Source: Streptomyces cyaneofuscatus
Lineage (GTDB): Bacteria; Actinomycetota; Actinomycetes; Streptomycetales; Streptomycetaceae
Direction: 5' to 3'
DNA: 64,000 bases
Assembly: GCF_000718135.1 (NCBI RefSeq)
Contig: NZ_JOEM01000016.1
Location: 254,234 to 318,233, forward strand
Of the stretch, positions 1-64,000 are shown in pieces. The translations under genes and the position numbers were made by a program. How positions within the stretch are numbered: position 1 is the stretch's first letter; the number at the start of each line of letters is the position of its first letter. The notes under the pieces were generated by a model. It had not been told where the DNA came from. It did not search any database and worked only from the letters and a program-made list of their open reading frames with translations.

Positions 1-314
1 AGCTCGGCGAAGGCGCTCCGGTCGGCCGACGGATAGGCGAGCAGGATGTCCTCGAACCCGGCCCGTGCCAGCCACAGCGACTCCGCCAGCGTGTACGACA
101 TGATCCCGGCGAACCCGGGGCGCGCGAGCACCCGCTCCAGCAGGGCCCGGCACCGCACGGACTTGCTCGCGACCCGGATCGGCTTCCCGCCCGCCCGGGC
201 CACCAGATCGTCGGCGTTGTCGTCGAAGGCGTCCAGATCGACGATCGCGATCGGGGCGTCGAGGTGGGCGGTGGCCCGGTTGTACCGGGTCCGGTCAGCG
301 GCGCGGGCAGTCAT
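1..314 (-). CDS. Amino-acid deaminase/aldolase, alanine-racemase-fold N-terminal domain (partial)
   Basis: Only the first 104 or so codons are present; the gene runs off the left edge. It starts at ATG 314 on the minus strand (MTARAADRTRYNRATAHLDA). The segment IAIVDLDAFDDNADDL followed by KPIRVASKSVRCRALL matches the start of the PLP-dependent alanine racemase / D-threonine aldolase fold, where the Lys in RVASK sits at the usual PLP-lysine position. Streptomyces proteins of this kind are annotated amino acid deaminase/aldolase; the true substrate is not shown by sequence. Homologues are around 400 residues, so most of the protein is missing. The family call is fairly sure, the reaction is not. 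Confidence 0.75.
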   Translation of the reverse strand, partial: MTARAADRTRYNRATAHLDAPIAIVDLDAFDDNADDLVARAGGKPIRVASKSVRCRALLERVLARPGFAGIMSYTLAESLWLARAGFEDILLAYPSADRSAFAE

Positions 315-497
315 GGGCGCAGCTTGCCAGAGAGCGCTACCCCTGGGTAGGGGACGTTCGGGGCAGATCCGCCGAGGCCGGGCGTCCCGTTCCCCGCCGT
401 GCGCCCGCAGCCCGTAGAGTGACGGGCACGCGAGCACCAACGCGCCTGGCGGTGACGGTGATCCGTGGTCGGTACGGGACGTGAACCAGGGGGCCGG

Positions 498-1652
498 ATG
501 AGTACCGAAGCGCAGCGCGCTCCCGTGCCGCCCCGCCCGACGACCCCACCGGCCCCGGCGGTCCCGCCCTCTGCACAGGCCCCGCGCGGCCCTGAAGCCC
601 CACCGGCCCCGCGCCCCTCGCAAGTACCCCCCACCACCCCCGTACCGCCGAACACAGCGGCCCCCACCGCCCCGTCAGCACCGGCGGCGCCACCCGCGCC
701 CGCCCCGTACCCCGCGCACCCCGGCTCCGGGCCGCCCCCCGCCTTCACCCTCAACAAGCGCAGGCCCGTGGGGGCCGTCGACCTGACCCCGGCGCCGGGA
801 GCCGTCCCGCCGCCCCCGGGCGCGTACCGCGTACCGGCCCGCTACGGCTACCCCGAGACGCCCGTCGAGACCACCACCCGGCTCCGCCCTGTCCCGCCCC
901 GGCAGCGGTGGCGGGCACCCCTGGCCGCCGCCTGCGTGGTCCTCGGACTGGGGCTCATCGGCGGCGCGGCCACCGGAGCCTGGCTCACCGGCGACTCCTC
1001 CGCCGAGCCCACCCGGACCCCGTACACCGCCGGCCGTACCGTCTGGCACAGCGTCCCCGTCGACACGCTCTTCCCGCGCACCCTCAAGGGCACCGGGGCC
1101 GGGCCCGGCGGCACGAACCGCACCTGGACCCGGCTCGCCGTCGCCGCCGACAGCGGCTGCTCCAAGGGGCTCGACCCGCTGCTGCGCACCACCCTCCGGT
1201 CCGTCGGCTGCGAGCGCATGGTGCGGGCCACCTACACCGACTCGACCCGCTCCGCCGTCACCACCGTCGGCATGGTCGTCACCGAGGCCGACGCCGCCGG
1301 GATGCAGGCCCTGAGCGCCCGGTTCACCGAGCAGAAGCTCGCCGCGCGCAAGGACCTGATGCCGCGTACGTACGCCCCCGAGGGCACCGTCGCCGCCGGC
1401 TTCGGCGACCGGCAGCGCGCCAGCTGGACCGTCCGGCCGCTCACCGAGATCCCGGTCGTCGTCTTCGCCGTCTCCGGCTTCGCCGACGCGCGTACGGTCG
1501 CCGAGCCGCAGCCCGCCGACGCGGCGACGGAGACCCCCGCCACCACGGACATCGCCCAGGCCGGCCTCGGCCACGAGGCGAAGGGCATCGCGGACCGGGT
1601 GGAGCGCGGGCTGCGCACGACCGTCACCGATCTCGTGGAGCCGCCCGCATGA
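498..1652 (+). CDS. Proline-rich single-pass membrane protein paired with a mycosin
   Basis: A 384-residue protein of unknown function. Residues 1-135 are rich in Pro and Ala and probably disordered and cytoplasmic. One membrane helix lies near residues 137-162 (APLAAACVVLGLGLIGGAATG), followed by an extracytoplasmic domain of about 220 residues with two cysteines (SGCSKG, SVGCER) that could form a disulfide. I chose ATG 498; the frame is open further upstream to 465 but without a better start. The stop overlaps the start of the mycosin gene by ATGA, so the two are probably translated together and may work together at the membrane. It resembles an accessory protein of a protease pair, but I recognise no named domain. 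Confidence 0.8.
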   Translation: MSTEAQRAPVPPRPTTPPAPAVPPSAQAPRGPEAPPAPRPSQVPPTTPVPPNTAAPTAPSAPAAPPAPAPYPAHPGSGPPPAFTLNKRRPVGAVDLTPAPGAVPPPPGAYRVPARYGYPETPVETTTRLRPVPPRQRWRAPLAAACVVLGLGLIGGAATGAWLTGDSSAEPTRTPYTAGRTVWHSVPVDTLFPRTLKGTGAGPGGTNRTWTRLAVAADSGCSKGLDPLLRTTLRSVGCERMVRATYTDSTRSAVTTVGMVVTEADAAGMQALSARFTEQKLAARKDLMPRTYAPEGTVAAGFGDRQRASWTVRPLTEIPVVVFAVSGFADARTVAEPQPADAATETPATTDIAQAGLGHEAKGIADRVERGLRTTVTDLVEPPA

Positions 1653-2833
1653 CCCGACGACGACCCCACCGCGTCCTCGCCGCGGTCTGCGCCGCCGCCG
1701 TCCTCGCGCTCACCCCCGCATCCCCCGCCCACGCGGACGCCATCCGCGACCAGCAGTGGGCCCTGGCGGCCCTGCGCACCGACCGCGCCTGGCAGACGAC
1801 CAAGGGCGCGGGCGTCACCGTCGCCGTCCTGGACACCGGGGTCGACGGCACCCACCCCGACCTCGTCGGCCAGGTGCTCCCCGGCAAGGACCTCGTCGGC
1901 TTCGGCGCCGGCAAGGGCGACCCCTCCTGGGCCCTCCACGGCACCGCGATGGCCGGGATCATCGCCGGACGCGGCAACGGCCCCGGCCGCGCCGACGGCG
2001 TCCTCGGCATCGCGCCCGAGGTCAGGATCCTGCCCGTGCGGGTGATCCTGGAGTCCAAGGACCCGGCCCGCGCCAAGGCCCGCAAGACCCGTGGCACCGC
2101 GCTGGCCCAGGGCATCCGCTGGGCCGCCGACAACGGCGCCGACGTCATCAACCTCTCCCTGGGCGACGACAGCGAGTCCGCCCACCCGGACCCGGGCGAG
2201 GACTCCGCCATCCAGTACGCCCTGTCCAAGGGCATCTCCGTGGTCGCCTCGGCGGGCAACGGCGGCGAGAAGGGTGACCGGATCTCCTACCCGGCCGCCT
2301 ACCCCGGCGTGATCGCGGTCGCCGCCGTCGACGAGTACGGCACCCACGCCTCCTTCTCCACCCGCCGCTGGTACGCCACCGTCAGCGCGCCGGGCGTGGA
2401 CATCGTCGTCGCCAACCCGGACGGCCACTACTACATCGAGTGGGGTACGTCGGCGGCCGCCGCGTTCGTCTCCGGGGCCGTCGCCCTGGTCCGCGCGGCC
2501 CACCCCGGCCTCGACCCCGCCCAGATCAAGAAGCTCCTCGCCGACACCGCCCGCGACGCCCCCGTCGAGGGCCGCGACGATGCCCGCGGCTACGGCATCG
2601 TCGATCCGGCGGAGGCCATCGAGGCGGGCTCCCGGCTGCGCCCCGGGGAGCTGAGCGCCCAGACCGCCACGGCGGGTCACCGCAGGAAGTTCTTCGGCCC
2701 CGGCCCGACCCCGCCGCCCGCCGCCGACGACCCGGTCAACTGGGCGGCCCCGCTCGCGGGCGGTCTGGGCGCGGCCCTGCTGGCAGCGGCCGTCGTCCTG
2801 TGGCGCGGCCGGAACGCCCCCGGCCACCGCTGA
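1649..2833 (+). CDS. Mycosin-like S8 serine protease (type VII secretion associated)
   Basis: Subtilisin-family protease of 394 residues, membrane-anchored outside the cell. A signal peptide ends near residue 30 (SPAHADA). The catalytic triad is visible: Asp62 in VAVLDTGVDG, His97 in HGTAMAG, Ser268 in GTSAAAAF. A C-terminal helix (PLAGGLGAALLAAAVVLW) and a basic tail give the type I topology of MycP mycosins, which process or stabilise ESX/type VII secretion. The serine motif is GTSAAAAF rather than the commoner GTSMAAP. No EccB, EccC, EccD or WXG100 gene is nearby, so a secretion role is inferred from family only. The start overlaps the upstream stop by ATGA. Confidence 0.85.
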   Translation: MTRRRPHRVLAAVCAAAVLALTPASPAHADAIRDQQWALAALRTDRAWQTTKGAGVTVAVLDTGVDGTHPDLVGQVLPGKDLVGFGAGKGDPSWALHGTAMAGIIAGRGNGPGRADGVLGIAPEVRILPVRVILESKDPARAKARKTRGTALAQGIRWAADNGADVINLSLGDDSESAHPDPGEDSAIQYALSKGISVVASAGNGGEKGDRISYPAAYPGVIAVAAVDEYGTHASFSTRRWYATVSAPGVDIVVANPDGHYYIEWGTSAAAAFVSGAVALVRAAHPGLDPAQIKKLLADTARDAPVEGRDDARGYGIVDPAEAIEAGSRLRPGELSAQTATAGHRRKFFGPGPTPPPAADDPVNWAAPLAGGLGAALLAAAVVLWRGRNAPGHR

Positions 2834-2877
2834 ACCCCAGGCTCAGCGGCCACGCCGCCAGGCACTACTCTCGACCC

Positions 2878-3606
2878 GTGGCGCTCAAGAACATCCCGGA
2901 CTCCGGTTTCTCCGACGACGACGGCTCGGCCTCCCCCGCCCTGACCGGCGCACTCGACGCCTGGTCGCGGGACCGGACCGCCGTCGGCCCGGTCCTCGCG
3001 GCCCTCCGGGACGCCCGGCTCCTCGTCCCCGTCGTGGCCGTCCTCGGCGAGGTCGAGGAGGACGAGAACGGGCTGCGGCGCGAGAAGACCAGCGACATGG
3101 CTGTCCCCACCCTCACGGCGGGCGACCGGCGTGCGCTGCCCGCCTTCACCTCGACCGACTCGCTGGCCCGCTGGGACCCCGAGGCCCGCCCCGTCGCCGT
3201 ACCGCTGCACCAGGCCCTCCAGGCCGCCGCGCACGAGAAGGCCGACACCGTGGTGCTGGACCTCGCCGGGCCCGTCGCCTTCGAGCTCAGCGGCCAGGCG
3301 CTCCTGGCCCTGGCGGAGAACCGCACCAGCACCGACCCGCTCCAGGACCCGGCGGTGATCGACGCCGTACGGGAGGTGGTCGCCGCCGAACCTGCCGTGC
3401 TCCGCGCCCACCTCGGCCCGGGCCGGGCGGACGGCACCCTCGCCCTGGTCCTCGCCCCGGACGCGGTCCCCGCCGAGGCGGTCCGCCGGGTGGCCGAGGC
3501 GCTCTCCGGCAGCGAGGCGCTGAGGGCCCGCTTGGTCGGCGGGCTGGACCTGGCGCTGCTGCCGGCCGGAGCCGCCGCACCGGGGGAGCCCCTCTTCAGC
3601 CGCTGA
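2878..3606 (+). CDS. SseB family protein
   Basis: A 242-residue soluble protein with the SseB N-terminal domain feel: acidic start, then LLVPVVAVLGEVEEDENG and PTLTAGDRRALPAFTSTDSLARW, a pattern common to actinobacterial SseB proteins. It starts at GTG 2878, 44 bases after the mycosin stop. The molecular role of this family in actinomycetes is unknown. The C-terminal third (AVLRAHLGPGRADGTLALVLAPD) looks like the SseB C-terminal extension. It lies on the same strand as the mycosin pair and could be cotranscribed, ending at the hairpin at 3621-3654. Confidence 0.8.
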   Translation: MALKNIPDSGFSDDDGSASPALTGALDAWSRDRTAVGPVLAALRDARLLVPVVAVLGEVEEDENGLRREKTSDMAVPTLTAGDRRALPAFTSTDSLARWDPEARPVAVPLHQALQAAAHEKADTVVLDLAGPVAFELSGQALLALAENRTSTDPLQDPAVIDAVREVVAAEPAVLRAHLGPGRADGTLALVLAPDAVPAEAVRRVAEALSGSEALRARLVGGLDLALLPAGAAAPGEPLFSR

Positions 3607-3620
3607 GCCCGGACACGCGA

Positions 3621-3654
3621 GAGCCCGCCGCCCCGACGAGGGGGAGGCGGGCTC
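3621..3654. terminator. Hairpin between convergent SseB and DUF1844 genes
   Basis: GAGCCCGCC at 3621-3629 pairs with GGCGGGCTC at 3646-3654, with a further CCCC/GGGG pairing inside the loop. It lies between two convergent genes and probably terminates both. Confidence 0.65.
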
Positions 3655-3675
3655 ACGTACGTACGAAAAGGGTGT

Positions 3676-4041
3676 CTAGCCGTAGACCGGGCCCGTGTAC
3701 TTCTCGCCGGGGCCCTTGCCGGGCTCGTCCGGCACCAGCGAGGCCTCGCGGAAGGCGAGCTGGAGCGACTTCAGGCCGTCGCGCAGCGGGGAGGCGTGGA
3801 AGGTGCTGATCTCCGTGGTGGAGGCGTCCAGCAGTCCGGCCAGCGCGTGGACCAGCTTGCGGGCCTCGTCGAGGTCCTTGTGGTCCTCGCCCTCCTCGGT
3901 GAGGCCGAGCTTCACCGCCGCCGCGCTCATCAGGTTGACGGCGACCGTCACGATGACCTCGACGGCCGGGACCTCCGCGATGTCGCGGGCCATGGCGTCG
4001 AAGCCGGGGTTCTCACTGCTGGTGGGGGTCGCGTCGCTCAT
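3676..4041 (-). CDS. DUF1844 domain protein
   Basis: A small protein of 121 residues with the DUF1844 signature: FDAMARDIAEVPAVEVIVTVAVNLMSAAAVKLGL then DLDEARKLVHALAGLLD. Function unknown; the family is conserved next to infC in many actinobacteria. I prefer ATG 4041 (MSDATPTSSENPG); a GTG six bases upstream (4047) is the alternative, and neither has a strong ribosome-binding site. It is mainly helical with one hydrophobic helix that is probably buried rather than membrane-spanning. Divergent from infC, so the 4042-4426 region may carry promoters for both. Confidence 0.85.
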   Translation of the reverse strand: MSDATPTSSENPGFDAMARDIAEVPAVEVIVTVAVNLMSAAAVKLGLTEEGEDHKDLDEARKLVHALAGLLDASTTEISTFHASPLRDGLKSLQLAFREASLVPDEPGKGPGEKYTGPVYG

Positions 4042-4194
4042 GCCCACACGATAAGGCCCGGCGGCTGCCGTCCTTCGCGCGGGAGCCCCGCGGACGCAGG
4101 ATTAGCGCCCCCGCGACCGGGCTGCTAACCTTGTGTAACGACCGGCCGGACACCTATGTGCTCGGCCCACAAGTGGAGGCTCCGATCTCCCACC

Positions 4195-4426
4195 TGACCG
4201 TCCTCACGGACGGCGGGTCACCGGTCAGGCGGTCCCCATCGTTCCGTACGGACGATGGAGCCGCTCGATGCGCCCCGCGGTTGACCGCGGCGGTGCTCCG
4301 GTAGTTATGGAGCCCCGCCTGTGTCCCGTCCGGGGCATTTTTGCGGTTCCGGCTCGGTTGGTCTTGAGACACACACGTAACGCGGCTGTCCGCCAGGCGG
4401 TCGCGTGGTGCTACCGAGGAGGATCC
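4195..4426 (+). promoter_or_regulatory. Structured infC mRNA leader
   Basis: The region before infC has several stacked inverted repeats: CCATCGT 4236-4242 with ACGATGG 4252-4258 (inner CCGTACGG), a perfect CCGCGG-TTGA-CCGCGG hairpin at 4275-4290, GCTCC 4295-4299 with GGAGC 4309-4313, and a terminator-like hairpin at 4312-4342. The GCTCC/GGAGC pairing shares bases with the terminator stem, so the two are mutually exclusive, as in an attenuator. IF3 operons in other bacteria are autoregulated through their leaders; regulation here is inference. Confidence 0.55.
4312..4342 (+). terminator. Terminator-like attenuator in the infC leader
   Basis: GCCCCG 4312-4317 pairs with CGGGGC 4331-4336, followed directly by ATTTTT. 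A U-tract after a GC stem is rare in this genome and sits about 85 bases before the infC start, which suggests premature termination control. Confidence 0.6.
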
Positions 4427-5086
4427 ATCAGCGCCGAGCCCCGCATCAACGACCGGATTCGCGTTCCCGAGGTCCGACTTGTCGGTCCCAGCGGCGAGCA
4501 GGTCGGGATTGTTCCGCTTGCCAAGGCCCTGGAGCTCGCACAGGAGTATGACCTCGACCTGGTCGAGGTGGCGGCGACAGCCCGTCCGCCCGTGTGCAAG
4601 CTCATGGACTACGGGAAGTTCAAGTACGAGTCGGCCATGAAGGCCCGTGAGGCGCGCAAGAACCAGGCGCACACGGTCATCAAGGAGATGAAGCTCCGGC
4701 CGAAGATCGACCCGCACGACTATGACACCAAGAAGGGTCACGTCGTCCGGTTCCTCAAGCAGGGCGACAAGGTCAAGATCACGATCATGTTCCGTGGTCG
4801 TGAGCAGTCCCGCCCGGAGCTGGGCTTCCGACTGCTCCAGCGTCTCGCTTCGGACGTGGAGGACCTGGGCTTCATCGAGTCCAACCCGAAGCAGGACGGC
4901 CGGAACATGATCATGGTTCTGGGCCCGCACAAGAAGAAGACCGAAGCCATGGCCGAGGCCCGTGAGGCCCAGGCCGCCCGCAAGGCGGAGCGTCAGGGCA
5001 CGACCGACGCCGCGCCCGAGGGCGACACCGCTGAGGCTCCGGCCGAAGCGGCCGAGGCTCCGGCCGAGACACCTTCCGAGGCGTGA
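4427..5086 (+). CDS. infC: Translation initiation factor IF-3
   Basis: IF-3 binds the 30S subunit, prevents early subunit joining and checks the initiator codon-anticodon pair. The sequence shows both domains: [24 protein letters not shown] and [12 protein letters not shown] in the N-domain, [17 protein letters not shown] and [12 protein letters not shown] in the C-domain. The 219-residue length includes an Ala/Glu/Pro-rich tail of about 40 residues typical of Streptomyces. The start is an ATC codon at 4427 preceded four bases upstream by GAGGAGG (4416-4422). An unusual start is typical of infC, because IF-3 rejects non-standard starts and so limits its own synthesis. A longer reading from ATG 4268 is unlikely because it would translate the leader hairpins. 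First gene of infC-rpmI-rplT. Confidence 0.95.
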
Positions 5087-5207
5087 CCTTCGGGGGCTGC
5101 CATCCAGGCGCCCCCGGGTCCCCCCGGAATCCCATAGAGATCTGACGCCCCTGCAGTCCGGTGCCCGGCACCGTGAGGGGCGCCACTGACGAGGAGAGAA
5201 CGGCGCG

Positions 5208-5402
5208 ATGCCGAAGAACAAGACGCACAGCGGTGCCAGCAAGCGCTTCAAGATCACCGGCTCCGGCAAGGTGCTCCGTGAGAGGGCCGGCAAGCGCCAC
5301 CTTCTCGAGCACAAGTCGTCCAAGAAGACCCGCTCGCTGACCGGCACGGTCGTCGTGGCTCCGGCCGACGCCAAGAAGATCAAGAAGCTTCTCGGCAAGT
5401 GA
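5208..5402 (+). CDS. rpmI: 50S ribosomal protein L35
   Basis: A 64-residue basic protein with the L35 signature [21 protein letters not shown] and KKTRSLTG. It belongs to the large ribosomal subunit. It starts at ATG 5208 after GAGGAGAG. The gap from infC contains GC-rich pairings (for example CGCCCCT near 5145 with AGGGGCG near 5176) that may tune expression inside the operon. Confidence 0.97.
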
Positions 5403-5408
5403 GGTCCG

Positions 5409-5431
5409 GCCCCCGGACCTTCTCCGGGGGC
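5409..5431 (+). promoter_or_regulatory. Hairpin between rpmI and rplT
   Basis: GCCCCCGGA 5409-5417 pairs with TCCGGGGGC 5423-5431, loop CCTTC. It lies seven bases after the rpmI stop, has no U-tract, and is more likely an RNA-stability or partial attenuation element than a full terminator. Confidence 0.5.
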
Positions 5432-5510
5432 ACGACCTCGATCACACCGGGACCAATTCGTTTCCGGGCCGTGTGAAGACACCCACGGCCCCGCTACAAG
5501 GAGTTAACTA

Positions 5511-5894
5511 GTGGCACGCGTCAAGCGGGCAGTCAACGCCCACAAGAAGCGCCGGGCAATCCTCGAGGCGGCCAAGGGCTACCGCGGGCAGCGCTCGCGC
5601 CTGTACCGCAAGGCCAAGGAGCAGGTCACCCACTCCCTGGTCTACAACTACAACGACCGCAAGAAGCGCAAGGGCGACTTCCGTCAGCTGTGGATCCAGC
5701 GCATCAACGCCGCTGCCCGCCAGAACGGCATGACGTACAACCGCCTCATCCAGGGTCTGAAGGCCGCCAACATCGAGGTGGACCGCAAGATCCTGGCCGA
5801 GCTCGCGGTCAACGACGCCAACGCGTTCGCCGCTCTCGTCGAGGTCGCTCAGAAGGCCCTCCCGAGCGACGTCAACGCCCCGAAGGCCGCCTGA
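5511..5894 (+). CDS. rplT: 50S ribosomal protein L20
   Basis: A 127-residue L20 that binds 23S rRNA early in large-subunit assembly. Signature segments: [35 protein letters not shown] and [16 protein letters not shown]. It starts at GTG 5511 after AAGGAG. Third gene of the IF3-L35-L20 operon; in other bacteria L20 represses this operon by binding its leader, which is possible here given the hairpins upstream of infC. Confidence 0.97.
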
Positions 5895-5921
5895 TCCAGG
5901 CGCCACCTTCCAGGTACGTGA

Positions 5922-5958
5922 ACCGGACCCGCAGGCGCACGCCGTCTGCGGGTCCGGT
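5922..5958. terminator. Terminator after rplT
   Basis: A 13-bp perfect stem: ACCGGACCCGCAG 5922-5934 with CTGCGGGTCCGGT 5946-5958. It separates the ribosomal operon from the RNA methyltransferase gene. Confidence 0.75.
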
Positions 5959-6007
5959 GCGTTGACCCCCATCCCCATCCCGTACGCAGAGAGGCTCGCC
6001 GCCGACC

Positions 6008-6853
6008 ATGGGCACCCCCGAACTGATCTCCCCGCGCTCCCCGCGCGTCGCCGCCGCCCGCCGGCTGGCCCGCCGCAACTTCCGCGGCAAGGAGCGCAGG
6101 TTCATCGCCGAGGGACCCCAGGCCGTGCGCGAGGCCGCCGCCCACCGGGGCGGGGACGGCGAGCCGACGCTCATCGAGCTGTTCGCCACCCCCGAGGCCG
6201 CCGACCGGTACGCCGACATCGTCGACGCCGCCCACGCGGCGGGGGCCCGGGTCCACCTGGCCGGCGACGACGTCCTCGCCGACGTCTCGCAGACCGTCAC
6301 CCCGCAAGGTCTGATCGGCGTCTGCCGCTTCCTGGATTCCCCGTTCCAGGAGATCCTCGACGCGAAGCCCACCCTGGTGGCGGTTCTGGCCAACGTCCGC
6401 GACCCCGGGAACGCCGGTACGGTACTGCGCTGCGCGGACGCCGCGGGCGCCGACGCGGTGGTGCTCACCGACGCCTCCGTGGACCTGTACAACCCCAAGT
6501 CCGTACGGGCGTCGGTCGGTTCGCTCTTCCACCTGCCCGTCGCCGTGGGCGTCCCCGTCGAGCAGGCCGTGCAGGGGCTCCGGGACGCCGGGGTGCGCAT
6601 CCTCGCCGCCGACGGCGCCGGGGACGACGACCTGGATGACGAGCTGGACGCGGGCACCATGGGCGGGCCCACCGCCTGGGTCTTCGGTAACGAGGCCTGG
6701 GGGCTGCCTGAGGAGACCCGGGCGCTCGCCGACGCCGTCGTCCGCGTCCCCATCCACGGCAAGGCGGAGAGCCTCAACCTCGCCACCGCCGCCGCCGTCT
6801 GCCTCTACGCCTCCGCCCGCGCCCAGCGGCCGCGCCGCGCCCCCGAGGCGTAA
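6008..6853 (+). CDS. TrmH/SpoU-family RNA 2'-O-methyltransferase
   Basis: A 281-residue SPOUT enzyme that would methylate a ribose 2'-OH in rRNA or tRNA using SAM. It has an N-terminal substrate-binding domain (RRLARRNFRGKERRFIAEGPQAV, the L30e-like SpoU substrate-binding type) and the catalytic knot motifs ANVRDPGNAGTVLRCADAAG, AWVFGNEAWGL and VPIHGKAESLNLATAAAVCLY. Start ATG 6008 follows the rplT terminator by 49 bases. The position beside rplT is typical for actinobacteria. The exact target nucleotide cannot be told from sequence. Confidence 0.92.
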   Translation: MGTPELISPRSPRVAAARRLARRNFRGKERRFIAEGPQAVREAAAHRGGDGEPTLIELFATPEAADRYADIVDAAHAAGARVHLAGDDVLADVSQTVTPQGLIGVCRFLDSPFQEILDAKPTLVAVLANVRDPGNAGTVLRCADAAGADAVVLTDASVDLYNPKSVRASVGSLFHLPVAVGVPVEQAVQGLRDAGVRILAADGAGDDDLDDELDAGTMGGPTAWVFGNEAWGLPEETRALADAVVRVPIHGKAESLNLATAAAVCLYASARAQRPRRAPEA

Positions 6854-7025
6854 CTCCACGTCTTCCGACGGCCCGTCACCGAACGGTCCCGGCCATTCCG
6901 CTTTTCCGCCCACCGGCGCACTCCCACCGCGCGCCCCCACAGGGTGTCGCGGGTTCGCCGACGGCTAGTAGGGTGACGAACTCGGGGGCCCACTGCACCG
7001 GTTCGAGAGGTGGGGATAGGGGAAA

Positions 7026-8171
7026 ATGGCTGTCGGCATGAGCTCGCCGCGACCGGCGCACACCGCTGCCGGAAGCGCGGACGGCACCGGCGTCGGACAC
7101 CTGGACGCCCTCCCCGCCGGCCTCGACCCCGACGACCTGCCCGACGGGCTCGTCGTCGCCGACGCCGACGGCCGCGTCGTCTGCTTCAACGCCGCCGCCG
7201 CCCGCATCACCGCCACCCCCCGCGCAGAGGCGATCGGCCGCCCCCTGGAGGCGGCCCTCCCGCTGGAGGACCTCAAGGGCAAACGCTGGTGGGCGCTGAC
7301 CGACCCGTACGGCGGCCTCGCCACCCGTAACGGCCAGCCCGAGCGCAACCTGCTGCTGCCCGGCGGGCGCGAGGTGCTGGTCTCCGCCCGTTACGTACGC
7401 GAGCACCCGCTCGGCCCGGTGCGCCGGGTCGTCGTCTCGTTGCGCGGCACCGAGGCCCGCCGGCGTACCGAACGCAGCCACGCCGAGCTGATCGCCACCG
7501 TCGCGCACGAGCTGCGCTCCCCGCTGACCTCGGTCAAAGGGTTCACCGCCACCCTGCTCGCCAAATGGGAACGGTTCACCGACGACCAGAAGCGGCTGAT
7601 GCTGGAGACCGTCGACGCCGACGCGGGCCGGGTCACCCGGCTCATCGCCGAGCTGCTCGACATCTCCCGGATCGACTCCGGCCGCCTGGAGCTGCGCCGC
7701 CAGCCGGTCGACATCTCCGCCGCCGTCGCCCGCCACATCCAGGCCCTCATCGCGGGCGGCCAGGCCCCCGAGCGCTTCCGGGTCCACGCCCGGGGCCCGC
7801 TGCCCGCCCTGTGGGCCGACCCCGACAAGATCGACCAGATCCTCGGGAACCTCCTGGAAAACGCGGTGCGTCACGGCGAGGGAACCGTCACCATGGAGAT
7901 CGCCCCCGCACCCGCGCCGGGTGCCTGCGACGAGATGGGAACGGCGGTCACCGTGAGCGACGAGGGCCCCGGCATCCCCGAGGAGTCGATGGGCCGTGTC
8001 TTCACCCGCTTCTGGCGGGGGAGCAAGCGCGGCGGCACCGGCCTGGGCCTCTACATCGTCAAGGGCATCGTCGAGGCGCACGGCGGGACCATCACCGTCG
8101 GCCGGGGCCCCGGCGGCGGGGCCGAGTTCCGATTTATTCTGCCCGTGAGCATGCCCGCCTACCTGGCGTGA
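7026..8171 (+). CDS. PAS-domain sensor histidine kinase
   Basis: A 381-residue soluble histidine kinase with no membrane helix. A PAS domain covers about residues 35-135 (DGLVVADADGRVVCFNAAAARI). The dimerisation/phosphoacceptor box is AHELRSPLTSVKGF with His161. The ATPase domain follows with N-box NLLENAVRHGEG, G1 SDEGPGIPEE, and G2 GTGLGLYIVKGIVEAHGG. No response regulator is adjacent, so it is an orphan kinase here. It sits directly upstream of pheS in Streptomyces by conserved synteny, but no link to tRNA charging is known to me. Confidence 0.92.
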   Translation: MAVGMSSPRPAHTAAGSADGTGVGHLDALPAGLDPDDLPDGLVVADADGRVVCFNAAAARITATPRAEAIGRPLEAALPLEDLKGKRWWALTDPYGGLATRNGQPERNLLLPGGREVLVSARYVREHPLGPVRRVVVSLRGTEARRRTERSHAELIATVAHELRSPLTSVKGFTATLLAKWERFTDDQKRLMLETVDADAGRVTRLIAELLDISRIDSGRLELRRQPVDISAAVARHIQALIAGGQAPERFRVHARGPLPALWADPDKIDQILGNLLENAVRHGEGTVTMEIAPAPAPGACDEMGTAVTVSDEGPGIPEESMGRVFTRFWRGSKRGGTGLGLYIVKGIVEAHGGTITVGRGPGGGAEFRFILPVSMPAYLA

Positions 8172-8209
8172 GCGGCCCACGGGCGCCCCGACCGTCCTGC
8201 GGCCTTTAG

Positions 8210-9426
<1,217 letters not shown>

Positions 9427-9427
<1 letters not shown>

Positions 9428-11940
9428 TGCGCGTCCCGCTTTCCTGGCTGCGGGAGTACGTCGACCTGCCGGCGACGGAGACCGGCCGTGACGTACAGGC
9501 CAAGCTCGTCTCCGTCGGCCTGGAGGTCGAGACCGTCGAGCAGATCGGCGCGGGCCTCAAGGGCCCCCTGGTCGTCGGCAAGGTCCTGACCATCGAGGAG
9601 CTGGAGGGGTTCAAGAAGCCCATCCGCTTCTGCACGGTCGACGTCGGCTCCGCCAACGGCACCGGCGAACCGCAGGAGATCGTCTGCGGCGCCCGTAACT
9701 TCTCGGTCGGCGACAAGGTCGTCGTGGTCCTCCCGGGCGCGGTCCTGCCCGGCGACTTCGCGATCGCCGCCCGCAAGACGTACGGCAAGACCTCTCACGG
9801 CATGATCTGCTCCACCGACGAGCTCGGCATGGGCGACGACGGCACGCACGGCATCATCGTCCTGCCGCCCGAGCACGAGGTCGGCACCGACGCGATCGAG
9901 CTGCTCCAGCTCGTCGACGAGGTCCTCGACATCGCCGTCACCCCCGACCGGGGCTACTGCCTGTCGATGCGCGGTGTCGCCCGCGAGACCGCCACCGCGT
10001 ACGGGCTGCCGCTGCGCGACCCGGCGCTCCTGGACGTGCCCGCGCCCAACGCGTACGGCTACCCGGTCCAGATCAGCGACCCGATCGGCTGCGACCGCTT
10101 CACCGCGCGCACCGTGACCGGTCTCCAGCCCGAGGCCCGCTCCCCGATCTGGATGCAGCGCCGCCTCCAGAAGGCCGGGATGCGGCCGATCTCGCTGGCC
10201 GTCGACATCACCAACTACGTGATGCTGGAGCTCGGCCAGCCGCTGCACGCCTACGACCGCAACCGGGTCGACGGCCCGATCGGCGTGCGCCGCGCCACCC
10301 AGGGCGAGAAGCTCACCACGCTGGACGGCACCGTCCGCGTGCTGGACGCCGAGGACCTGGTCATCACCGACAACCGCGGGCCGATCGGCCTCGCGGGCGT
10401 CATGGGCGGCGCCAACACCGAGATCGCCGACGCGGACGGCGAGCACGCGCTCACCACCGAGGTCGTCGTCGAGGCCGCGCACTTCGACGCGATCTCGATC
10501 GCCCGCACCGCGCGCCGCCACAAGCTGTCCTCCGAGGCGTCCAAGCGCTTCGAGCGCGGCGTCGACCCGCAGGCGGCCGCAGCGGCGGCGCAGCGCACGG
10601 TGGACCTGCTGGTCCTCCTCGCGGGCGGCACCGCCGAGGCCGGGGTCACTGAGATCACCGCGCCTCACGCGCCCCGCACCATCGCCATGCCGGCGAACCA
10701 CCCGGACAAGGTGGCCGGTGTGGAGTACGGGCGCGAGACCGTCGTCCGCCGCCTCCAGGAGGTCGGCTGCGACGTCTACGGGCAGGACGAGCTGATCGTC
10801 ACCGTCCCGTCCTGGCGGCCCGACCTCAACGAGCCGAACGACCTGGCCGAAGAGGTCATCCGCCTGGAGGGCTACGAGAACCTGCCCTCCACCCTGCCGA
10901 CGCCCCCCTCCGGCCGAGGCCTCACCGACCGCCAGCGGCTGCACCGCCGCATCGGCCGGGCGCTGGCCGGAGCCGGGTACGTCGAGGCGCTGAGCTACCC
11001 GTTCATCGGCGACGCGGTCCTGGACCAGCTCGGCCTGGAGGCGGACGACGACCGCCGCCGTACGGTCAAGCTCGTCAACCCGATCTCCGACGAGGAACCG
11101 GCGCTGCGCACCACGCTGCTGCCGGGGCTCCTCGGCGCACTGCGGCGCAACGACGGCCGGGGCAGCCACGATCTGGCGCTCTTCGAGACGGGCCTGGTCT
11201 TCCGGCCGACCGGCGAGGAGACCCCCGCCGTCCGCCTTCCGGTCGACCGCCGTCCCACCGACGAGGAGATCGCCGGACTCGACGCGGCCCTTCCGCGTCA
11301 GCCGCGCCGCGCCGCCGTCGTCCTCGCGGGCGCCCGCGAGCAGGCCGGCTGGTGGGGCAAGGGCACCCCGGCGACCTGGGCGGACGCGGTGGAGGCCGCC
11401 CGCTCCATCGCGGCCGAGGCCGGCGTGGAGGTCACCGTCCGCGCCGACCAGCACGCCCCGTGGCACCCGGGCCGCTGCGCCGCGCTGTACGTCACGGTGA
11501 ACGGCGAGGAGACCCTCTTCGGACACGCGGGCGAGCTCCACCCGCGCGTCATCAAGGCGCTCCACCTGCCCGAGCGGACCTGCGCCGCCGAGGTCGAGCT
11601 GGACGTCCTGGAACAGGCCGTCGACGGAGCGCTCCAGGCGCCCCGGATCTCCACCTTCCCGGTGGCGACCCAGGACGTCGCGCTCGTCGTCGCCGGGGAC
11701 GTCCCGGCCGCCGACGTGGAGCGGGCGCTGCGCGAGGGCGCGGGTGAACTCCTCGAATCGCTGCGGCTGTTCGACGTCTTCACCGGCGAGCAGATCGGCG
11801 AGGGCAACAAGTCCCTGGCCTACGCGCTGCGCTTCCGCGCCCCCGACCGCACGCTGACCGTGGACGAGGCCTCGGCCGCCCGCGACAGCGCGGTGGCCCT
11901 GGCCGCCGAGCGCACGGGCGCGGTGCTGCGCGGAGCGTAG
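9427..11940 (+). CDS. pheT: Phenylalanine--tRNA ligase beta subunit
   Basis: Beta subunit of PheRS, 837 residues, with the bacterial domain order: B1 and tRNA-binding OB domain ([12 protein letters not shown]), B3/B4 editing region, B5 ([20 protein letters not shown]), class II-like core and C-terminal ferredoxin-like anticodon-binding domain ([16 protein letters not shown] ... [16 protein letters not shown]). The start ATG overlaps the pheS stop. A strong terminator follows, so pheST is a closed unit. Confidence 0.97.
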
Positions 11941-11954
11941 TCCCGTGGCGCGTT

Positions 11955-11993
11955 GAGAAGGGGCGTATCCGGCCACCGGATACGCCCCTTCTC
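11955..11993 (+). terminator. Terminator after pheT
   Basis: An 18-bp perfect stem (GAGAAGGGGCGTATCCGG 11955-11972 with its complement 11976-11993) around a CCA loop, followed by CTTGTCC. One of the strongest hairpins in the window. The rest of the 11994-12296 gap holds no gene that I can support. Confidence 0.85.
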
Positions 11994-12296
11994 CTTGTCC
12001 CGCCGGGCGGCTGAGGGACCGCACGCGGACCGGACGCGGAACCGGGAGGAAGCGCGGTTCCGTGCCCCGACCCGCAGCCACCCTCCTTCGTCGTTGGGCA
12101 GTGGGTCGTGCGATCCGGCGCCCGTCCGCACTGCCACGGAGTGTCGGGCAGGCCGGCGGTGCGGACGGACGCGGGTGCGGGTCGTCAACCGTTACGAGGG
12201 GGAGCCGACGACCCGGCCGCCTCTTGCGAGGAGCTCATTCAACCGAGCCCCGCCCCGGCGCGGCAGAGTGCACGGCCCGACGGTTCGGGCATTCCG

Positions 12297-12313
12297 TTCA
12301 CACCCCGTGTGAA
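12297..12313. promoter_or_regulatory. Perfect inverted repeat upstream of the TPR regulator
   Basis: TTCACAC (12297-12303), spacer CCC, GTGTGAA (12307-12313). It ends 43 bases before the start codon of the regulator, next to a -10-like TAGGCT at 12325-12330, where a dimeric repressor or the regulator itself could bind. Confidence 0.5.
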
Positions 12314-12356
12314 ACGTGCTGGACTAGGCTCATTGCGACACGCATCTGGGGGGACG

Positions 12357-13706
12357 ATGGAGCCGAATGTCCTGCTCGAATCCCTGATCGACGAGGCCGG
12401 GATGTCCCGGGCGGGGCTCGCCGGTCACGTCAACCGGGCGGGCCGGGCCCGCGGCCTGACCCTGCGGTACGAACACACCGCGGTCTCCCGCTGGCTGAAG
12501 GGCCAGCGCCCACGCGGCCAGGTGCCGGACCTGATCTGCGAGGTGCTGGGCGGCCGGCTGGGACGCCCGGTCGTGCTGGACGACATCGGCATGGGTGTCC
12601 CCGGCGGCTACGGCACCGATACGGCACCCCACAGCGCCTCCCTCTCCGGCTTCGTCGAGCGGGCCACCGCGCTCTGGCGCTCGGACGAACAGCAGCGCCC
12701 CCACCTGGCCACCGTCCCCGCCGTCACCGGGACCACGGCGGTGATGCCGGTCTGGGAGTGGGAGAACCCGCCGGAGGACACCGACGTCTCCCGCCCGGGC
12801 CCCGGCCGGGTCAGCGCGGCCGACATAGAGACGCTCCGGTCCGCGCGCGACCACTACGAGCAGATGTACCGCAAGGCGGGCGGCATCGCGACCAGACCCC
12901 GGATCGTCCGCTTCCTCAACGCCGAGGCCGCGCCCCTGCTGCGCGGCGGCCACAGCGACGAACTCGGCCGCCGCCTGCACCGGGCGACGGCGGCCCTGGT
13001 GGCGATGGCCGGCGTCTGCGCGTACGACTCCGACGCCCACGGTCTCGCCCAGCGCTACTTCCACCAGGCGCTCCGGCTCGCCAAGTCCAGCGGGGACCGG
13101 GCCCTGGGCGGCTATGTGATCGCCCTGCTGGTCACCCAGTCCCTCTTCCTCGGCGACCACCGCCGCTCCATCGCCTTCGCCGAGGCCGCGCTGCGGGCCG
13201 CCGGTGACCACATCACTCCGGCGCTCGCCGCCGATCTGCACGCCATGCAGGCCAAGGCGTACGCCCAGCTCGGCGACGCGGCGAGCGCCCGCGCCTGCAT
13301 CCGGCGGGCCGAGGCGCAGGCGGGCCGGATCCACACCGGGCGGGAGCCGGACGAGACCGGGTACGTCCAGCCGGGCCTGGTCGACGTCCAGGTGGCGGAG
13401 GCGCTGCTCAGCCTGGGGGATCTGCCGGCAGCACGGGAGCACGCGACCTCCGCCGTGCGCGCCCCGGCGCACGACCGGGGGCGCGTGCACCGCCTAGCGA
13501 TGCTCAGCCATATCGAACTGCTCCAGGGCGAGCCGGACCGGGCGGCCGGGACCGCCGCCGAAATGGCCGAGCGGGCCCGGGGGATGGAGTCCCAGCGGCT
13601 GCGCGACCGGCTGCGCCAGGTGCGGCGTGAGCTGGCGGAGAGCGGCTGCGCCGACGCCGTACAGACGGCCGGTCTGATCGACGGGGCGCTCCGCGTGCCC
13701 CTGTGA
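12357..13706 (+). CDS. HTH-TPR transcriptional regulator (NsdA-like architecture)
   Basis: A 449-residue protein starting at ATG 12357 (MEPNVLLESLIDEAGMSRAGLAGHVNRAG). An XRE-like helix-turn-helix lies in the first 75 residues, including LTLRYEHTAVSRWLKGQRPRGQVP. The rest is helical with TPR-like repeats (ALVAMAGVCAYDSDAHGLAQRYFHQALRLAKSSGDRALGGYV; AYAQLGDAASARACIRRAEA). Streptomyces regulators with this arrangement, such as NsdA, act on development and antibiotic production. The target is unknown. A perfect inverted repeat upstream suggests autoregulation. The arrangement is isolated, with the NUDIX gene downstream as a separate unit. Confidence 0.8.
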   Translation: MEPNVLLESLIDEAGMSRAGLAGHVNRAGRARGLTLRYEHTAVSRWLKGQRPRGQVPDLICEVLGGRLGRPVVLDDIGMGVPGGYGTDTAPHSASLSGFVERATALWRSDEQQRPHLATVPAVTGTTAVMPVWEWENPPEDTDVSRPGPGRVSAADIETLRSARDHYEQMYRKAGGIATRPRIVRFLNAEAAPLLRGGHSDELGRRLHRATAALVAMAGVCAYDSDAHGLAQRYFHQALRLAKSSGDRALGGYVIALLVTQSLFLGDHRRSIAFAEAALRAAGDHITPALAADLHAMQAKAYAQLGDAASARACIRRAEAQAGRIHTGREPDETGYVQPGLVDVQVAEALLSLGDLPAAREHATSAVRAPAHDRGRVHRLAMLSHIELLQGEPDRAAGTAAEMAERARGMESQRLRDRLRQVRRELAESGCADAVQTAGLIDGALRVPL

Positions 13707-13793
13707 GCTCCCGCCGCGCACCCGCCGTTCGTTCCGCTTGGCGGCCGGCCCTGCTGGCATGTTGCCCCCAACATGTCGAAAGGCGGCAGAACC

Positions 13794-14324
13794 GTGCAGT
13801 GGACGAACGTAAGCGAACAGAATGTGTATCAGAACCGATGGTTCCGGGTGAACCTGGCGGATGTGGAGCTGCCCGACGGCAGCCACCTCGACCATTACGT
13901 GATCCGGCTGCGGCCCGTCGCCGCGGCCACCGTCGTCAACGCGTCGGACGAGGTGCTGCTGCTCTGGCGCCACCGGTTCATCACCGACAGCTGGGGGTGG
14001 GAGCTGGCCGCCGGGGTCGTCGAGGACGGCGAGGACATCGCGGCGGCGGCGGCCCGCGAGATGGAGGAGGAGACCGGCTGGCGCCCCGGTCCCCTGCGCC
14101 CCCTGCTCACCGTGGAGCCTGCCAACGGCCTCACCGACGCCCGCCACCACCTCTACTGGGCAGAAGAGGGGCAGTACACGGGCCCGCCGCAGGACGCCTT
14201 CGAGTCCTCACGCCGTGAGTGGATACCGCTGAAGCTCATCCCGGACATGATCGCCCGGGGCGAGGTGCCCGCGGCGAACATGGCGGCGGCGCTGCTGATG
14301 CTGCACCACGTGCGGCTGGGCTGA
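13794..14324 (+). CDS. NUDIX hydrolase (ADP-ribose pyrophosphatase type)
   Basis: Hydrolyses nucleoside diphosphates linked to another moiety, probably ADP-ribose or a related sugar nucleotide. The Nudix box is complete: GVVEDGEDIAAAAAREMEEETGW, with the metal-binding Glu cluster REMEEE. I favour GTG 13794 (MQWTNVSEQNVYQNRWF), preceded by GAAAGG at 13778-13783; ATG 13773 adds seven residues but has no ribosome-binding site. About 176 residues, usual for the family. The substrate is inferred from general similarity only. Confidence 0.85.
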   Translation: MQWTNVSEQNVYQNRWFRVNLADVELPDGSHLDHYVIRLRPVAAATVVNASDEVLLLWRHRFITDSWGWELAAGVVEDGEDIAAAAAREMEEETGWRPGPLRPLLTVEPANGLTDARHHLYWAEEGQYTGPPQDAFESSRREWIPLKLIPDMIARGEVPAANMAAALLMLHHVRLG

Positions 14325-14394
14325 GGCTGCTCGGCCCCACGCGTCTCGCACGCCTCTCGTGTCTCCCGTGCCTCGCACGCCTCGCACGTATGAG

Positions 14395-14425
14395 GAGCCG
14401 GCCCCGGATAATCCGGTGCCGGCTC
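14395..14425. terminator. Terminator after the NUDIX gene
   Basis: GAGCCGGC 14395-14402 pairs with GCCGGCTC 14418-14425, with CCGG/CCGG continuing inside and a small AT loop. Confidence 0.65.
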
Positions 14426-14550
14426 GTCGTACTCGGCGTACCACTGGGTGAAATGCATTTCCTTGGAGATAACCGGGTGCAGTCACGTCCCCCTATGGCA
14501 CCATGTAAGGATCGAGGCCGACGGGGCCTATTCTTCGAGGGGGATCAGCT

Positions 14551-14919
14551 ATGGCAATGGTGGGGTGTCGCGAATGCGGCCATAGTGTTTCGGATGCTGC
14601 GCCGATGTGCCCCAACTGCGGAATCGAGTCGCCGGGGGGTGTGACGCAGTTGGAAATTGTCAGGGTTTCCCGCGTGACCGGTTCTCTGGTGCCCATGTCG
14701 GTCTGGATCGACTCGCAGCAGGTGGGGACCCTCGGTTCGGGAGGAAGTCTCACGCATAGCGTTACTCCTGGGATCCACCGCGTTGCATGCGGACTGGAGC
14801 AGGCCGGCAGTAAAGCCGGTGCGGAGGAATTCGACGTTTCTGCCGGGCGGCGTCTGGTGATCGTCGTATCCCTGAGCAAGTGGAACGGAAAGCCGAGCTT
14901 CAGCGCGGAGTACGCGTAG
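14551..14919 (+). CDS. Zinc-ribbon small protein
   Basis: A 122-residue protein I do not recognise as a named family. The N-terminus is a clear zinc ribbon with Cys6-x2-Cys9 and Cys20-x2-Cys23 (CRECGHSVSDAAPMCPNCG). The remainder looks like a small beta-sandwich (VPMSVWIDSQQVGTLGSGGSLTHSVTPGIHRVACG), similar in feel to PEGA-like domains. Start ATG 14551 follows GAGGGGG. Third-codon GC is visibly lower than in neighbours (many T-ending codons), suggesting recent acquisition. It converges on a membrane protein gene with only eight bases between the stops. Confidence 0.75.
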   Translation: MAMVGCRECGHSVSDAAPMCPNCGIESPGGVTQLEIVRVSRVTGSLVPMSVWIDSQQVGTLGSGGSLTHSVTPGIHRVACGLEQAGSKAGAEEFDVSAGRRLVIVVSLSKWNGKPSFSAEYA

Positions 14920-14927
14920 GAAGGGAA

Positions 14928-15512
14928 TCATCGTGACGCGCGGGCTCGGATCCTCATGCGCAGTGCGGACCCGAGCGCGCCGACGCAGCTCATCGCGGGG
15001 CAGACCCACCAATCTCCTGGTTCCGGCCCGCGCTGCGTGAACGCGATGACAGCCCAGATGAGGCCGAACGCATAGCCGCCCACCATTCCGAGGTAGGGCG
15101 CCCACTGCTGATCTCCATGCCGAGGGCCCTGTGACGGGGTCACGTAGAAGCAGCCTGCCACGGTGAGCGCGCCAAAAATCCCGGACCACCGCAGCAACTC
15201 TTTGAGTCCGCCTCCCTGGCCGGGAGAAAACTGAGATCCTGCCCAGATCTGCGTCACGAAAGAAGCCGCGGCGTAGAATATGGTCCAGGCCACGGCGATC
15301 CGCCAGGTCGCCCCTGCTTTGAGCGTTTTCCTGCCTGGCCGGTCCTGTGAGCGGTTGAATACGGTCGTGGCCGTAACCACTGCGCTTCTCCCGAGGCTCC
15401 ACCACGCCCACAGGGCATTCACCAGGACGAAGGTGGAGACAACAAGGGAGGGCGGTCCGAACGCCAGCCCGAGCAACCATTCCGCAGCTGAGTCCGGTGC
15501 CGGAACTGTCAT
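14928..15512 (-). CDS. Four-helix membrane protein of unknown function
   Basis: A 194-residue integral membrane protein. Hydrophobic helices are visible near residues 20-40 (VVSTFVLVNALWAWWSL), 70-90 (IAVAWTIFYAAASFV), 108-125 (GIFGALTVAGCFYV) and 140-160 (YLGMVGGYAFGLIWAVIAF), with a fifth weaker one near the C-terminus. No known domain. Base composition is lower in GC than the surrounding core genes, like its convergent zinc-ribbon neighbour, so the two may have arrived together. Confidence 0.7.
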   Translation of the reverse strand: MTVPAPDSAAEWLLGLAFGPPSLVVSTFVLVNALWAWWSLGRSAVVTATTVFNRSQDRPGRKTLKAGATWRIAVAWTIFYAAASFVTQIWAGSQFSPGQGGGLKELLRWSGIFGALTVAGCFYVTPSQGPRHGDQQWAPYLGMVGGYAFGLIWAVIAFTQRGPEPGDWWVCPAMSCVGALGSALRMRIRARASR

Positions 15513-15760
15513 CGTGCAGCGCCGGGAATGATGCCGAAAATGATCTTCGATGAAGCCGTTTCCGTACAGCGCGAAAGTATGCAGAGTGTCCCCATGCGGT
15601 GATGCTAGAGCCGCATGATGGCGAGTGCGCGGCGTTTCCGATATCAGCCTGGATCTCTTGTCGAGCCGTCACGGGAATGGGCCGTTTCATGGACGGTGGT
15701 CGGGCCACCGGGCTACAGTGCGTGGCCGAACGCCGTACGGCCGCGAGCCCGGGGGGTCGG

Positions 15761-16032
15761 ATGGGGCACCGCAGCCACGACGAGGACACCGAGGACTGGT
15801 TCGGCGGCGACGAGCCGCTGGACGTCGCTGCGGCGAACGCCCGGCCGGCCCTCGTGCCGCTGCCGCAGGCGGCGGGCGGCTCGCCCTTCAGCCGGCGGTG
15901 TTCCCGCGGCCCGGGGGCGCCGCGCCCTGCACCACCGACAAGCCGGGCAGCATGGACTTCCCCCATGACGGCGAGCTCCTGTGCGCGTGCGGGGCGGACC
16001 TGGTCTACCGGCTGCGGGGCACGCAGGGCTGA
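15761..16032 (+). pseudogene. Small acidic protein gene with an apparent -1 frameshift
   Basis: The first half reads well from ATG 15761 (MGHRSHDEDTEDWFGGDEPL) after a GGGGGG stretch, up to about 15890. From about 15891 the convincing frame is one base earlier, reading AVFPRPGGAAPCTTDKPG and then ELLCACGADLVYRLRGTQG to a stop at 16030-16032. Codon third positions are GC in each half only in its own frame. So one base seems lost near 15885-15897, by mutation or sequencing error; programmed shifting is less likely as no slippery heptamer is clear. No family recognised. It lies 47 bases before the CHAT gene and probably shares its mRNA. Confidence 0.55.
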
Positions 16033-16079
16033 GCCGGCGCTGACGGGGCCGGGGCGGGGCAGGCACCAGGAGGACGGCC

Positions 16080-17306
16080 GTGGGGATCATCACGGCCCTG
16101 GCGTCAGGGCCGGCGAAGCGCTGGACGGTGCTGATCAGCGGGGGCGCCTACGCGTTCACCGCCGTGGCCGTGCTGCTCCTGCGCCCCTGGCGGCCGCCCG
16201 CGTCCGGCTGCCGGACGTCCGGCCCCGCCGCCGTGATCTGCGACGCCGCCGGCGGTGAGCCGCTGGCGCTCGCCGCCCTCGCGGTGCTGGCGGCGGAACG
16301 GGCCGGGCCGCTCTCCCGGGAGGTCGCCGGCTGGTGCGTCGAGGACGGGGCCCTGGGCGAGGCCGTCGGGACGCTGGAGCGCGGTCGGGCGCTCGCCCTG
16401 CGCACGGAGATGGCCACCGTCGACGTGCTGAGCACCCTGTCCCGGCTCGGCCGCGCCGATCTGGCCGGGGAGTGGCGCGGCTGGCGGGACTCCGCACGCC
16501 GGCGGAGTCAGGCTGGGCACCGGCCGGACGGGACGGTGACGAGGCCCGGGACAGCCCCCGGGGACGGCGCCCTGCTGGTCCTGGGGCTGACGGGGGCGCA
16601 GGCCCGGATTTCGTCGAGCAGGGCGCTGCACCGGGTGTACCCGAGGCCGCGCCTGCTCGCGCCGGAGGCAGGCCGCCCGTCCGGCCGTCCGGACCGCGGC
16701 CCGGACGGTACGACGCGGCCCGCGGAGGTCCTCGACGAGATCCGGCGGGCCTCTCTCTCGCACGGCATCGTGGACATCTCGGCGCACCTGCTGCCCGATC
16801 CGTCGGACAGCTGGCGCTCGCACCTCGCCTTCGGCGCGGTCCCCGGCCCGGACGGGACGCAGACCGGGGACATCGACCGTCTGTCCGTGCAGACCGTGGC
16901 GGCGCAGCGGTTCCCCGTGCCGCCGGACGGGCCCGGGCTGTGTGTCTCCCTGGCCTCGTGCATGAACGGCCTGCCGCGCCGCCACCAGGACGAGTCGTTC
17001 ACCATGGCGGCGGCGTTCCTGGCCGGGGGAGCGTCGTCCGTGCTGGGCTCGTTGTGGCTGGTGAGGCTGCACGCGACGGCCCTCGTCGACCTCCTGTTCC
17101 ACCACGGGCTCCGTACGGGCCACGCACCGGCGGACGCGCTGCGCCAGGCGCAGCTCTGGATGGCCGGCCCGGTCCGGGAGACGCCCGCGTCGATGCCGGC
17201 CGACGTACGGCGGCTCGCGGTCGAACTGCTGAACGCCCTCACGGCCTCGGGCCACGACCCGGCGGACCCGGCGTTCTGGGCCGGACTGGTGGTCGTGGGC
17301 CGCTGA
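16080..17306 (+). CDS. Membrane-anchored CHAT-domain protein
   Basis: CHAT domains are caspase-like peptidases often found in bacterial conflict or death systems. The 408-residue product starts at GTG 16080 after AGGAGG. One membrane helix lies near residues 15-35 (WTVLISGGAYAFTAVAVLLL). A short helical segment follows (LGEAVGTLERGRALALRTEM), like the last TPR helices normally before CHAT. The CHAT core keeps the likely dyad: His236 in DISAHLLPD and Cys294 in SLASCMNG, then DESFTMAAAFLAGGASSVLGSLWLV and a PAFWAGLVVVG ending. Typical CHAT proteins carry a long TPR or WD sensor region; here it is almost gone and replaced by a membrane anchor. Activity is unproven. Confidence 0.75.
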   Translation: MGIITALASGPAKRWTVLISGGAYAFTAVAVLLLRPWRPPASGCRTSGPAAVICDAAGGEPLALAALAVLAAERAGPLSREVAGWCVEDGALGEAVGTLERGRALALRTEMATVDVLSTLSRLGRADLAGEWRGWRDSARRRSQAGHRPDGTVTRPGTAPGDGALLVLGLTGAQARISSSRALHRVYPRPRLLAPEAGRPSGRPDRGPDGTTRPAEVLDEIRRASLSHGIVDISAHLLPDPSDSWRSHLAFGAVPGPDGTQTGDIDRLSVQTVAAQRFPVPPDGPGLCVSLASCMNGLPRRHQDESFTMAAAFLAGGASSVLGSLWLVRLHATALVDLLFHHGLRTGHAPADALRQAQLWMAGPVRETPASMPADVRRLAVELLNALTASGHDPADPAFWAGLVVVGR

Positions 17307-17357
17307 GCGGCGGGCGGGGACGCGCGGGACTTCCGGCGCGGCGAAAGCGCTCCGAAC

Positions 17358-17384
17358 GGCCCCGGCGGCGTCAGTGCCGGGGCC
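17358..17384. terminator. Bidirectional hairpin between CHAT and 3-hydroxybutyryl-CoA dehydrogenase genes
   Basis: GGCCCCGGC 17358-17366 pairs with GCCGGGGCC 17376-17384 between convergent genes. Confidence 0.65.
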
Positions 17385-17398
17385 CGTCGGCAGGACGG

Positions 17399-18271
17399 TC
17401 AGGCGTACGGGTAGAAACCCGACCCGGTCTTGCGGCCGAGGCGGCCCGCGTCGACCATGCGCTGGAGCAGCGGGGGAGCGGCGTACAGCGGCTCCTTGTA
17501 CTCGGCGTACATCGAGTCGGCGACCGAGGCGACGGTGTCCAGGCCGATCAGGTCCGCGAGCTTCAGCGGGCCCATCGGGTGGGCGCAGCCCATCTCCATG
17601 CCGTTGTCGATGTCCTCGCGGCTCGCGATGCCCGATTCGAACATCCGGATCGCGGAGAGCAGGTACGGGATCAGCAGCGCGTTGACGACGAAGCCGGACC
17701 GGTCCTGGGCGCGGATCGGGTGCTTGCCCAGCACGTCCTGCACGACGGCCTCGGCGCGCGCGATCGTCTCGTCCGACGTGGTCAGCGCCGGGATCAGCTC
17801 GACCAGCTTCTGGACGGGGGCCGGGTTGAAGAAGTGGATGCCGATGACCCGGTCCGGGCGCGAGGTCGCGACGGCCAGCTTCACCAGCGGGATGGAGGAG
17901 GTGTTGGAGGCCAGGATCGCGTCCTGCCGGGTCACGACCTGGTCCAGGACCTGGAAGATCTCCGTCTTGACCTGCTCGTTCTCCACGACGGCCTCGATGA
18001 CGAGGTCGCGGTCGGCGAACTCCCCGAGGTCGGTGGTGAAGCTGAGGCGGCCCAGGGTCTCGTCCCGCTCCTCCGCGGTGATCTTGCCGCGTTCGGCGGC
18101 CTTCGAGAGGGAGTTGTGCAGCCGGGTGCGGCCGATCTCCAGCGCCTCGCCGGTGGTCTCGGCGACCTTCACCTCGAGGCCGCTGCGCGCGCACACCTCC
18201 GCGATACCTGCGCCCATCTGGCCACAGCCGACCACCCCGACGCGTGCAATGTCGGCCATAGAGTCCGTCAC
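17399..18271 (-). CDS. 3-hydroxybutyryl-CoA dehydrogenase
   Basis: Catalyses NAD(P)-dependent interconversion of acetoacetyl-CoA and 3-hydroxybutyryl-CoA, in fatty-acid, butyrate or ethylmalonyl-CoA pathways. The 290-residue protein has the Rossmann motif GVVGCGQMGAGIAEV at the N-terminus, the catalytic region ASNTSSIPLVKLA and GIHFFNPAPVQKLVELI, and the C-terminal 3HCDH domain (DRSGFVVNALLIPYLLSAIRMFESG). I chose GTG 18271 (MTDSMADIARVG) because GAAAGG lies six bases upstream; ATG 18259 is the alternative. Length is standard. Monocistronic between two hairpin-bounded regions. Confidence 0.93.
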   Translation of the reverse strand: MTDSMADIARVGVVGCGQMGAGIAEVCARSGLEVKVAETTGEALEIGRTRLHNSLSKAAERGKITAEERDETLGRLSFTTDLGEFADRDLVIEAVVENEQVKTEIFQVLDQVVTRQDAILASNTSSIPLVKLAVATSRPDRVIGIHFFNPAPVQKLVELIPALTTSDETIARAEAVVQDVLGKHPIRAQDRSGFVVNALLIPYLLSAIRMFESGIASREDIDNGMEMGCAHPMGPLKLADLIGLDTVASVADSMYAEYKEPLYAAPPLLQRMVDAGRLGRKTGSGFYPYA

Positions 18272-18455
18272 CTCGTGCCTTTCGATGTTCTCCGCAGTGC
18301 AGGGTCCCGTGTGATTCCGGTGCCCGCTTCGACCCCACGACGTTACTCCGAGAGCCCACCCCCGTGACCTGCGGGTCATCCGGCTACGGACGGGCATCAT
18401 CCTGTTACGTGGAGCGAGCGGGGTGGTGGTCGACGTGAAGGGACGAGTGTGGCGC

Positions 18456-19727
18456 ATGCGACGTACAGGAATGACCCGGAGATCGCTCGTGGCGGGTGCG
18501 GCCGGACTGGTGGCGGCGATGACGACGGGCGGTGACGCGGTGGCCGCGCGGACGGCCCGGGCGGTACGGGGAGGAGGTGGCGGCGAGGACCGCTTCGCGC
18601 GGGGTGAGCTGCGCGGCGTGTGGATCGCCACGGTCGCCAACCTGGACTGGCCTTCCAAGAAGGGCCTGACGGCGGCCGCGCAGGAGGCCGAGCTCATCGC
18701 CCACCTGGACCGGGCGGTCCGGCTGCGGCTCAATGCGGTGGTGCTCCAGGTCCGTCCCACCGCGGACGCCCTGTGGCCCTCCCCGTACGAACCGTGGGCC
18801 GACTGCCTCACCGGCGTCCAGGGCCAGGACCCGGGGTGGGACCCGCTCGCCACCGCGGTCCGGGAGGCGCACGACCGGGGCCTGGAGCTGCACGCCTGGT
18901 TCAACCCGTACCGGGTCGCGAACCACACGGACCCCGCCCGCCTCGCCGCCTCCCACCCGGCGCGGCGCAACCCCGACTGGGTCCTGCCGTACGGCGGGAA
19001 GCTCTACTACAACCCGGGGCTGCCGGAGGTCCGCCGCTTCGTCCAGGACGCGATGCTGGACGCCGTGCGCCGCTACGAGATCGACGCGGTGCACTGGGAC
19101 GACTACTTCTACCCGTATCCGGTGGCGGGGGAGGCGTTCAAGGACGACGCCGCGTACAAGCGGTACGGGGGCGGCTTCCCGGACCGGGCCGCCTGGCGCC
19201 GCGACAACGTGGACCGGCTGGTGCGCGAGATGGGTGTGCGGATCCGGGAGACCCGGCAGGGCGTCCGGTTCGGCATCAGCCCGTTCGCCGTCTGGCGGAA
19301 CAAGGCCACCGACCCGCTGGGCTCCGACACCCGGGCGGGCGTGGAGACGTACGACGACCTGCACGCCGACACCCGGAAGTGGGTCAAGGAGGGCTGGATC
19401 GATTACATCGCTCCGCAGATCTACTGGCATATCGGGCTGTCCACCGCCGACTACGCCAAGGTCCTCGCCTGGTGGGCCGCCACCGTGCGGGGCACGGGCG
19501 TGGGCCTGTACGTGGGGGAGGCGCTCTACAAGGCGGGTGACCCGGCCCAGCCCGCACCCTGGCAGGATCCGGCGGAGCTCTCCCGACACCTCACCCTCGC
19601 CCGGGACCACGACGAGGTGGGCGGGCACATCTTCTTCTCCGCCAAGCATGTGGCGGCGGACCGCATCGGCGCGATGGCCCGGGTGGTCGCCGACCACTAC
19701 CAGGACCGGGTGCGCGCACCGCGCTGA
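18456..19727 (+). CDS. Secreted GHL10-type glycoside hydrolase-like protein
   Basis: An exported protein of about 423 residues with the DUF187/GHL10 fold. The N-terminus has a twin-arginine type signal (MTRRSLVAGAAGLVAAM). The TIM-barrel domain begins ELRGVWIATVANLDWPS and shows typical motifs: LNAVVLQVRPTADALWPS, ELHAWFNPYR, IDAVHWDDYFYPYP and YIAPQIYWHIG. Members act on cell-wall or exported polysaccharides, but the substrate is not known. The start is uncertain: ATG 18456, GTG 18447 and GTG 18423 are all in frame. Lies divergently from the 3-hydroxybutyryl-CoA dehydrogenase gene. Confidence 0.85.
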   Translation: MRRTGMTRRSLVAGAAGLVAAMTTGGDAVAARTARAVRGGGGGEDRFARGELRGVWIATVANLDWPSKKGLTAAAQEAELIAHLDRAVRLRLNAVVLQVRPTADALWPSPYEPWADCLTGVQGQDPGWDPLATAVREAHDRGLELHAWFNPYRVANHTDPARLAASHPARRNPDWVLPYGGKLYYNPGLPEVRRFVQDAMLDAVRRYEIDAVHWDDYFYPYPVAGEAFKDDAAYKRYGGGFPDRAAWRRDNVDRLVREMGVRIRETRQGVRFGISPFAVWRNKATDPLGSDTRAGVETYDDLHADTRKWVKEGWIDYIAPQIYWHIGLSTADYAKVLAWWAATVRGTGVGLYVGEALYKAGDPAQPAPWQDPAELSRHLTLARDHDEVGGHIFFSAKHVAADRIGAMARVVADHYQDRVRAPR

Positions 19728-19740
19728 CCCGGGGAGATGA

Positions 19741-19769
19741 GGGGCCGGGGCCGCTCGGACCCCGGCCCC
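19741..19769. terminator. Hairpin after the GHL10 gene
   Basis: GGGGCCGGGG 19741-19750 pairs with CCCCGGCCCC 19760-19769, loop of nine bases, between convergent genes. Confidence 0.65.
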
Positions 19770-19793
19770 GGCCCTCCTCCTCAGGCCGCCGTC

Positions 19794-20003
19794 CTACTGC
19801 GGCTGCCGGCCCTGCGGCGCCTCGATGTGCTGGACGACGCTGTCGGGGCCGGGGGACATCAGGTGTTCGTGGCCGTCGGGGAAGCGGAGCCGGTACGGAG
19901 GGGCGCCCCCGTCCCCGAGCACTTCGATGATCTCTGCGACCCGGTCGTGCTGTCCCACGGTCCTGCCGTGCATCAGCAGCCGGTCGCCCGCGTGTGCCTC
20001 CAT
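19794..20003 (-). CDS. DUF1918 small protein
   Basis: A 69-residue protein with the DUF1918 pattern: MEAHAGDRLLMHGRTVGQHDRVAEIIEV ... PYRLRFPDGHEHLMSPGPD. It folds as a small beta barrel of unknown role, common in actinobacteria. I chose ATG 20003 because GAGGAGG sits nine bases upstream; the frame continues to 20021 without a better start. Confidence 0.85.
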   Translation of the reverse strand: MEAHAGDRLLMHGRTVGQHDRVAEIIEVLGDGGAPPYRLRFPDGHEHLMSPGPDSVVQHIEAPQGRQPQ

Positions 20004-20052
20004 CGGGAGTGACCTCCTCACGGTGACGGTCCGCCTGTCCGTACGGCCAAGT

Positions 20053-21105
20053 CTATGACCGTACGGGCCCGGTTTCCCCTGCTGAACGCGGTGCCGACCG
20101 GCCCCGGCGGCCCGTCCGCTGGGTGGCGGCGATGCAGACCAGCACCGCCACCGCCGCGAGGGGAGCCGCCGCCGACACCTCTTCGCCGAGCAGCAGGAAC
20201 GACCACGCCAGCGTCAGCAGCGGCTGCGCGAGCTGGAGTTGACTGGCCCGGGGGACACCGATCTCGGCCATGCCCTTGTACCAGACGTACAGCCCGAAGA
20301 ACGTCGATCCGGCGGCCACCCAGACCAGGCCGAGGACGCCGTGCGCGGTGAGGTGGACCGGCTCCAGCGGCAGGGCCACCGCGCTGCCCGCCACCGCGAG
20401 CGGCAGGCACAGGATCAGCGCCCAGCCGATCACCTGCCACCCCGGCATCACCCGGGCCAGCCGGCCGCCCTCGGTGTACCCGGCCGCGCACACCAGCAGC
20501 GCGCCGAAGAGGTACAGGTCGCCCGAGGTGAGGGCGCCGCCGCTCTGCTGCACGGTGAAGCCGATGACGACGGCCGCCCCGGCGAGGGCCGCGACCCAGA
20601 ACGTACGGGAAGGGCGTTCGCCGGTACGGAGTGACCCCAGCACCGCCGTCGTCAGCGGCAGCAGCCCCACGACCACGGCCGCGTGCGAGGTGGTGGAGGT
20701 CTGGAGGGCGAGGGTCGTCAGCAGCGGAAACCCGATCACCACACCGCCCGCCACCACCGCGAGCCCGCCCCAGTGGCGGCGCGCGGGCACCGGTGCCCGG
20801 ACCGCCAGCAGGAAGCCGCCCGCGATCAGGGCGGCGAGCGTGGAGCGCAGGGCGACGAGGGACCAGGGGCCGAAGCTCTCCAGCCCCCAGGCGGTGGAGG
20901 GGAAGGTGAGCGAGAACGCCACGACGCCGAGCGCGGCGAGGAGCGTGCCACGGCGGGCGGGGGCCTTGGCGGTGTGCTCCGGCGCGTCCGGGGCGGGGGC
21001 CTCGGCGGTGTGCGGGGCCGCGCCCGGGGCGGGCGTCGGGGAGGTCTCCGTACCGGCATCGACCGCTATCGTTCTGGAACCGGTAGCGCTATCCTGTGCT
21101 CTCAT
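20053..21105 (-). CDS. EamA/DMT-family transporter
   Basis: A drug/metabolite transporter of about 350 residues with ten predicted helices in two EamA repeats (first helix LLAALGVVAFSLTFPSTAWGL; later WALILCLPLAVAGSAVAL and LTLAWSFLLLGEEVSAAAPLAAVAVLVC). The first 50 residues are Ala/Pro-rich and unusual for the family, so the true start may lie further in, although no good alternative codon is visible. ATG 21105 overlaps the ATG of the divergent MocR gene by two bases. Such pairs usually mean that the MocR regulator controls the transporter. The cargo is unknown. Confidence 0.85.
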   Translation of the reverse strand: MRAQDSATGSRTIAVDAGTETSPTPAPGAAPHTAEAPAPDAPEHTAKAPARRGTLLAALGVVAFSLTFPSTAWGLESFGPWSLVALRSTLAALIAGGFLLAVRAPVPARRHWGGLAVVAGGVVIGFPLLTTLALQTSTTSHAAVVVGLLPLTTAVLGSLRTGERPSRTFWVAALAGAAVVIGFTVQQSGGALTSGDLYLFGALLVCAAGYTEGGRLARVMPGWQVIGWALILCLPLAVAGSAVALPLEPVHLTAHGVLGLVWVAAGSTFFGLYVWYKGMAEIGVPRASQLQLAQPLLTLAWSFLLLGEEVSAAAPLAAVAVLVCIAATQRTGRRGRSAPRSAGETGPVRS

Positions 21106-22573
21106 GCAAGAGCGTAGCAGCGTCGCCGAACTGGTCACTTCCCTGCGGGCCGAGCTCAACCGCTACTCACCCGGTGGGAAGCTGCCGTCCAGCCGCGCGC
21201 TCGTCGAACGCTTCCGGGTCAGCCCGGTCACCGTCTCCCGCGCCATCGCCCAGCTCGCCGCCGAAGGGCTCGTCACCACCCGCCCCGGCTCCGGCGCCTT
21301 CCGGGCCGAGCCGCGCGCCGAGGTGCCCGCCCCCGGTGACACGTCCTGGCAGGAGGTGTCGCTGAGCGGCGACGGCGGACCCGAGGTCGTGCCCCGTACG
21401 GTCGACGCCTCCGGGGTCCTGGCCACCCTCGCCGCGCCACCGCCCGGCACCATCGAGTTCAACGGCGGCTACCTCCACGCCTCCCTCCAGCCGGAGCGGG
21501 CCCTGGCCGCCGCCCTCGCCCGGGCCGGCCGGCGCCCGGGTGCCTGGGGCCGCCCGCCCACGGACGGGCTGCCCGAACTGCGGTCCTGGTTCGCCCGCGA
21601 GATCGGCCCGGCGCTCTCCGGCGCCGACGTCCTGATCACCGCGGGCGGCCAGAGCGCCCTGGCCACCGCCCTGCGCGCCCTCGCCCCGCCCGGCGCCCCG
21701 GTCCTGGTGGAGTCGCCCACCTACCCCGGCATGCTCGCGGTCGCCCGCGCCACGGGGCTGCGCCCGGTCCCCGTCCCGATGGACGCGGACGGGGTCCGGC
21801 CCGAGCTGCTCGCCGACGCGTTTCGCGCCACCGGGGCCCGGGTCCTCGTCACCCAGCCTCTCTTCCAGAACCCCACCGGAGCCACCCTTGCCCCCGCCCG
21901 CCGGCCCGAGGTCCTGGCGATCGCCCGAGCGGCCGGGGCGTTCGTCATCGAGGACGACTTCGCCCGCCGGCTCGTCCACGAGGACGCCGGACCGCTCCCG
22001 GCACCGCTGGCCGCCGACGACCCCGACGGTGTGGTCGTCCACGTCTGCTCGCTCACCAAGGTCACCTCACCCAGCCTCCGGGTCGGCGCGCTGGCCGCCC
22101 GGGGCCCGGTCCTCGAACGCCTCCGCGCCATCCAGGTCGTCGACAGCTTCTTCGTACCGAGGCCGCTCCAGGAGGCCGCGCTCGAACTCGTCGGCTCCCC
22201 CTCGTGGGGCCGCCACCTGGCCGCGGTGGCGGCGGAGCTGGGGAGCCGCCGTACGGTGATGGCCGCCGCCCTCCGCTCCGAGCTGCCGGAGTTCGCCCTG
22301 CCCCACGTGCCGGCGGGCGGCGGCAGCCTCTGGGCGCGGATCCCGGCGACCGGCGCGGGAACGGGCCCCGACGAGGCGGCCGTCGCCTCCGCCGCCTTGC
22401 GCGCCTCGGTCGCCATCGCCCCGGGGAGTCCGTACTTCTGCGCCGAACCCCCGGCGGGACACGTACGGCTGAGCTTCGCCGCGGTCTCCGGAGCGGCCGA
22501 GATCGCGGAGGGCGTGCGCCGGCTCCGGACGGCGTACGACGGGCTCCGGGCCCCGGTGCCGTCCGGCACCTGA
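21104..22573 (+). CDS. MocR-type GntR/aminotransferase transcriptional regulator
   Basis: A 489-residue regulator. Residues 1-75 form a GntR winged helix (ELVTSLRAELNRYSPGGKLPSSRALVERFRVSPVTVSRAIAQLAAEGLV). Residues from about 110 are a fold-type I aminotransferase domain, with LITAGGQSALATALRAL, ESPTYPGM, and the PLP-lysine region HVCSLTKVTSPSLRVG. MocR proteins sense PLP or an amino-compound. The start ATG 21104 is immediately downstream of a -10-like TATCCT (21090-21095), so the mRNA is probably leaderless. It is divergent from, and overlaps the start of, the EamA transporter gene it likely controls. Confidence 0.9.
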   Translation: MQERSSVAELVTSLRAELNRYSPGGKLPSSRALVERFRVSPVTVSRAIAQLAAEGLVTTRPGSGAFRAEPRAEVPAPGDTSWQEVSLSGDGGPEVVPRTVDASGVLATLAAPPPGTIEFNGGYLHASLQPERALAAALARAGRRPGAWGRPPTDGLPELRSWFAREIGPALSGADVLITAGGQSALATALRALAPPGAPVLVESPTYPGMLAVARATGLRPVPVPMDADGVRPELLADAFRATGARVLVTQPLFQNPTGATLAPARRPEVLAIARAAGAFVIEDDFARRLVHEDAGPLPAPLAADDPDGVVVHVCSLTKVTSPSLRVGALAARGPVLERLRAIQVVDSFFVPRPLQEAALELVGSPSWGRHLAAVAAELGSRRTVMAAALRSELPEFALPHVPAGGGSLWARIPATGAGTGPDEAAVASAALRASVAIAPGSPYFCAEPPAGHVRLSFAAVSGAAEIAEGVRRLRTAYDGLRAPVPSGT

Positions 22574-22630
22574 CCGGGGTGAGGCCGGGGCCCTCTTGAC
22601 CGGACAGGCGTTCGGCACCACGATCCGGCC

Positions 22631-23221
22631 ATGACGCATCCCGCCATGACGCATCGGGTCACCCTGGTCGCGGCGGCGCGCACGTCGCCCCGCCTGGCCG
22701 AACGCTTCGACGACGACCGGCCGCTCGACCAGGCCGGGTGGCACGAGGTGCAGCTCGTCGCCCACACCCTGGTCCCGCTCGGGGCGGCCGAACTGCGTTA
22801 CTGCTCGCCCACCCCGCGCAGCCGTGCCACCGGCGACGCGCTCGGCTACGCGCCGATGGCCCAGCCCGCCCTGCGCGACTGCGACATGGGCCGCTGGCGC
22901 GGGATGACTCTGGCCGAGGTCGCCGCCCGCGAACCGGCCGCCGTCGCCGCCTGGCTCGCCGACCCGGGCGGCTCCCCGCACGGTGGCGAGTCCCTCCTCG
23001 CCTTCATCGGGCGGATCGGGGGCTGGCTGGACACCCGCCCGGCCTGCGACGGGTTCATCGTCGCGGTCGCCGAACCCGCCGTGATCCGCGCGGCCCTGGT
23101 CTACGCGCTGAACGTGCCGCCGACGGCGTACTGGAACGTGGACGTCCGCCCGCTCTCCACGATCACGCTCGCGGGCTCGCCCGGCCGCTGGAGCCTGAGC
23201 CTGGAGTCCGGCATCCGCTGA
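22631..23221 (+). CDS. Histidine-phosphatase superfamily protein lacking catalytic histidines
   Basis: A 196-residue protein (or 191 from ATG 22646) of the phosphoglycerate-mutase-like fold: YCSPTPRSRATGDAL, CDMGRWRGMTLAEV and SPHGGESLLAFIGRI are recognisable family segments. But the N-terminal RHG motif is replaced by AART in TLVAAARTSP, and the second histidine motif (usually SHGGVIR) reads AEPAVIR. Both phosphoenzyme/acid histidines are therefore missing, so it is probably not a phosphatase. It may bind a ligand or partner. The start has two copies of ATGACGCAT 15 bases apart, leaving the exact initiation unclear. Confidence 0.8.
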   Translation: MTHPAMTHRVTLVAAARTSPRLAERFDDDRPLDQAGWHEVQLVAHTLVPLGAAELRYCSPTPRSRATGDALGYAPMAQPALRDCDMGRWRGMTLAEVAAREPAAVAAWLADPGGSPHGGESLLAFIGRIGGWLDTRPACDGFIVAVAEPAVIRAALVYALNVPPTAYWNVDVRPLSTITLAGSPGRWSLSLESGIR

Positions 23222-23315
23222 CGCCCGGCTCCGGCGGGCCCGCTCCCTTCCCACCGGTCCGACCAGTCGGTACGTTGCAGGGGCATCGGTCCCGCCTCGT
23301 ACCGAAGGAGCCAAG

Positions 23316-24485
23316 GTGCCGCAGATCCACGGCCACTGCGACGACCGCTTCGCCGGCGTCCGGGACGCCTTCGAGGAGAACTTCACCGCCCGCGGCGAAC
23401 TGGGCGCGGCGGTCACCGTCCTCGCCGACGGCGTCCCCGTGGTGGACCTCTGGGGCGGCTGGGCGGACGAGGCCCGCACCCGCCCCTGGGTGCGGGACAC
23501 CGTCGTCAACGTCTGGTCCACGGGCAAGGGTCCCACCGCGCTCTGCGCCCACATCCTGGCCGACCGGGGGCTGCTCGACCTGGACGCCCCCGTCGCCGCG
23601 TACTGGCCGGAGTTCGCGGCGAACGGCAAGGGGTCCGTCCTCGTACGCCACCTCCTCTCGCACCGCTCCGGGGTCGCCGGAGTCGGCACACCGCACACCC
23701 TGGACGAGCTGTACGACTGGGAGCTGACCTGCGCCCGGCTCGCCGCCACCGCACCTATGTGGGAGCCCGGGACCCGGTCCGGCTACCACGCGATCTCGTA
23801 CGGATTCCTCGTCGGCGAGGTGGTCCGCCGGGTCGGCGGGATGCTGCCCGGGGACTTCCTGCGGCAGGAGATCACCGGACCGCTGGGCATCGACTTCACC
23901 TTCGGCCTCCCCGAGAAGGAGACCCACCGGCTCGCCGAACTCGTCCAGGAACGCGCCGACCGCGACGCCCAGGCCGCCCTGCTGGCCCGGATGACGCCGG
24001 TGGCCGTCGCCTCCCTGCTCAACCCGCCCACCGGACGGGCCGCCGCCAACACACCCGGGTGGCGCGCCGCCGAGATCCCCGCCGCCAACGGCCACGGCAC
24101 CGCCCGCGCCATCGCCGCGCTCTACGGGATCCTCGCCGGACGCGGCAGCCTCGACGGCCACCGGATCCTCTCCGAGCAGGCCGCCGAACGGGTCCGCGAG
24201 AGCCAGGGCGCCTGCCGCGACCTGGTCCTCGGCGACGCCTTCGCCCATGAGACGGAGATCGCCCTCGGCCTCTGGCTGAGCGGCCGCAACCGCTCCTACG
24301 GCCCCGACCCGCGGGCGATGGGCCACGACGGCGCGGGCGGTTCCTGCGGTCTGGCCGACCCGGACGCGGGAATCGCCCTCGGGTACGTCATGAACCGGAT
24401 GGGCTCCGGCGTGGCCGACGATCCCCGTAAGACGGCGCTGGTCGACGCGGTCTACGCGGCCCTCGGCGACGACGTTCGGGCATGA
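23316..24485 (+). CDS. Serine hydrolase of the beta-lactamase/EstB family
   Basis: A 389-residue cytoplasmic protein (no signal peptide) with the class C beta-lactamase-like fold. The nucleophile motif S-x-x-K is Ser68-Thr-Gly-Lys71 in NVWSTGKGP; the second motif region is SGYHAISYGFLVGEVV (Tyr base), and the third is GHDGAGGSCG replacing KTG. This pattern fits esterases such as EstB rather than true beta-lactamases. It starts at GTG 23316 after GAAGGAG. The physiological ester or amide substrate is unknown. Confidence 0.88.
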   Translation: MPQIHGHCDDRFAGVRDAFEENFTARGELGAAVTVLADGVPVVDLWGGWADEARTRPWVRDTVVNVWSTGKGPTALCAHILADRGLLDLDAPVAAYWPEFAANGKGSVLVRHLLSHRSGVAGVGTPHTLDELYDWELTCARLAATAPMWEPGTRSGYHAISYGFLVGEVVRRVGGMLPGDFLRQEITGPLGIDFTFGLPEKETHRLAELVQERADRDAQAALLARMTPVAVASLLNPPTGRAAANTPGWRAAEIPAANGHGTARAIAALYGILAGRGSLDGHRILSEQAAERVRESQGACRDLVLGDAFAHETEIALGLWLSGRNRSYGPDPRAMGHDGAGGSCGLADPDAGIALGYVMNRMGSGVADDPRKTALVDAVYAALGDDVRA

Positions 24486-24560
24486 TCGGAACGCGACGTT
24501 CCACACCGCCGACCCAACCCGGGTTTCGCCTGCGGTTGCCAGGAATGTGAGGATGTCACC

Positions 24561-25058
24561 ATGACAACCAAGGTCTACTTCGACATCACCATCGACGACG
24601 CGCCCGCAGGGCGGATCACGTTCAACCTGTTCGACGACGTCGTCCCCAAGACGGCGGAGAACTTCCGCGCGCTCGCCACCGGCGAGAAGGGCTTCGGCTA
24701 CGCCGGCTCGTCCTTCCACCGCGTCATCACCGACTTCATGCTCCAGGGCGGGGACTTCACCCGCGGCGACGGCACCGGCGGCAAGAGCATCTACGGCGAG
24801 AAGTTCGCCGACGAGAACTTCAAGCTCAAGCACGACCGTGTGGGTCTGCTCTCCATGGCCAACGCCGGCGCGAACACCAACGGCTCGCAGTTCTTCATCA
24901 CGACGGTGCTCACCCCGTGGCTGGACGGCAAGCACGTGGTCTTCGGCGAGGTCGCCGACGAGGACGGCATGGCCCTGGTCCGCAAGATCGAGGCGCTCGG
25001 CTCCTCCAGCGGCCGCACCCGCGCCAAGGTCACCATCGCCGAGTCCGGCGTTCTCTGA
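24561..25058 (+). CDS. Cyclophilin-type peptidyl-prolyl cis-trans isomerase
   Basis: Cytoplasmic cyclophilin of 165 residues that speeds proline isomerisation in folding proteins. All core motifs are present: [61 protein letters not shown] and [12 protein letters not shown]. No signal peptide. Start ATG 24561. A strong hairpin follows. Confidence 0.96.
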
Positions 25059-25099
25059 CCGGAACGGGGCCTTCGGGCCCGGCATGCTCCAGGCATACA

Positions 25100-25136
25100 G
25101 GAAGCCCGGCCGACGCACTGCGTCGGCCGGGCTTCC
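25100..25136. terminator. Bidirectional terminator between cyclophilin and DUF5997 genes
   Basis: GGAAGCCCGGCCGACG 25100-25115 pairs perfectly with CGTCGGCCGGGCTTCC 25121-25136, loop CACTG. Confidence 0.85.
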
Positions 25137-25158
25137 CGGTCTCTTCCGTGGGCCGCGG

Positions 25159-25551
25159 TCAGTTCGACCGGGCGGCGCGCTCCGCGTTGCGCTCCTTGAT
25201 GCGGGCGGCCTCCTTGCGGACCTCGGCCTGGGTGGCCCGCTCCTTCTGGAGCCACTCGGGCATCTCGTCCTTGAGGGCGTCGACCTGCTCGGTGGTGAGG
25301 GCGTCGGTGATCCCGCCGCGGGCGAGCCCCGCGATGGAGATGCCGAGCTTCGCCGCGACCACCGGGCGGGGGTGCGGTCCGGTGCGGCGCAGCTCGACCA
25401 GCCACGCGGGCGGGTCGGTCTGGAGGGCGTTGAGCTCGGTGCGCGAGACGGCACCCTCCTGGAACTCGGCGGGGGTGGCCTGGAGGTACACACCCAGCTT
25501 CTTCGCCGCGGTGGCGGGCTTCATGGTCTGGGCGGTCTTGTGCGACGTCAT
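25159..25551 (-). CDS. DUF5997 family protein
   Basis: A 130-residue basic protein starting at ATG 25551 (MTSHKTAQTMKPATAAKKLGVYLQATPAEF). It contains helical segments ALQTDPPAWLVELRRTGPHPRPVVAAKLGISIAGLARGG that read like a DNA- or protein-binding bundle, and ends in a charged helix. The function is unknown. It is divergent from a LysR effector-domain gene with 58 bases between starts, an arrangement I know as recurrent in Streptomyces, so both are likely controlled from one intergenic promoter region. Confidence 0.85.
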   Translation of the reverse strand: MTSHKTAQTMKPATAAKKLGVYLQATPAEFQEGAVSRTELNALQTDPPAWLVELRRTGPHPRPVVAAKLGISIAGLARGGITDALTTEQVDALKDEMPEWLQKERATQAEVRKEAARIKERNAERAARSN

Positions 25552-25609
25552 GGGTCCAGGGTATCGACCACAGGACATAGCTCCGACCACGGACCGGTAG
25601 CCTGAACCC

Positions 25610-26389
25610 GTGACAGGCTCGGACATCCCCTCATCCTTCAGGCTCGCGTACGTCCCCGGCGTGACGCCGACCAAGTGGGTGAGGGTCTGGCACGAGCGAC
25701 TGCCCGGCACCCCGCTGGAGCTGATCCAGGTCCCTCCGGCCGACGCGGGCCGGCTGCTGGCGGACGGCGGCGCGGAGGCCGGACTCGTACGGCTCCCGGT
25801 CGACCGGGACGTCCTCAGCGCGATCCCGCTGTACACGGAGACGACGGTCGTGGTGATCCCCAAGGACCACACCGCCACAGCCGCGGAGGAGATCACGCTC
25901 CCCGATCTGGCGGACGAGATCGTCCTGCACCCGCTCGACGACGTCCTGGACTGGGAGACCCTCCCGGGCCGCCCCGCGATCGAGCGCCCGGCCACCACGG
26001 CGGACGCGATCGAGCTGGTGGCGGCGGGCGTGGGCGTGCTCCTCGTCCCGCAGTCCCTGGCCCGCCTGCACCACCGCAAGGACCTCACCTACCGGCCGGT
26101 CCTGGAAGCCCCCGAGTCCCGCGTGGCCCTGTCGTGGCCGCAGGAGGAGCCCACCCCCGACCTGGTGGAGGAGTTCATCGGCATCGTCCGGGGACGCACG
26201 GTCAACAGCACCCGGGGCCGCGCGGCCACCCCACCGCAGCCGTCGGCGAAGGAGAAACCCAAGGCGAAGGCCAAGCGGGCGGGCACGGCGACCGGCTCCG
26301 CGCGCAAGCAGGCGGCCACGGGCCGCCGCGCGGGAACCCCCAAGGGCGGCAAGCCCACGGGCAAGCGCGGAAAGCCGCGCGGCCGCTAG
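25610..26389 (+). CDS. LysR substrate-binding-domain protein without HTH
   Basis: A 259-residue protein consisting of a LysR-type periplasmic-binding-like effector domain (FRLAYVPGVTPTKWVRVWHERLPGTPLELIQV; VVVIPKDHTATAAEEITLPDLADE; TADAIELVAAGVGVLLVPQSLARLHH) with no N-terminal winged helix. From about residue 205 a tail rich in Lys, Arg, Ala and Pro follows, resembling histone-like tails that bind nucleic acid. So it may still contact DNA by the tail, or act as a ligand-sensing partner of DUF5997, encoded divergently next door. Start GTG 25610. Confidence 0.85.
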   Translation: MTGSDIPSSFRLAYVPGVTPTKWVRVWHERLPGTPLELIQVPPADAGRLLADGGAEAGLVRLPVDRDVLSAIPLYTETTVVVIPKDHTATAAEEITLPDLADEIVLHPLDDVLDWETLPGRPAIERPATTADAIELVAAGVGVLLVPQSLARLHHRKDLTYRPVLEAPESRVALSWPQEEPTPDLVEEFIGIVRGRTVNSTRGRAATPPQPSAKEKPKAKAKRAGTATGSARKQAATGRRAGTPKGGKPTGKRGKPRGR

Positions 26390-26650
26390 AACCGGGCGCT
26401 CACCCTCGTACGACCGCTCGTAGGACCGCTCCTCCCACCCCCCCCTCAGCCCTCCCCAGCGCCCCCGCGTCCCCCGCATCCCGACGTCCCGTCGGACAGA
26501 TCCCGCGGACGGCGCCCCAGCAGGTCAGAGGGTGCGAATTCCCGGGGTTGCGTCACTTCCCCGGCAGCGGTGGTGGCCCTCGCCCCCCGTCCCGCAGGGT
26601 TGTCGTCAGCCGGCCGGTGCGGTCGGCTCCGAACAGGGGAGGCAACGTAC

Positions 26651-27097
26651 ATGCGAGCCATGACGAGGACGTTCGTGAGTGTCGCCACCGCCGTGGGTAT
26701 CGCGGCCGGAACGATGACGGCGGCGGGCACCAGCTTCGCGGCGACGCCGGCCCAGCAGGCCCCGACGGTCAGCGCCCAGCAGGTCGCGCCGCTCGCGGTC
26801 GTCAACCTCGGCCTGAGCAACGCACAGGCGAAGGAGGTCCAGCGCTGGCTGGCACGCTCCTGGAACTACACGGGCGCCATCGACGGCCAGCTCGGCACCA
26901 ACAGCTGGAAGGCGTTCCAGCGCTTCCTGAGGTCGGCCGCCAACTACAACGACGCCATCGACGGAGTCGTCGGACCCAACACGGTCAAGGCCCTCCAGCG
27001 CTGGCTGAAGGCGCACTACGGCTACACCGGCGCGATCGACGGCGTCGCCGGACCGGGCACCCAGGCGGCGTTCAAGCGGTTCGCCAAAGCCCGCTGA
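26651..27097 (+). CDS. Secreted peptidoglycan-binding protein
   Basis: A 148-residue exported protein. The signal peptide runs to about residue 31 (GTMTAAGTSFAA). The mature part has three short internal repeats of the PG_binding_1 type: EVQRWLARSWNYTGAIDGQLG, KAFQRFLRSAANYNDAIDGVVG and KALQRWLKAHYGYTGAIDGVAG. Each repeats the W/F-x-x-x-YxxAIDGxxG pattern. With no catalytic domain it probably decorates or binds the cell wall. ATG 26651 is preceded by GGGGAGG with eight bases spacing. Confidence 0.88.
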   Translation: MRAMTRTFVSVATAVGIAAGTMTAAGTSFAATPAQQAPTVSAQQVAPLAVVNLGLSNAQAKEVQRWLARSWNYTGAIDGQLGTNSWKAFQRFLRSAANYNDAIDGVVGPNTVKALQRWLKAHYGYTGAIDGVAGPGTQAAFKRFAKAR

Positions 27098-27130
27098 TTC
27101 TCGGGTGAACAGCTTAGCCCAGGGGTGAGG

Positions 27131-27174
27131 AGCACGGCGGGTCCGCAGTTCAGGGGAGCGGACCCTGCCGTGCT
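27131..27174 (+). terminator. Terminator after the peptidoglycan-binding gene
   Basis: AGCACGGCGGGTCCGC 27131-27146 pairs with GCGGACCCTGCCGTGCT 27158-27174 (one interruption), followed by TTTTC. Confidence 0.8.
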
Positions 27175-27298
27175 TTTCGTCGCGAGCGGATGGCGTACGC
27201 CCGGCGTATCGGCGAACCGGTCGACAGAGCCCTCGTACGCTACGACCTGCCCTGACCCTGACCTGACGTGACCTGCGCGGGGCCGATCCACACCGACC

Positions 27299-27820
27299 TC
27301 AGCTCCTGACGGCTCCCGCGATCTGCTCGGCCGCCTCCGTGGGCGTCAGGTGCGTGGTGTCGACGACCTCGGCCTCGCTGTGCAGCCAGGTGCGGGCCGC
27401 CTCGGCGTAGGGCTCCAGGTACCGGAGGCGGAAGGCGGAGGGGCCCATGTCCGTGTCCCCCTCGATGCGCCCGCGGAGGGTCTCCTGGTCGGCGTGGAGC
27501 ACGAAGTGCCGTAGGGGAATGGCGTGTCGGGCGAGGCTGCTGCTGATCTCGCGCCAGTACGGCTCGACCAGGACGGTCATGGGCATCACCAGGGTGCCGC
27601 CGGTGTAGTCGAGTACCTGGCGGGCGGTCTCGACCACGAGCGACCGCCACGGCGGCCAGTGCTGGAAGTTGTCCGTCCGGGAGAGGACCGGCGTGATGTC
27701 CATGAGCGTCTCGCCGACTTTCTCGGCGTCGAACACCCGCGAATCCGGAAGAAGTTGCTGCACAAGCACACTGGTCGTCGTCTTGCCCGCGCCGTGGGTG
27801 CCGTTGAGCCATACGATCAT
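27299..27820 (-). CDS. P-loop AAA-type small kinase-like ATPase
   Basis: A 173-residue P-loop protein with Walker A GTHGAGKT at residues 7-14 in the opening MIVWLNGTHGAGKTTTS. It resembles shikimate- or chloramphenicol-phosphotransferase-like small kinases (AAA_18/AAA_33 type): a lid with Arg residues (RGRIEGDTDMG) and a C-terminal region LHSEAEVVDTTHLTPTEAAEQI. It would transfer phosphate to a small molecule, but the acceptor is unknown. Start ATG 27820. Stands alone between gap and the peptidoglycan-binding gene. Confidence 0.8.
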   Translation of the reverse strand: MIVWLNGTHGAGKTTTSVLVQQLLPDSRVFDAEKVGETLMDITPVLSRTDNFQHWPPWRSLVVETARQVLDYTGGTLVMPMTVLVEPYWREISSSLARHAIPLRHFVLHADQETLRGRIEGDTDMGPSAFRLRYLEPYAEAARTWLHSEAEVVDTTHLTPTEAAEQIAGAVRS

Positions 27821-27921
27821 GGGCTCACGCTAACGCCCTCTCGCCCGGGCAGGGCGAGAAGGCGTCCGGGGCCTGGACCGTGCGACGAGCCCCGGGGCGG
27901 CACGCCCGCCCCGGGGTGCGG

Positions 27922-28920
27922 TCAGCCGGCGGCGAGGAGCTCGAGCGTGTCGATCACGCGGTTCGAGAAGCCCCACTCGTTGTCGTACCAGGCGACCACC
28001 TTGACGTGGCGGCCGTCGACGCGGGTGAGCGCTGAGTCGAAGATCGCCGAGGCGGGGTTGCCCGTGATGTCGGACGACACGAGTGCGTCGTCCGAGTACT
28101 CGAGTACGCCGGCGAGCGGGCCTTGTGCGGCGGCCCGGTAGGCCGCCAGCACGTCCTCGCGCGTCACGTCGCGGGCGACGGTCGTGTTGAGTTCGACGAT
28201 CGAGCCGACCGGAACCGGTACGCGGATCGAGTCGCCGGACAGCTTGCCGTCGAGGTTCGGCAGCACGAGGCCGATCGCCTTGGCGGCGCCGGTCGTGGTC
28301 GGCACGATGTTGACCGCGGCGGCGCGGGCGCGGCGCGCGTCGCGGTGCGGGCCGTCCTGGAGGTTCTGCTCCTGCGTGTAGGCGTGCACCGTCGTCATGA
28401 ACCCGTGCTCGATACCGGCGAGGTCGTCGAGCACCTTCGCCAGCGGCGCGAGCGCGTTGGTCGTGCAGGAGGCGTTCGAGACGATCGTGTGCGCCGCCGG
28501 GTCGTAGGCGTCGGTGTTGACGCCGTACGCGAGCGTGACGTCGGCGCCGTCCGCCGGCGCGCTGACGAGTACCTTCTTCGCGCCCGCGTCGAGGTGGGCG
28601 CGGGCGGCCTCGGCCGAGGTGAAGCGGCCGGTCGCCTCCAGCACGATGTCGACGCCGAGCTTTGCCCACGGCAGTCGCGCCGGTTCGCGCTCGGCGAGCA
28701 CGGTGATGCGGCGGCCGTCGACGACGAGGGTGTCCCCGTCGACGGTCACCGGGCGCCCGAGCCGGCCAGCCGTGCTGTCGTAGGCGAGCAGCCGGGCGAG
28801 AGCGGCGGGCTCCGTCAGGTCGTTCACGGCGACGACCTCGACGGCGCTGTCGCGCTCCAGCAGTGCGCGCAGCACATTGCGTCCGATGCGGCCGAATCCG
28901 TTGATGGCGATGCGAGTCAT
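27922..28920 (-). CDS. gap: Type I glyceraldehyde-3-phosphate dehydrogenase
   Basis: Converts glyceraldehyde-3-phosphate, phosphate and NAD+ to 1,3-bisphosphoglycerate. The 332-residue protein has the Rossmann start RIAINGFGRIGRNVLRALLE, the catalytic Cys152 in SNASCTTNALAPL, the His-containing HAYTQEQNLQDGPHRD, and the end VAWYDNEWGFSNRVIDTL. ATG 28920 follows AAGGGA. It lies 147 bases downstream of a GlxA-family regulator on the same strand, an unusual partner that suggests a conditional paralogue rather than the main glycolytic gap in the gap-pgk-tpi cluster. Confidence 0.94.
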   Translation of the reverse strand: MTRIAINGFGRIGRNVLRALLERDSAVEVVAVNDLTEPAALARLLAYDSTAGRLGRPVTVDGDTLVVDGRRITVLAEREPARLPWAKLGVDIVLEATGRFTSAEAARAHLDAGAKKVLVSAPADGADVTLAYGVNTDAYDPAAHTIVSNASCTTNALAPLAKVLDDLAGIEHGFMTTVHAYTQEQNLQDGPHRDARRARAAAVNIVPTTTGAAKAIGLVLPNLDGKLSGDSIRVPVPVGSIVELNTTVARDVTREDVLAAYRAAAQGPLAGVLEYSDDALVSSDITGNPASAIFDSALTRVDGRHVKVVAWYDNEWGFSNRVIDTLELLAAG

Positions 28921-29067
28921 GAATGGTGTCCCTTCCGTTCCCCACCAGGCTCGCTCGCGGCCTACGCAGCTGACAGTGGCGGGATCGCCACGGTTCAAAA
29001 GGATCGCGCCAAGCGGGTGCCGGGGCGAGCCACGCCGTGCCGGGCGTGCCATGCGGCGCCGGGCGTA

Positions 29068-30024
29068 CTACGCGCCGCGCGTGAACGTACGCCGGTACTC
29101 GCTCGGTGTGGTGCCGAGGATGCGCTGGAAGTGCAGCCGCAGATTGGCGCCGGTGCCGAGCCCGATGTCGGCGGCGATCTGCTCGACGCTCCGCTCCGAA
29201 CGCTCCAGCAGTTCGCGCGCCACGTCGATGCGGGCGCGCATCACCCACTGCATCGGTGTGTAGCCGGTCTCCTCGACGAAGCGCCGGGAGAACGTGCGCG
29301 GCGACACCCCCGCCTGCCGCGCGAGGGTGTCGAGGGTGAGGGGCTCGCCGAGCCGGTGCAGCACCCACTCCCGGGTGGCGGCGAACCGCTCACCGAGCGG
29401 CTCGGGCACGCTGCGCGGCACGTACTGCGCCTGACCGCCGCTCCGGTATGGGGCCGCGACCAGCCGCCGGGCCGCGTGGTTGGACGCGGCCACCCCGAGG
29501 TCGCCGCGCAGGATGTGCAGGCACAGATCGATGCCGGAGGCGGCGCCGGCAGAGGTGAGCACGCTGCCCTCGTCGACGAACAGGACGTTCTCGTCGACCC
29601 GGACGAGCGGATGCCTCGCCGCGAGGGCCCGCGTGTAGTGCCAGTGCGTCGTGGCCCGCTTGTCGTCGAGCAGCCCCGTGGCGGCGAGCGCGAAAGCGCC
29701 CGTGGAGATGGCGGCGAGCCGCGCCCCCCGGTCATGAGCCCCGATCAGCGCGTCGACGACGGCCTGCGGCGGGTCCTCACGGTCCGGAAACCGATAGCCG
29801 GGGACGAAGACGATGTCGGCCCACTCAAGGGTGCGCAGACCGTGCGCCACGGAGTACGACAGGCCGTCACCGCCGGTCACGAGACCGGATTCGGCGCCGC
29901 ACACCCTCACCTCGTACGGCATGCTCGCGCGGGTCGTGAACACCTGCGCGGGGATACCGACGTCGAGCGGCTTCGCCCCCTCCAGCACGAGGACGGCGAC
30001 GCGATGCGGGGACGGGGCGGGCAC
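29068..30024 (-). CDS. GlxA family transcriptional regulator (DJ-1/PfpI + AraC)
   Basis: A 318-residue regulator. Residues 1-180 are a DJ-1/PfpI-like domain (VAVLVLEGAKPLDVGIPAQVF; VFVPGYRFPDREDPP), where the usual nucleophile elbow reads ISTGAFALAATG with Ser in place of Cys, so it is a sensor not an enzyme. Residues 205-318 are an AraC helix-turn-helix (PLTLDTLARQAGVSPRTFSRRFVEETGYTPMQWVMRARIDVARELLE). Start GTG 30024. It probably controls the downstream gap gene; the inducer is unknown. Confidence 0.9.
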   Translation of the reverse strand: MPAPSPHRVAVLVLEGAKPLDVGIPAQVFTTRASMPYEVRVCGAESGLVTGGDGLSYSVAHGLRTLEWADIVFVPGYRFPDREDPPQAVVDALIGAHDRGARLAAISTGAFALAATGLLDDKRATTHWHYTRALAARHPLVRVDENVLFVDEGSVLTSAGAASGIDLCLHILRGDLGVAASNHAARRLVAAPYRSGGQAQYVPRSVPEPLGERFAATREWVLHRLGEPLTLDTLARQAGVSPRTFSRRFVEETGYTPMQWVMRARIDVARELLERSERSVEQIAADIGLGTGANLRLHFQRILGTTPSEYRRTFTRGA

Positions 30025-30067
30025 AGGGAAAAGGGTACGCGGGGTGGGGTGCTGTCTCCTGCGGCAG

Positions 30068-30248
30068 CACGCTTCCGCCGATCACGCGGATCTGCCGGGC
30101 CCCGCCACGGAACAGGTGCTCGCGGCCGCCGGGAAGCGGATGGGTACTGGCCCACTACTTCGACTCGGTGGCGGAGACGCTGACGAAGATCGCCGAGGGA
30201 GACCATCCGGTCTGCGAGGTCGCCGAAGGGCGACTGGTCTGGTCGTGA
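30068..30248 (+). pseudogene. C-terminal gene remnant
   Basis: A coding-like stretch ends at a TGA at 30246-30248 with the reading VLAHYFDSVAETLTKIAEGD then HPVCEVAEGRLVWS; third codon positions are strongly GC. Upstream of about 30143 the better frame is a different one (ADLPGPATEQVLAAAGKRMG). There is no start or recognisable family. It looks like the broken end of a lost gene between the GlxA gene and the repeat-tail cassette. Low certainty. Confidence 0.3.
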
Positions 30249-30303
30249 AACGAAGACCAGTGGTGGTGAGTTCCGTACATCTCGGAGCTCAAGGGCGGGG
30301 GAG

Positions 30304-31545
30304 TCAGTCGGACGGGTCGGGACCTGTGGAAGGAGTGCTTTCGATGGGGCCCGCGAAGTCCGGGCTGGTGTAGTCCGGGCCCGTGAAGTCCGGGCTCGTG
30401 AAGTCCGGGCTCGTGAACGGCGGTCTGCCGTAGCCGGTCTCCGGGATGGCCGCGGGGCGCTGTGTACGCGACGCGGGGCCGGCGGTGGGGTCGGAGAGCG
30501 CGTCCCGCAGGAACGGCAGGATGCCCCGCTCGAGCAACGCATGGCGCCAGGCCTCCCGGGCACGCGCCACTTCCTCCGGCAGCGCGTCCTCGGTCTCCTC
30601 GGGGGAGAGGGTGGAGAGGGAAACCGAGCCGCTGCGCAGCGCCGTCATGAGCAGACCGAAGACGGCGACCAGTATCGCGGCTGCCGCGACTGCGCCGAAG
30701 AACCATCCGGTGGTGAAGAGGGTCCGGGCGAAGGCCGACTCGGGAGCGAGCATCTTCAGAATGAATCCCACGAGAAAGGAGAGCACCGCGGCCCCGCCGG
30801 CAAGCACGGGAGTGAGCACCGCGACAAGGGCGACGGGGCCCGCGCCGCTGGCCGCGTAGTCCCTTCGGCGTGCGGCGGCGAGCCCCGTCACACCCGTACG
30901 CGCACCTGGATCAGCGGAGCCGGGTGCGGATGCTGATGACGACCGGGAGGACGGCGTCGGCCGGCGCAGTTCCTGGCGGATCTTGACGTAATGCTCGTAC
31001 TCGGTTGCCGCAGCCGCCGTGATGAGTGCGGTGGTGTTGAGCGCCATGATGCGAAGCTGTTCCGAGGTGAGGCGATCGCCGATTCCGGCCAGATCCGGAC
31101 GTTCCTGAGCGTGACGCAGCGCGTCACCGAGAGTCCGCTCGTACTCTTGGCGGTCCTCGTTCAGCAGATGCGGCGCAACCGACCCGGTGCTGCGCGAGCC
31201 GTATTCCTCGCGGTCCTCACTCGGCGTACGGGGCCGAACGCCGCCGCCTTCGTACCGGGAGGGCCCCATCCGGTGCTGGGCCGGTGGTGGCGGGCTCGGC
31301 GTGTCCGGCGGGGGATCGGAGCGGCTTGTGCCACCGGTTTGCGGCGCAATCGCCGTCCCCTCCGGGGCGTTGCGCGGGGATGCCGACGACATGGGCGGGC
31401 CTGCCTGGATGCCCAGGACCGACGTCAGCAGACGGCGCCCGAGGGGAAGCCGGCGCTGGCGCGCGACAGCGGACGGCCGGTTGCCCGGACGGTTGGCGCC
31501 CAGGATTGCCGCAGTGATACGTCGGCTCGCGGAGGGCCGCATCAT
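30304..31545 (-). CDS. Two-helix membrane protein with pentapeptide repeat tail
   Basis: A 413-residue protein of unknown function. Residues 1-170 are Pro/Ser/Arg-rich and then helical (LTSEQLRIMALNTTALITAAAATEYEHYVKI). Two membrane helices lie near 235-265 (GPVALVAVLTPVLAGGAAVLSFLVGFI) and 280-305 (GWFFGAVAAAAILVAVFGLL). The C-terminal tail carries pentapeptides FTSPD, FTSPD, FTGPD, YTSPD, encoded by a 15-bp tandem DNA repeat. ATG 31545 overlaps the upstream stop by ATGA, so it forms a two-gene cassette with the preceding membrane protein, which also has a TGPDF motif in its tail. Confidence 0.75.
   Translation of the reverse strand: MMRPSASRRITAAILGANRPGNRPSAVARQRRLPLGRRLLTSVLGIQAGPPMSSASPRNAPEGTAIAPQTGGTSRSDPPPDTPSPPPPAQHRMGPSRYEGGGVRPRTPSEDREEYGSRSTGSVAPHLLNEDRQEYERTLGDALRHAQERPDLAGIGDRLTSEQLRIMALNTTALITAAAATEYEHYVKIRQELRRPTPSSRSSSASAPGSADPGARTGVTGLAAARRRDYAASGAGPVALVAVLTPVLAGGAAVLSFLVGFILKMLAPESAFARTLFTTGWFFGAVAAAAILVAVFGLLMTALRSGSVSLSTLSPEETEDALPEEVARAREAWRHALLERGILPFLRDALSDPTAGPASRTQRPAAIPETGYGRPPFTSPDFTSPDFTGPDYTSPDFAGPIESTPSTGPDPSD
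30355..30414. repeat. 15-bp tandem repeat (four copies)
   Basis: Four head-to-tail units close to GAAGTCCGGGCTCGT at 30355-30369, 30370-30384, 30385-30399 and 30400-30414; the last two are identical. They encode the (F/Y)TxPD repeats of the overlying gene and are likely to vary in number between strains. Confidence 0.9.
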
Positions 31546-32282
31546 CGTGTGGTCCCTTCCTCGCCGATGGCCGGTCCGAGCGGATGACGCAGTGCTGCGC
31601 GATCATCGAGTGCACCGCCTGGTCCGTCGGTGGGGTCCACCGGCCGGCCGTTCGGCTGCGGGGCGTGGGGTCCGGTGCCCGGCTGGGGGCCGGTGGGGCC
31701 GGTGGCGAAGTCCGGCCCGGTGACGTTCGGAAGGGGAAGGCTCTGTCGGCGGCGTTCGTCGGCCCCTGCGGAGGCAGCGCGCACCGCCGATGACGGCTGC
31801 GCCGGTCCGGCCGTGGACGGCTGCGCGTCGGAGAGCGGGGACCCGGAGCCGGCCGGTGCCGGCTGCTGGGCGGGCGGCACGGCTCCAGGAGAAGCTTGGG
31901 CGGCGTGTTCTTCGGCGACCGCCCCTGCCTGCGGTGCGCCGTTGACCCCATCGCTGATCGACTGGACACGGCCGAGCTGAGTAAGGATCACCGGGGCCGA
32001 GATGCCGACCACGATGGCCGCGTACGCACCGCTGACCTGTCCCGTGGTACCGAAGAGCACTGCGGCCCCGGCCCCCATCGCACTGTGCACGACGGCTGCG
32101 ACGGGGTCGGCGACGGGGTCGAAATAGTCCTGGAACCTGGCCGGTACGTTCTCCTGCCCGGGAGGTAACTGCCGATAGGCGCGGCGGTCCGACTGCCAGT
32201 CCAGAAACCGGTTGTAGGCGTCGAGGAGCCCGCGCAGCGCACCTCCCGCCGCACCCAGCAGGATCAGCATCGGCACGTCCAC
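31542..32282 (-). CDS. Membrane protein with disordered Pro/Gly-rich tail
   Basis: About 246 residues from GTG 32282 (MDVPMLILLGAAGGALRGLL), preceded by a G-run ribosome-binding site; the frame is open to 32342. Hydrophobic segments appear at residues 3-20 and in AVVHSAMGAGAAVLFGTTGQ then VSGAYAAIVVGISAPVILTQ, so two or three helices in the membrane. From about residue 110 the chain is a low-complexity tail of Ala, Pro, Gln and Gly with LPNVTGPDFATGPTGPQPG. No family recognised. It is the first gene of the overlapping two-gene cassette. Confidence 0.75.
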   Translation of the reverse strand: MDVPMLILLGAAGGALRGLLDAYNRFLDWQSDRRAYRQLPPGQENVPARFQDYFDPVADPVAAVVHSAMGAGAAVLFGTTGQVSGAYAAIVVGISAPVILTQLGRVQSISDGVNGAPQAGAVAEEHAAQASPGAVPPAQQPAPAGSGSPLSDAQPSTAGPAQPSSAVRAASAGADERRRQSLPLPNVTGPDFATGPTGPQPGTGPHAPQPNGRPVDPTDGPGGALDDRAALRHPLGPAIGEEGTTR

Positions 32283-32395
32283 TACGCCCCCCGTGTGGTA
32301 CAGACTGCACGCTTCCGCCATAGGAGCCTGCCGCCTGAGCATAGGGGCACGTGCAGGACCATGGGGAGCCCGTCCTGACGACCCTCCCAGCGCGA

Positions 32396-32443
32396 GAGGA
32401 CCGTGTCCCCCCGCCGGCTGGACGGCGGGGGGACACGGTCCTC
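32396..32443. terminator. Long hairpin between toxin-like gene and membrane cassette
   Basis: A 21-bp perfect stem, arms 32396-32416 and 32423-32443, loop GCTGGA. It lies just after the stop of the lectin/aerolysin-like gene and before the cassette on the same strand, so it insulates the two. Confidence 0.85.
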
Positions 32444-32459
32444 TGTTCGGCGAGGCCGG

Positions 32460-34049
32460 CTACTTCTTCGGGCAGGTCACCGTTCCTATGACGATGCCGC
32501 TGAAGGCGCCGGTCATCATCCCTACAGCGACCCCGGGGGGACCGCCGAGGAGGCCTGAGATGCCTCCGCTGACGATGCTGGTGCCGATCTTCGCGGCCAT
32601 GCACTTGTCGTACGCGTCCCTGTCCTGTGCGGCGCTGAAGGCCACCGCTCTCATCGTCCAGGTGCTCTTCTCGGCGGAGGCATGGCCGGCGGGAGTGCCG
32701 TCGCCCAGGGAGAAGGTCGGGGGCGACATGGTTCCCGTGATGGTGTCGCCGGATACGCCTTCGATGGTCTGAGTGACGGTGGCGCCTTGCACCGTGAGAG
32801 CGGCCTTGTGAATGACGCCGTTGGTGTCGGTGACGGCGCCGGGCATGACCGTCGCAATGGTCGCACCGTCCGCGTCACTGACCCTGACGCCGCCCTGTAC
32901 GGCGGTCAGCTTGCCGCCTGCGGGCACGTCCATGACGGCGGACGCGGTCTTCGCGATGACGGTGGGCTTGACGTCGTCGCTGGTGGAGCCACTGCCAGGA
33001 GGGTTCACGTTCGTACGGGCGACGTACATCGTGGTGCCGGCCGTGGAGTTGATGACCGGGACTGTGACGGTCGCGTCGGTCTTCCAAGGCTGGTTGTCGG
33101 TGTTGAACGTCCAGGTGCCGGTGACCTTCTTGCCGACGGCGGCGAAGTCGACCCAGGCGTAACTCTTGGGAGGGACGGTCACGGAGATGCCGTTGATCGT
33201 CGACTCCTCCGAGGTGTACGTCTGCGTCGCGGTCAGCTGGTTGCTGATCATGGCCTGAACAGGGGTGGAGACTCCGACCGAGGTCGACAGGCCGGCTGAG
33301 AACGACTGGGCCCAGCCGGAGTGATAGATCGTGGTGAAGATCTGGGTCATCGTGGTACCGGTGTCGTTGAACCAGACCGAAGAAGCGGGACGCCTGGGCA
33401 GTACCTCGGGCTGGCCTTCGGAGTTCTGCTTCCACGAGCAGGTGGAGATCTTCTTGGAACACAGATCGCTGTAGTACTCCAGGGCGAGACTTCTGGCCTC
33501 GGCTGCCTTGTACTCGGGCAGCGTCCACTGCTGGCTCGCGCTGCCGTTGCAGACGTTGGGCTGGGCCAGGATGCCCCACAGGTGGAGGCCGCCACGGTTG
33601 TCCATGCAGTACTCAGTGCCCGTCTCGGCACGGCGGACGATGCCGAAGGTGTTCGGCTTGCCGTCGACGGGGCGGAAGTGCCACTGCTGACCGTCCTGGC
33701 CGCACGACCTCTGAGTGGCGGGCTGGGTCGCGTAGATGCACTTCCCGGAGGACGTGCTGGCGATGTTGAACTGGCCGGGAGCGCTGAGCTTTATGAGCCG
33801 CCACTGCTTGTAGTTCATCCCGTCGGGGGTGACAGAGATCTGATTGCCGTCGTTGTTTCCAGTGGAGTTGAGGGTGCCATGGGGGTTGGTGAAGGTGTAC
33901 GCCTCGTCCGTCGCCGCCGCGGCGGACGGTGCTGCGGCGACGGACGGTGCTGCGGCGGCCGGGGCAGCGGCGAGGACCGGCGCGAACAGCCCCAGAGCAA
34001 CAGCGGGCGCGAGGAGAAGTCTCGCGGTTCTTCTTCTGATTGTTCTCAT
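32460..34049 (-). CDS. Secreted lectin/aerolysin-like protein with C-terminal glycine zipper
   Basis: A 529-residue exported protein. A signal peptide occupies about residues 1-33. Residues 48-178 resemble a ricin-type beta-trefoil, with QQW motifs at 121-123 and 173-175 and cysteine pairs 104/116 and 148/167. Residues 185-345 are beta-rich with alternating polar and non-polar residues (TMTQIFTTIYHSGWAQSFSAG; TYTSEESTINGISVTVPPKS), like ETX/MTX2 aerolysin-type pore formers. Residues 488-526 are a hydrophobic Gly-rich stretch (TSIVSGGISGLLGGPPGVAV) framed by Cys483 and Cys526, resembling a glycine-zipper membrane segment. I infer a carbohydrate-targeted membrane-active protein; the aerolysin call is by pattern only. 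GC is somewhat below neighbours. Confidence 0.7.
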   Translation of the reverse strand: MRTIRRRTARLLLAPAVALGLFAPVLAAAPAAAAPSVAAAPSAAAATDEAYTFTNPHGTLNSTGNNDGNQISVTPDGMNYKQWRLIKLSAPGQFNIASTSSGKCIYATQPATQRSCGQDGQQWHFRPVDGKPNTFGIVRRAETGTEYCMDNRGGLHLWGILAQPNVCNGSASQQWTLPEYKAAEARSLALEYYSDLCSKKISTCSWKQNSEGQPEVLPRRPASSVWFNDTGTTMTQIFTTIYHSGWAQSFSAGLSTSVGVSTPVQAMISNQLTATQTYTSEESTINGISVTVPPKSYAWVDFAAVGKKVTGTWTFNTDNQPWKTDATVTVPVINSTAGTTMYVARTNVNPPGSGSTSDDVKPTVIAKTASAVMDVPAGGKLTAVQGGVRVSDADGATIATVMPGAVTDTNGVIHKAALTVQGATVTQTIEGVSGDTITGTMSPPTFSLGDGTPAGHASAEKSTWTMRAVAFSAAQDRDAYDKCMAAKIGTSIVSGGISGLLGGPPGVAVGMMTGAFSGIVIGTVTCPKK

Positions 34050-34084
34050 CGTCGCTCCTTGAGCTTCGGCTGTGCCGCTACATG

Positions 34085-34111
34085 GGCCCGCAGCGGTGTG
34101 TGCTGCGGGCC
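34085..34111. promoter_or_regulatory. Inverted repeat upstream of the toxin-like gene
   Basis: GGCCCGCAGC 34085-34094 pairs with GCTGCGGGCC 34102-34111. It is 36 bases upstream of the toxin-like start and could be an operator or leader hairpin. The remaining gap to the arg promoter (34112-34557) has no intact gene; a short coding-like remnant ending at 34487 (RQWRHSPEPTGLSKALEDLA) is visible in it. Confidence 0.45.
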
Positions 34112-34557
34112 GGACAGCTGGAAGCTAGGCGCTCAAGGTGCAGGTCAGACAGGTCAAGCAACCGGCCATCGGTGGCCGGTCACCAGCACGCAGCCGAATG
34201 GCCGGGTTGTGACCGGCGGGATACCCGGGTCTCCGATCCGTCCGTGTCTGCGGGAACCCTTCAGTGTGCGGTCCGGAGGCAGCACCGCAGCCCTGGTGAG
34301 AAGGGGCGGCACCTCACCGTGCGCGCCCGGACGCTCTACGAGCCGGACCCTCCACGGCTCTTCGCCGGGGGTCCCGCTCGGGTGAGATCAGCGGCAGTGG
34401 CGCCACTCCCCAGAGCCGACGGGGCTCAGCAAGGCCCTCGAAGACCTCGCCGGCCACGTGGTCGCCACCATTGATCACACACCGTGACTGCGGCGGACCT
34501 GGGCCCGCCAGCCAGAATCCTCGGCCGCAGAGCGCGAGTGGTGCCGAAAGAGGCCCT

Positions 34558-36789
<2,232 letters not shown>

Positions 36790-36793
<4 letters not shown>

Positions 36794-37724
36794 GCGCCGC
36801 GCGGAAGCACACCGCACTCCCGAAGGCGCAGATCCTCATCGAGGCGCTGCCCTGGCTGACCCGGCACAACGGCAAGACCGTCGTCATCAAGTTCGGCGGC
36901 AACGCCATGATCGACGAGGAGCTGAAGGCCGCCTTCGCCCAGGACGTCGTCTTCCTGCGGCACGCCGGTCTCAAGCCCGTCGTCGTGCACGGCGGCGGCC
37001 CGCAGATCAGCGCCCAGCTCGACAAGCAGGGCCTGGTCAGCGAGTTCAAGGCCGGGCTGCGGGTCACCACCCCCGAAGCGATGGACGTCGTACGGATGGT
37101 GCTCGCCGGACAGGTCCAGCGCGAACTGGTCGGCCTCCTCAACCAGCACGGCCCCCTCGCCGTCGGCATGACCGGCGAGGACGCCCACACCATCACCGCC
37201 ACCCAGCACCGGCCCACCATCGACGGCGAGTCCGTCGACATCGGCCGGGTCGGCGAGATCACCGCCATCGACACCGGGGCCATCCAGGCGCTCCTGGACG
37301 ACGGCCGCATCCCGGTCGTCTCCTCCATCGCCCGCTCCGCCGACGACCACCACGTCTACAACGTCAACGCCGACACCGCGGCCGCCGCGCTCGCCGCCGC
37401 CCTGAACGCCGAGACGCTGATGGTCCTCACCGATGTCGAAGGGCTCTACGAGGACTGGCCCAACAGCGACGACGTCATCAGCCGGCTGACCGCCAGTCAG
37501 CTGGAGAAGCTGCTGCCCGAGCTGTCCAGCGGCATGGTCCCCAAGATGCAGGGCTGTCTGCACGCCGTACGCAACGGCGTCGAGACCGCCCGGGTCATCG
37601 ACGGGCGGGTCCAGCACTCGATCCTGCTGGAGATCTTCACCGACGAGGGCATCGGCACGATGGTCGTGCCGGACGCCCCCATCGACGTACACGCAGCCCA
37701 CGGAGACCAGCAGCAGGGGGAATC

Positions 37725-37728
<4 letters not shown>
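36790..37728 (+). CDS. argB: Acetylglutamate kinase
   Basis: Phosphorylates N-acetylglutamate. 312 residues with [25 protein letters not shown], and the C-terminal [11 protein letters not shown] region of amino-acid kinases. An N-terminal helix before the kinase core ([19 protein letters not shown]) is the type associated with hexameric, arginine-inhibited enzymes. ATGA overlaps with both neighbours suggest coupled translation. Confidence 0.97.
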
Positions 37729-38930
<1,202 letters not shown>

Positions 38931-38955
38931 CCCTCCGGAGAATGAGGCGACGACG

Positions 38956-39492
38956 ATGACCGAGGCGCAGGAAACCGAGCACGGCGGGCCGTCCGTGCCG
39001 CAGACCCGCACCGCCCGCCACCGCCGGATCGTGGACATCCTGAACCGGCAGCCGGTCCGCTCGCAGAGCCAGCTGGCCAAGCTCCTCGCCGACGACGGGC
39101 TGAGCGTCACCCAGGCGACGCTCTCCCGCGACCTCGACGAGCTGGGCGCGGTCAAGATCCGCAACACCGGCGGCGAGCTGATCTACGCGGTGCCGAGCGA
39201 GGGCGGATTCCGCACCCCGCAGGCGCCGCTGGGCGGCTCGGCCAAGGAGGAGCGGATGCGCAGGCTCTCGGCCGAACTGCTCATCTCGGCGGAGGCATCG
39301 GCCAACCTGGTGGTGCTCCGTACGCCGCCGGGCGCCGCCCAGTTCCTCGCCTCGGCCATCGACCAGGCCGAACTGCACGACATCCTCGGCACCATCGCCG
39401 GGGACGACACGCTGATGCTCATCAGCCGCGACCCGGCCGGCGGCCAGGCGCTCGCCGACCACCTGCTGAGGCTCGCTCAGAACGACCGCTGA
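38956..39492 (+). CDS. argR: Arginine repressor
   Basis: Hexameric, arginine-sensing repressor of the arg genes. 178 residues: N-terminal winged helix ([49 protein letters not shown]) and C-terminal arginine-binding domain ([30 protein letters not shown]). ATG 38956 chosen ([11 protein letters not shown]), which gives the usual Streptomyces length. It probably binds the ARG-box-like promoters at 34558-34592 and 41677-41720. Confidence 0.96.
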
Positions 39493-39502
39493 GCCGTTCC
39501 GT

Positions 39503-40213
39503 TCAGAGCCGCGTGATCGCGGTCGGGCCCGAGGTGGTCCCGACCGCGATGTGCGGCCGCCGCTCCGGGTCCGCCCAGGCCAGGATCTCCGCCATGGCAT
39601 CGGCGGGTACGGACACACAACCCGCCGTCGCCCCGCGGCCGTTGACATGCAGGAAGATCCCGGCGCCCCGGTTGCGTACGGGACGCTCGTAGTTGAAGCC
39701 GATCACCAGCGCGTGGGCGTACTGCGTCCCGTACGAGACCAGGTGCTCGGCCTCGTCCGCCCGGCAGTCGGCGGGGCGCGGTTCCACCCAGCGGTTGTAC
39801 GACGCCGAGGCGTTGTCCTGGCACCACCAGGAGTCCTCGTTCACCTTGCGGTAGGCGTACCTCGTCCCTGCCGGGGCCTCCTGGATGCCGAAGGCGTACG
39901 GCAGGTCGTACAGGCCGGTGGGGGTGGTGCTGGTGCCCTGCTCGCGGGTCGCGCCGTCGGCCAGCCCGTTCGCCCCGAACCGCGCGGGCGCCGACCCCGC
40001 CGCCACCCACCTGCCCCCGCGCCGCTCCCACCAGGTCACCGTGCCGGTCGTGGAGGCGGTGTCCGGGGCCTCGGCGGTGATGAGCTGGGAGCCGCCGCCG
40101 GTGTCCGCCAGCCGGTACGGGAGCGGAGGCGGGCTGTCGGCGGGAGCGGCTCCCAGCGAGCCCAGGGCCAGGGTGAGGAGGACGGCGAAGGTCGGGAGAG
40201 ATCGTCGGCGCAT
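39503..40213 (-). CDS. Secreted L,D-transpeptidase
   Basis: A 236-residue exported YkuD-family protein. The signal peptide ends around residue 25 (LALGSLGAAPADS). The catalytic motif is complete: HVNGRGATAGCVSVPADAM, with the Cys nucleophile, plus ALVIGFNYERP upstream. L,D-transpeptidases make 3-3 peptidoglycan cross-links or attach proteins to peptidoglycan. Convergent with argR, with only ten bases between stops and no visible terminator. Confidence 0.88.
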   Translation of the reverse strand: MRRRSLPTFAVLLTLALGSLGAAPADSPPPLPYRLADTGGGSQLITAEAPDTASTTGTVTWWERRGGRWVAAGSAPARFGANGLADGATREQGTSTTPTGLYDLPYAFGIQEAPAGTRYAYRKVNEDSWWCQDNASASYNRWVEPRPADCRADEAEHLVSYGTQYAHALVIGFNYERPVRNRGAGIFLHVNGRGATAGCVSVPADAMAEILAWADPERRPHIAVGTTSGPTAITRL

Positions 40214-40294
40214 GCTCCGGACCGTACGGCGACCGCACCCGGCCGCCCACCGGACCTGCTCCGTACGGCCCAGCGGCCCACCCCGCGGGAGGCG

Positions 40295-41569
40295 TCACCC
40301 CGGGAGCGCCCTCCCCGCCGCCCGCAGCAGCCGTTCCGCCGCCACCCGCACCGCGCGCGGCCGGTCCGGCGCGGTCCGCTCGCGCAGCAGGGTCTCCGGA
40401 ATCCCGGCGGCCTCCGGCAGCAGGGCCCGGGTCGCCGCTCGCACCACGGCCGGGCTCGGGTCGTCCAGCGAGGACGTCAGCCGCTCCCGTACCACCGCCT
40501 CCAGCGCGCGCAGCCCGGTGATCGCACACACGCGCACGGCGGGCAGCGGGTGCTCCACCAGTGCCCACAGGGTTCCGGTGTCCGTCGCCCGCTCCCCGCA
40601 CTCACCGAGCCCGGCGGCGGCCCCGGGGTGCGCGGCCGGTTCGGCGCACAGGGCCCGGTAGAGGGGCAGCGGGTCGATGCCGCCCTGCCGCAGCACATAG
40701 CGGGCGCAGGCCCGTACGACGGCGGAGCGGTCGGCCAGGAACGGCTCCGCCTCACCGTGGCGACCGGCCCGGCGCAGCGCGGTCACCCCGGCCGAGCGCA
40801 CCCGCGCGGCGCGGGCCGTCAGCAGCCGGCCGAGCACGGCGGCCTGCCCCGCCTCCCCGTCCGTTGCGGTCAGGGCGGCGACGGCGGCCTCCGCGCACAG
40901 CTCCTGGAGGGTGACGTCACCGCAGGTGGCGGCGGTGGTGGCCAGTTCCGCCGGGGTCAGCAGCCCGCGTTCCACCGCGATCCGGTACGCCAGCCGGTAC
41001 GTGGCCCGGTCCTGGTGGGCCATCAGCGCCACGACGTCCACCGCCGGCCCCTCCCGCAGCGCGCGTTCCAGCAGGGACCGGGCGAAACCGCCCCGGGTGC
41101 GCCGCGACAGCAGCAGGATCAGCTCGGCGAGGGGGAGCAGGGCGCTCCCGGGCAGCTCGGCCAGCAGCACCCGTGATCGCTCACGCACCGGGTCCGCCCA
41201 GTCGGAGCACCGCACCACCAGCAGCGGGCGCAACTCCGGTGCGGTGCGGGCCTCCTCCAGCGCCGCTTCCCGGACCCGGCCGTCCGCGTGGCACAGGGCG
41301 ATGGCGGGCGGCGGAGGCGGGGGCCGGTGAGCCGTGCGGGAAGGGGCCGTTCCGCGCAGCCGGTCAAGCAGCGTCCGGGCCGGTCGTACCGGCTCCTCGG
41401 GTGCGCGGGGCAGCAGCCACGGGCGGTCGTCGAGGGCCCGTACGCCGGCGTCGAAGTCCACCCACGCCCGGGCCGGCGCGCCGGCCAGCACCTCGGCCGG
41501 CGAGGTGCCCTCGCACACCCGCACCACAGCCCTCAGGGTCTCCCCGTCGTACCCGCCGCACCCGTCCAC
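40295..41569 (-). CDS. HEAT-repeat protein
   Basis: A 424-residue alpha-solenoid with repeated leucine/alanine-rich helix pairs (LTARAARVRSAGVTALRRAGRHGEAEPFLADRSAVVRACARYVL; HPLPAVRVCAITGLRALEAVV). No catalytic motif. It probably works as a scaffold. I chose GTG 41569 (MDGCGGYDGETLRAVVRVC), because a GGGGAGGGGG ribosome-binding site precedes it; the frame is open to 41683 but that would run into the argG promoter. Confidence 0.75.
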   Translation of the reverse strand: MDGCGGYDGETLRAVVRVCEGTSPAEVLAGAPARAWVDFDAGVRALDDRPWLLPRAPEEPVRPARTLLDRLRGTAPSRTAHRPPPPPPAIALCHADGRVREAALEEARTAPELRPLLVVRCSDWADPVRERSRVLLAELPGSALLPLAELILLLSRRTRGGFARSLLERALREGPAVDVVALMAHQDRATYRLAYRIAVERGLLTPAELATTAATCGDVTLQELCAEAAVAALTATDGEAGQAAVLGRLLTARAARVRSAGVTALRRAGRHGEAEPFLADRSAVVRACARYVLRQGGIDPLPLYRALCAEPAAHPGAAAGLGECGERATDTGTLWALVEHPLPAVRVCAITGLRALEAVVRERLTSSLDDPSPAVVRAATRALLPEAAGIPETLLRERTAPDRPRAVRVAAERLLRAAGRALPG

Positions 41570-41676
41570 CGCGTCCCCCTCCCCGTGATCAGGTGCCGAT
41601 GCTAGAGGTCTTCCGGTCGGACAGCGACGGCGTTTTCCGCCGGGTAAGCCATCCCTGCCCGCTCTGACCTGGTCTT

Positions 41677-41720
41677 TTGACAAAGCATACGGAGTACCGC
41701 ATAGTTATACCCATCAGTGA
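41677..41720 (+). promoter_or_regulatory. argG promoter with ARG-box-like sequence
   Basis: Consensus -35 TTGACA at 41677-41682 and -10 CATAGT at 41700-41705, 17 bases apart. GCATACGGAGTACCGCATAG and the following TTATACCCAT resemble tandem ARG boxes, similar in layout to the argC promoter. Confidence 0.8.
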
Positions 41721-41741
41721 TTGCACCGTAAGGAGAAACCC

Positions 41742-44475
<2,734 letters not shown>

Positions 44476-44589
44476 CCGGCAGGAGAGCCGAGCAGCGGTA
44501 CGTACGGTGTCGTCGCAGGTGTACGAAAGGTGGAGCGGGCTACGTTGACCGGGGTAGGAGTATCCGCAACCGACCCCGAGGAGCCCGCG

Positions 44590-45561
44590 ATGCCCTTCAC
44601 CGCCCTGGCCACCGCGACGACCCCGACCGCCCACATCGGACTGGGTCTCGCGGCCGTCGGCAGGCCCGGATACATCAACCTCCACCGGGACCAGGACTTC
44701 CCCGACGGCCGGGACGTGGAGGATCTGCGCGCCCGCACGCACGAGCTGCTGGACGCGGCGTACGCGCAGGGCGTCCGGTACGTCGACGCGGCCCGCTCCT
44801 ACGGCCGGGCCGAGGAGTTCCTGGGGGAGTGGCTGGACGCCCGGCCCTCCTTCACCGACCTCGTCGTCGGCTCCAAGTGGGGGTACACCTACACCGCCGA
44901 CTGGAGCACCGAGGCCGAGGCCCACGAGGTCAAGGACCACAGCCTCGCCACCTTCGAGCGCCAGCGCGCCGAGACCCGCGAACTCCTCGGCGACCGGCTC
45001 GACCTCTACCAGATCCACTCGCTCACCCCCGACAGCCCGGCCCTCGCCGACAAGGAACTCCACGAGCGCCTGGCCGCCCTCGCCGCCGACGGGGTCGCCG
45101 TCGGCTTCTCCACCAGCGGCCCCGACCAGGCCGACGCCATCCGGGCCGCGCTCGCGCTCACCGTCGACGGCAACCCCCTCTTCCGTACGGTCCAGGCCAC
45201 CTACAACGCCCTGGAGACCTCGGCCGCCCCTGCTCTCGCCGAGGCCCACGAGGCCGGGCTGACCGTGATCGTCAAGGAGGGCATGGCCAACGGGCGGCTG
45301 GCCGGGGACGAGGCACCCGCCGTGTTCCGCGAGATCGCCGCCGACGCGGGGGTGGGCGGCGACGCGGTGGCCCTGGCGCTCGTCCTGCACCAGCCCTGGG
45401 CCGGGGTCGTCCTCTCCGGCGCCGCCACCGTCACCCAGCTCGCCGGGAACCTGCACGCACCCGTCGTCGACCTGGACGAGGAGCAGCGGGACCGGCTGGA
45501 GGCCCTGGTGGAGGAGCCGGAGTCCTACTGGCGCCACCGCGCTGCCCTTCCCTGGCACTGA
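44590..45561 (+). CDS. Aldo/keto reductase
   Basis: NADPH-dependent carbonyl reductase fold, 323 residues from ATG 44590 (MPFTALATATTPTAHIGLG). AKR features: IGLGLAAVGRPGYIN, DAARSYGRAEEFLGEWL with the catalytic Asp/Tyr, Lys in GSKWGYTYT, and LDLYQIHSL for the His. The C-terminal part has VKEGMANGRL and LSGAATVTQLAGNL. Substrate unknown. Convergent with the HelR-like gene. Confidence 0.9.
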   Translation: MPFTALATATTPTAHIGLGLAAVGRPGYINLHRDQDFPDGRDVEDLRARTHELLDAAYAQGVRYVDAARSYGRAEEFLGEWLDARPSFTDLVVGSKWGYTYTADWSTEAEAHEVKDHSLATFERQRAETRELLGDRLDLYQIHSLTPDSPALADKELHERLAALAADGVAVGFSTSGPDQADAIRAALALTVDGNPLFRTVQATYNALETSAAPALAEAHEAGLTVIVKEGMANGRLAGDEAPAVFREIAADAGVGGDAVALALVLHQPWAGVVLSGAATVTQLAGNLHAPVVDLDEEQRDRLEALVEEPESYWRHRAALPWH

Positions 45562-45583
45562 TCCGGCCGGGCCTAGGAGCTCG

Positions 45584-47749
45584 TCAGCCGGTCAGGACGA
45601 CGAGCTCCTGGGTCGCCCGGGTCATCGCCACATACCGGTCGACCGCCCCCTCGACGCCCTCCCCGAACGCCTCCGGGCCGACGAGCACCACCAGGTCGAA
45701 TTCGAGGCCCTTCGACAGCTCCGGCGTCAGCGACCGCACGCGGGGCGTCGCCCGGAACGTCGGATCGCCGATGACACACGCGATCCCGTCCGTATGCGCG
45801 TCGAGCCACGCCTCCAGGACCGCATCCCGTTCCGCGGCCGATCCGTGACGGACAGGGCGCCCGCCGGAACGGATCGAGGTCGGCACGTTGGCGTCCGGCA
45901 GCACGGCCCGGATCACCGGCTCGGCCTCCGCCATGACCTCCTCCGGCGTCCGGTAGTTGACGGTCAGGGAGGCCAGCGTCACCCGGTCGAGCCCGACCCG
46001 CTCCAGCCGCTCCCGCCACGGTTCGGTGAACCCGTGCCGGGCCTGGGCACGGTCCCCGACGACAGTGAAGCTCCGGGACGGGCACCGCACCAGCAGCATC
46101 TGCCACTCGGCGTCGGTGAGCTCCTGCGCCTCGTCGACCACGATGTGCGCGAACGGGCCCGCCAGCCGGTCCGGTTCGCTGGCGGTGAAGGCGGCCGGGT
46201 CGACCAGGGTGTCCTTCATGTCCTGGCCGCGCAGCATCACCAGCGCGCCCTCGCTGTCGGCATCGGCGTCGATCAGGGTCTCGTCCGCGAGCAGTGCGTC
46301 GATCACCTGGGCCATGCCCGCGCGTTCGGCGGCCACGGCCGCCTCCTGCCGACGCCTGCGCCGCCACGCCTCCGGGTCACCGACCCGCTGCCGCGCCGCG
46401 TCCAGGAGCGGCAGATCGGAGACCGTCCAGGCCCGCGGGTTCGCGCGCTGCAACAGCCGCACCTCGTCCCGGGTCAGCCAGGGGGCGGCCATGCGCAGGT
46501 ACGCGGGGACCGACCACAGGTCCCCGACGAGCTCGGCCGGATCCAGTAGGGGCCACGCCCGGTCGAAGGCGGCGGCCAGCTCCCGGTCCTGGCCCAGCGC
46601 CTTGCGGACCAGCTCCGGTGCGACCTCCTCACCGTCGTACTTCTCCAGCAGGAGCGTGAGCAGCTCCTCCCGGACCTGGTCGCGTGCCTCGTTGTGTACG
46701 GCGCCGGGCCCGGCGGCCTCGAAGGCCACGGCCCAGTCGGAGGCGGTGAGCCGGAGGTCGGCCCAGGGGGTTGTGACCGTCAGGGATTCCGTGGGCGGCT
46801 CCTCGTAGAACCGGACGGCCGCCTCCACCGCCCGCACCAGCTCCGCCGACGCCTTCAGCCGGGCCACCTCCGGGTCGGCCTCGGGTCCGGCCGTCGCTCC
46901 TTCCTCCACCAGGTCCCGCAGGGTGCAGGTCCTGACGCCCTCCTCGCCGAGGCTCGGCAGCACATCGGCGACGTACCCGAGGTAGGGCCGGGAGGGGCCC
47001 ACGAACAGGACACCGCCCCTCCGCTGGGCGAGGCGCGGGTCCGCGTACAGGAGGTACGCCGAGCGGTGCAGGGCGACGACCGTCTTCCCCGTGCCCGGCC
47101 CGCCGTCCACCACGAGCGCGCCCCGGGAGCTCGCCCGGATGATGGCGTCCTGGTCGGCCTGGATGGTGCCCAGCACGTCCCGCATCCGCTCCGACCGGTT
47201 GGAGCCCAGGCTCGCGATGAACGCGGACTGGTCGTCGAGCGCGGCATGCCCGGCGAAGGCGTCCGGGGCGAACACCTCGTCCCAGTAGTCGCTGATCGAC
47301 CCGCCGGTCCAGCGGTAGCGGCGGCGGCTCGCCAGCCCCATCGGGGTGGCGTGGGTGGCGCCGAAGAACGGCTCGGCGGCGGGGGAGCGCCAGTCGACCA
47401 GCAGCCGGCGGCCCTCGCTGTCGGTGAGGCCGAGCCGGCCGACGTACACGGGTGCGGAGCCGTCCTCGGCGACCATGCGCCCGAGGCACAGGTCGAGCCC
47501 GAAGCGGCGCAGGGTACGCAGACGGGCGGTGAGCCGGTGGATCTCGGCGTCCCGGTCCATCGCCTGCCGTCCCGTGCCGCCGGGCGCCCTTCGCTCGGCG
47601 TCGAGGCGGCCGGTCAGCTCGGCGATCGACGCGTCGAGGGTCCGGGCGATGGACGCGAAATGCCGCTCGTCGTCGGCGATCAACGCCGGGTCGGCCTTGG
47701 GAGAGAGGTGGTCGGGGAGGTGGAAAGCGCTGGTGGGGAGGGGGTTCAC
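45584..47749 (-). CDS. helR: HelR/HelD-like RNA polymerase-recycling ATPase
   Basis: A 721-residue UvrD-like superfamily 1 protein without a UvrD-type DNA repair context. An N-terminal coiled coil (residues 28-80) is followed by Walker A GGPGTGKT at 216-223, VVDEAQELTDAEW (Walker B) and motifs NYRTPEEVM and ELSKGLEFDLVVLVG. This is the architecture of HelD proteins, which enter RNA polymerase and release stalled complexes; the HelR branch displaces rifamycins and gives low-level rifamycin resistance. The call as HelR is supported by the rifamycin-associated-element-like repeat at 47814-47838. GTG 47749 start. Confidence 0.82.
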   Translation of the reverse strand: MNPLPTSAFHLPDHLSPKADPALIADDERHFASIARTLDASIAELTGRLDAERRAPGGTGRQAMDRDAEIHRLTARLRTLRRFGLDLCLGRMVAEDGSAPVYVGRLGLTDSEGRRLLVDWRSPAAEPFFGATHATPMGLASRRRYRWTGGSISDYWDEVFAPDAFAGHAALDDQSAFIASLGSNRSERMRDVLGTIQADQDAIIRASSRGALVVDGGPGTGKTVVALHRSAYLLYADPRLAQRRGGVLFVGPSRPYLGYVADVLPSLGEEGVRTCTLRDLVEEGATAGPEADPEVARLKASAELVRAVEAAVRFYEEPPTESLTVTTPWADLRLTASDWAVAFEAAGPGAVHNEARDQVREELLTLLLEKYDGEEVAPELVRKALGQDRELAAAFDRAWPLLDPAELVGDLWSVPAYLRMAAPWLTRDEVRLLQRANPRAWTVSDLPLLDAARQRVGDPEAWRRRRRQEAAVAAERAGMAQVIDALLADETLIDADADSEGALVMLRGQDMKDTLVDPAAFTASEPDRLAGPFAHIVVDEAQELTDAEWQMLLVRCPSRSFTVVGDRAQARHGFTEPWRERLERVGLDRVTLASLTVNYRTPEEVMAEAEPVIRAVLPDANVPTSIRSGGRPVRHGSAAERDAVLEAWLDAHTDGIACVIGDPTFRATPRVRSLTPELSKGLEFDLVVLVGPEAFGEGVEGAVDRYVAMTRATQELVVLTG

Positions 47750-47813
47750 GGCGTCCGTTCAGTCGTGGAATGTTCGTGGGGCCTGAAGTCAGGCCGTCGA
47801 TTCTGCGGCATAT

Positions 47814-47838
47814 GGGGGGCCTTGCGGCAAGCCCCCCC
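47814..47838. promoter_or_regulatory. Rifamycin-associated-element-like inverted repeat
   Basis: A palindrome with core CTTGC-G-GCAAG (47821-47831) flanked by GGGGGG on the left (47814-47819) and a run of C on the right (47832-47838). It begins 65 bases upstream of the helR start. It matches the arrangement I know for the RAE found upstream of rifamycin-inducible resistance genes (G-run, CTTGC core, C-run). The 47839-47992 gap has no other supported feature. Confidence 0.8.
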
Positions 47839-47992
47839 ATGCGCTATACGTTGAGAGTGGCAAGGAGTGGGTTCACCTCCTGCCGATCCCGCCGCTTCTG
47901 CCAGCCCCCCCCGGCGCTGCACGGACGCCAGGCTCCTCGCGGCGAACCTCCTGCACACCGCGTACACGCCCTTGGATCGCCGCACCTCCCTG

Positions 47993-48032
47993 ATGAGACA
48001 ATCATGTCTCATATGGCTTAAGCTCGTCTCAT
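47993..48032. promoter_or_regulatory. TetR operator: inverted repeat plus third half-site
   Basis: ATGAGAC 47993-47999, six-base spacer, GTCTCAT 48006-48012 form a perfect palindrome; a third copy GTCTCAT lies at 48026-48032 and covers the start codon. The likely binding site of the TetR protein, which would repress itself and the exporter. Confidence 0.75.
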
Positions 48033-48582
48033 GACTCTCGACCGTGAGCAGGTGCTGCGCAGCGCCGCCGCCCTGCTGATCCACAAATCGACCGCCACCA
48101 TGGACGAGGTCGCCAAAGCAGCCGGGATCGGCCGCGCCACCCTCCACCGCCACTTCGCCGGACGCGACGCGCTGGTGAAGGCGCTGGAGGATCTCGGTAT
48201 CCAGGCGTTCGAGGCGGCCCTGGACGCCGCCCGGCTCGACGAAGGCACCGCCGAGGAGGGGCTGCGCCGCCTCATCGCGGCCGTCGAGCCCAGCGCCGGC
48301 CTGCTCTCGTTCCTCGTCACGGAGAACCAGCTCTTCGAGGGCGATCAGGTCCACGAGGGCTGGAACCGGGCCGACGCCCGGGTCTCCGCCTTCTTCCGCC
48401 GCGGCCAGGAACGCGGCGAATTCCGTATCGACCTCACCCCCGCCTGGCTGACCGAGGCCCTCTACGGGCTCATCGGCACCGGGGCCTGGGCCGTCCAGGT
48501 GGGACGGGTCGCCACACAGGACTTCCAGTACATGATCGTCGAGCTGCTGCTCGGCGGAGCCCGCCGGAGCGTGGAGCAGTGA
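48031..48582 (+). CDS. TetR-family transcriptional regulator
   Basis: A 183-residue repressor with an N-terminal helix-turn-helix (STATMDEVAKAAGIGRATLHRHFAGRDALVKAL) and a helical ligand-binding domain. Starts at ATG 48031, inside a half-site of its presumed operator, so the mRNA leader is very short. The stop overlaps the exporter start (GTGA): a self-contained drug-sensing repressor/exporter unit. Confidence 0.92.
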   Translation: MTLDREQVLRSAAALLIHKSTATMDEVAKAAGIGRATLHRHFAGRDALVKALEDLGIQAFEAALDAARLDEGTAEEGLRRLIAAVEPSAGLLSFLVTENQLFEGDQVHEGWNRADARVSAFFRRGQERGEFRIDLTPAWLTEALYGLIGTGAWAVQVGRVATQDFQYMIVELLLGGARRSVEQ

Positions 48583-50123
48583 CCAGCATCGACCAACACC
48601 CGAAGACCACGGACGACGTGCGCCGCCCCGGGCGGTGGATCGCGCTCGCCGTGCTCGTCCTCGCCGTGCTGCTGGTGGCCGTCGACGCGACCGTCCTCGG
48701 CCTCGCCACCCCGTTCCTCAGCGAGGACCTCGCCCCCACCGGCAACCAGCTCCTCTGGATCGGTGACGTCTACTCCTTCGTCATCGCCGGTCTCCTCGTC
48801 TCGATGGGCTCCCTCGGCGACCGCATCGGCCGCAAGAAGCTGCTGCTGATCGGCGCCGTGGCGTTCGGCGGGGTCTCCGTGCTCAACGCGTACGCGACGA
48901 CGCCCGAGATGATGATCGTGGCCCGGGCGCTGCTCGGTGTCGCGGGCGCCACCCTGATGCCGTCCACCCTCGCCCTGATCCGCAACCTCTTCCACGACCC
49001 GCGCGAGCGCAGCCTCGCCATCGGGATCTGGGGCGCCATGGCGTCGGCGGGTGCGGCGGTCGGGCCGGTCGTCGGCGGGTTCCTGCTCGAACACTTCTGG
49101 TGGGGTTCGGTCTTCCTGATCAACCTGCCCGTGATGGCCGTGCTCGTGGTCGTCGGCATCAAGCTGATCCCGGAGTCCAAGAACCCGGCCCCCGGCCCGT
49201 GGGACATGCCCAGCGTCGGGCTCTCCCTGGTCGGCATGATCGGCATCGTGTACGCCATCAAGGAGACGGCCTCGCACGGGCTGGGCTGGGGGCCCGGCGT
49301 GGCGGCCGTGCTCGGCGCCGGTGCGCTCACCTGGTTCGTCCGCAGGCAGCTCCACCTGCCCGCACCCCTGCTGGACATGCGGCTCTTCCACCACCGGGGC
49401 TTCTCCGGCGCCGTCCTCGCCGACCTGCTGACCATCCTCGGCCTGTCGGGCCTGGTCTTCTTCCTCTCCCAGTTCCTGCAACTGGTCCAGGGCCGGGGGC
49501 CGCTGGAGGCGGGCCTCGCCGAACTGCCCGCCGCCATCGGCGCGGTGACCGCCGGTCTGCTGGCCGGATTCGCCGCCCGCCGGTTCTCGGTGCGCTCGGT
49601 CGTGGCGGGCGGACTCGGCGCGGTCGGCCTCGCGCTGGGCACGGTGACCCTCCTCGACCAGCACACCGGCTACCCGCTGCTCGGCTCCATGCTGCTGGTC
49701 GTCGGCGTCGGCGCCGGGTTCTCCTTCACCGTCACCGCCGACGTCATCCTCTCCAGCGTTCCGCAGGAGCAGGCCGGTTCGGCGTCGGCCGTCTCGGAGA
49801 CGGCGTACGAGCTCGGCGCCGCCCTCGGCATCGCCCTGCTCGGCTCCATCGTCACCGGCGTCTACCGGGGCTTCCCGACCCCGGCGGGCATCCCCGCCGA
49901 TGTCGAGTCGGCGGCCCACGAGTCGCTCGGCGGGGCCGTCGAAGCGGCGACCGCCCTGCCCGCCGGCCAGGCGGGACCGCTGGTCTCGGCGGCCCAGGAG
50001 GCGTTCGTCGACGGGATGCGGTCCGCCGCCGGCGTCGGGTCGGCGGTGCTCCTCGCGGCAGCCGTCGCCGCCTGGTTCCTGCTGCGGGGCCAGAAGCTGG
50101 AGGACGGCATCGAGCACCCGTAG
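48579..50123 (+). CDS. DHA2-family MFS exporter
   Basis: A 514-residue proton-driven exporter with 14 predicted helices. Motif A is GSLGDRIGRKKLLLIG; motif C-like GAMASAGAAVGPVVGGFLLEHFWWGSVFLINLP marks drug/H+ antiporters. Related to SmvA/LfrA-type pumps for cationic drugs and dyes, though the substrate here is unknown. Coupled to the preceding TetR gene. Confidence 0.92.
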   Translation: MTSIDQHPKTTDDVRRPGRWIALAVLVLAVLLVAVDATVLGLATPFLSEDLAPTGNQLLWIGDVYSFVIAGLLVSMGSLGDRIGRKKLLLIGAVAFGGVSVLNAYATTPEMMIVARALLGVAGATLMPSTLALIRNLFHDPRERSLAIGIWGAMASAGAAVGPVVGGFLLEHFWWGSVFLINLPVMAVLVVVGIKLIPESKNPAPGPWDMPSVGLSLVGMIGIVYAIKETASHGLGWGPGVAAVLGAGALTWFVRRQLHLPAPLLDMRLFHHRGFSGAVLADLLTILGLSGLVFFLSQFLQLVQGRGPLEAGLAELPAAIGAVTAGLLAGFAARRFSVRSVVAGGLGAVGLALGTVTLLDQHTGYPLLGSMLLVVGVGAGFSFTVTADVILSSVPQEQAGSASAVSETAYELGAALGIALLGSIVTGVYRGFPTPAGIPADVESAAHESLGGAVEAATALPAGQAGPLVSAAQEAFVDGMRSAAGVGSAVLLAAAVAAWFLLRGQKLEDGIEHP

Positions 50124-50132
50124 TACGCCGTC

Positions 50133-50182
50133 ACGTGGAAGGGCCCGCACCCCGGTCTCACGGGGTGCGGGCCCTTCCACGT
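50133..50182. terminator. Strong bidirectional terminator after the exporter
   Basis: A 22-bp perfect stem, arms 50133-50154 and 50161-50182, loop GTCTCA, between the convergent exporter and acyltransferase genes. Confidence 0.88.
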
Positions 50183-50198
50183 ACCAGGCTCTACGGAA

Positions 50199-50870
50199 TC
50201 AGGCCGCCTTGGCCTTCGTCGCGTACATGTCCACGTACTCCTGGCCGGAGAGCCGCATCACCTCGGACATCACCGAGTCCGTCACCGCCCGCAGCACATA
50301 GCGGTCGCGGTCCATGCCCTCGTACCGGGAGAACTCCATCGGCTCGCCGAAGCGCACCGTGACCTTGCCCGGCCGGGGCAGCCCGGCGCCGCCCGGCTGG
50401 AGCTTGTCGGTGCCGATCATGGCGAACGGGACCACCGGGGCGCCCGTCATCAGCGTCAGCCGCGCGATCCCCGTACGGCCCCGGTAGAGCCGGCCGTCGG
50501 GGGAGCGGGTGCCCTCCGGGTAGATCGCGAAGGCCTGGCCCTCCTCCAGCACCCGGCGCCCGGTCATCAGCGCCGCGACCCCGCCCCGGCCGCCGTCCCG
50601 GTCCACCGGGATCATGCCGCAGCCGGTGAAGAACCAGGCCATCAGGCGGCCCTTGAGACCCTTGCCGGTCACGTACTCGTCCTTGCCGATGTAGAACACC
50701 GGCCGGTCGCAGCAGATCGGCATGATCATCGAGTCGATGAAGGTGAGGTGGTTGCCCGCGAGGATCACCGGCCCGGTCCCCGGGATGTTCTCCGCGCCCT
50801 CCACCTGTGGGCGGAACATCAGGCGCAGAATCGGTCCGAGCACTGCCTTGATGACCGTTTGACGGGACAA
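50199..50870 (-). CDS. 1-acyl-sn-glycerol-3-phosphate acyltransferase (PlsC family)
   Basis: Transfers an acyl chain to lysophosphatidate or a related lipid at the inner membrane. 223 residues with the HX4D motif NHLTFID (His41, Asp46), FTGCGMIPVDR and EGTRSPDG. The start is a TTG at 50870 with GGAGGA five bases upstream; no ATG or GTG fits as well. TTG starts usually mean reduced translation. Confidence 0.9.
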   Translation of the reverse strand: MSRQTVIKAVLGPILRLMFRPQVEGAENIPGTGPVILAGNHLTFIDSMIMPICCDRPVFYIGKDEYVTGKGLKGRLMAWFFTGCGMIPVDRDGGRGGVAALMTGRRVLEEGQAFAIYPEGTRSPDGRLYRGRTGIARLTLMTGAPVVPFAMIGTDKLQPGGAGLPRPGKVTVRFGEPMEFSRYEGMDRDRYVLRAVTDSVMSEVMRLSGQEYVDMYATKAKAA

Positions 50871-51148
50871 CGGTTCCTCCGGTGTCGTGGCCGGGCCGGC
50901 CGGGGCGAGTGAGGTGGTGCGGGGGGTGTTGCGCGGTGGTGTCCGGTGGTGCGAAGTGTTGGACTGTGCAGGTGAGGACGATACTCGCGGGTATGCACTG
51001 ATCGCACATCGGGTTCACGGAGTGGATACGCGATGTTGACGTGTGTTTCCGCCGTGTTCGCCCCTGATCCGCCCCACGGACCCGCCCGGCTGCCTACGAT
51101 CGGGCCCCGCCCGACAGATGTCAGGACAGTACCGAGCGAGGAGCATTC

Positions 51149-52315
51149 ATGACGGAGCGTGTGTCCGGCACCCCCGGACGGCGGGCCCTTCTGGGCGCCG
51201 CGGTCCTCTCCACCGCGGCCCTGGGCCTCGCCGGTACAGCACAGGCGCAGGCCGCCGAGCGGGGACGCGGCGGCCACGGGGGCGGCCACGGCTCGTTGCG
51301 GGACCTGCCCGTGCCGACCGTGATCGGCCACCGCGGGGCCAGCGGCTACCGCCCCGAGCACACCCTCGGCTCCTACCAGCTGGCACTCGACCTGGGCGCG
51401 CACATCGTGGAGCAGGACCTCGTGCCCACCAAGGACGGCCACCTCGTCTGCCGGCACGAGAACGACATCACCGCCACCACGGACGTCGCCGACCACCCCG
51501 AGTTCGCCGGCCGCAAGGCCACCAAGAAGATCGACGGCGTCAGCTACACCGGCTGGTTCACCGAGGACTTCACCCTCGCCGAGCTCAAGACCCTGCGGGC
51601 CACGGAGCGCATCCCCGGCAACCGCCCCGACAACACCCTCTACGACGGCCGCTGGACCATCCCCACCTTCGAGGAGGTCCTGCGCTGGGCCGACCAGGAG
51701 GGCCGCAAGCGCAAAAAGCCCGTCTGGCTGTACGTGGAGACCAAGCACCCCACGTACTTCCGGAACCTGGGCCTCGGCCTGGAGGAGCCGCTCGCCCGGC
51801 TGCTGCGCCGCTACGGCCGGGACCGCAGGAACGCCCCGCTCATCCTCCAGTCCTTCGAGCCGAGCTCCGTCCAGCGCCTCGCCCGGCTGGTGGACACCCC
51901 GCGGATCGTGCTGCTCTCCGGCCCGACGACCCGCCCCTGGGACTTCGTCGAGTCGGGTGACCCGCGCACGGTGGCCGACCTCGTGACCCCCGCCGGGCTG
52001 AAGTGGATCGCCTCCTACGCCCAGGGCATCGGCCCCACGCTCGACCTGGTCATCCCCAAGGACGCCGCGGGCCGGCTCACCACGCCGACCACGCTGGTGA
52101 AGGACGCGCACGCGCGCGGCCTGCTCCTGCACCCGTACACGCTGCGCAACGAGAACAGCTTCCTGCCCGCCGACTTCCGGCGCGGCACCGACCCCAACGG
52201 CTACGGGGACGTCTTCGGCGCCGCCGCCGCGTACTTCGCCACCGGCATCGACGGCCTCTTCTCCGACCACCCGGACACCGCGCTGCTCGCGGCGGCGGAC
52301 TTCGACGGGCGCTGA
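51149..52315 (+). CDS. Secreted glycerophosphodiester phosphodiesterase
   Basis: Hydrolyses glycerophosphodiesters to glycerol-3-phosphate and an alcohol outside the cell, recovering phosphate. 388 residues; an Arg-Arg signal peptide (TPGRRALLGAAVLSTAALGLAG) suggests Tat export. Catalytic segments: VIGHRGASGYRPEHT, EQDLVPTKDGHLVCRHE and the C-terminal TGIDGLFSDHPD. GDPDs of this kind are often induced by phosphate starvation, but I found no clear PHO box. Divergent from plsC. Confidence 0.92.
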   Translation: MTERVSGTPGRRALLGAAVLSTAALGLAGTAQAQAAERGRGGHGGGHGSLRDLPVPTVIGHRGASGYRPEHTLGSYQLALDLGAHIVEQDLVPTKDGHLVCRHENDITATTDVADHPEFAGRKATKKIDGVSYTGWFTEDFTLAELKTLRATERIPGNRPDNTLYDGRWTIPTFEEVLRWADQEGRKRKKPVWLYVETKHPTYFRNLGLGLEEPLARLLRRYGRDRRNAPLILQSFEPSSVQRLARLVDTPRIVLLSGPTTRPWDFVESGDPRTVADLVTPAGLKWIASYAQGIGPTLDLVIPKDAAGRLTTPTTLVKDAHARGLLLHPYTLRNENSFLPADFRRGTDPNGYGDVFGAAAAYFATGIDGLFSDHPDTALLAAADFDGR

Positions 52316-52329
52316 GCGCCACCTCGTAG

Positions 52330-52352
52330 GGGCCCGGCCGCCGACCGGGCCC
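52330..52352 (+). terminator. Hairpin after the GDPD gene
   Basis: GGGCCCGG 52330-52337 pairs with CCGGGCCC 52345-52352, loop CCGCCGA. Confidence 0.6.
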
Positions 52353-52446
52353 GTACGCACGTCAGCACCGCGCCCGTACCTGCCCCGGTCGGGTGGTGCC
52401 GTGCGCCCGGGGCAACCGGCCGGGCCACCACCACGTCCGCCGGGGC

Positions 52447-53001
52447 ATGACGCTTCTCGATCATGAACCCGACCGGACCGCCGCCACCGCCCACGTCGTC
52501 CGCGCCTTACAGCCCCTGGTGCGGGCGGAGGCGAGAGCCGAGGCACCCGCCGCCGGCCTCGACCCCGCCGACCTCGAACAGACCGTATGGCTGCGGCTGC
52601 TGGAGCGCCCCGCCGCGGCCGTGCCGCCCCGCGACCCGGCCCGCTGGGTGCGCGACACCGTCCGCGCGGAGGCCCGCAAGGGGCGCCGCGCGGTCCGGCG
52701 GGAACGCCCGTACGCCGGAACGGAACCCGCCGCCCCGGCCGCCGGCTCCCCGGAACGGGCCGCGCTCGGAGCCGCCGAACGCCGGGCGCTCCGCGCCGCG
52801 ATGGCCCGGCTGCCCGGACGCTGCTCCCGGCTGCTGGACGCGATGCTGGCGCCCACCGACCCGACCTACCGCGAAATCGCAGGGGAGTTGGGTATGTCAC
52901 AGGGGAGTTTGGGCCCGATCCGTTCCCGTTGCCTTGGATGTCTGCGCAGAATGCTGGCGGCGGAGGTTGTCGCCCCTGAACTGCGGGGAAGAGGGCGGTA
53001 G
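52447..53001 (+). CDS. ECF-like sigma factor / sigma-70 region 4 protein with a TTA codon
   Basis: A 184-residue protein starting ATG 52447 (MTLLDHEPDRTAATAHVV). A region-2-like helical part (LDPADLEQTVWLRLLERPAAAVPPRDPARWVRDTVRAEARKGRRAVRRE) and a region-4 helix-turn-helix (PTYREIAGELGMSQGSLGPIRSRCLGCLRRML) fit a small sigma factor. Codon 21 (52507-52509) is TTA, which in Streptomyces needs the bldA tRNA, so expression is likely tied to development. No anti-sigma gene is adjacent; the GNAT gene follows after 36 bases. Confidence 0.82.
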   Translation: MTLLDHEPDRTAATAHVVRALQPLVRAEARAEAPAAGLDPADLEQTVWLRLLERPAAAVPPRDPARWVRDTVRAEARKGRRAVRRERPYAGTEPAAPAAGSPERAALGAAERRALRAAMARLPGRCSRLLDAMLAPTDPTYREIAGELGMSQGSLGPIRSRCLGCLRRMLAAEVVAPELRGRGR

Positions 53002-53037
53002 GCAACCGGGCGACAGGTGAGCGGGAGGCGTGCACAC

Positions 53038-53541
53038 ATGGGCATGAGCGTGATCATCTCGGCGGCGACGGCACAGGACGTGGAGCAGATCTTCCGGCTC
53101 CAGTACCTCTGCTTCCAGCGCGAGGCCGAGCTGTACGACAACTACCGGATCGACCCGCTCGTCCAGACCCTCGACGCGGTACGCGGCGAAGTCGGCGACG
53201 ACCTGGTCTTCGTGGCGCGCCTCGGCGACGAAGTCGTGGGTTCGGTACGCGGATTCACCGACCCGGACGGTACGGGCCAGATCGGCAAGCTCTGCGTCCA
53301 CCCCCGGCTCCAGGGCCACGGGCTCGGCACCCGCCTGCTGAACGCGGCGGAGGCGGCCCTGGCTGCCGACCGCGCCGCCACCCGCTTCCGGCTGCACACC
53401 GGACACCGCAGCGAGAGCAACCTGCGGCTCTACCGGCGGGCCGGATACGCCCAGGTCGGCAACGCCACGGGCACGGACGGCGTCCGGCTCATCCTGCTGG
53501 AGAAGGAAGCGGCGGCCCAGGAGTTCGTGGCCAGCGCCTGA
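53038..53541 (+). CDS. GNAT family N-acetyltransferase
   Basis: A 167-residue acetyltransferase; the CoA-binding loop is CVHPRLQGHGLGTRLLNAAE (Q/R-x-x-G-x-G type). It would acetylate an amino group of an unknown small molecule or protein. ATG 53038 is preceded by GGGAGG. Directly downstream of the sigma-like gene and possibly cotranscribed. Confidence 0.88.
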   Translation: MGMSVIISAATAQDVEQIFRLQYLCFQREAELYDNYRIDPLVQTLDAVRGEVGDDLVFVARLGDEVVGSVRGFTDPDGTGQIGKLCVHPRLQGHGLGTRLLNAAEAALAADRAATRFRLHTGHRSESNLRLYRRAGYAQVGNATGTDGVRLILLEKEAAAQEFVASA

Positions 53542-53546
53542 TCCCT

Positions 53547-53569
53547 GCCCGGCCGGCGACCGGCCGGGC
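53547..53569. terminator. Bidirectional hairpin after the GNAT gene
   Basis: GCCCGGCCGG 53547-53556 pairs with CCGGCCGGGC 53560-53569 around a CGA loop. Confidence 0.75.
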
Positions 53570-53570
53570 G

Positions 53571-54062
53571 TCAGGCCCTCTTGGCGCGCCGCAGCCAGAT
53601 CATCCCGGTGACCGGCAGGATCACCGGGATGAACAGGTACCCCATCCCGAAGTCCGACCAGACGGTGGAATCCGGGAAGGCGGACGGTTCGGCCAGCGTC
53701 CAGGCGCCGACGGCGAGGACGCCCAGCAGCTCGGCGGCGCAGCACACCAGCGCCGCCCGGCGGGCCCTCTCGCCGCCGCGCACCAGCGAGTACGTGATGA
53801 ACCCGTAGACGACGGCGGCGACGGCCGAGAGCGAGTAGGCGAGCGGCGCCCGGTCGAAGCCCCGGACCACCTCGACGATGGAACGCGAGGCCGCCGCGAC
53901 CGTGAACACCCCGTAGAACCAGACGAGCACCCGGCCGGGACCCGTGCCCAGCTCGAAGGACGGCTTCGCCGCCGCGTCGGCCTCGGGGCGAGGTGCCATG
54001 TCGGCCTCGGAGCGGGCCACCGCATCCGCCTCGGGGCGTTCGGTGTCACTCACGTCAGTCAC
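53571..54062 (-). CDS. Four-helix membrane protein
   Basis: A 163-residue membrane protein of unknown role. An acidic 35-residue N-terminus is followed by helices VLVWFYGVFTVAAASRSIV, PLAYSLSAVAAVVYGFITYSL, ALVCCAAELLGVLAVGAWTL and GYLFIPVILPVTGMIWL. Starts at GTG 54062, overlapping the end of the upstream membrane-protein gene by eight bases, so both form an operon and may make one complex. Confidence 0.8.
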   Translation of the reverse strand: MTDVSDTERPEADAVARSEADMAPRPEADAAAKPSFELGTGPGRVLVWFYGVFTVAAASRSIVEVVRGFDRAPLAYSLSAVAAVVYGFITYSLVRGGERARRAALVCCAAELLGVLAVGAWTLAEPSAFPDSTVWSDFGMGYLFIPVILPVTGMIWLRRAKRA

Positions 54063-54414
54063 CCCAGATGTCGTAGAGCCGTACTTCGAGGACCGCCAGC
54101 ACCACGGCGCCCGCCGCCACCGTCACCGAACCCCAGCGGGTCCGCTCGGACAGCGACAGCACCCCGGCCGCCGGCACGGCCGCGAACGAGCCGATCAGAT
54201 AGGCGATGAACACCGCCATCCCCTGCTCCGGCCGCTCCCCGCGCGCCAGCTGCACGATGCCCACCACCAGCTGCGCGAAGGCCAGCACGGTCACGACGGC
54301 CATCCCGATGAAGTGCCAGTCCTTCGTCGGCTGGTCCTTGTAGGCGGCGTGTCCACACCAGGCGGCGAGGAGGAGCGCGGTCACGGCGACCGCGACCGTC
54401 AGGGCGTCAAGCAT
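54055..54414 (-). CDS. Small integral membrane protein
   Basis: 119 residues with four hydrophobic helices (LTVAVAVTALLLAAWCGHAA; FIGMAVVTVLAFAQLVVGIVQLA; AVFIAYLIGSFAAVPAAGVL; VTVAAGAVVLAVLEVRLYDIW). No family recognised. First gene of the two-gene membrane operon on the minus strand. The 54415-54649 gap upstream holds no gene I can support; a TATAAG at about 54579 may be part of a promoter. Confidence 0.78.
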   Translation of the reverse strand: MLDALTVAVAVTALLLAAWCGHAAYKDQPTKDWHFIGMAVVTVLAFAQLVVGIVQLARGERPEQGMAVFIAYLIGSFAAVPAAGVLSLSERTRWGSVTVAAGAVVLAVLEVRLYDIWGD

Positions 54415-54649
54415 GTAGCGAGGGTATTACGGCCGCACCGCCCGCCCGCGTGCGGCCCCGCCCGCCCCGGCCCGGTGGCACCACGGTGCCGCGGATCGTG
54501 GCCTTGGCCACAACGACCACCCGCACCATCCCCGCGGCCGCCCGCCCCCAGAGCCGTACGTCCCCCTCGCTCACCCCTATAAGTACAGGTCAGAGCCTTA
54601 CGGCCGTACGTCGTCGAGTCGCCCCGAAAGTACACCGCCGACCATCCAC

Positions 54650-54672
54650 GGCTGTCCGGAATGCGGACAGCC
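54650..54672. promoter_or_regulatory. Inverted repeat upstream of the met leader
   Basis: GGCTGTCCG 54650-54658 pairs with CGGACAGCC 54664-54672, loop GAATG. It is 40 bases before the leader-peptide start and could be an operator for a methionine or cysteine regulator, or a terminator for upstream transcription. Confidence 0.5.
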
Positions 54673-54711
54673 GGGTTCGTGCCCAGGCGTACGTCTGTTT
54701 TACTGGGGCGC

Positions 54712-54798
54712 ATGACCACGACGAGCAGCCGCACCCTTGCGACCGAGGCGATCAGTACGCCCGGTGCTCGTTGTATGTGTCGAATGCGCGCCTTCTGA
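54712..54798 (+). CDS. Putative Cys/Met leader peptide of metNIQ
   Basis: A 28-codon reading frame (MTTTSSRTLATEAISTPGAR then CMCRMRAF) ending with four Cys/Met codons in five. It has no visible ribosome-binding site; a TTTACT/TACTGG -10-like sequence at 54699-54706 places the transcript start near the ATG, so it is probably leaderless, as are other actinobacterial Cys leader peptides. It lies 205 bases before metN. Ribosome stalling at these codons when Cys or Met is low would control a following RNA structure. Confidence 0.6.
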   Translation: MTTTSSRTLATEAISTPGARCMCRMRAF

Positions 54799-54812
54799 GG
54801 GCCCCCGCCTGA

Positions 54813-54834
54813 GTCTCGCGCCCCGAAGCGAGAC
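54813..54834 (+). promoter_or_regulatory. Hairpin following the met leader peptide
   Basis: GTCTCGC 54813-54819 pairs with GCGAGAC 54828-54834, loop GCCCCGAA. It begins 14 bases after the leader-peptide stop, where an attenuator would be. The rest of the leader (54835-55003) shows no SAM-riboswitch core that I can find. Confidence 0.5.
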
Positions 54835-55003
54835 CGAGCCTGCGCCGTTCGCCCCCCGTGGAACGAGCCGCCCGAGCATGCGCTGTCCCCGGCCGACCGC
54901 CGTACACAGCCGTGCTGAGACGTAAACCGGCCGACCAGCCCGAAGTCAGTCTCTTCAGACGTTTGCCCCGTGCCCGGCGGACACCCGCGCCGCGCACTCG
55001 ACA

Positions 55004-56101
55004 GTGACGGAAACCCCTGTGATCACCACGACGGGCCTCACGAAGGTCTACCAGTCGCGCGACCGTGAGGTCACCGCGATCGACGGAGTCGACCTCCACG
55101 TCCGCGAGGGCGAGGTATACGGCGTCATCGGACAGAGCGGCGCCGGGAAGTCCTCCCTCATCCGCTGCGTCAACCTGCTGGAGCGCCCCACCTCCGGCAC
55201 GGTGACCGTGGCCGGCCAGGACCTCACCGCCCTCGCCGGGCGCGGCCGCCGGGCGAGCGCGGAGCTGCGCGCGGCCCGCACCCGGATCGGCATGGTCTTC
55301 CAGCACTTCAACCTGCTGGACTCGCGCACCGTCCTGGACAACGTGGAGCTCCCGCTGGAGATCCTCGGAGTCTCCGGCCAGGAGCGCACCCGCAAGGCCA
55401 AGGAGCTCCTCGACCTGGTCGGCCTCGCCGACAAGGGGAAGTCCTACCCCAAGCAGCTCTCCGGCGGCCAGAAGCAGCGCGTGGGCATAGCCCGCGCCCT
55501 GGCGGGCGACCCCAAGGTGCTGCTCTCGGACGAGGCGACCTCCGCCCTCGACCCCGAGACCACCCGCTCCATCCTCCAACTGCTGCGCGACCTCAACCAG
55601 CAGCTCGGCCTCACCATCCTGCTGATCACCCACGAGATGGACGTCGTCAAGACGATCTGCGACTCCGCCGCCCTCATGCAGCGGGGCAGGATCGTGGAGT
55701 CCGGCACGGTCGGCGGACTGCTCGCCACCCCCGGCTCCGAGCTGGCGAGCGAGCTGTTCCCGGTCGGCGGGACCGCCTCCGGGCCCGACCGCACCGTCGT
55801 GGACGTCACCTTCCACGGGGAGGCCGCCACCCAGCCGGTGATCTCGCAGCTCTCCCGTACGTACAACATCGACATCTCGATCCTCGGCGCCGCGATGGAC
55901 ACCGTCGGCGGCAAGCAGATCGGCCGGATGCGCATCGAGCTGCCCGGCCGGTTCGAGGAGAACGTCGTCCCCATCGGCTTCCTGCGCGAACAGGGCCTCC
56001 AGGCCGAGGTCGTCGAGGACGAGAACGGCCCCCGGGCCCGCGCCGCCGCAACCGTCCCCGAGCAGGCGCCCGCCGCGATCACCAAGGAGGCCGTCAAGTG
56101 A
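55004..56101 (+). CDS. metN: Methionine ABC transporter ATP-binding protein
   Basis: ATPase of the MetNIQ importer. 365 residues; Walker A GQSGAGKSS, Q-loop VFQHFNLLDSRTV, signature LSGGQKQRVGIARAL, Walker B VLLSDEATSALDPET. The C-terminal NIL domain (VIDVTFHGEAATQPVISQLSRTYNIDISILGAAMDTVGG-like region, residues about 265-345) senses methionine and inhibits transport. GTG 55004; a second GTG at 55019 is possible. Confidence 0.95.
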   Translation: MTETPVITTTGLTKVYQSRDREVTAIDGVDLHVREGEVYGVIGQSGAGKSSLIRCVNLLERPTSGTVTVAGQDLTALAGRGRRASAELRAARTRIGMVFQHFNLLDSRTVLDNVELPLEILGVSGQERTRKAKELLDLVGLADKGKSYPKQLSGGQKQRVGIARALAGDPKVLLSDEATSALDPETTRSILQLLRDLNQQLGLTILLITHEMDVVKTICDSAALMQRGRIVESGTVGGLLATPGSELASELFPVGGTASGPDRTVVDVTFHGEAATQPVISQLSRTYNIDISILGAAMDTVGGKQIGRMRIELPGRFEENVVPIGFLREQGLQAEVVEDENGPRARAAATVPEQAPAAITKEAVK

Positions 56102-56766
56102 CCTGGTCCGAAATGCAGCCCCTGCTGACCCAGGGCACCTTCGACACCCTCTACATGGTGCTGTGGTCGGCGCTGGTCACCGTCCTCGGCGGACTGCCGC
56201 TCGGCGTCCTGCTCGTCCTCACCGACAAGGGCGGTCTGCTCCAGAACACCGCGGTGAACAAGGTCACCGGCGTGATCGTGAACATCGGCCGCTCGCTGCC
56301 GTTCATCATCCTGCTGATCGCCCTGATCCCCTTCACCACCTGGGTCGTCGGCACCTTCATCGGCCCCACCGCGATGATCGTCCCGCTCGCCGTCGGCGCC
56401 ATCCCGTTCTTCGCCCGGCTCGTCGAGACGGCGATCCGGGAGGTCGACCACGGGCTCGTCGAGGCGGTGCAGTCGATGGGCGGCTCCATCCCCACCATCG
56501 TCCGCAAGGTGCTCCTGCCGCAGGCCCTGCCCTCGCTCGTCTCGGGTGTCACCACCACCCTCATCGTGCTCATCGGCTACTCCGCGATGGCCGGTGCGGT
56601 CGGCGGCGAAGGGCTCGGCTCCAAGGCCGTGACCTACGGATTCCAGCGCTTCGACAACCAGTTCATGCTGATCACCGTCGCGCTCCTCATCGTGCTCGTC
56701 AGCGTGATCCAGCTGATCGGCGACATCATCGTGCGGCTGCTGGCCCGCCGCGGCCGCACCGCCTAG
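56098..56766 (+). CDS. metI: Methionine ABC transporter permease
   Basis: A 222-residue inner-membrane permease with five helices and the EAA-type coupling loop (ETAIREVDHGLVEAVQSMGGS then IPTIVRKVLLPQALPS). GTG 56098 overlaps the metN stop by GTGA. Confidence 0.95.
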   Translation: MTWSEMQPLLTQGTFDTLYMVLWSALVTVLGGLPLGVLLVLTDKGGLLQNTAVNKVTGVIVNIGRSLPFIILLIALIPFTTWVVGTFIGPTAMIVPLAVGAIPFFARLVETAIREVDHGLVEAVQSMGGSIPTIVRKVLLPQALPSLVSGVTTTLIVLIGYSAMAGAVGGEGLGSKAVTYGFQRFDNQFMLITVALLIVLVSVIQLIGDIIVRLLARRGRTA

Positions 56767-56860
56767 GCCGTCGGCCGCCCTCCCTCTGAACTTTCCGTCC
56801 CCATCAAGCCCGAACTCCTTGTCCGGGCGCACCATCACCACTGAGAAAGAGGCACTTTTC

Positions 56861-57727
56861 GTGCGCAAGAACATCAAGATCACCGCAGCCGTCGCGTCCG
56901 CCGCCGCCCTCGCCCTGGGCCTGAGCGCCTGCGGTACGGACTCCGACCCGGCCTCCAAGAGCGAGAGCGGCGCCAAGGCCGACACATCCAAGGCCCTGGT
57001 CGTCGCCGCGTCCCCGACGCCGCACGCCGACATCCTGAACTTCGTCAAGAAGAACCTGGCGGAGAAGGAGGGCCTCAAGCTGGAGGTCAAGGAGTTCACG
57101 GACTACGTCCTGCCGAACACCGCCACCCAGAACGGCCAGGTCGACGCCAACTTCTTCCAGCACAAGCCGTACCTGGACGACTTCAACGCGAAGAACAAGA
57201 CCACCATCGTCCCGGTCGTCAACGTGCACCTGGAGCCCCTCGGTCTCTACTCCAAGAAGATCAAGGACCTCAAGGACATCAAGGCCGGCCAGACCATCGC
57301 CGTCCCCAACGACACCACCAACGGCGGCCGCGCCCTCCAGCTGCTCGCCGAGAACGGCCTGATCACGCTCAAGGACGGCGTCGGCACCTCCGCCAAGCTG
57401 AGCGACATCACCGACAAGAAGGGCCTGGAGTTCAAGGAGCTGGAGGCCGCCACCGTGCCCCGCGCCCTGAACGACGTGGACGCCGCCGTCATCAACGGCA
57501 ACTACGCCCTGGAGGCCAAGCTCTCCCCGGCCAAGGACTCCCTCGCCCTGGAGAAGGCCGAGGGCAACCCGTACGCCAACTTCCTGGCGGTCAAGGAGGG
57601 CAACGAGAAGGACCCGCGGGTCGAGAAGCTCGCCAAGCTGCTCAACTCCGACGAGGTGAAGAAGTTCATCGAGGACACCTACCAGGGCTCGATCATCTCC
57701 TCCTTCGGCGCCCCGGCCACGTCCTGA
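56861..57727 (+). CDS. metQ: Methionine-binding lipoprotein
   Basis: Substrate-binding lipoprotein of MetNIQ, 288 residues. Signal with lipobox LSAC ends near residue 25. NlpA-family core: VVAASPTPHADILNFVKKNL, KEFTDYVLPNTATQNGQVDANFFQHKPYLDDF and AVINGNYALEAKLSPAKD. GTG 56861 after GAAAGAGG. The 95-base gap from metI is within normal operon range. Confidence 0.95.
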   Translation: MRKNIKITAAVASAAALALGLSACGTDSDPASKSESGAKADTSKALVVAASPTPHADILNFVKKNLAEKEGLKLEVKEFTDYVLPNTATQNGQVDANFFQHKPYLDDFNAKNKTTIVPVVNVHLEPLGLYSKKIKDLKDIKAGQTIAVPNDTTNGGRALQLLAENGLITLKDGVGTSAKLSDITDKKGLEFKELEAATVPRALNDVDAAVINGNYALEAKLSPAKDSLALEKAEGNPYANFLAVKEGNEKDPRVEKLAKLLNSDEVKKFIEDTYQGSIISSFGAPATS

Positions 57728-57760
57728 CCCCCGCCAAGTCCTGACCTCCATCAGGCACTT

Positions 57761-57812
57761 GCCCGCCGGAGCCCCGCCCCTTCCCCCGGGAAGGCGCGGG
57801 GCTCCGGCGGGC
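57761..57812 (+). terminator. Terminator after metQ
   Basis: GCCCGCCGGAGCCCCGC 57761-57777 pairs with GCGGGGCTCCGGCGGGC 57796-57812, with further CCTT/AAGG pairing inside. Confidence 0.82.
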
Positions 57813-57854
57813 GGACCCGCCCATACGCACCGCGGATGCGATGCTGCATGCTGT

Positions 57855-57888
57855 GCTTTTACCCGGTCTTCGCTTTTACCCGGTCTTC
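57855..57888. repeat. 17-bp perfect tandem duplication before a GNAT gene
   Basis: GCTTTTACCCGGTCTTC occurs twice head to tail (57855-57871 and 57872-57888), 15 bases upstream of ATG 57904. It lies where a promoter or leader is expected, so copy number could affect expression. Confidence 0.9.
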
Positions 57889-57903
57889 TGCATGGAGCTG
57901 CGC

Positions 57904-58551
57904 ATGACTACCACCTTTCCGTCCGTCTCCATCAGCACGGACAGGTTGGTGATGCGTCCCTTCGAGATGGCGGACATCCCCGCGTACATCGAGATGATGA
58001 ACGACGAGGCGGTCATCGCATGGACCGACGGGCCGCACCCGTACGCCCAGGTCGACGCCGAACGCTGGGTCCGCAGAATCGCCCCCGGGGAACGCACCTC
58101 GGGCCGCGGCATCGCCCTCGCCGTCACCGAGTTCCTCACCCAGCGGCTCGTCGGCAGCGTCCAGCTCCTCAACACCGACTGGCGCACCCTGGCCACCGAG
58201 GTCCGCTACATCACCGCCCCCTGGGCGCGCGGCGAGGGGTACGCCACCGAATCCGTGCTGGCGGTCGCCGAATGGCTATTCCGCGACCAGGGCTTCGAAC
58301 GCATCGAGCTGCGCACCCCCGCCGACAACACCGCCTCCCAGCAGGTCGCGCAGAAGCTCGGCTGCATCAGCGAGGGCGTCCTGCGCAACGCCCGGATCGC
58401 CCGGACCCGGACCGAGAACGGCACCGACGGCGGCTGGACCGACATCCGTACCGACCTGATCGTCTGGGGCCTCCTCCCCGAGGACCTCGAAGGCGTCGCC
58501 GAGCAGCTGGCCGACGCCGGCGGCTACGGCACGTACAACGACTGGAAGTGA
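57904..58551 (+). CDS. GNAT acetyltransferase, RimJ/RimL type
   Basis: A 215-residue GNAT from ATG 57904 (MTTTFPSVSISTDRLVMRPFEMADIPAYIEMMND). RimJ/L pattern: TDRLVMRPFEMADI at the start, WARGEGYATESVLAVAEWLF as CoA loop, and RIELRTPADNTASQQVAQKLGCISEGVLRNA. It would acetylate an N-terminal amine or an antibiotic; substrate unknown. The frame is open upstream to 57841, through the 17-bp tandem repeat, which argues for the internal start. Confidence 0.88.
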   Translation: MTTTFPSVSISTDRLVMRPFEMADIPAYIEMMNDEAVIAWTDGPHPYAQVDAERWVRRIAPGERTSGRGIALAVTEFLTQRLVGSVQLLNTDWRTLATEVRYITAPWARGEGYATESVLAVAEWLFRDQGFERIELRTPADNTASQQVAQKLGCISEGVLRNARIARTRTENGTDGGWTDIRTDLIVWGLLPEDLEGVAEQLADAGGYGTYNDWK

Positions 58552-58681
58552 CCCCGCACGGGCCGGGCGCTGCCTGGCCCAGGCCCCCGGCCGGCCCCTG
58601 ATCCCGACCAGGTACTCTCACCCCTGCCCGCCACCGCCGGGCAGCCCCGCCCCCTCCGACACCCCCAGGAGACAGACGACG

Positions 58682-59920
58682 ATGGCCGACCGGGTCACGG
58701 TGATCGGCTGGGACGGCTCGCCACTGCCCGGAGCGGCCACGGCCGCGCTCTCGGCCGCCACGCTCGTCGCGGGCGCCGCCCACCACCTCGCCCTGCCCGA
58801 GGTGCCCAAGAGTGCCGAGCGCATCCGCCTCGGCAGCGTCGACCTGGCCGCCCGCCGCATCGCCGGCCACCGCGGCAGCGCCGTCGTCCTCGCCGACGGC
58901 GACCCCGGCTTCTTCGGCGTCGTCCGCAGCCTGCGCGCCCCCGAGCACGGGCTCGAAGTCGAGGTCGTCCCCGCCGTCTCGGCCGTGGCCACCGCCTTCG
59001 CCCGGGCCGGGATGCCCTGGGACGACGCCCAGGTCGTCGTCGCCCACCCCCGCACCCTGCGCCGCGCCGTCAACGTCTGCCGGGCCCACCACAAGGTCGC
59101 CGTCCTCACCTCACCGGGCGCGGGCCCCGCCGAACTCGCCCTCCTCCTCGAAGGCGTCCACCGCACCTTCGTGATCTGCGAGGAGCTCGGCACCGACCGC
59201 GAACGCGTCACCGTCCTCACCTCCGACAAGGCCGCCGACCACACCTGGCGCGACCCCAACGTCGTCATCGTCATCGGCGGCGGCCCTGAGACCACCGCCA
59301 CCGGTGCCTGGTTCGCCGGCCGGGAGCCCGCCTACCCCCAGGGCATCCGGGGCTGGGCCCTGCCCGCCGAGGCCTACCGGGAGGCCGGCGCCGAACGCAT
59401 GCAGGAGTCCGGCGAGGGGGAGTCCCCGAACCTGCGCGCCGCCCAACTGGCCATCCTCGGCCCCCGCACCGGCGACCTGGTCTGGGACATCGGCTGCGGC
59501 AGCGGCGCCCTGGCCGTCGAGGCGGCCCGCTTCGGCGCGGCCGTCCTGGCGGTGGACGCCGACCCGGGAGCCTGCTCCCGTACGGACGCCGCCGCCCGCG
59601 CCTTCGGCGTCCCCCTCCAGATCGTCTGCGCCCGGGCCCCGCACGTCCTGGAACGGCTGCCCGAACCCGACGTCGTACGGGTCGGGGGCGGCGGCGTCCC
59701 GGTGGTCCGGGCCGTCGTGGACCGGCGCCCGGAACGCATCGTCACGCACGCCTCCACCCGGGACGAGGCCGAGGCCCTCGGCGCCGCGCTCACCGGCAAC
59801 GGCTACTCCGTCGCGTGCTCGCTGCTCCAGTCCGTCGACCTGGACACCGAGGTGTGGACCGAGCGCGAACGGTCCGTCGTGTTCCTTCTCTCCGCACGGC
59901 GTTCGGACGTCGCCCCCTGA
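58682..59920 (+). CDS. cobL: Bifunctional precorrin-6Y methyltransferase (CbiE/CbiT, CobL)
   Basis: Methylates the corrin ring at C-5 and C-15 and decarboxylates the C-12 side chain in B12 synthesis. 412 residues: an N-terminal tetrapyrrole methylase (CbiE) of about 215 residues (VTVIGWDGSPLPGAATAAL; VVLADGDPGFFGVVRSL) and a C-terminal SAM-dependent CbiT with DIGCGSGALAVEAARFG and VLAVDADPGA. The fusion is the usual actinobacterial CobL form. Start ATG 58682. Confidence 0.92.
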   Translation: MADRVTVIGWDGSPLPGAATAALSAATLVAGAAHHLALPEVPKSAERIRLGSVDLAARRIAGHRGSAVVLADGDPGFFGVVRSLRAPEHGLEVEVVPAVSAVATAFARAGMPWDDAQVVVAHPRTLRRAVNVCRAHHKVAVLTSPGAGPAELALLLEGVHRTFVICEELGTDRERVTVLTSDKAADHTWRDPNVVIVIGGGPETTATGAWFAGREPAYPQGIRGWALPAEAYREAGAERMQESGEGESPNLRAAQLAILGPRTGDLVWDIGCGSGALAVEAARFGAAVLAVDADPGACSRTDAAARAFGVPLQIVCARAPHVLERLPEPDVVRVGGGGVPVVRAVVDRRPERIVTHASTRDEAEALGAALTGNGYSVACSLLQSVDLDTEVWTERERSVVFLLSARRSDVAP

Positions 59921-59942
59921 CCTTTCCGCCCGGTACGGGAGG

Positions 59943-60255
59943 TAGGCTGGCCGATTGTTGTACCGCGCCCGGACGTTCGTCGCTTCGTTCGTCAATGTCC
60001 GGAAAAGTGGACTGTTTTGTTCCGCTCTGTGGTACGGCACCAACCGGGGGACGCGCGACGTGGCGCAGTCCACAGCGAGCCGTGGCGGAACTTCCTGCCG
60101 CGGCGGCGAACGGCCGCGAGAATAGGAAGAGGTCCGCGGGCGTCTCGTGCCGCGCGGCGAGCCCGCTCGTTCTTCATGACGAGCACCGGCGTGCCGTGGT
60201 CTCGGCGTCCCGGGCGAAGGGCCGAAGGAGCACTGACGATGGGCGAGGGGTACGC
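59943..60255 (+). promoter_or_regulatory. Leader of the BluB-CobT gene with inverted repeat and mini-ORF
   Basis: A -10-like TAGGCT lies at 59943-59948. GTGGACTG 60007-60014 can pair with CAGTCCAC 60066-60073. Near the gene, GAAGGAG 60224-60230 sits eight bases before a six-codon frame (MGEGYA, 60239-60259) whose stop overlaps the cobT start as ATGA. I did not see the conserved B12-box of a cobalamin riboswitch. So expression may be set by translation coupling rather than by a known riboswitch. Confidence 0.45.
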
Positions 60256-63200
60256 ATGACTGACACCGGCCAGATCCCGGGCGAGGGACTGCCGGAGAAC
60301 GCAGGCATGGTGGAGCAGCCGGGCATCCCCGCCCCGGACGCGTACACCTTCCTCGACCCCTCCGAGCACGCACCCGAGGACGACGACCTCTTGCTGATGC
60401 CGACCTCCCAGGGCGCGTGGAGCGACCCGCAGACGGTCCAGACCCCGGCGGCCCCGCAGGCTCAGGCCGCCCCGGCCCTGGCCCCTCAGGCCCCCGCTGC
60501 CCAGCCGTCAGCAGCCCAGGCCCCCGCCGCCCACGCCCCTGCCGCACAGGCCTCTCCTGCTCCGGCCTCTGTGGCTCCGGCGCCTGCCGCTCCGGCTACG
60601 GAGCAGGCGGCCCAGCAGTTCCCGGCCCCGCACCAGGAGCCGCAGTACGCGACGCAGCCGCAGGTCCCCGCGCAGGGCCAGGAGGCCCCGCTTCCCGCCG
60701 AGGCGTACGGCACCCATGAGTCCGGAGGCCGCGACACGGGCTCCGTCGACCTCGACGGCGTACGGATCCCGGCTCCGGCCGCCGCTCCCGCCCCCGCGCC
60801 CGTGCAGACCCCGACGCCGCTCGGCGCGCACGCGCAGGCTGCCTCCGCCCCGGCCCGCCGCCCCCTGCACCGGGGCCCGGCATCGGCCGAGGCCCCGTCG
60901 TACGCCGGCGGTACGCAGGGTGGCGGCGTGGTCCGCTCGCTGGCCGACCGGGGCCCCGCAGGGGCGGTGAGGACGGCACCCCCGGCCCGCCACGCGAGCC
61001 CGCCGGTGACCGGCCCCGAATACTTCGAAGCCCCGGCCGACCCGGCCTCGGCCCTGCCGGGCCCGCAGCTGGGCGAGATCCCGCCGCAGGGCGCGTCCCC
61101 GTGGGGCCCGCCGCCGCAGCAGCCGCAGCCCGAGCCGGAGGCGCCGGTGACGGCGGCGGTGGAGGCCGAGGAGCCGGTGGAGGTTTCTGCTGACCCGGCA
61201 CCGGTGGTGGAGGCTGAGGCGGCGGTCGAGGCCGTCGTCGAGGCCGAGGCTCCTGCCGAGCCGGTCGCGGTGCCCGAGGCCGCGGAACCGGCGGCACCGG
61301 TGGAGCCCGAGCAGCCGGCCGCGCCGGAGGCGGTGGCCCCGCCCGAGCAGGTCGTGCCGCAGCCGGCGGAGGCTGAGGCGGCCGCGCCTGCCGAGCCCGT
61401 GGAGGTGGCTCAGCCGGAGGCGGTCGTTCCGGCCGAGCCCGGGCAGCCGGTGCAGGTGGAGCGGCCCGAGGTGGTGGCTCCGGTCCAGGTGGAGCAGCCG
61501 GTCCAGGCCGAGGCTGTGGTCGAGCCCGAGCCCGCGCAGGTCCCCGAGCCGGTCCTCGTACAGCCCGAGCCGGTGGAGCAGGTGGCCCCGGCAGAAACGG
61601 TCGTCCCGGAGCCGGTCGTCGCCGAGCAGCCGGAGGCCCCGGCGGAAGCGGTGGCCCCGACGGAGCTGCCCGCAGAGACAGCTGAGGAGACGCCCGCGGG
61701 CGCGCCGGCGGAGGTGCTCGTGGGGGTGCCGGTGGAGGTGCCCGCCGCGCCCGCCGATGTTCCGGCCGAGTCCGAAGCGCCGGCGCAGTCCGTCCCGGTG
61801 GACGCCTCCGTCCCCGAGCCCCCGGCTTCCGTACAGGAGCAGGCGCTCGCCGCCGACCCCGTACAGCCGGTCGAGGTCGCCGAACCAGCCCCGCCGGTCG
61901 AGGAGGCCGTGGAGGCTGCCGAGGTCCAGTCCGAGCCGGAGCCCGAACCGGCCACGCAGGCCGAGCCCGTACAGCCCGTCGTCGCCGCCGCCCCGGAGCC
62001 GGTGGCCGCAGCCGTGACCGACGACCCCGAGGACGGCACAGGACCCGAGGTCATCGAGACCCCGGAGCTGGAGGAGCAGCCGGTCGAGCAGCCGGCGGAG
62101 CAGCCCACGGCGGAGGCGGCGGCCCCCCAGGAGGCCTTCACCCCGCCCGCCCCCGGCTACGACGACGCCGAGCGCGAGGCGGTGCTCCGGGTCATGCGCG
62201 AGCGCCGGGACATCCGCAACGGCTTCCGCAGCGACCCGATCCCGCACGAGGTCCTGCTCCGGGTGCTGGAGGCCGCGCACACCGCGCCGAGCGTCGGCCA
62301 CTCGCAGCCCTGGGACTTCGTCGTCATCCGGTCCGCCGAGACGCGCCGTTCCATGCACGAACTGGCCCAGCGCCAGCGTGAGGCGTACGCCAAGTCGCTG
62401 CCCAAGGGCCGGGCGAAGCAGTTCAAGGAACTGAAGATCGAGGCGATCCTCGACACCCCGGTGAACATCGTCGTCACCGCCGACCCCACCCGGGGCGGCC
62501 GGCACACCCTCGGCCGCCACACGCAGCCGCAGATGGCCCCCTACTCCTCGGCGCTGGCCGTGGAGAACCTGTGGCTGGCGGCCCGTGCCGAGGGCCTCGG
62601 CGTCGGCTGGGTCAGCTTCTTCGACGAGCGCGAGATGGTCCGCGCGCTCGGTCTGCCGGAGCACCTCGAAGTCGTGGCCTACCTCTGCGTCGGTTACGTC
62701 GACGAGTTCCCCGAGGAGCCGGAGCTGCTGCAGGCGGGCTGGTCCAAGCGCCGTCCGCTCTCCTGGGTCGTCCACGAGGAGACGTACGGGCGGCGCGCGC
62801 TGCCCGGCGAGGAGCCGCACGACCTGCTCCAGGAGACCATCTCCGCCATCCGCCCGCTGGACGCGAAGGCGCTCGGCGAGGCGTGGGAGCGGCAGAAGCG
62901 GATGACGAAGCCGGCCGGTGCGCTCGGCATGCTGGAAATCATCTCCGCGCAGCTGTCCGGCCTCTCCCGGATGTGCCCGCCGCCGATCCCGGAGCCCGCG
63001 GCCGTCGCGATCTTCGCCGGTGACCACGGGGTGCACGCCCAAGGCGTCACGGCGTGGCCCCAGGAGGTCACGGCCCAGATGGTGGCGAACTTCCTCGGCG
63101 GGGGAGCGGTCTGCAACGCGTTCGCCGCCCAGGTCGGCGCGGAGGTCTGCGTCGTCGACGTCGGCGTCGCCACGGATCTGCCGGCCACTCCCGGCCTCCT

Positions 63201-63873
63201 GCCCCGCAAGGTACGGAAGGGTACGTCGGACTTCACCACGGGTCCGGCCCTCACCCGGGACGAGGTCCTCGCCGCCATAGAGGTCGGCATCGAGACCGCC
63301 CGCGACCTGGTGGCGGCGGGCAACAAGGCGCTGCTCACCGGTGAGATGGGCATCGCCAACACGACGGCGTCCGCCGCGCTGATCTGCGTCTACACGGGGG
63401 CCGACGCCTCCGAGGTGACCGGCCGGGGGACCGGCATCAACGACGAGATGCACGCCCGCAAGGTCGACGTCGTACGGCGTGCCCTCGACCTCCACCAGCC
63501 GGACGCGTCCGACCCGATCGGCGTCCTCGCGGCGGTCGGCGGCCTGGAGCACGCCGCGATGGCGGGCTTCCTCCTCGGCGGAGCCTCCCTGCGTACGCCG
63601 GTGATCCTGGACGGCGTGAGCGCGGGCGCGGCGGCCCTGGTCGCCCGGGCCATCGCCCCCGAGGCCCTGGCCGCCTGCATCGCGGGCCACCGCAGCGCGG
63701 AGCCCGGCCACGTCGCCGCCCTCAACAAGCTGGGCCTGCGCCCCCTGGTCGACCTCGACCTCCGCCTGGGCGAGGGTACGGGCGCCCTGCTGGCGCTGCC
63801 GATCGTGCAGAGCGCGGCACGGGCGATGCACGAGGTGGCGACGTTCGACGCGGCGGGAGTGACGGAGAAGTAG
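60256..63873 (+). CDS. cobT: BluB-CobT fusion: DMB synthase plus nicotinate-nucleotide DMB phosphoribosyltransferase, with long disordered N-terminus
   Basis: Makes and activates 5,6-dimethylbenzimidazole, the lower ligand of B12. 1205 residues from ATG 60256 (MTDTGQIPGEGLPENAGMV). Residues 1 to about 633 are low-complexity Ala, Pro, Glu, Val and Gln. Residues 634-855 are a BluB nitroreductase (RVMRERRDIRNGFRSDPIPH; PSVGHSQPWDFVVIRS). Residues 858-1205 are CobT with FAGDHGVHAQGVTAWPQEVT, LLTGEMGIANTTASAAL and LRLGEGTGALLAL carrying the catalytic Glu. So one chain holds ligand synthesis and attachment. The role of the long N-terminus is unknown. Frame is open upstream to 59815, but the start with ATGA coupling is preferred. 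Confidence 0.9.
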   Translation: MTDTGQIPGEGLPENAGMVEQPGIPAPDAYTFLDPSEHAPEDDDLLLMPTSQGAWSDPQTVQTPAAPQAQAAPALAPQAPAAQPSAAQAPAAHAPAAQASPAPASVAPAPAAPATEQAAQQFPAPHQEPQYATQPQVPAQGQEAPLPAEAYGTHESGGRDTGSVDLDGVRIPAPAAAPAPAPVQTPTPLGAHAQAASAPARRPLHRGPASAEAPSYAGGTQGGGVVRSLADRGPAGAVRTAPPARHASPPVTGPEYFEAPADPASALPGPQLGEIPPQGASPWGPPPQQPQPEPEAPVTAAVEAEEPVEVSADPAPVVEAEAAVEAVVEAEAPAEPVAVPEAAEPAAPVEPEQPAAPEAVAPPEQVVPQPAEAEAAAPAEPVEVAQPEAVVPAEPGQPVQVERPEVVAPVQVEQPVQAEAVVEPEPAQVPEPVLVQPEPVEQVAPAETVVPEPVVAEQPEAPAEAVAPTELPAETAEETPAGAPAEVLVGVPVEVPAAPADVPAESEAPAQSVPVDASVPEPPASVQEQALAADPVQPVEVAEPAPPVEEAVEAAEVQSEPEPEPATQAEPVQPVVAAAPEPVAAAVTDDPEDGTGPEVIETPELEEQPVEQPAEQPTAEAAAPQEAFTPPAPGYDDAEREAVLRVMRERRDIRNGFRSDPIPHEVLLRVLEAAHTAPSVGHSQPWDFVVIRSAETRRSMHELAQRQREAYAKSLPKGRAKQFKELKIEAILDTPVNIVVTADPTRGGRHTLGRHTQPQMAPYSSALAVENLWLAARAEGLGVGWVSFFDEREMVRALGLPEHLEVVAYLCVGYVDEFPEEPELLQAGWSKRRPLSWVVHEETYGRRALPGEEPHDLLQETISAIRPLDAKALGEAWERQKRMTKPAGALGMLEIISAQLSGLSRMCPPPIPEPAAVAIFAGDHGVHAQGVTAWPQEVTAQMVANFLGGGAVCNAFAAQVGAEVCVVDVGVATDLPATPGLLPRKVRKGTSDFTTGPALTRDEVLAAIEVGIETARDLVAAGNKALLTGEMGIANTTASAALICVYTGADASEVTGRGTGINDEMHARKVDVVRRALDLHQPDASDPIGVLAAVGGLEHAAMAGFLLGGASLRTPVILDGVSAGAAALVARAIAPEALAACIAGHRSAEPGHVAALNKLGLRPLVDLDLRLGEGTGALLALPIVQSAARAMHEVATFDAAGVTEK

Positions 63874-63946
63874 TACCTCGCCCCTCCAGGGCTCGCCCTC
63901 CCAGCCCCTCCGGGCGCCTGCATTTCAGCCCCTCCGGCGTTTGAGG

Positions 63947-64000
63947 CTGTCTCTTATACACATCTGACGCTGCCGACGAAGGCTTAGGTGTAGATCTCGG
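63947..64000. other. Nextera adapter and index sequence (artefact)
   Basis: The last 54 bases are an Illumina Nextera adapter: CTGTCTCTTATACACATCT at 63947-63965, GACGCTGCCGACGA at 63966-63979, an 8-base index AGGCTTAG at 63980-63987, then GTGTAGATCTCGG to the end. They are not genomic. Frames reading through this (beginning MYKRQ on the minus strand) are artefacts. The 63874-63946 stretch is genuine intergenic sequence with a repeated CAGCCCCTCCGG (63902 and 63926). Confidence 0.97.

Follow-up and report, generated by a model that had tools for sequence, protein, structure and literature searches.

The window, i.e., the whole 64-kb stretch of DNA that was analysed, contains a gene for a 721-aa protein on its minus strand, a palindrome upstream of this gene, and two plus-strand genes on the far side of the palindrome.

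45584–47749, minus strand: helR, 721 aa, class II HelD/HelR motor ATPase, start codon GTG at 47749
47780–47795, minus strand: GGCCTGA-CT-TCAGGCC, a short inverted repeat within the leader predicted for helR (inverted-repeat search)
47800–47805, minus strand: CAGAAT, putative -10 for helR (sense promoter), at unit positions +21..+26, 19-nt spacer from the -35
47812–47840, no strand assigned: 29-bp palindrome that extends the RAE on both sides, centre 47826 (inverted-repeat search)
47817–47835, minus strand: RAE core, 19 bp, GGGGCTTGCCGCAAGGCCC, the 19-bp palindrome as described in PMC10719064
47822–47827, plus strand: TTGCGG, part of the RAE and putative -35 of the antisense (mirror) promoter (from sequence)
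47825–47830, minus strand: TTGCCG, part of the RAE and putative -35 for helR (sense promoter; from conservation and directional variants)
47847–47852, plus strand: TACGTT, putative -10 of the antisense (mirror) promoter, at unit positions -21..-26 (from conserved boxes)
47859–47884, plus strand: hairpin at the conserved antisense-hairpin place, GGCAAGGAG-TGGGTTCAC-CTCC-TGCC, one bulge (from sequence)
48031–48582, plus strand: tetR-family gene, taken as a neighbour only; every NCBIfam match falls below its cut-off
48579–50123, plus strand: DHA2-type MFS exporter gene, likewise only a neighbour; its nearest model, LfrA, gives 470 bits (cut-off 825)

The first-pass annotation had called the 721-residue product HelD/HelR-like, which the NCBIfam models bear out: the protein scores 1257.9 bits with NF041254 'motor_HelR' (cut-off 750) and falls far below the cut-offs of NF041258, of the mycobacterial HelD model and of the Bacillus HelD model. 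Among the matches listed for 121 genomes of the genus, NF041254 scores form two separate groups, 815–1307 bits and at most 478 bits, and at least 81 of the 121 genomes lie above the cut-off, placing the window's protein in the HelR branch. A position among non-HelR HelD proteins, the alternative raised earlier, is thus contradicted by this score group. The protein carries DWRSP (residue 119), GGPGTGKT (Walker A, 216), DEAQEL (539) and KGLEFD (680) as well as GDRAQ and NYRTP, and the motif DWR[A/S]P, together with the lack of the class III insertion, marks it as class II HelD. It also matches M. smegmatis HelD (6yxu) with an E value of 4e-102. The acidic tip of the primary-channel loop (Glu484-Asp485 in M. 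smegmatis) is required for rifamycin release. This loop region falls in an alignment gap, so that residue equivalence is uncertain; the window has D-A-D-S-E-G and the commonest residues of its branch are D-D-D-G-E-G. As judged from its sequence, the protein is HelR, and from its family we infer rifamycin induction of the gene and rifamycin displacement in this strain.

The rifamycin-associated element (RAE), a palindrome of 19 bp, is found ahead of genes for rifamycin resistance (Spanogiannopoulos et al. 2014, as related in the consulted parts of PMC10719064). A palindrome with a CTTGC-G-GCAAG core had been noticed upstream of helR, and it was recovered at 47812–47840 with its centre at 47826, 63–91 nt upstream of the GTG start. 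Its arms (47812–47825 and 47827–47840) are 14 nt each, are 93% complementary and enclose a 1-nt centre; on the minus strand, the repeat reads ATGGGGGGGCTTGCCGCAAGGCCCCCCAT. Its identification as an RAE also stands, the match to the published element being by description, i.e., by its length of 19 bp, its palindromic form and its place ahead of a rifamycin-resistance gene. A search of the window with GGNCTTGCNGCAAGNCC at up to two mismatches returned this palindrome only, with 0 mismatches (0.57 matches expected), and the exact GGNCTTGCNGCAAGNCC occurs once in the 7.9-Mb genome, at helR, against 0 for the backwards control.

Using GGGCTTGCNGCAAGNCCC, the genome contains one site with 0 mismatches (helR) and one other with a single mismatch, at C17:94502, whereas matches at up to three mismatches are noise (54 per strand versus 213/236 in the control). 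The C17:94502 site carries the whole conserved unit described below, approximately 70–90 nt before the rifamycin phosphotransferase gene rph. By this reading, the genome has at least two predicted RAE genes, helR and rph. The genome's HelD paralogues were considered as further RAE genes and rejected, as the four fetched stretches lacked CTTGCNGCAAG.

Among relatives, an RAE lies upstream of helR in 77/78 other loci fetched from the genus, the sole miss being at a contig end, and all 77 sites have 0 mismatches, though up to two were permitted. An intact Rgt-like frame stands between RAE and helR in 25/78 of these relatives, and a Rox-like frame in one. Other RAE sites precede rph and rox (one each, over the model cut-off), an Rgt-like gene (one site, 643 bits against a cut-off of 800) and, at class level, arr (over the model cut-off). 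In mycobacterial/nocardial helD loci, the RAE core was absent from the searched stretch in 26/80. Since the core and positions ±7 and ±8 were fixed in the genus and class pattern searches, invariance there is by construction; conservation is freely tested in the aligned helR sites, where two mismatches were permitted, and at ±7 and ±8 of the mycobacterial/nocardial sites. In the latter, the G/C bases at these positions, unforced by the search, are near-invariant (51, 51, 50 and 50 of 51). The RAE is also asymmetric: in the helR sites the centre is G in 70 and C in 8, -6 is mostly G and +6 is mostly G. Changes at core position +1 are all to A (11/11), and there are 11 of them versus 1 at the mirror position.

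Comparison of these sites indicates that a conserved unit of approximately 100 bp is centred on the 19-bp RAE, a feature that we regard as new. On the helR side, a -10-like CANAAT occupies +21..+26, and TANNTT lies at the mirror distance on the opposite strand. The four key bases of these mirrored boxes are all present in 209/216 sites scored across the genus, the mycobacteria/nocardiae and the class (by set, 77/78, 37/37, 47/51, 30/30 and 18/20). The orientation of class-level sites was set by a TATA box, whereas the four-base test is self-mirrored and independent of orientation. The unit is likewise present at 37/40 further exact RAE sites from the genus. Because the boxes lie at equal distance, each RAE strand could serve as the -35 of one promoter; by position, the RAE overlaps the putative sense -35, 19 nt before CAGAAT, a layout that is conserved genus- and class-wide. 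Thus, two back-to-back promoters seem to share the RAE as their -35/operator. ANNNT is identical on both strands, and so the two invariant bases alone leave the direction of either promoter unfixed. A consensus scan with a spacing limit of 16–18 nt reported no promoter- or terminator-like site in the RAE region. The idea that TATAGC belongs to a sense promoter with a separate -35 was rejected, there being no conserved -35 at the proper distance.

The four key bases also discriminate among the 20 RAE look-alike loci of the genome, a number that counts both strands of some sites: only the helR site and C17:94502 carry all four, and the others carry 0 or 1. They therefore flag the altered-core rph copy and reject the other look-alikes examined, making an RAE search more specific; the mirror-box layout sharpens such searches beyond the palindrome alone.

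Behind the mirror box, many RAE sites carry a hairpin starting near -33, often followed on the antisense side by a T-run, as in a terminator. With the start confined to -30..-37 and gap-free stems, an antisense hairpin was found near the expected start in 67/78, 37/37, 22/51 and 27/48 sites of the respective sets, versus 5, 6, 4 and 7 in shuffles. A T-run lies on its antisense side in 48/67 and 29/37 (control, 0/6 and 0/2). Among helR sites, the hairpin occurs with tandem (26/32) and divergent (32/37) upstream genes, starting at -33 in 18 and 25, and among non-helR sites in 18/18 and 12/12, starting at -33 in 11 and 10. In a looser, fold-based test, shuffles often passed and most starts then seemed to be -27. 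The window's own hairpin (47859–47884) is imperfect, has no T-run after it and scores below the limit of the hairpin test.

The tetR/DHA2 genes do lie beyond the element on the plus strand, as the first-pass annotation had it, but a link to the RAE is unsupported: the pair was rejected as part of the RAE unit, being beside the RAE in only 4/78 other loci, and is probably a mere neighbour. We consider it very unlikely that the RAE also drives tetR-DHA2 in this lineage, making efflux and HelR one rifamycin response. The mirror promoter does point at tetR, the window has no intact terminator between them, and the four relatives share the arrangement. However, two of the five tetR loci (L083 and L101) show a stem and T-run on inspection, and tetR has its own operator-like repeat (arms 47993–48000 and 48005–48012). 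Co-option of the mirror promoter by tetR was likewise rejected. A simple test scored a hairpin with T-run in 0/5 tetR loci versus 47/73 others, but its gap-free search missed the stem and T-run of L083 and L101, and the tetR genes of the four relatives are 91–92% identical to that of the window, so these relatives are hardly independent.

We propose, with a probability of roughly 0.8, that helR is under a complete RAE control unit and is held down until low rifamycin relieves the repression. Two back-to-back promoters would share the RAE -35 region, so that both could not be occupied at once. Without rifamycin, the helR promoter would be held down, most likely by a dimeric factor on the RAE dyad over both -35s, and competition from the mirror promoter may aid this repression. 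Low rifamycin would then relieve it, as S. venezuelae and M. abscessus suggest, and helR (and rph) would be transcribed. HelR, like others of its family, would enter RNA polymerase and release it both from the drug and from promoter complexes that have stalled, and Rph would inactivate rifamycin. No candidate rifamycin sensor for the RAE was found in this analysis. The asymmetry of the RAE at its centre, -6 and +6 is not predicted by a simple homodimer operator and counts against a dimer on the RAE.

The mirror half of this unit might instead be incidental, the hairpin being the neighbouring gene's terminator and the mirror box a by-product of the palindrome, with no functional antisense promoter. 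A palindromic -35 does yield a mirror -35 for free, the window's hairpin lacks a T-run, and class-level hairpins show no antisense T bias in the looser test (mean 1.33 T after, 1.85 A before). However, the mirror -10 at -21..-26 is conserved although it lies outside the palindrome, the hairpin is kept whether the upstream gene is tandem or divergent, and its T-run lies on the antisense side; we therefore regard this explanation as rather doubtful. We consider it highly improbable that the RAE acts as RNA, i.e., as a leader hairpin governing read-through in a transcript from an upstream promoter. The palindrome could fold as RNA, and M. smegmatis promoter 1 starts approximately 20 bp upstream of the RAE (PMC10719064, in part), but -10 boxes conserved on both sides fit DNA-level promoters, and the core is exact rather than covarying (0 mismatches in 77/77 helR sites). 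Both a known RNA family (no Rfam match in 47600–48100) and an upstream hairpin pairing with the RAE were rejected; by eye, arms such as GGAAAGGAG/CTCCTTTCC keep their self-pairing and lose complementarity to the RAE.

RNA polymerase itself could be the sensor, with the mirror and helR promoters competing for the shared RAE -35 and no dedicated RAE-binding factor; rifamycin would tip this competition. The conserved mirror -10 and terminator-like hairpin are consistent with this idea, as are the one-sided changes to A at core +1 and the 19-nt spacers on both sides, which recall Panti-helD and Panti-pps of B. subtilis (PMC12802891, in part). In that species, a short, terminated antisense RNA is made, and induction was lost in an rpoB mutant resistant to rifampicin (PMC12802891); M. 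smegmatis rpoBC offers a precedent for two interfering promoters (PMC10719064). However, the promoters predicted here are back-to-back and their -35s overlap, so that a polymerase arrested by the drug at the mirror promoter would be expected to obstruct the helR promoter, and moving the B. subtilis promoters into polymerase-clash range abolished induction (PMC12802891). In addition, the near-invariant G/C at ±7 and ±8 is needed by no -35 hexamer. Polymerase sensing at the RAE is thus unlikely. Its extension is that actinobacteria have, across the class and independently, their own version of the B. subtilis alarm in the RAE, in which the polymerase senses rifamycin and makes a tiny antisense RNA that starts at a hairpin and is terminated by it. 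This is in our view quite unlikely; if true, a dual-promoter alarm would control helR, rph, rox, rgt, arr and possibly ABC exporters.

The helR gene type and the RAE element type were known already, and what is new is the RAE between two mirror-image promoter-like boxes. In the literature searched, with the main RAE and HelR papers outside that search, the RAE is mentioned with neither mirror promoters nor an antisense hairpin. As of 2026, actinobacterial rifamycin sensing via the RAE was stated as still to be elucidated (PMC12802891, consulted sections). The mirrored-box layout is a testable clue to how the rifamycin switch works, and it names single positions whose change in a reporter would tell RNA polymerase competition apart from a DNA-binding sensor.

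Several known systems resemble the one proposed here, in which helR is repressed through the RAE unit. S. venezuelae helR (SVEN_6029; Surette et al. 2022) encodes a class II HelD/HelR, has an RAE upstream and is rifamycin-induced (PMC8655204 and PMC10719064, in part), and by description the window's gene is alike in class and in its upstream RAE. In the window, the RAE directly precedes helR, whereas an Rgt-like (25/78) or Rox-like (1/78) frame intervenes in some relatives. The published RAE is the 19-bp palindrome; the present comparison describes a larger unit, in which this palindrome is flanked by mirrored -10-like boxes and accompanied by a terminator-like hairpin on the antisense side. 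According to the review PMC10719064 (consulted parts), the RAE is needed for rifamycin induction of M. abscessus helD, two actinobacteria become more sensitive to rifampicin when helD/helR is deleted, and the M. smegmatis RAE overlaps the -35 of promoter 2, an overlap that matches the position of the window's +21..+26 box. The M. smegmatis and M. abscessus proteins are class II like that of the window, and mycobacterial/nocardial relatives often have an RAE with the same flanking boxes. However, mycobacterial HelD-HelR proteins have separate NCBIfam models (NF041465 and NF041258), both under cut-off for the window's protein, and the tip of the M. smegmatis E-D loop is gap-aligned to an acidic, Gly-containing stretch in the window's branch.

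The B. subtilis helD/pps rifampicin alarm uses convergent sense and antisense promoters 39 bp apart (PMC12802891, in part). A sense and an antisense promoter with a 19-bp antisense spacer, as predicted for the window, are found there too, and the target is likewise of the helD type. Its antisense RNA is short and terminated, and at RAE sites a hairpin and T-run are found in many relatives, the window's hairpin having no T-run. Geometry sets the two apart: the B. subtilis promoters are convergent and non-overlapping, with no RAE, whereas those predicted in the window are back-to-back with a palindromic, shared -35 region and outward -10s, and overlap of this kind abolished induction in B. subtilis (PMC12802891).

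The first-pass annotation described a 721-residue HelD/HelR-like protein preceded by an inverted repeat of the rifamycin-associated element (RAE) type, and both descriptions hold. A profile search placed NCBIfam model NF041254 (motor_HelR) on residues 9–720 at 1257.9 bits (cut-off 750), with the protein under the cut-offs of the other HelR model and of both HelD models. The motifs DWRSP, Walker A, DEAQEL, GDRAQ, NYRTP and KGLEFD are all found, and among solved structures M. smegmatis HelD (6yxu, E 4e-102) is closest in sequence, ahead of B. subtilis HelD at 2.7e-18. HelR matches above cut-off occur in 81 of 121 genus genomes (815–1307 bits), the next, among the matches listed, reaching at most 478 bits. 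In one locus (L106, genome G039), the helR frame is interrupted by a single internal TAG. The inverted repeat is real, and its surroundings are as follows:

47749, minus strand: GTG start of the 721-residue frame, with the palindrome 63–91 nt upstream
47812–47825 and 47827–47840: palindrome arms, one central base, 93% complementary by inverted-repeat search, reading ATGGGGGGGCTTGCCGCAAGGCCCCCCAT on the minus strand
47993–48012, plus strand: repeat ATGAGACA-ATCA-TGTCTCAT, directly before tetR

The sequence GGNCTTGCNGCAAGNCC matched nowhere but at the palindrome: in the window even with two mismatches allowed, and in the 7.9-Mb genome when no mismatch was permitted, with no match there for the backwards control; the RAE core was not found in the stretches fetched around four other HelD-type genes of the same genome.

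That the element belongs to helR is borne out across the genus. Among 78 other helR loci (the 81 genomes above cut-off minus the window's own, G017, where the gene starts at a contig end, and G028, where it is split), an RAE lies upstream in 77, always with 0 mismatches where 2 were allowed; the sole exception offers just 205 nt upstream of the gene. A further frame separates the RAE from helR in 29 loci, putting the two 0.8–1.7 kb apart: in 25 it is an intact Rgt-like frame (called by an MRV..YGSRG-type start), in L102 a Rox-like frame (the HelR of this locus shares 92% identity with the window's), and in L050, L057 and L098 a short or broken frame at the place of an intact Rgt-like gene elsewhere. 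In the window the RAE stands directly before helR, with no gene in between. Four loci without such a gene (L052, L072, L077, L082) carry an rgt-start-like stretch (GTGCGTGTG.TGTTGTCG) after the RAE, which may be what is left of a former rgt, or else a short leader reading frame. The TetR/DHA2 exporter unit noted beyond the element is present in the window, but the same arrangement recurs in just 4 of the 78 other loci; from its place and form, the repeat before tetR is likely the operator of the TetR regulator.

Alignment of 78 helR rows (window in, L073 out) places the RAE in the middle of a larger conserved unit that extends from about −60 to +60 around the palindrome centre, plus being toward the gene. 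At least 46 exact genus sites lie away from the fetched helR genes; of 40 taken, 37 have the unit, and the other three (L144, L151, L153) were dropped from later counts. Of 131 mycobacterial and nocardial helD loci, 80 were kept, with an exact core in 51, one mismatch in 3 and none in the searched stretch in 26. At class level, 129 of 296 genomes have exact sites, spread over 50 of the 114 genera; of these sites, 30 + 20 from other genera were read.

Within this unit, a predicted sense −10 box, CANAAT, stands at +21 to +26, 19 nt past TTGC(G/C)G inside the RAE, and a mirror box, TANNTT, at −21 to −26 on the other strand, 19 nt past its own TTGC hexamer inside the RAE. The four key bases, A+22, T+26, T−22 and A−26, occur together in 209 of 216 rows: 77/78 helR, 37/37 non-helR (without the dropped sites), 47/51 exact-core mycobacterial/nocardial and 30/30 + 18/20 class-level; the search patterns yielding these rows contained none of the four positions. 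The sense box position agrees with the published promoter 2 of M. smegmatis, whose −35 lies within the RAE according to PMC10719064. Which way the mirror box points is less certain, since ANNNT reads identically on either strand.

The antisense strand carries a conserved hairpin, sought as an inverted repeat starting at −30 to −37, which looks like the intrinsic terminator of a tiny antisense RNA. Its commonest start, −33, is seven bases past the mirror −10, at the expected transcript start.

Rows by group reaching the hairpin score limit, and T-runs (at least 4 T in 8 bases); class-level hairpin counts omit two rows near contig ends
Measure: helR; non-helR genus; mycobacterial/nocardial; class-level
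Antisense hairpin (shuffled): 67/78 (5); 37/37 (6); 22/51 (4); 27/48 (7)
Sense-side control: 6; 2; 6; 8
Start at −33: 51/67; 28/37; 8/22; 15/27
T-run after hairpin: 48/67; 29/37; 10/22; 13/27
T-run, sense-side control: 0/6; 0/2; 0/6; 0/8
T-run, sense reading after hairpin (−32 to −25): 4/78; 1/37; 3/51; 6/48

A looser hairpin test agreed for the genus, but in it the antisense T bias was absent from class-level rows. Stem sequences vary among groups (L157, L162, L216 and L265 are examples) while the place is constant. By a rough frame test, the upstream genes of the 78 helR rows are divergent in 37, tandem in 32 and undecided in 9, and the hairpin is found in 32/37 and 26/32 of the first two. 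The window's own hairpin is bulged and lacks a T-run, and a consensus scan at its element, limited to spacings of 16–18 nt, called neither promoter nor terminator.

The RAE itself is not symmetric. Its centre base is G in 70 and C in 8 helR rows (G 34, C 15, T 1 in class rows), and −6 is mostly G while +6 is mostly G or A. At exact-TATAGCGCAC sites of 199 genus genomes, the core changes at +1 eleven times in 11 genomes, always G to A (10 TTGCCA, 1 TTGCGA), and at −1 once; 11 of 12 at +1 gives p 0.003 if the sites are independent, though they may share ancestry. The −35 consensus is TTGACA, toward which these changes shift the predicted sense hexamer.

A second site in the window's genome (C17:94502, core changed by one base, CTTGCCACAAG; locus L033, C17:94488–97208) carries the complete unit around it and lies ~70–90 nt before an rph gene, 78% identical to the frame of L117, itself above the cut-off of the rifamycin phosphotransferase model NF041857. 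Among 20 look-alike loci of this genome, only these two sites have the four key bases, and with the unit before both genes, the rifamycin regulon likely comprises at least helR and rph. A single Arr query, which is weak evidence, found no arr in this genome, and identity to Rox reaches 48% in the best match. Elsewhere, genes after non-helR genus sites above NCBI model cut-offs include rph (L117) and rox (L135), and arr follows a class-level site (L286); an Rgt-like gene (L124) scores 643 bits against a cut-off of 800, and two further rox-like frames (L130, class-level L183) fall under theirs. Two class-level RAEs precede minus-strand ABC-transporter ATPase frames, one passing DrrA model TIGR01188 (L274:1–804) and one resembling it by eye (L275:1–774), a possible target beyond the rgt/rph/rox/arr/helR set.

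Our main reading is that HelR protects RNA polymerase and that the RAE unit switches helR, one palindrome covering the −35s of two back-to-back promoters. As the rifamycin-sensing agent, our leading guess is a dimeric factor on the RAE, favoured because ±7 and ±8 are near-invariant even in rows for which the search did not fix them (51, 51, 50 and 50 of 51 mycobacterial/nocardial rows), although −35 hexamers need neither; the asymmetric centre counts against a simple homodimer. A bolder alternative is that RNA polymerase competition between the two promoters itself senses rifamycin, as PMC12802891 reports for convergent promoters of B. subtilis. However, a polymerase arrested at the mirror promoter would be expected to obstruct the helR promoter, and according to PMC12802891 moving the B. 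subtilis promoters close enough for polymerases to clash abolished induction, which lowers the odds of competition.

The primary-channel loop tip, E-D in M. smegmatis HelD, aligns with a gap, and hence with uncertain equivalence, to an acidic D-A-D-S-E-G in the window's HelR (commonest residues D-D-D-G-E-G across 79 aligned HelR proteins). The B. subtilis promoters are convergent, whereas those predicted in the RAE unit are back-to-back.
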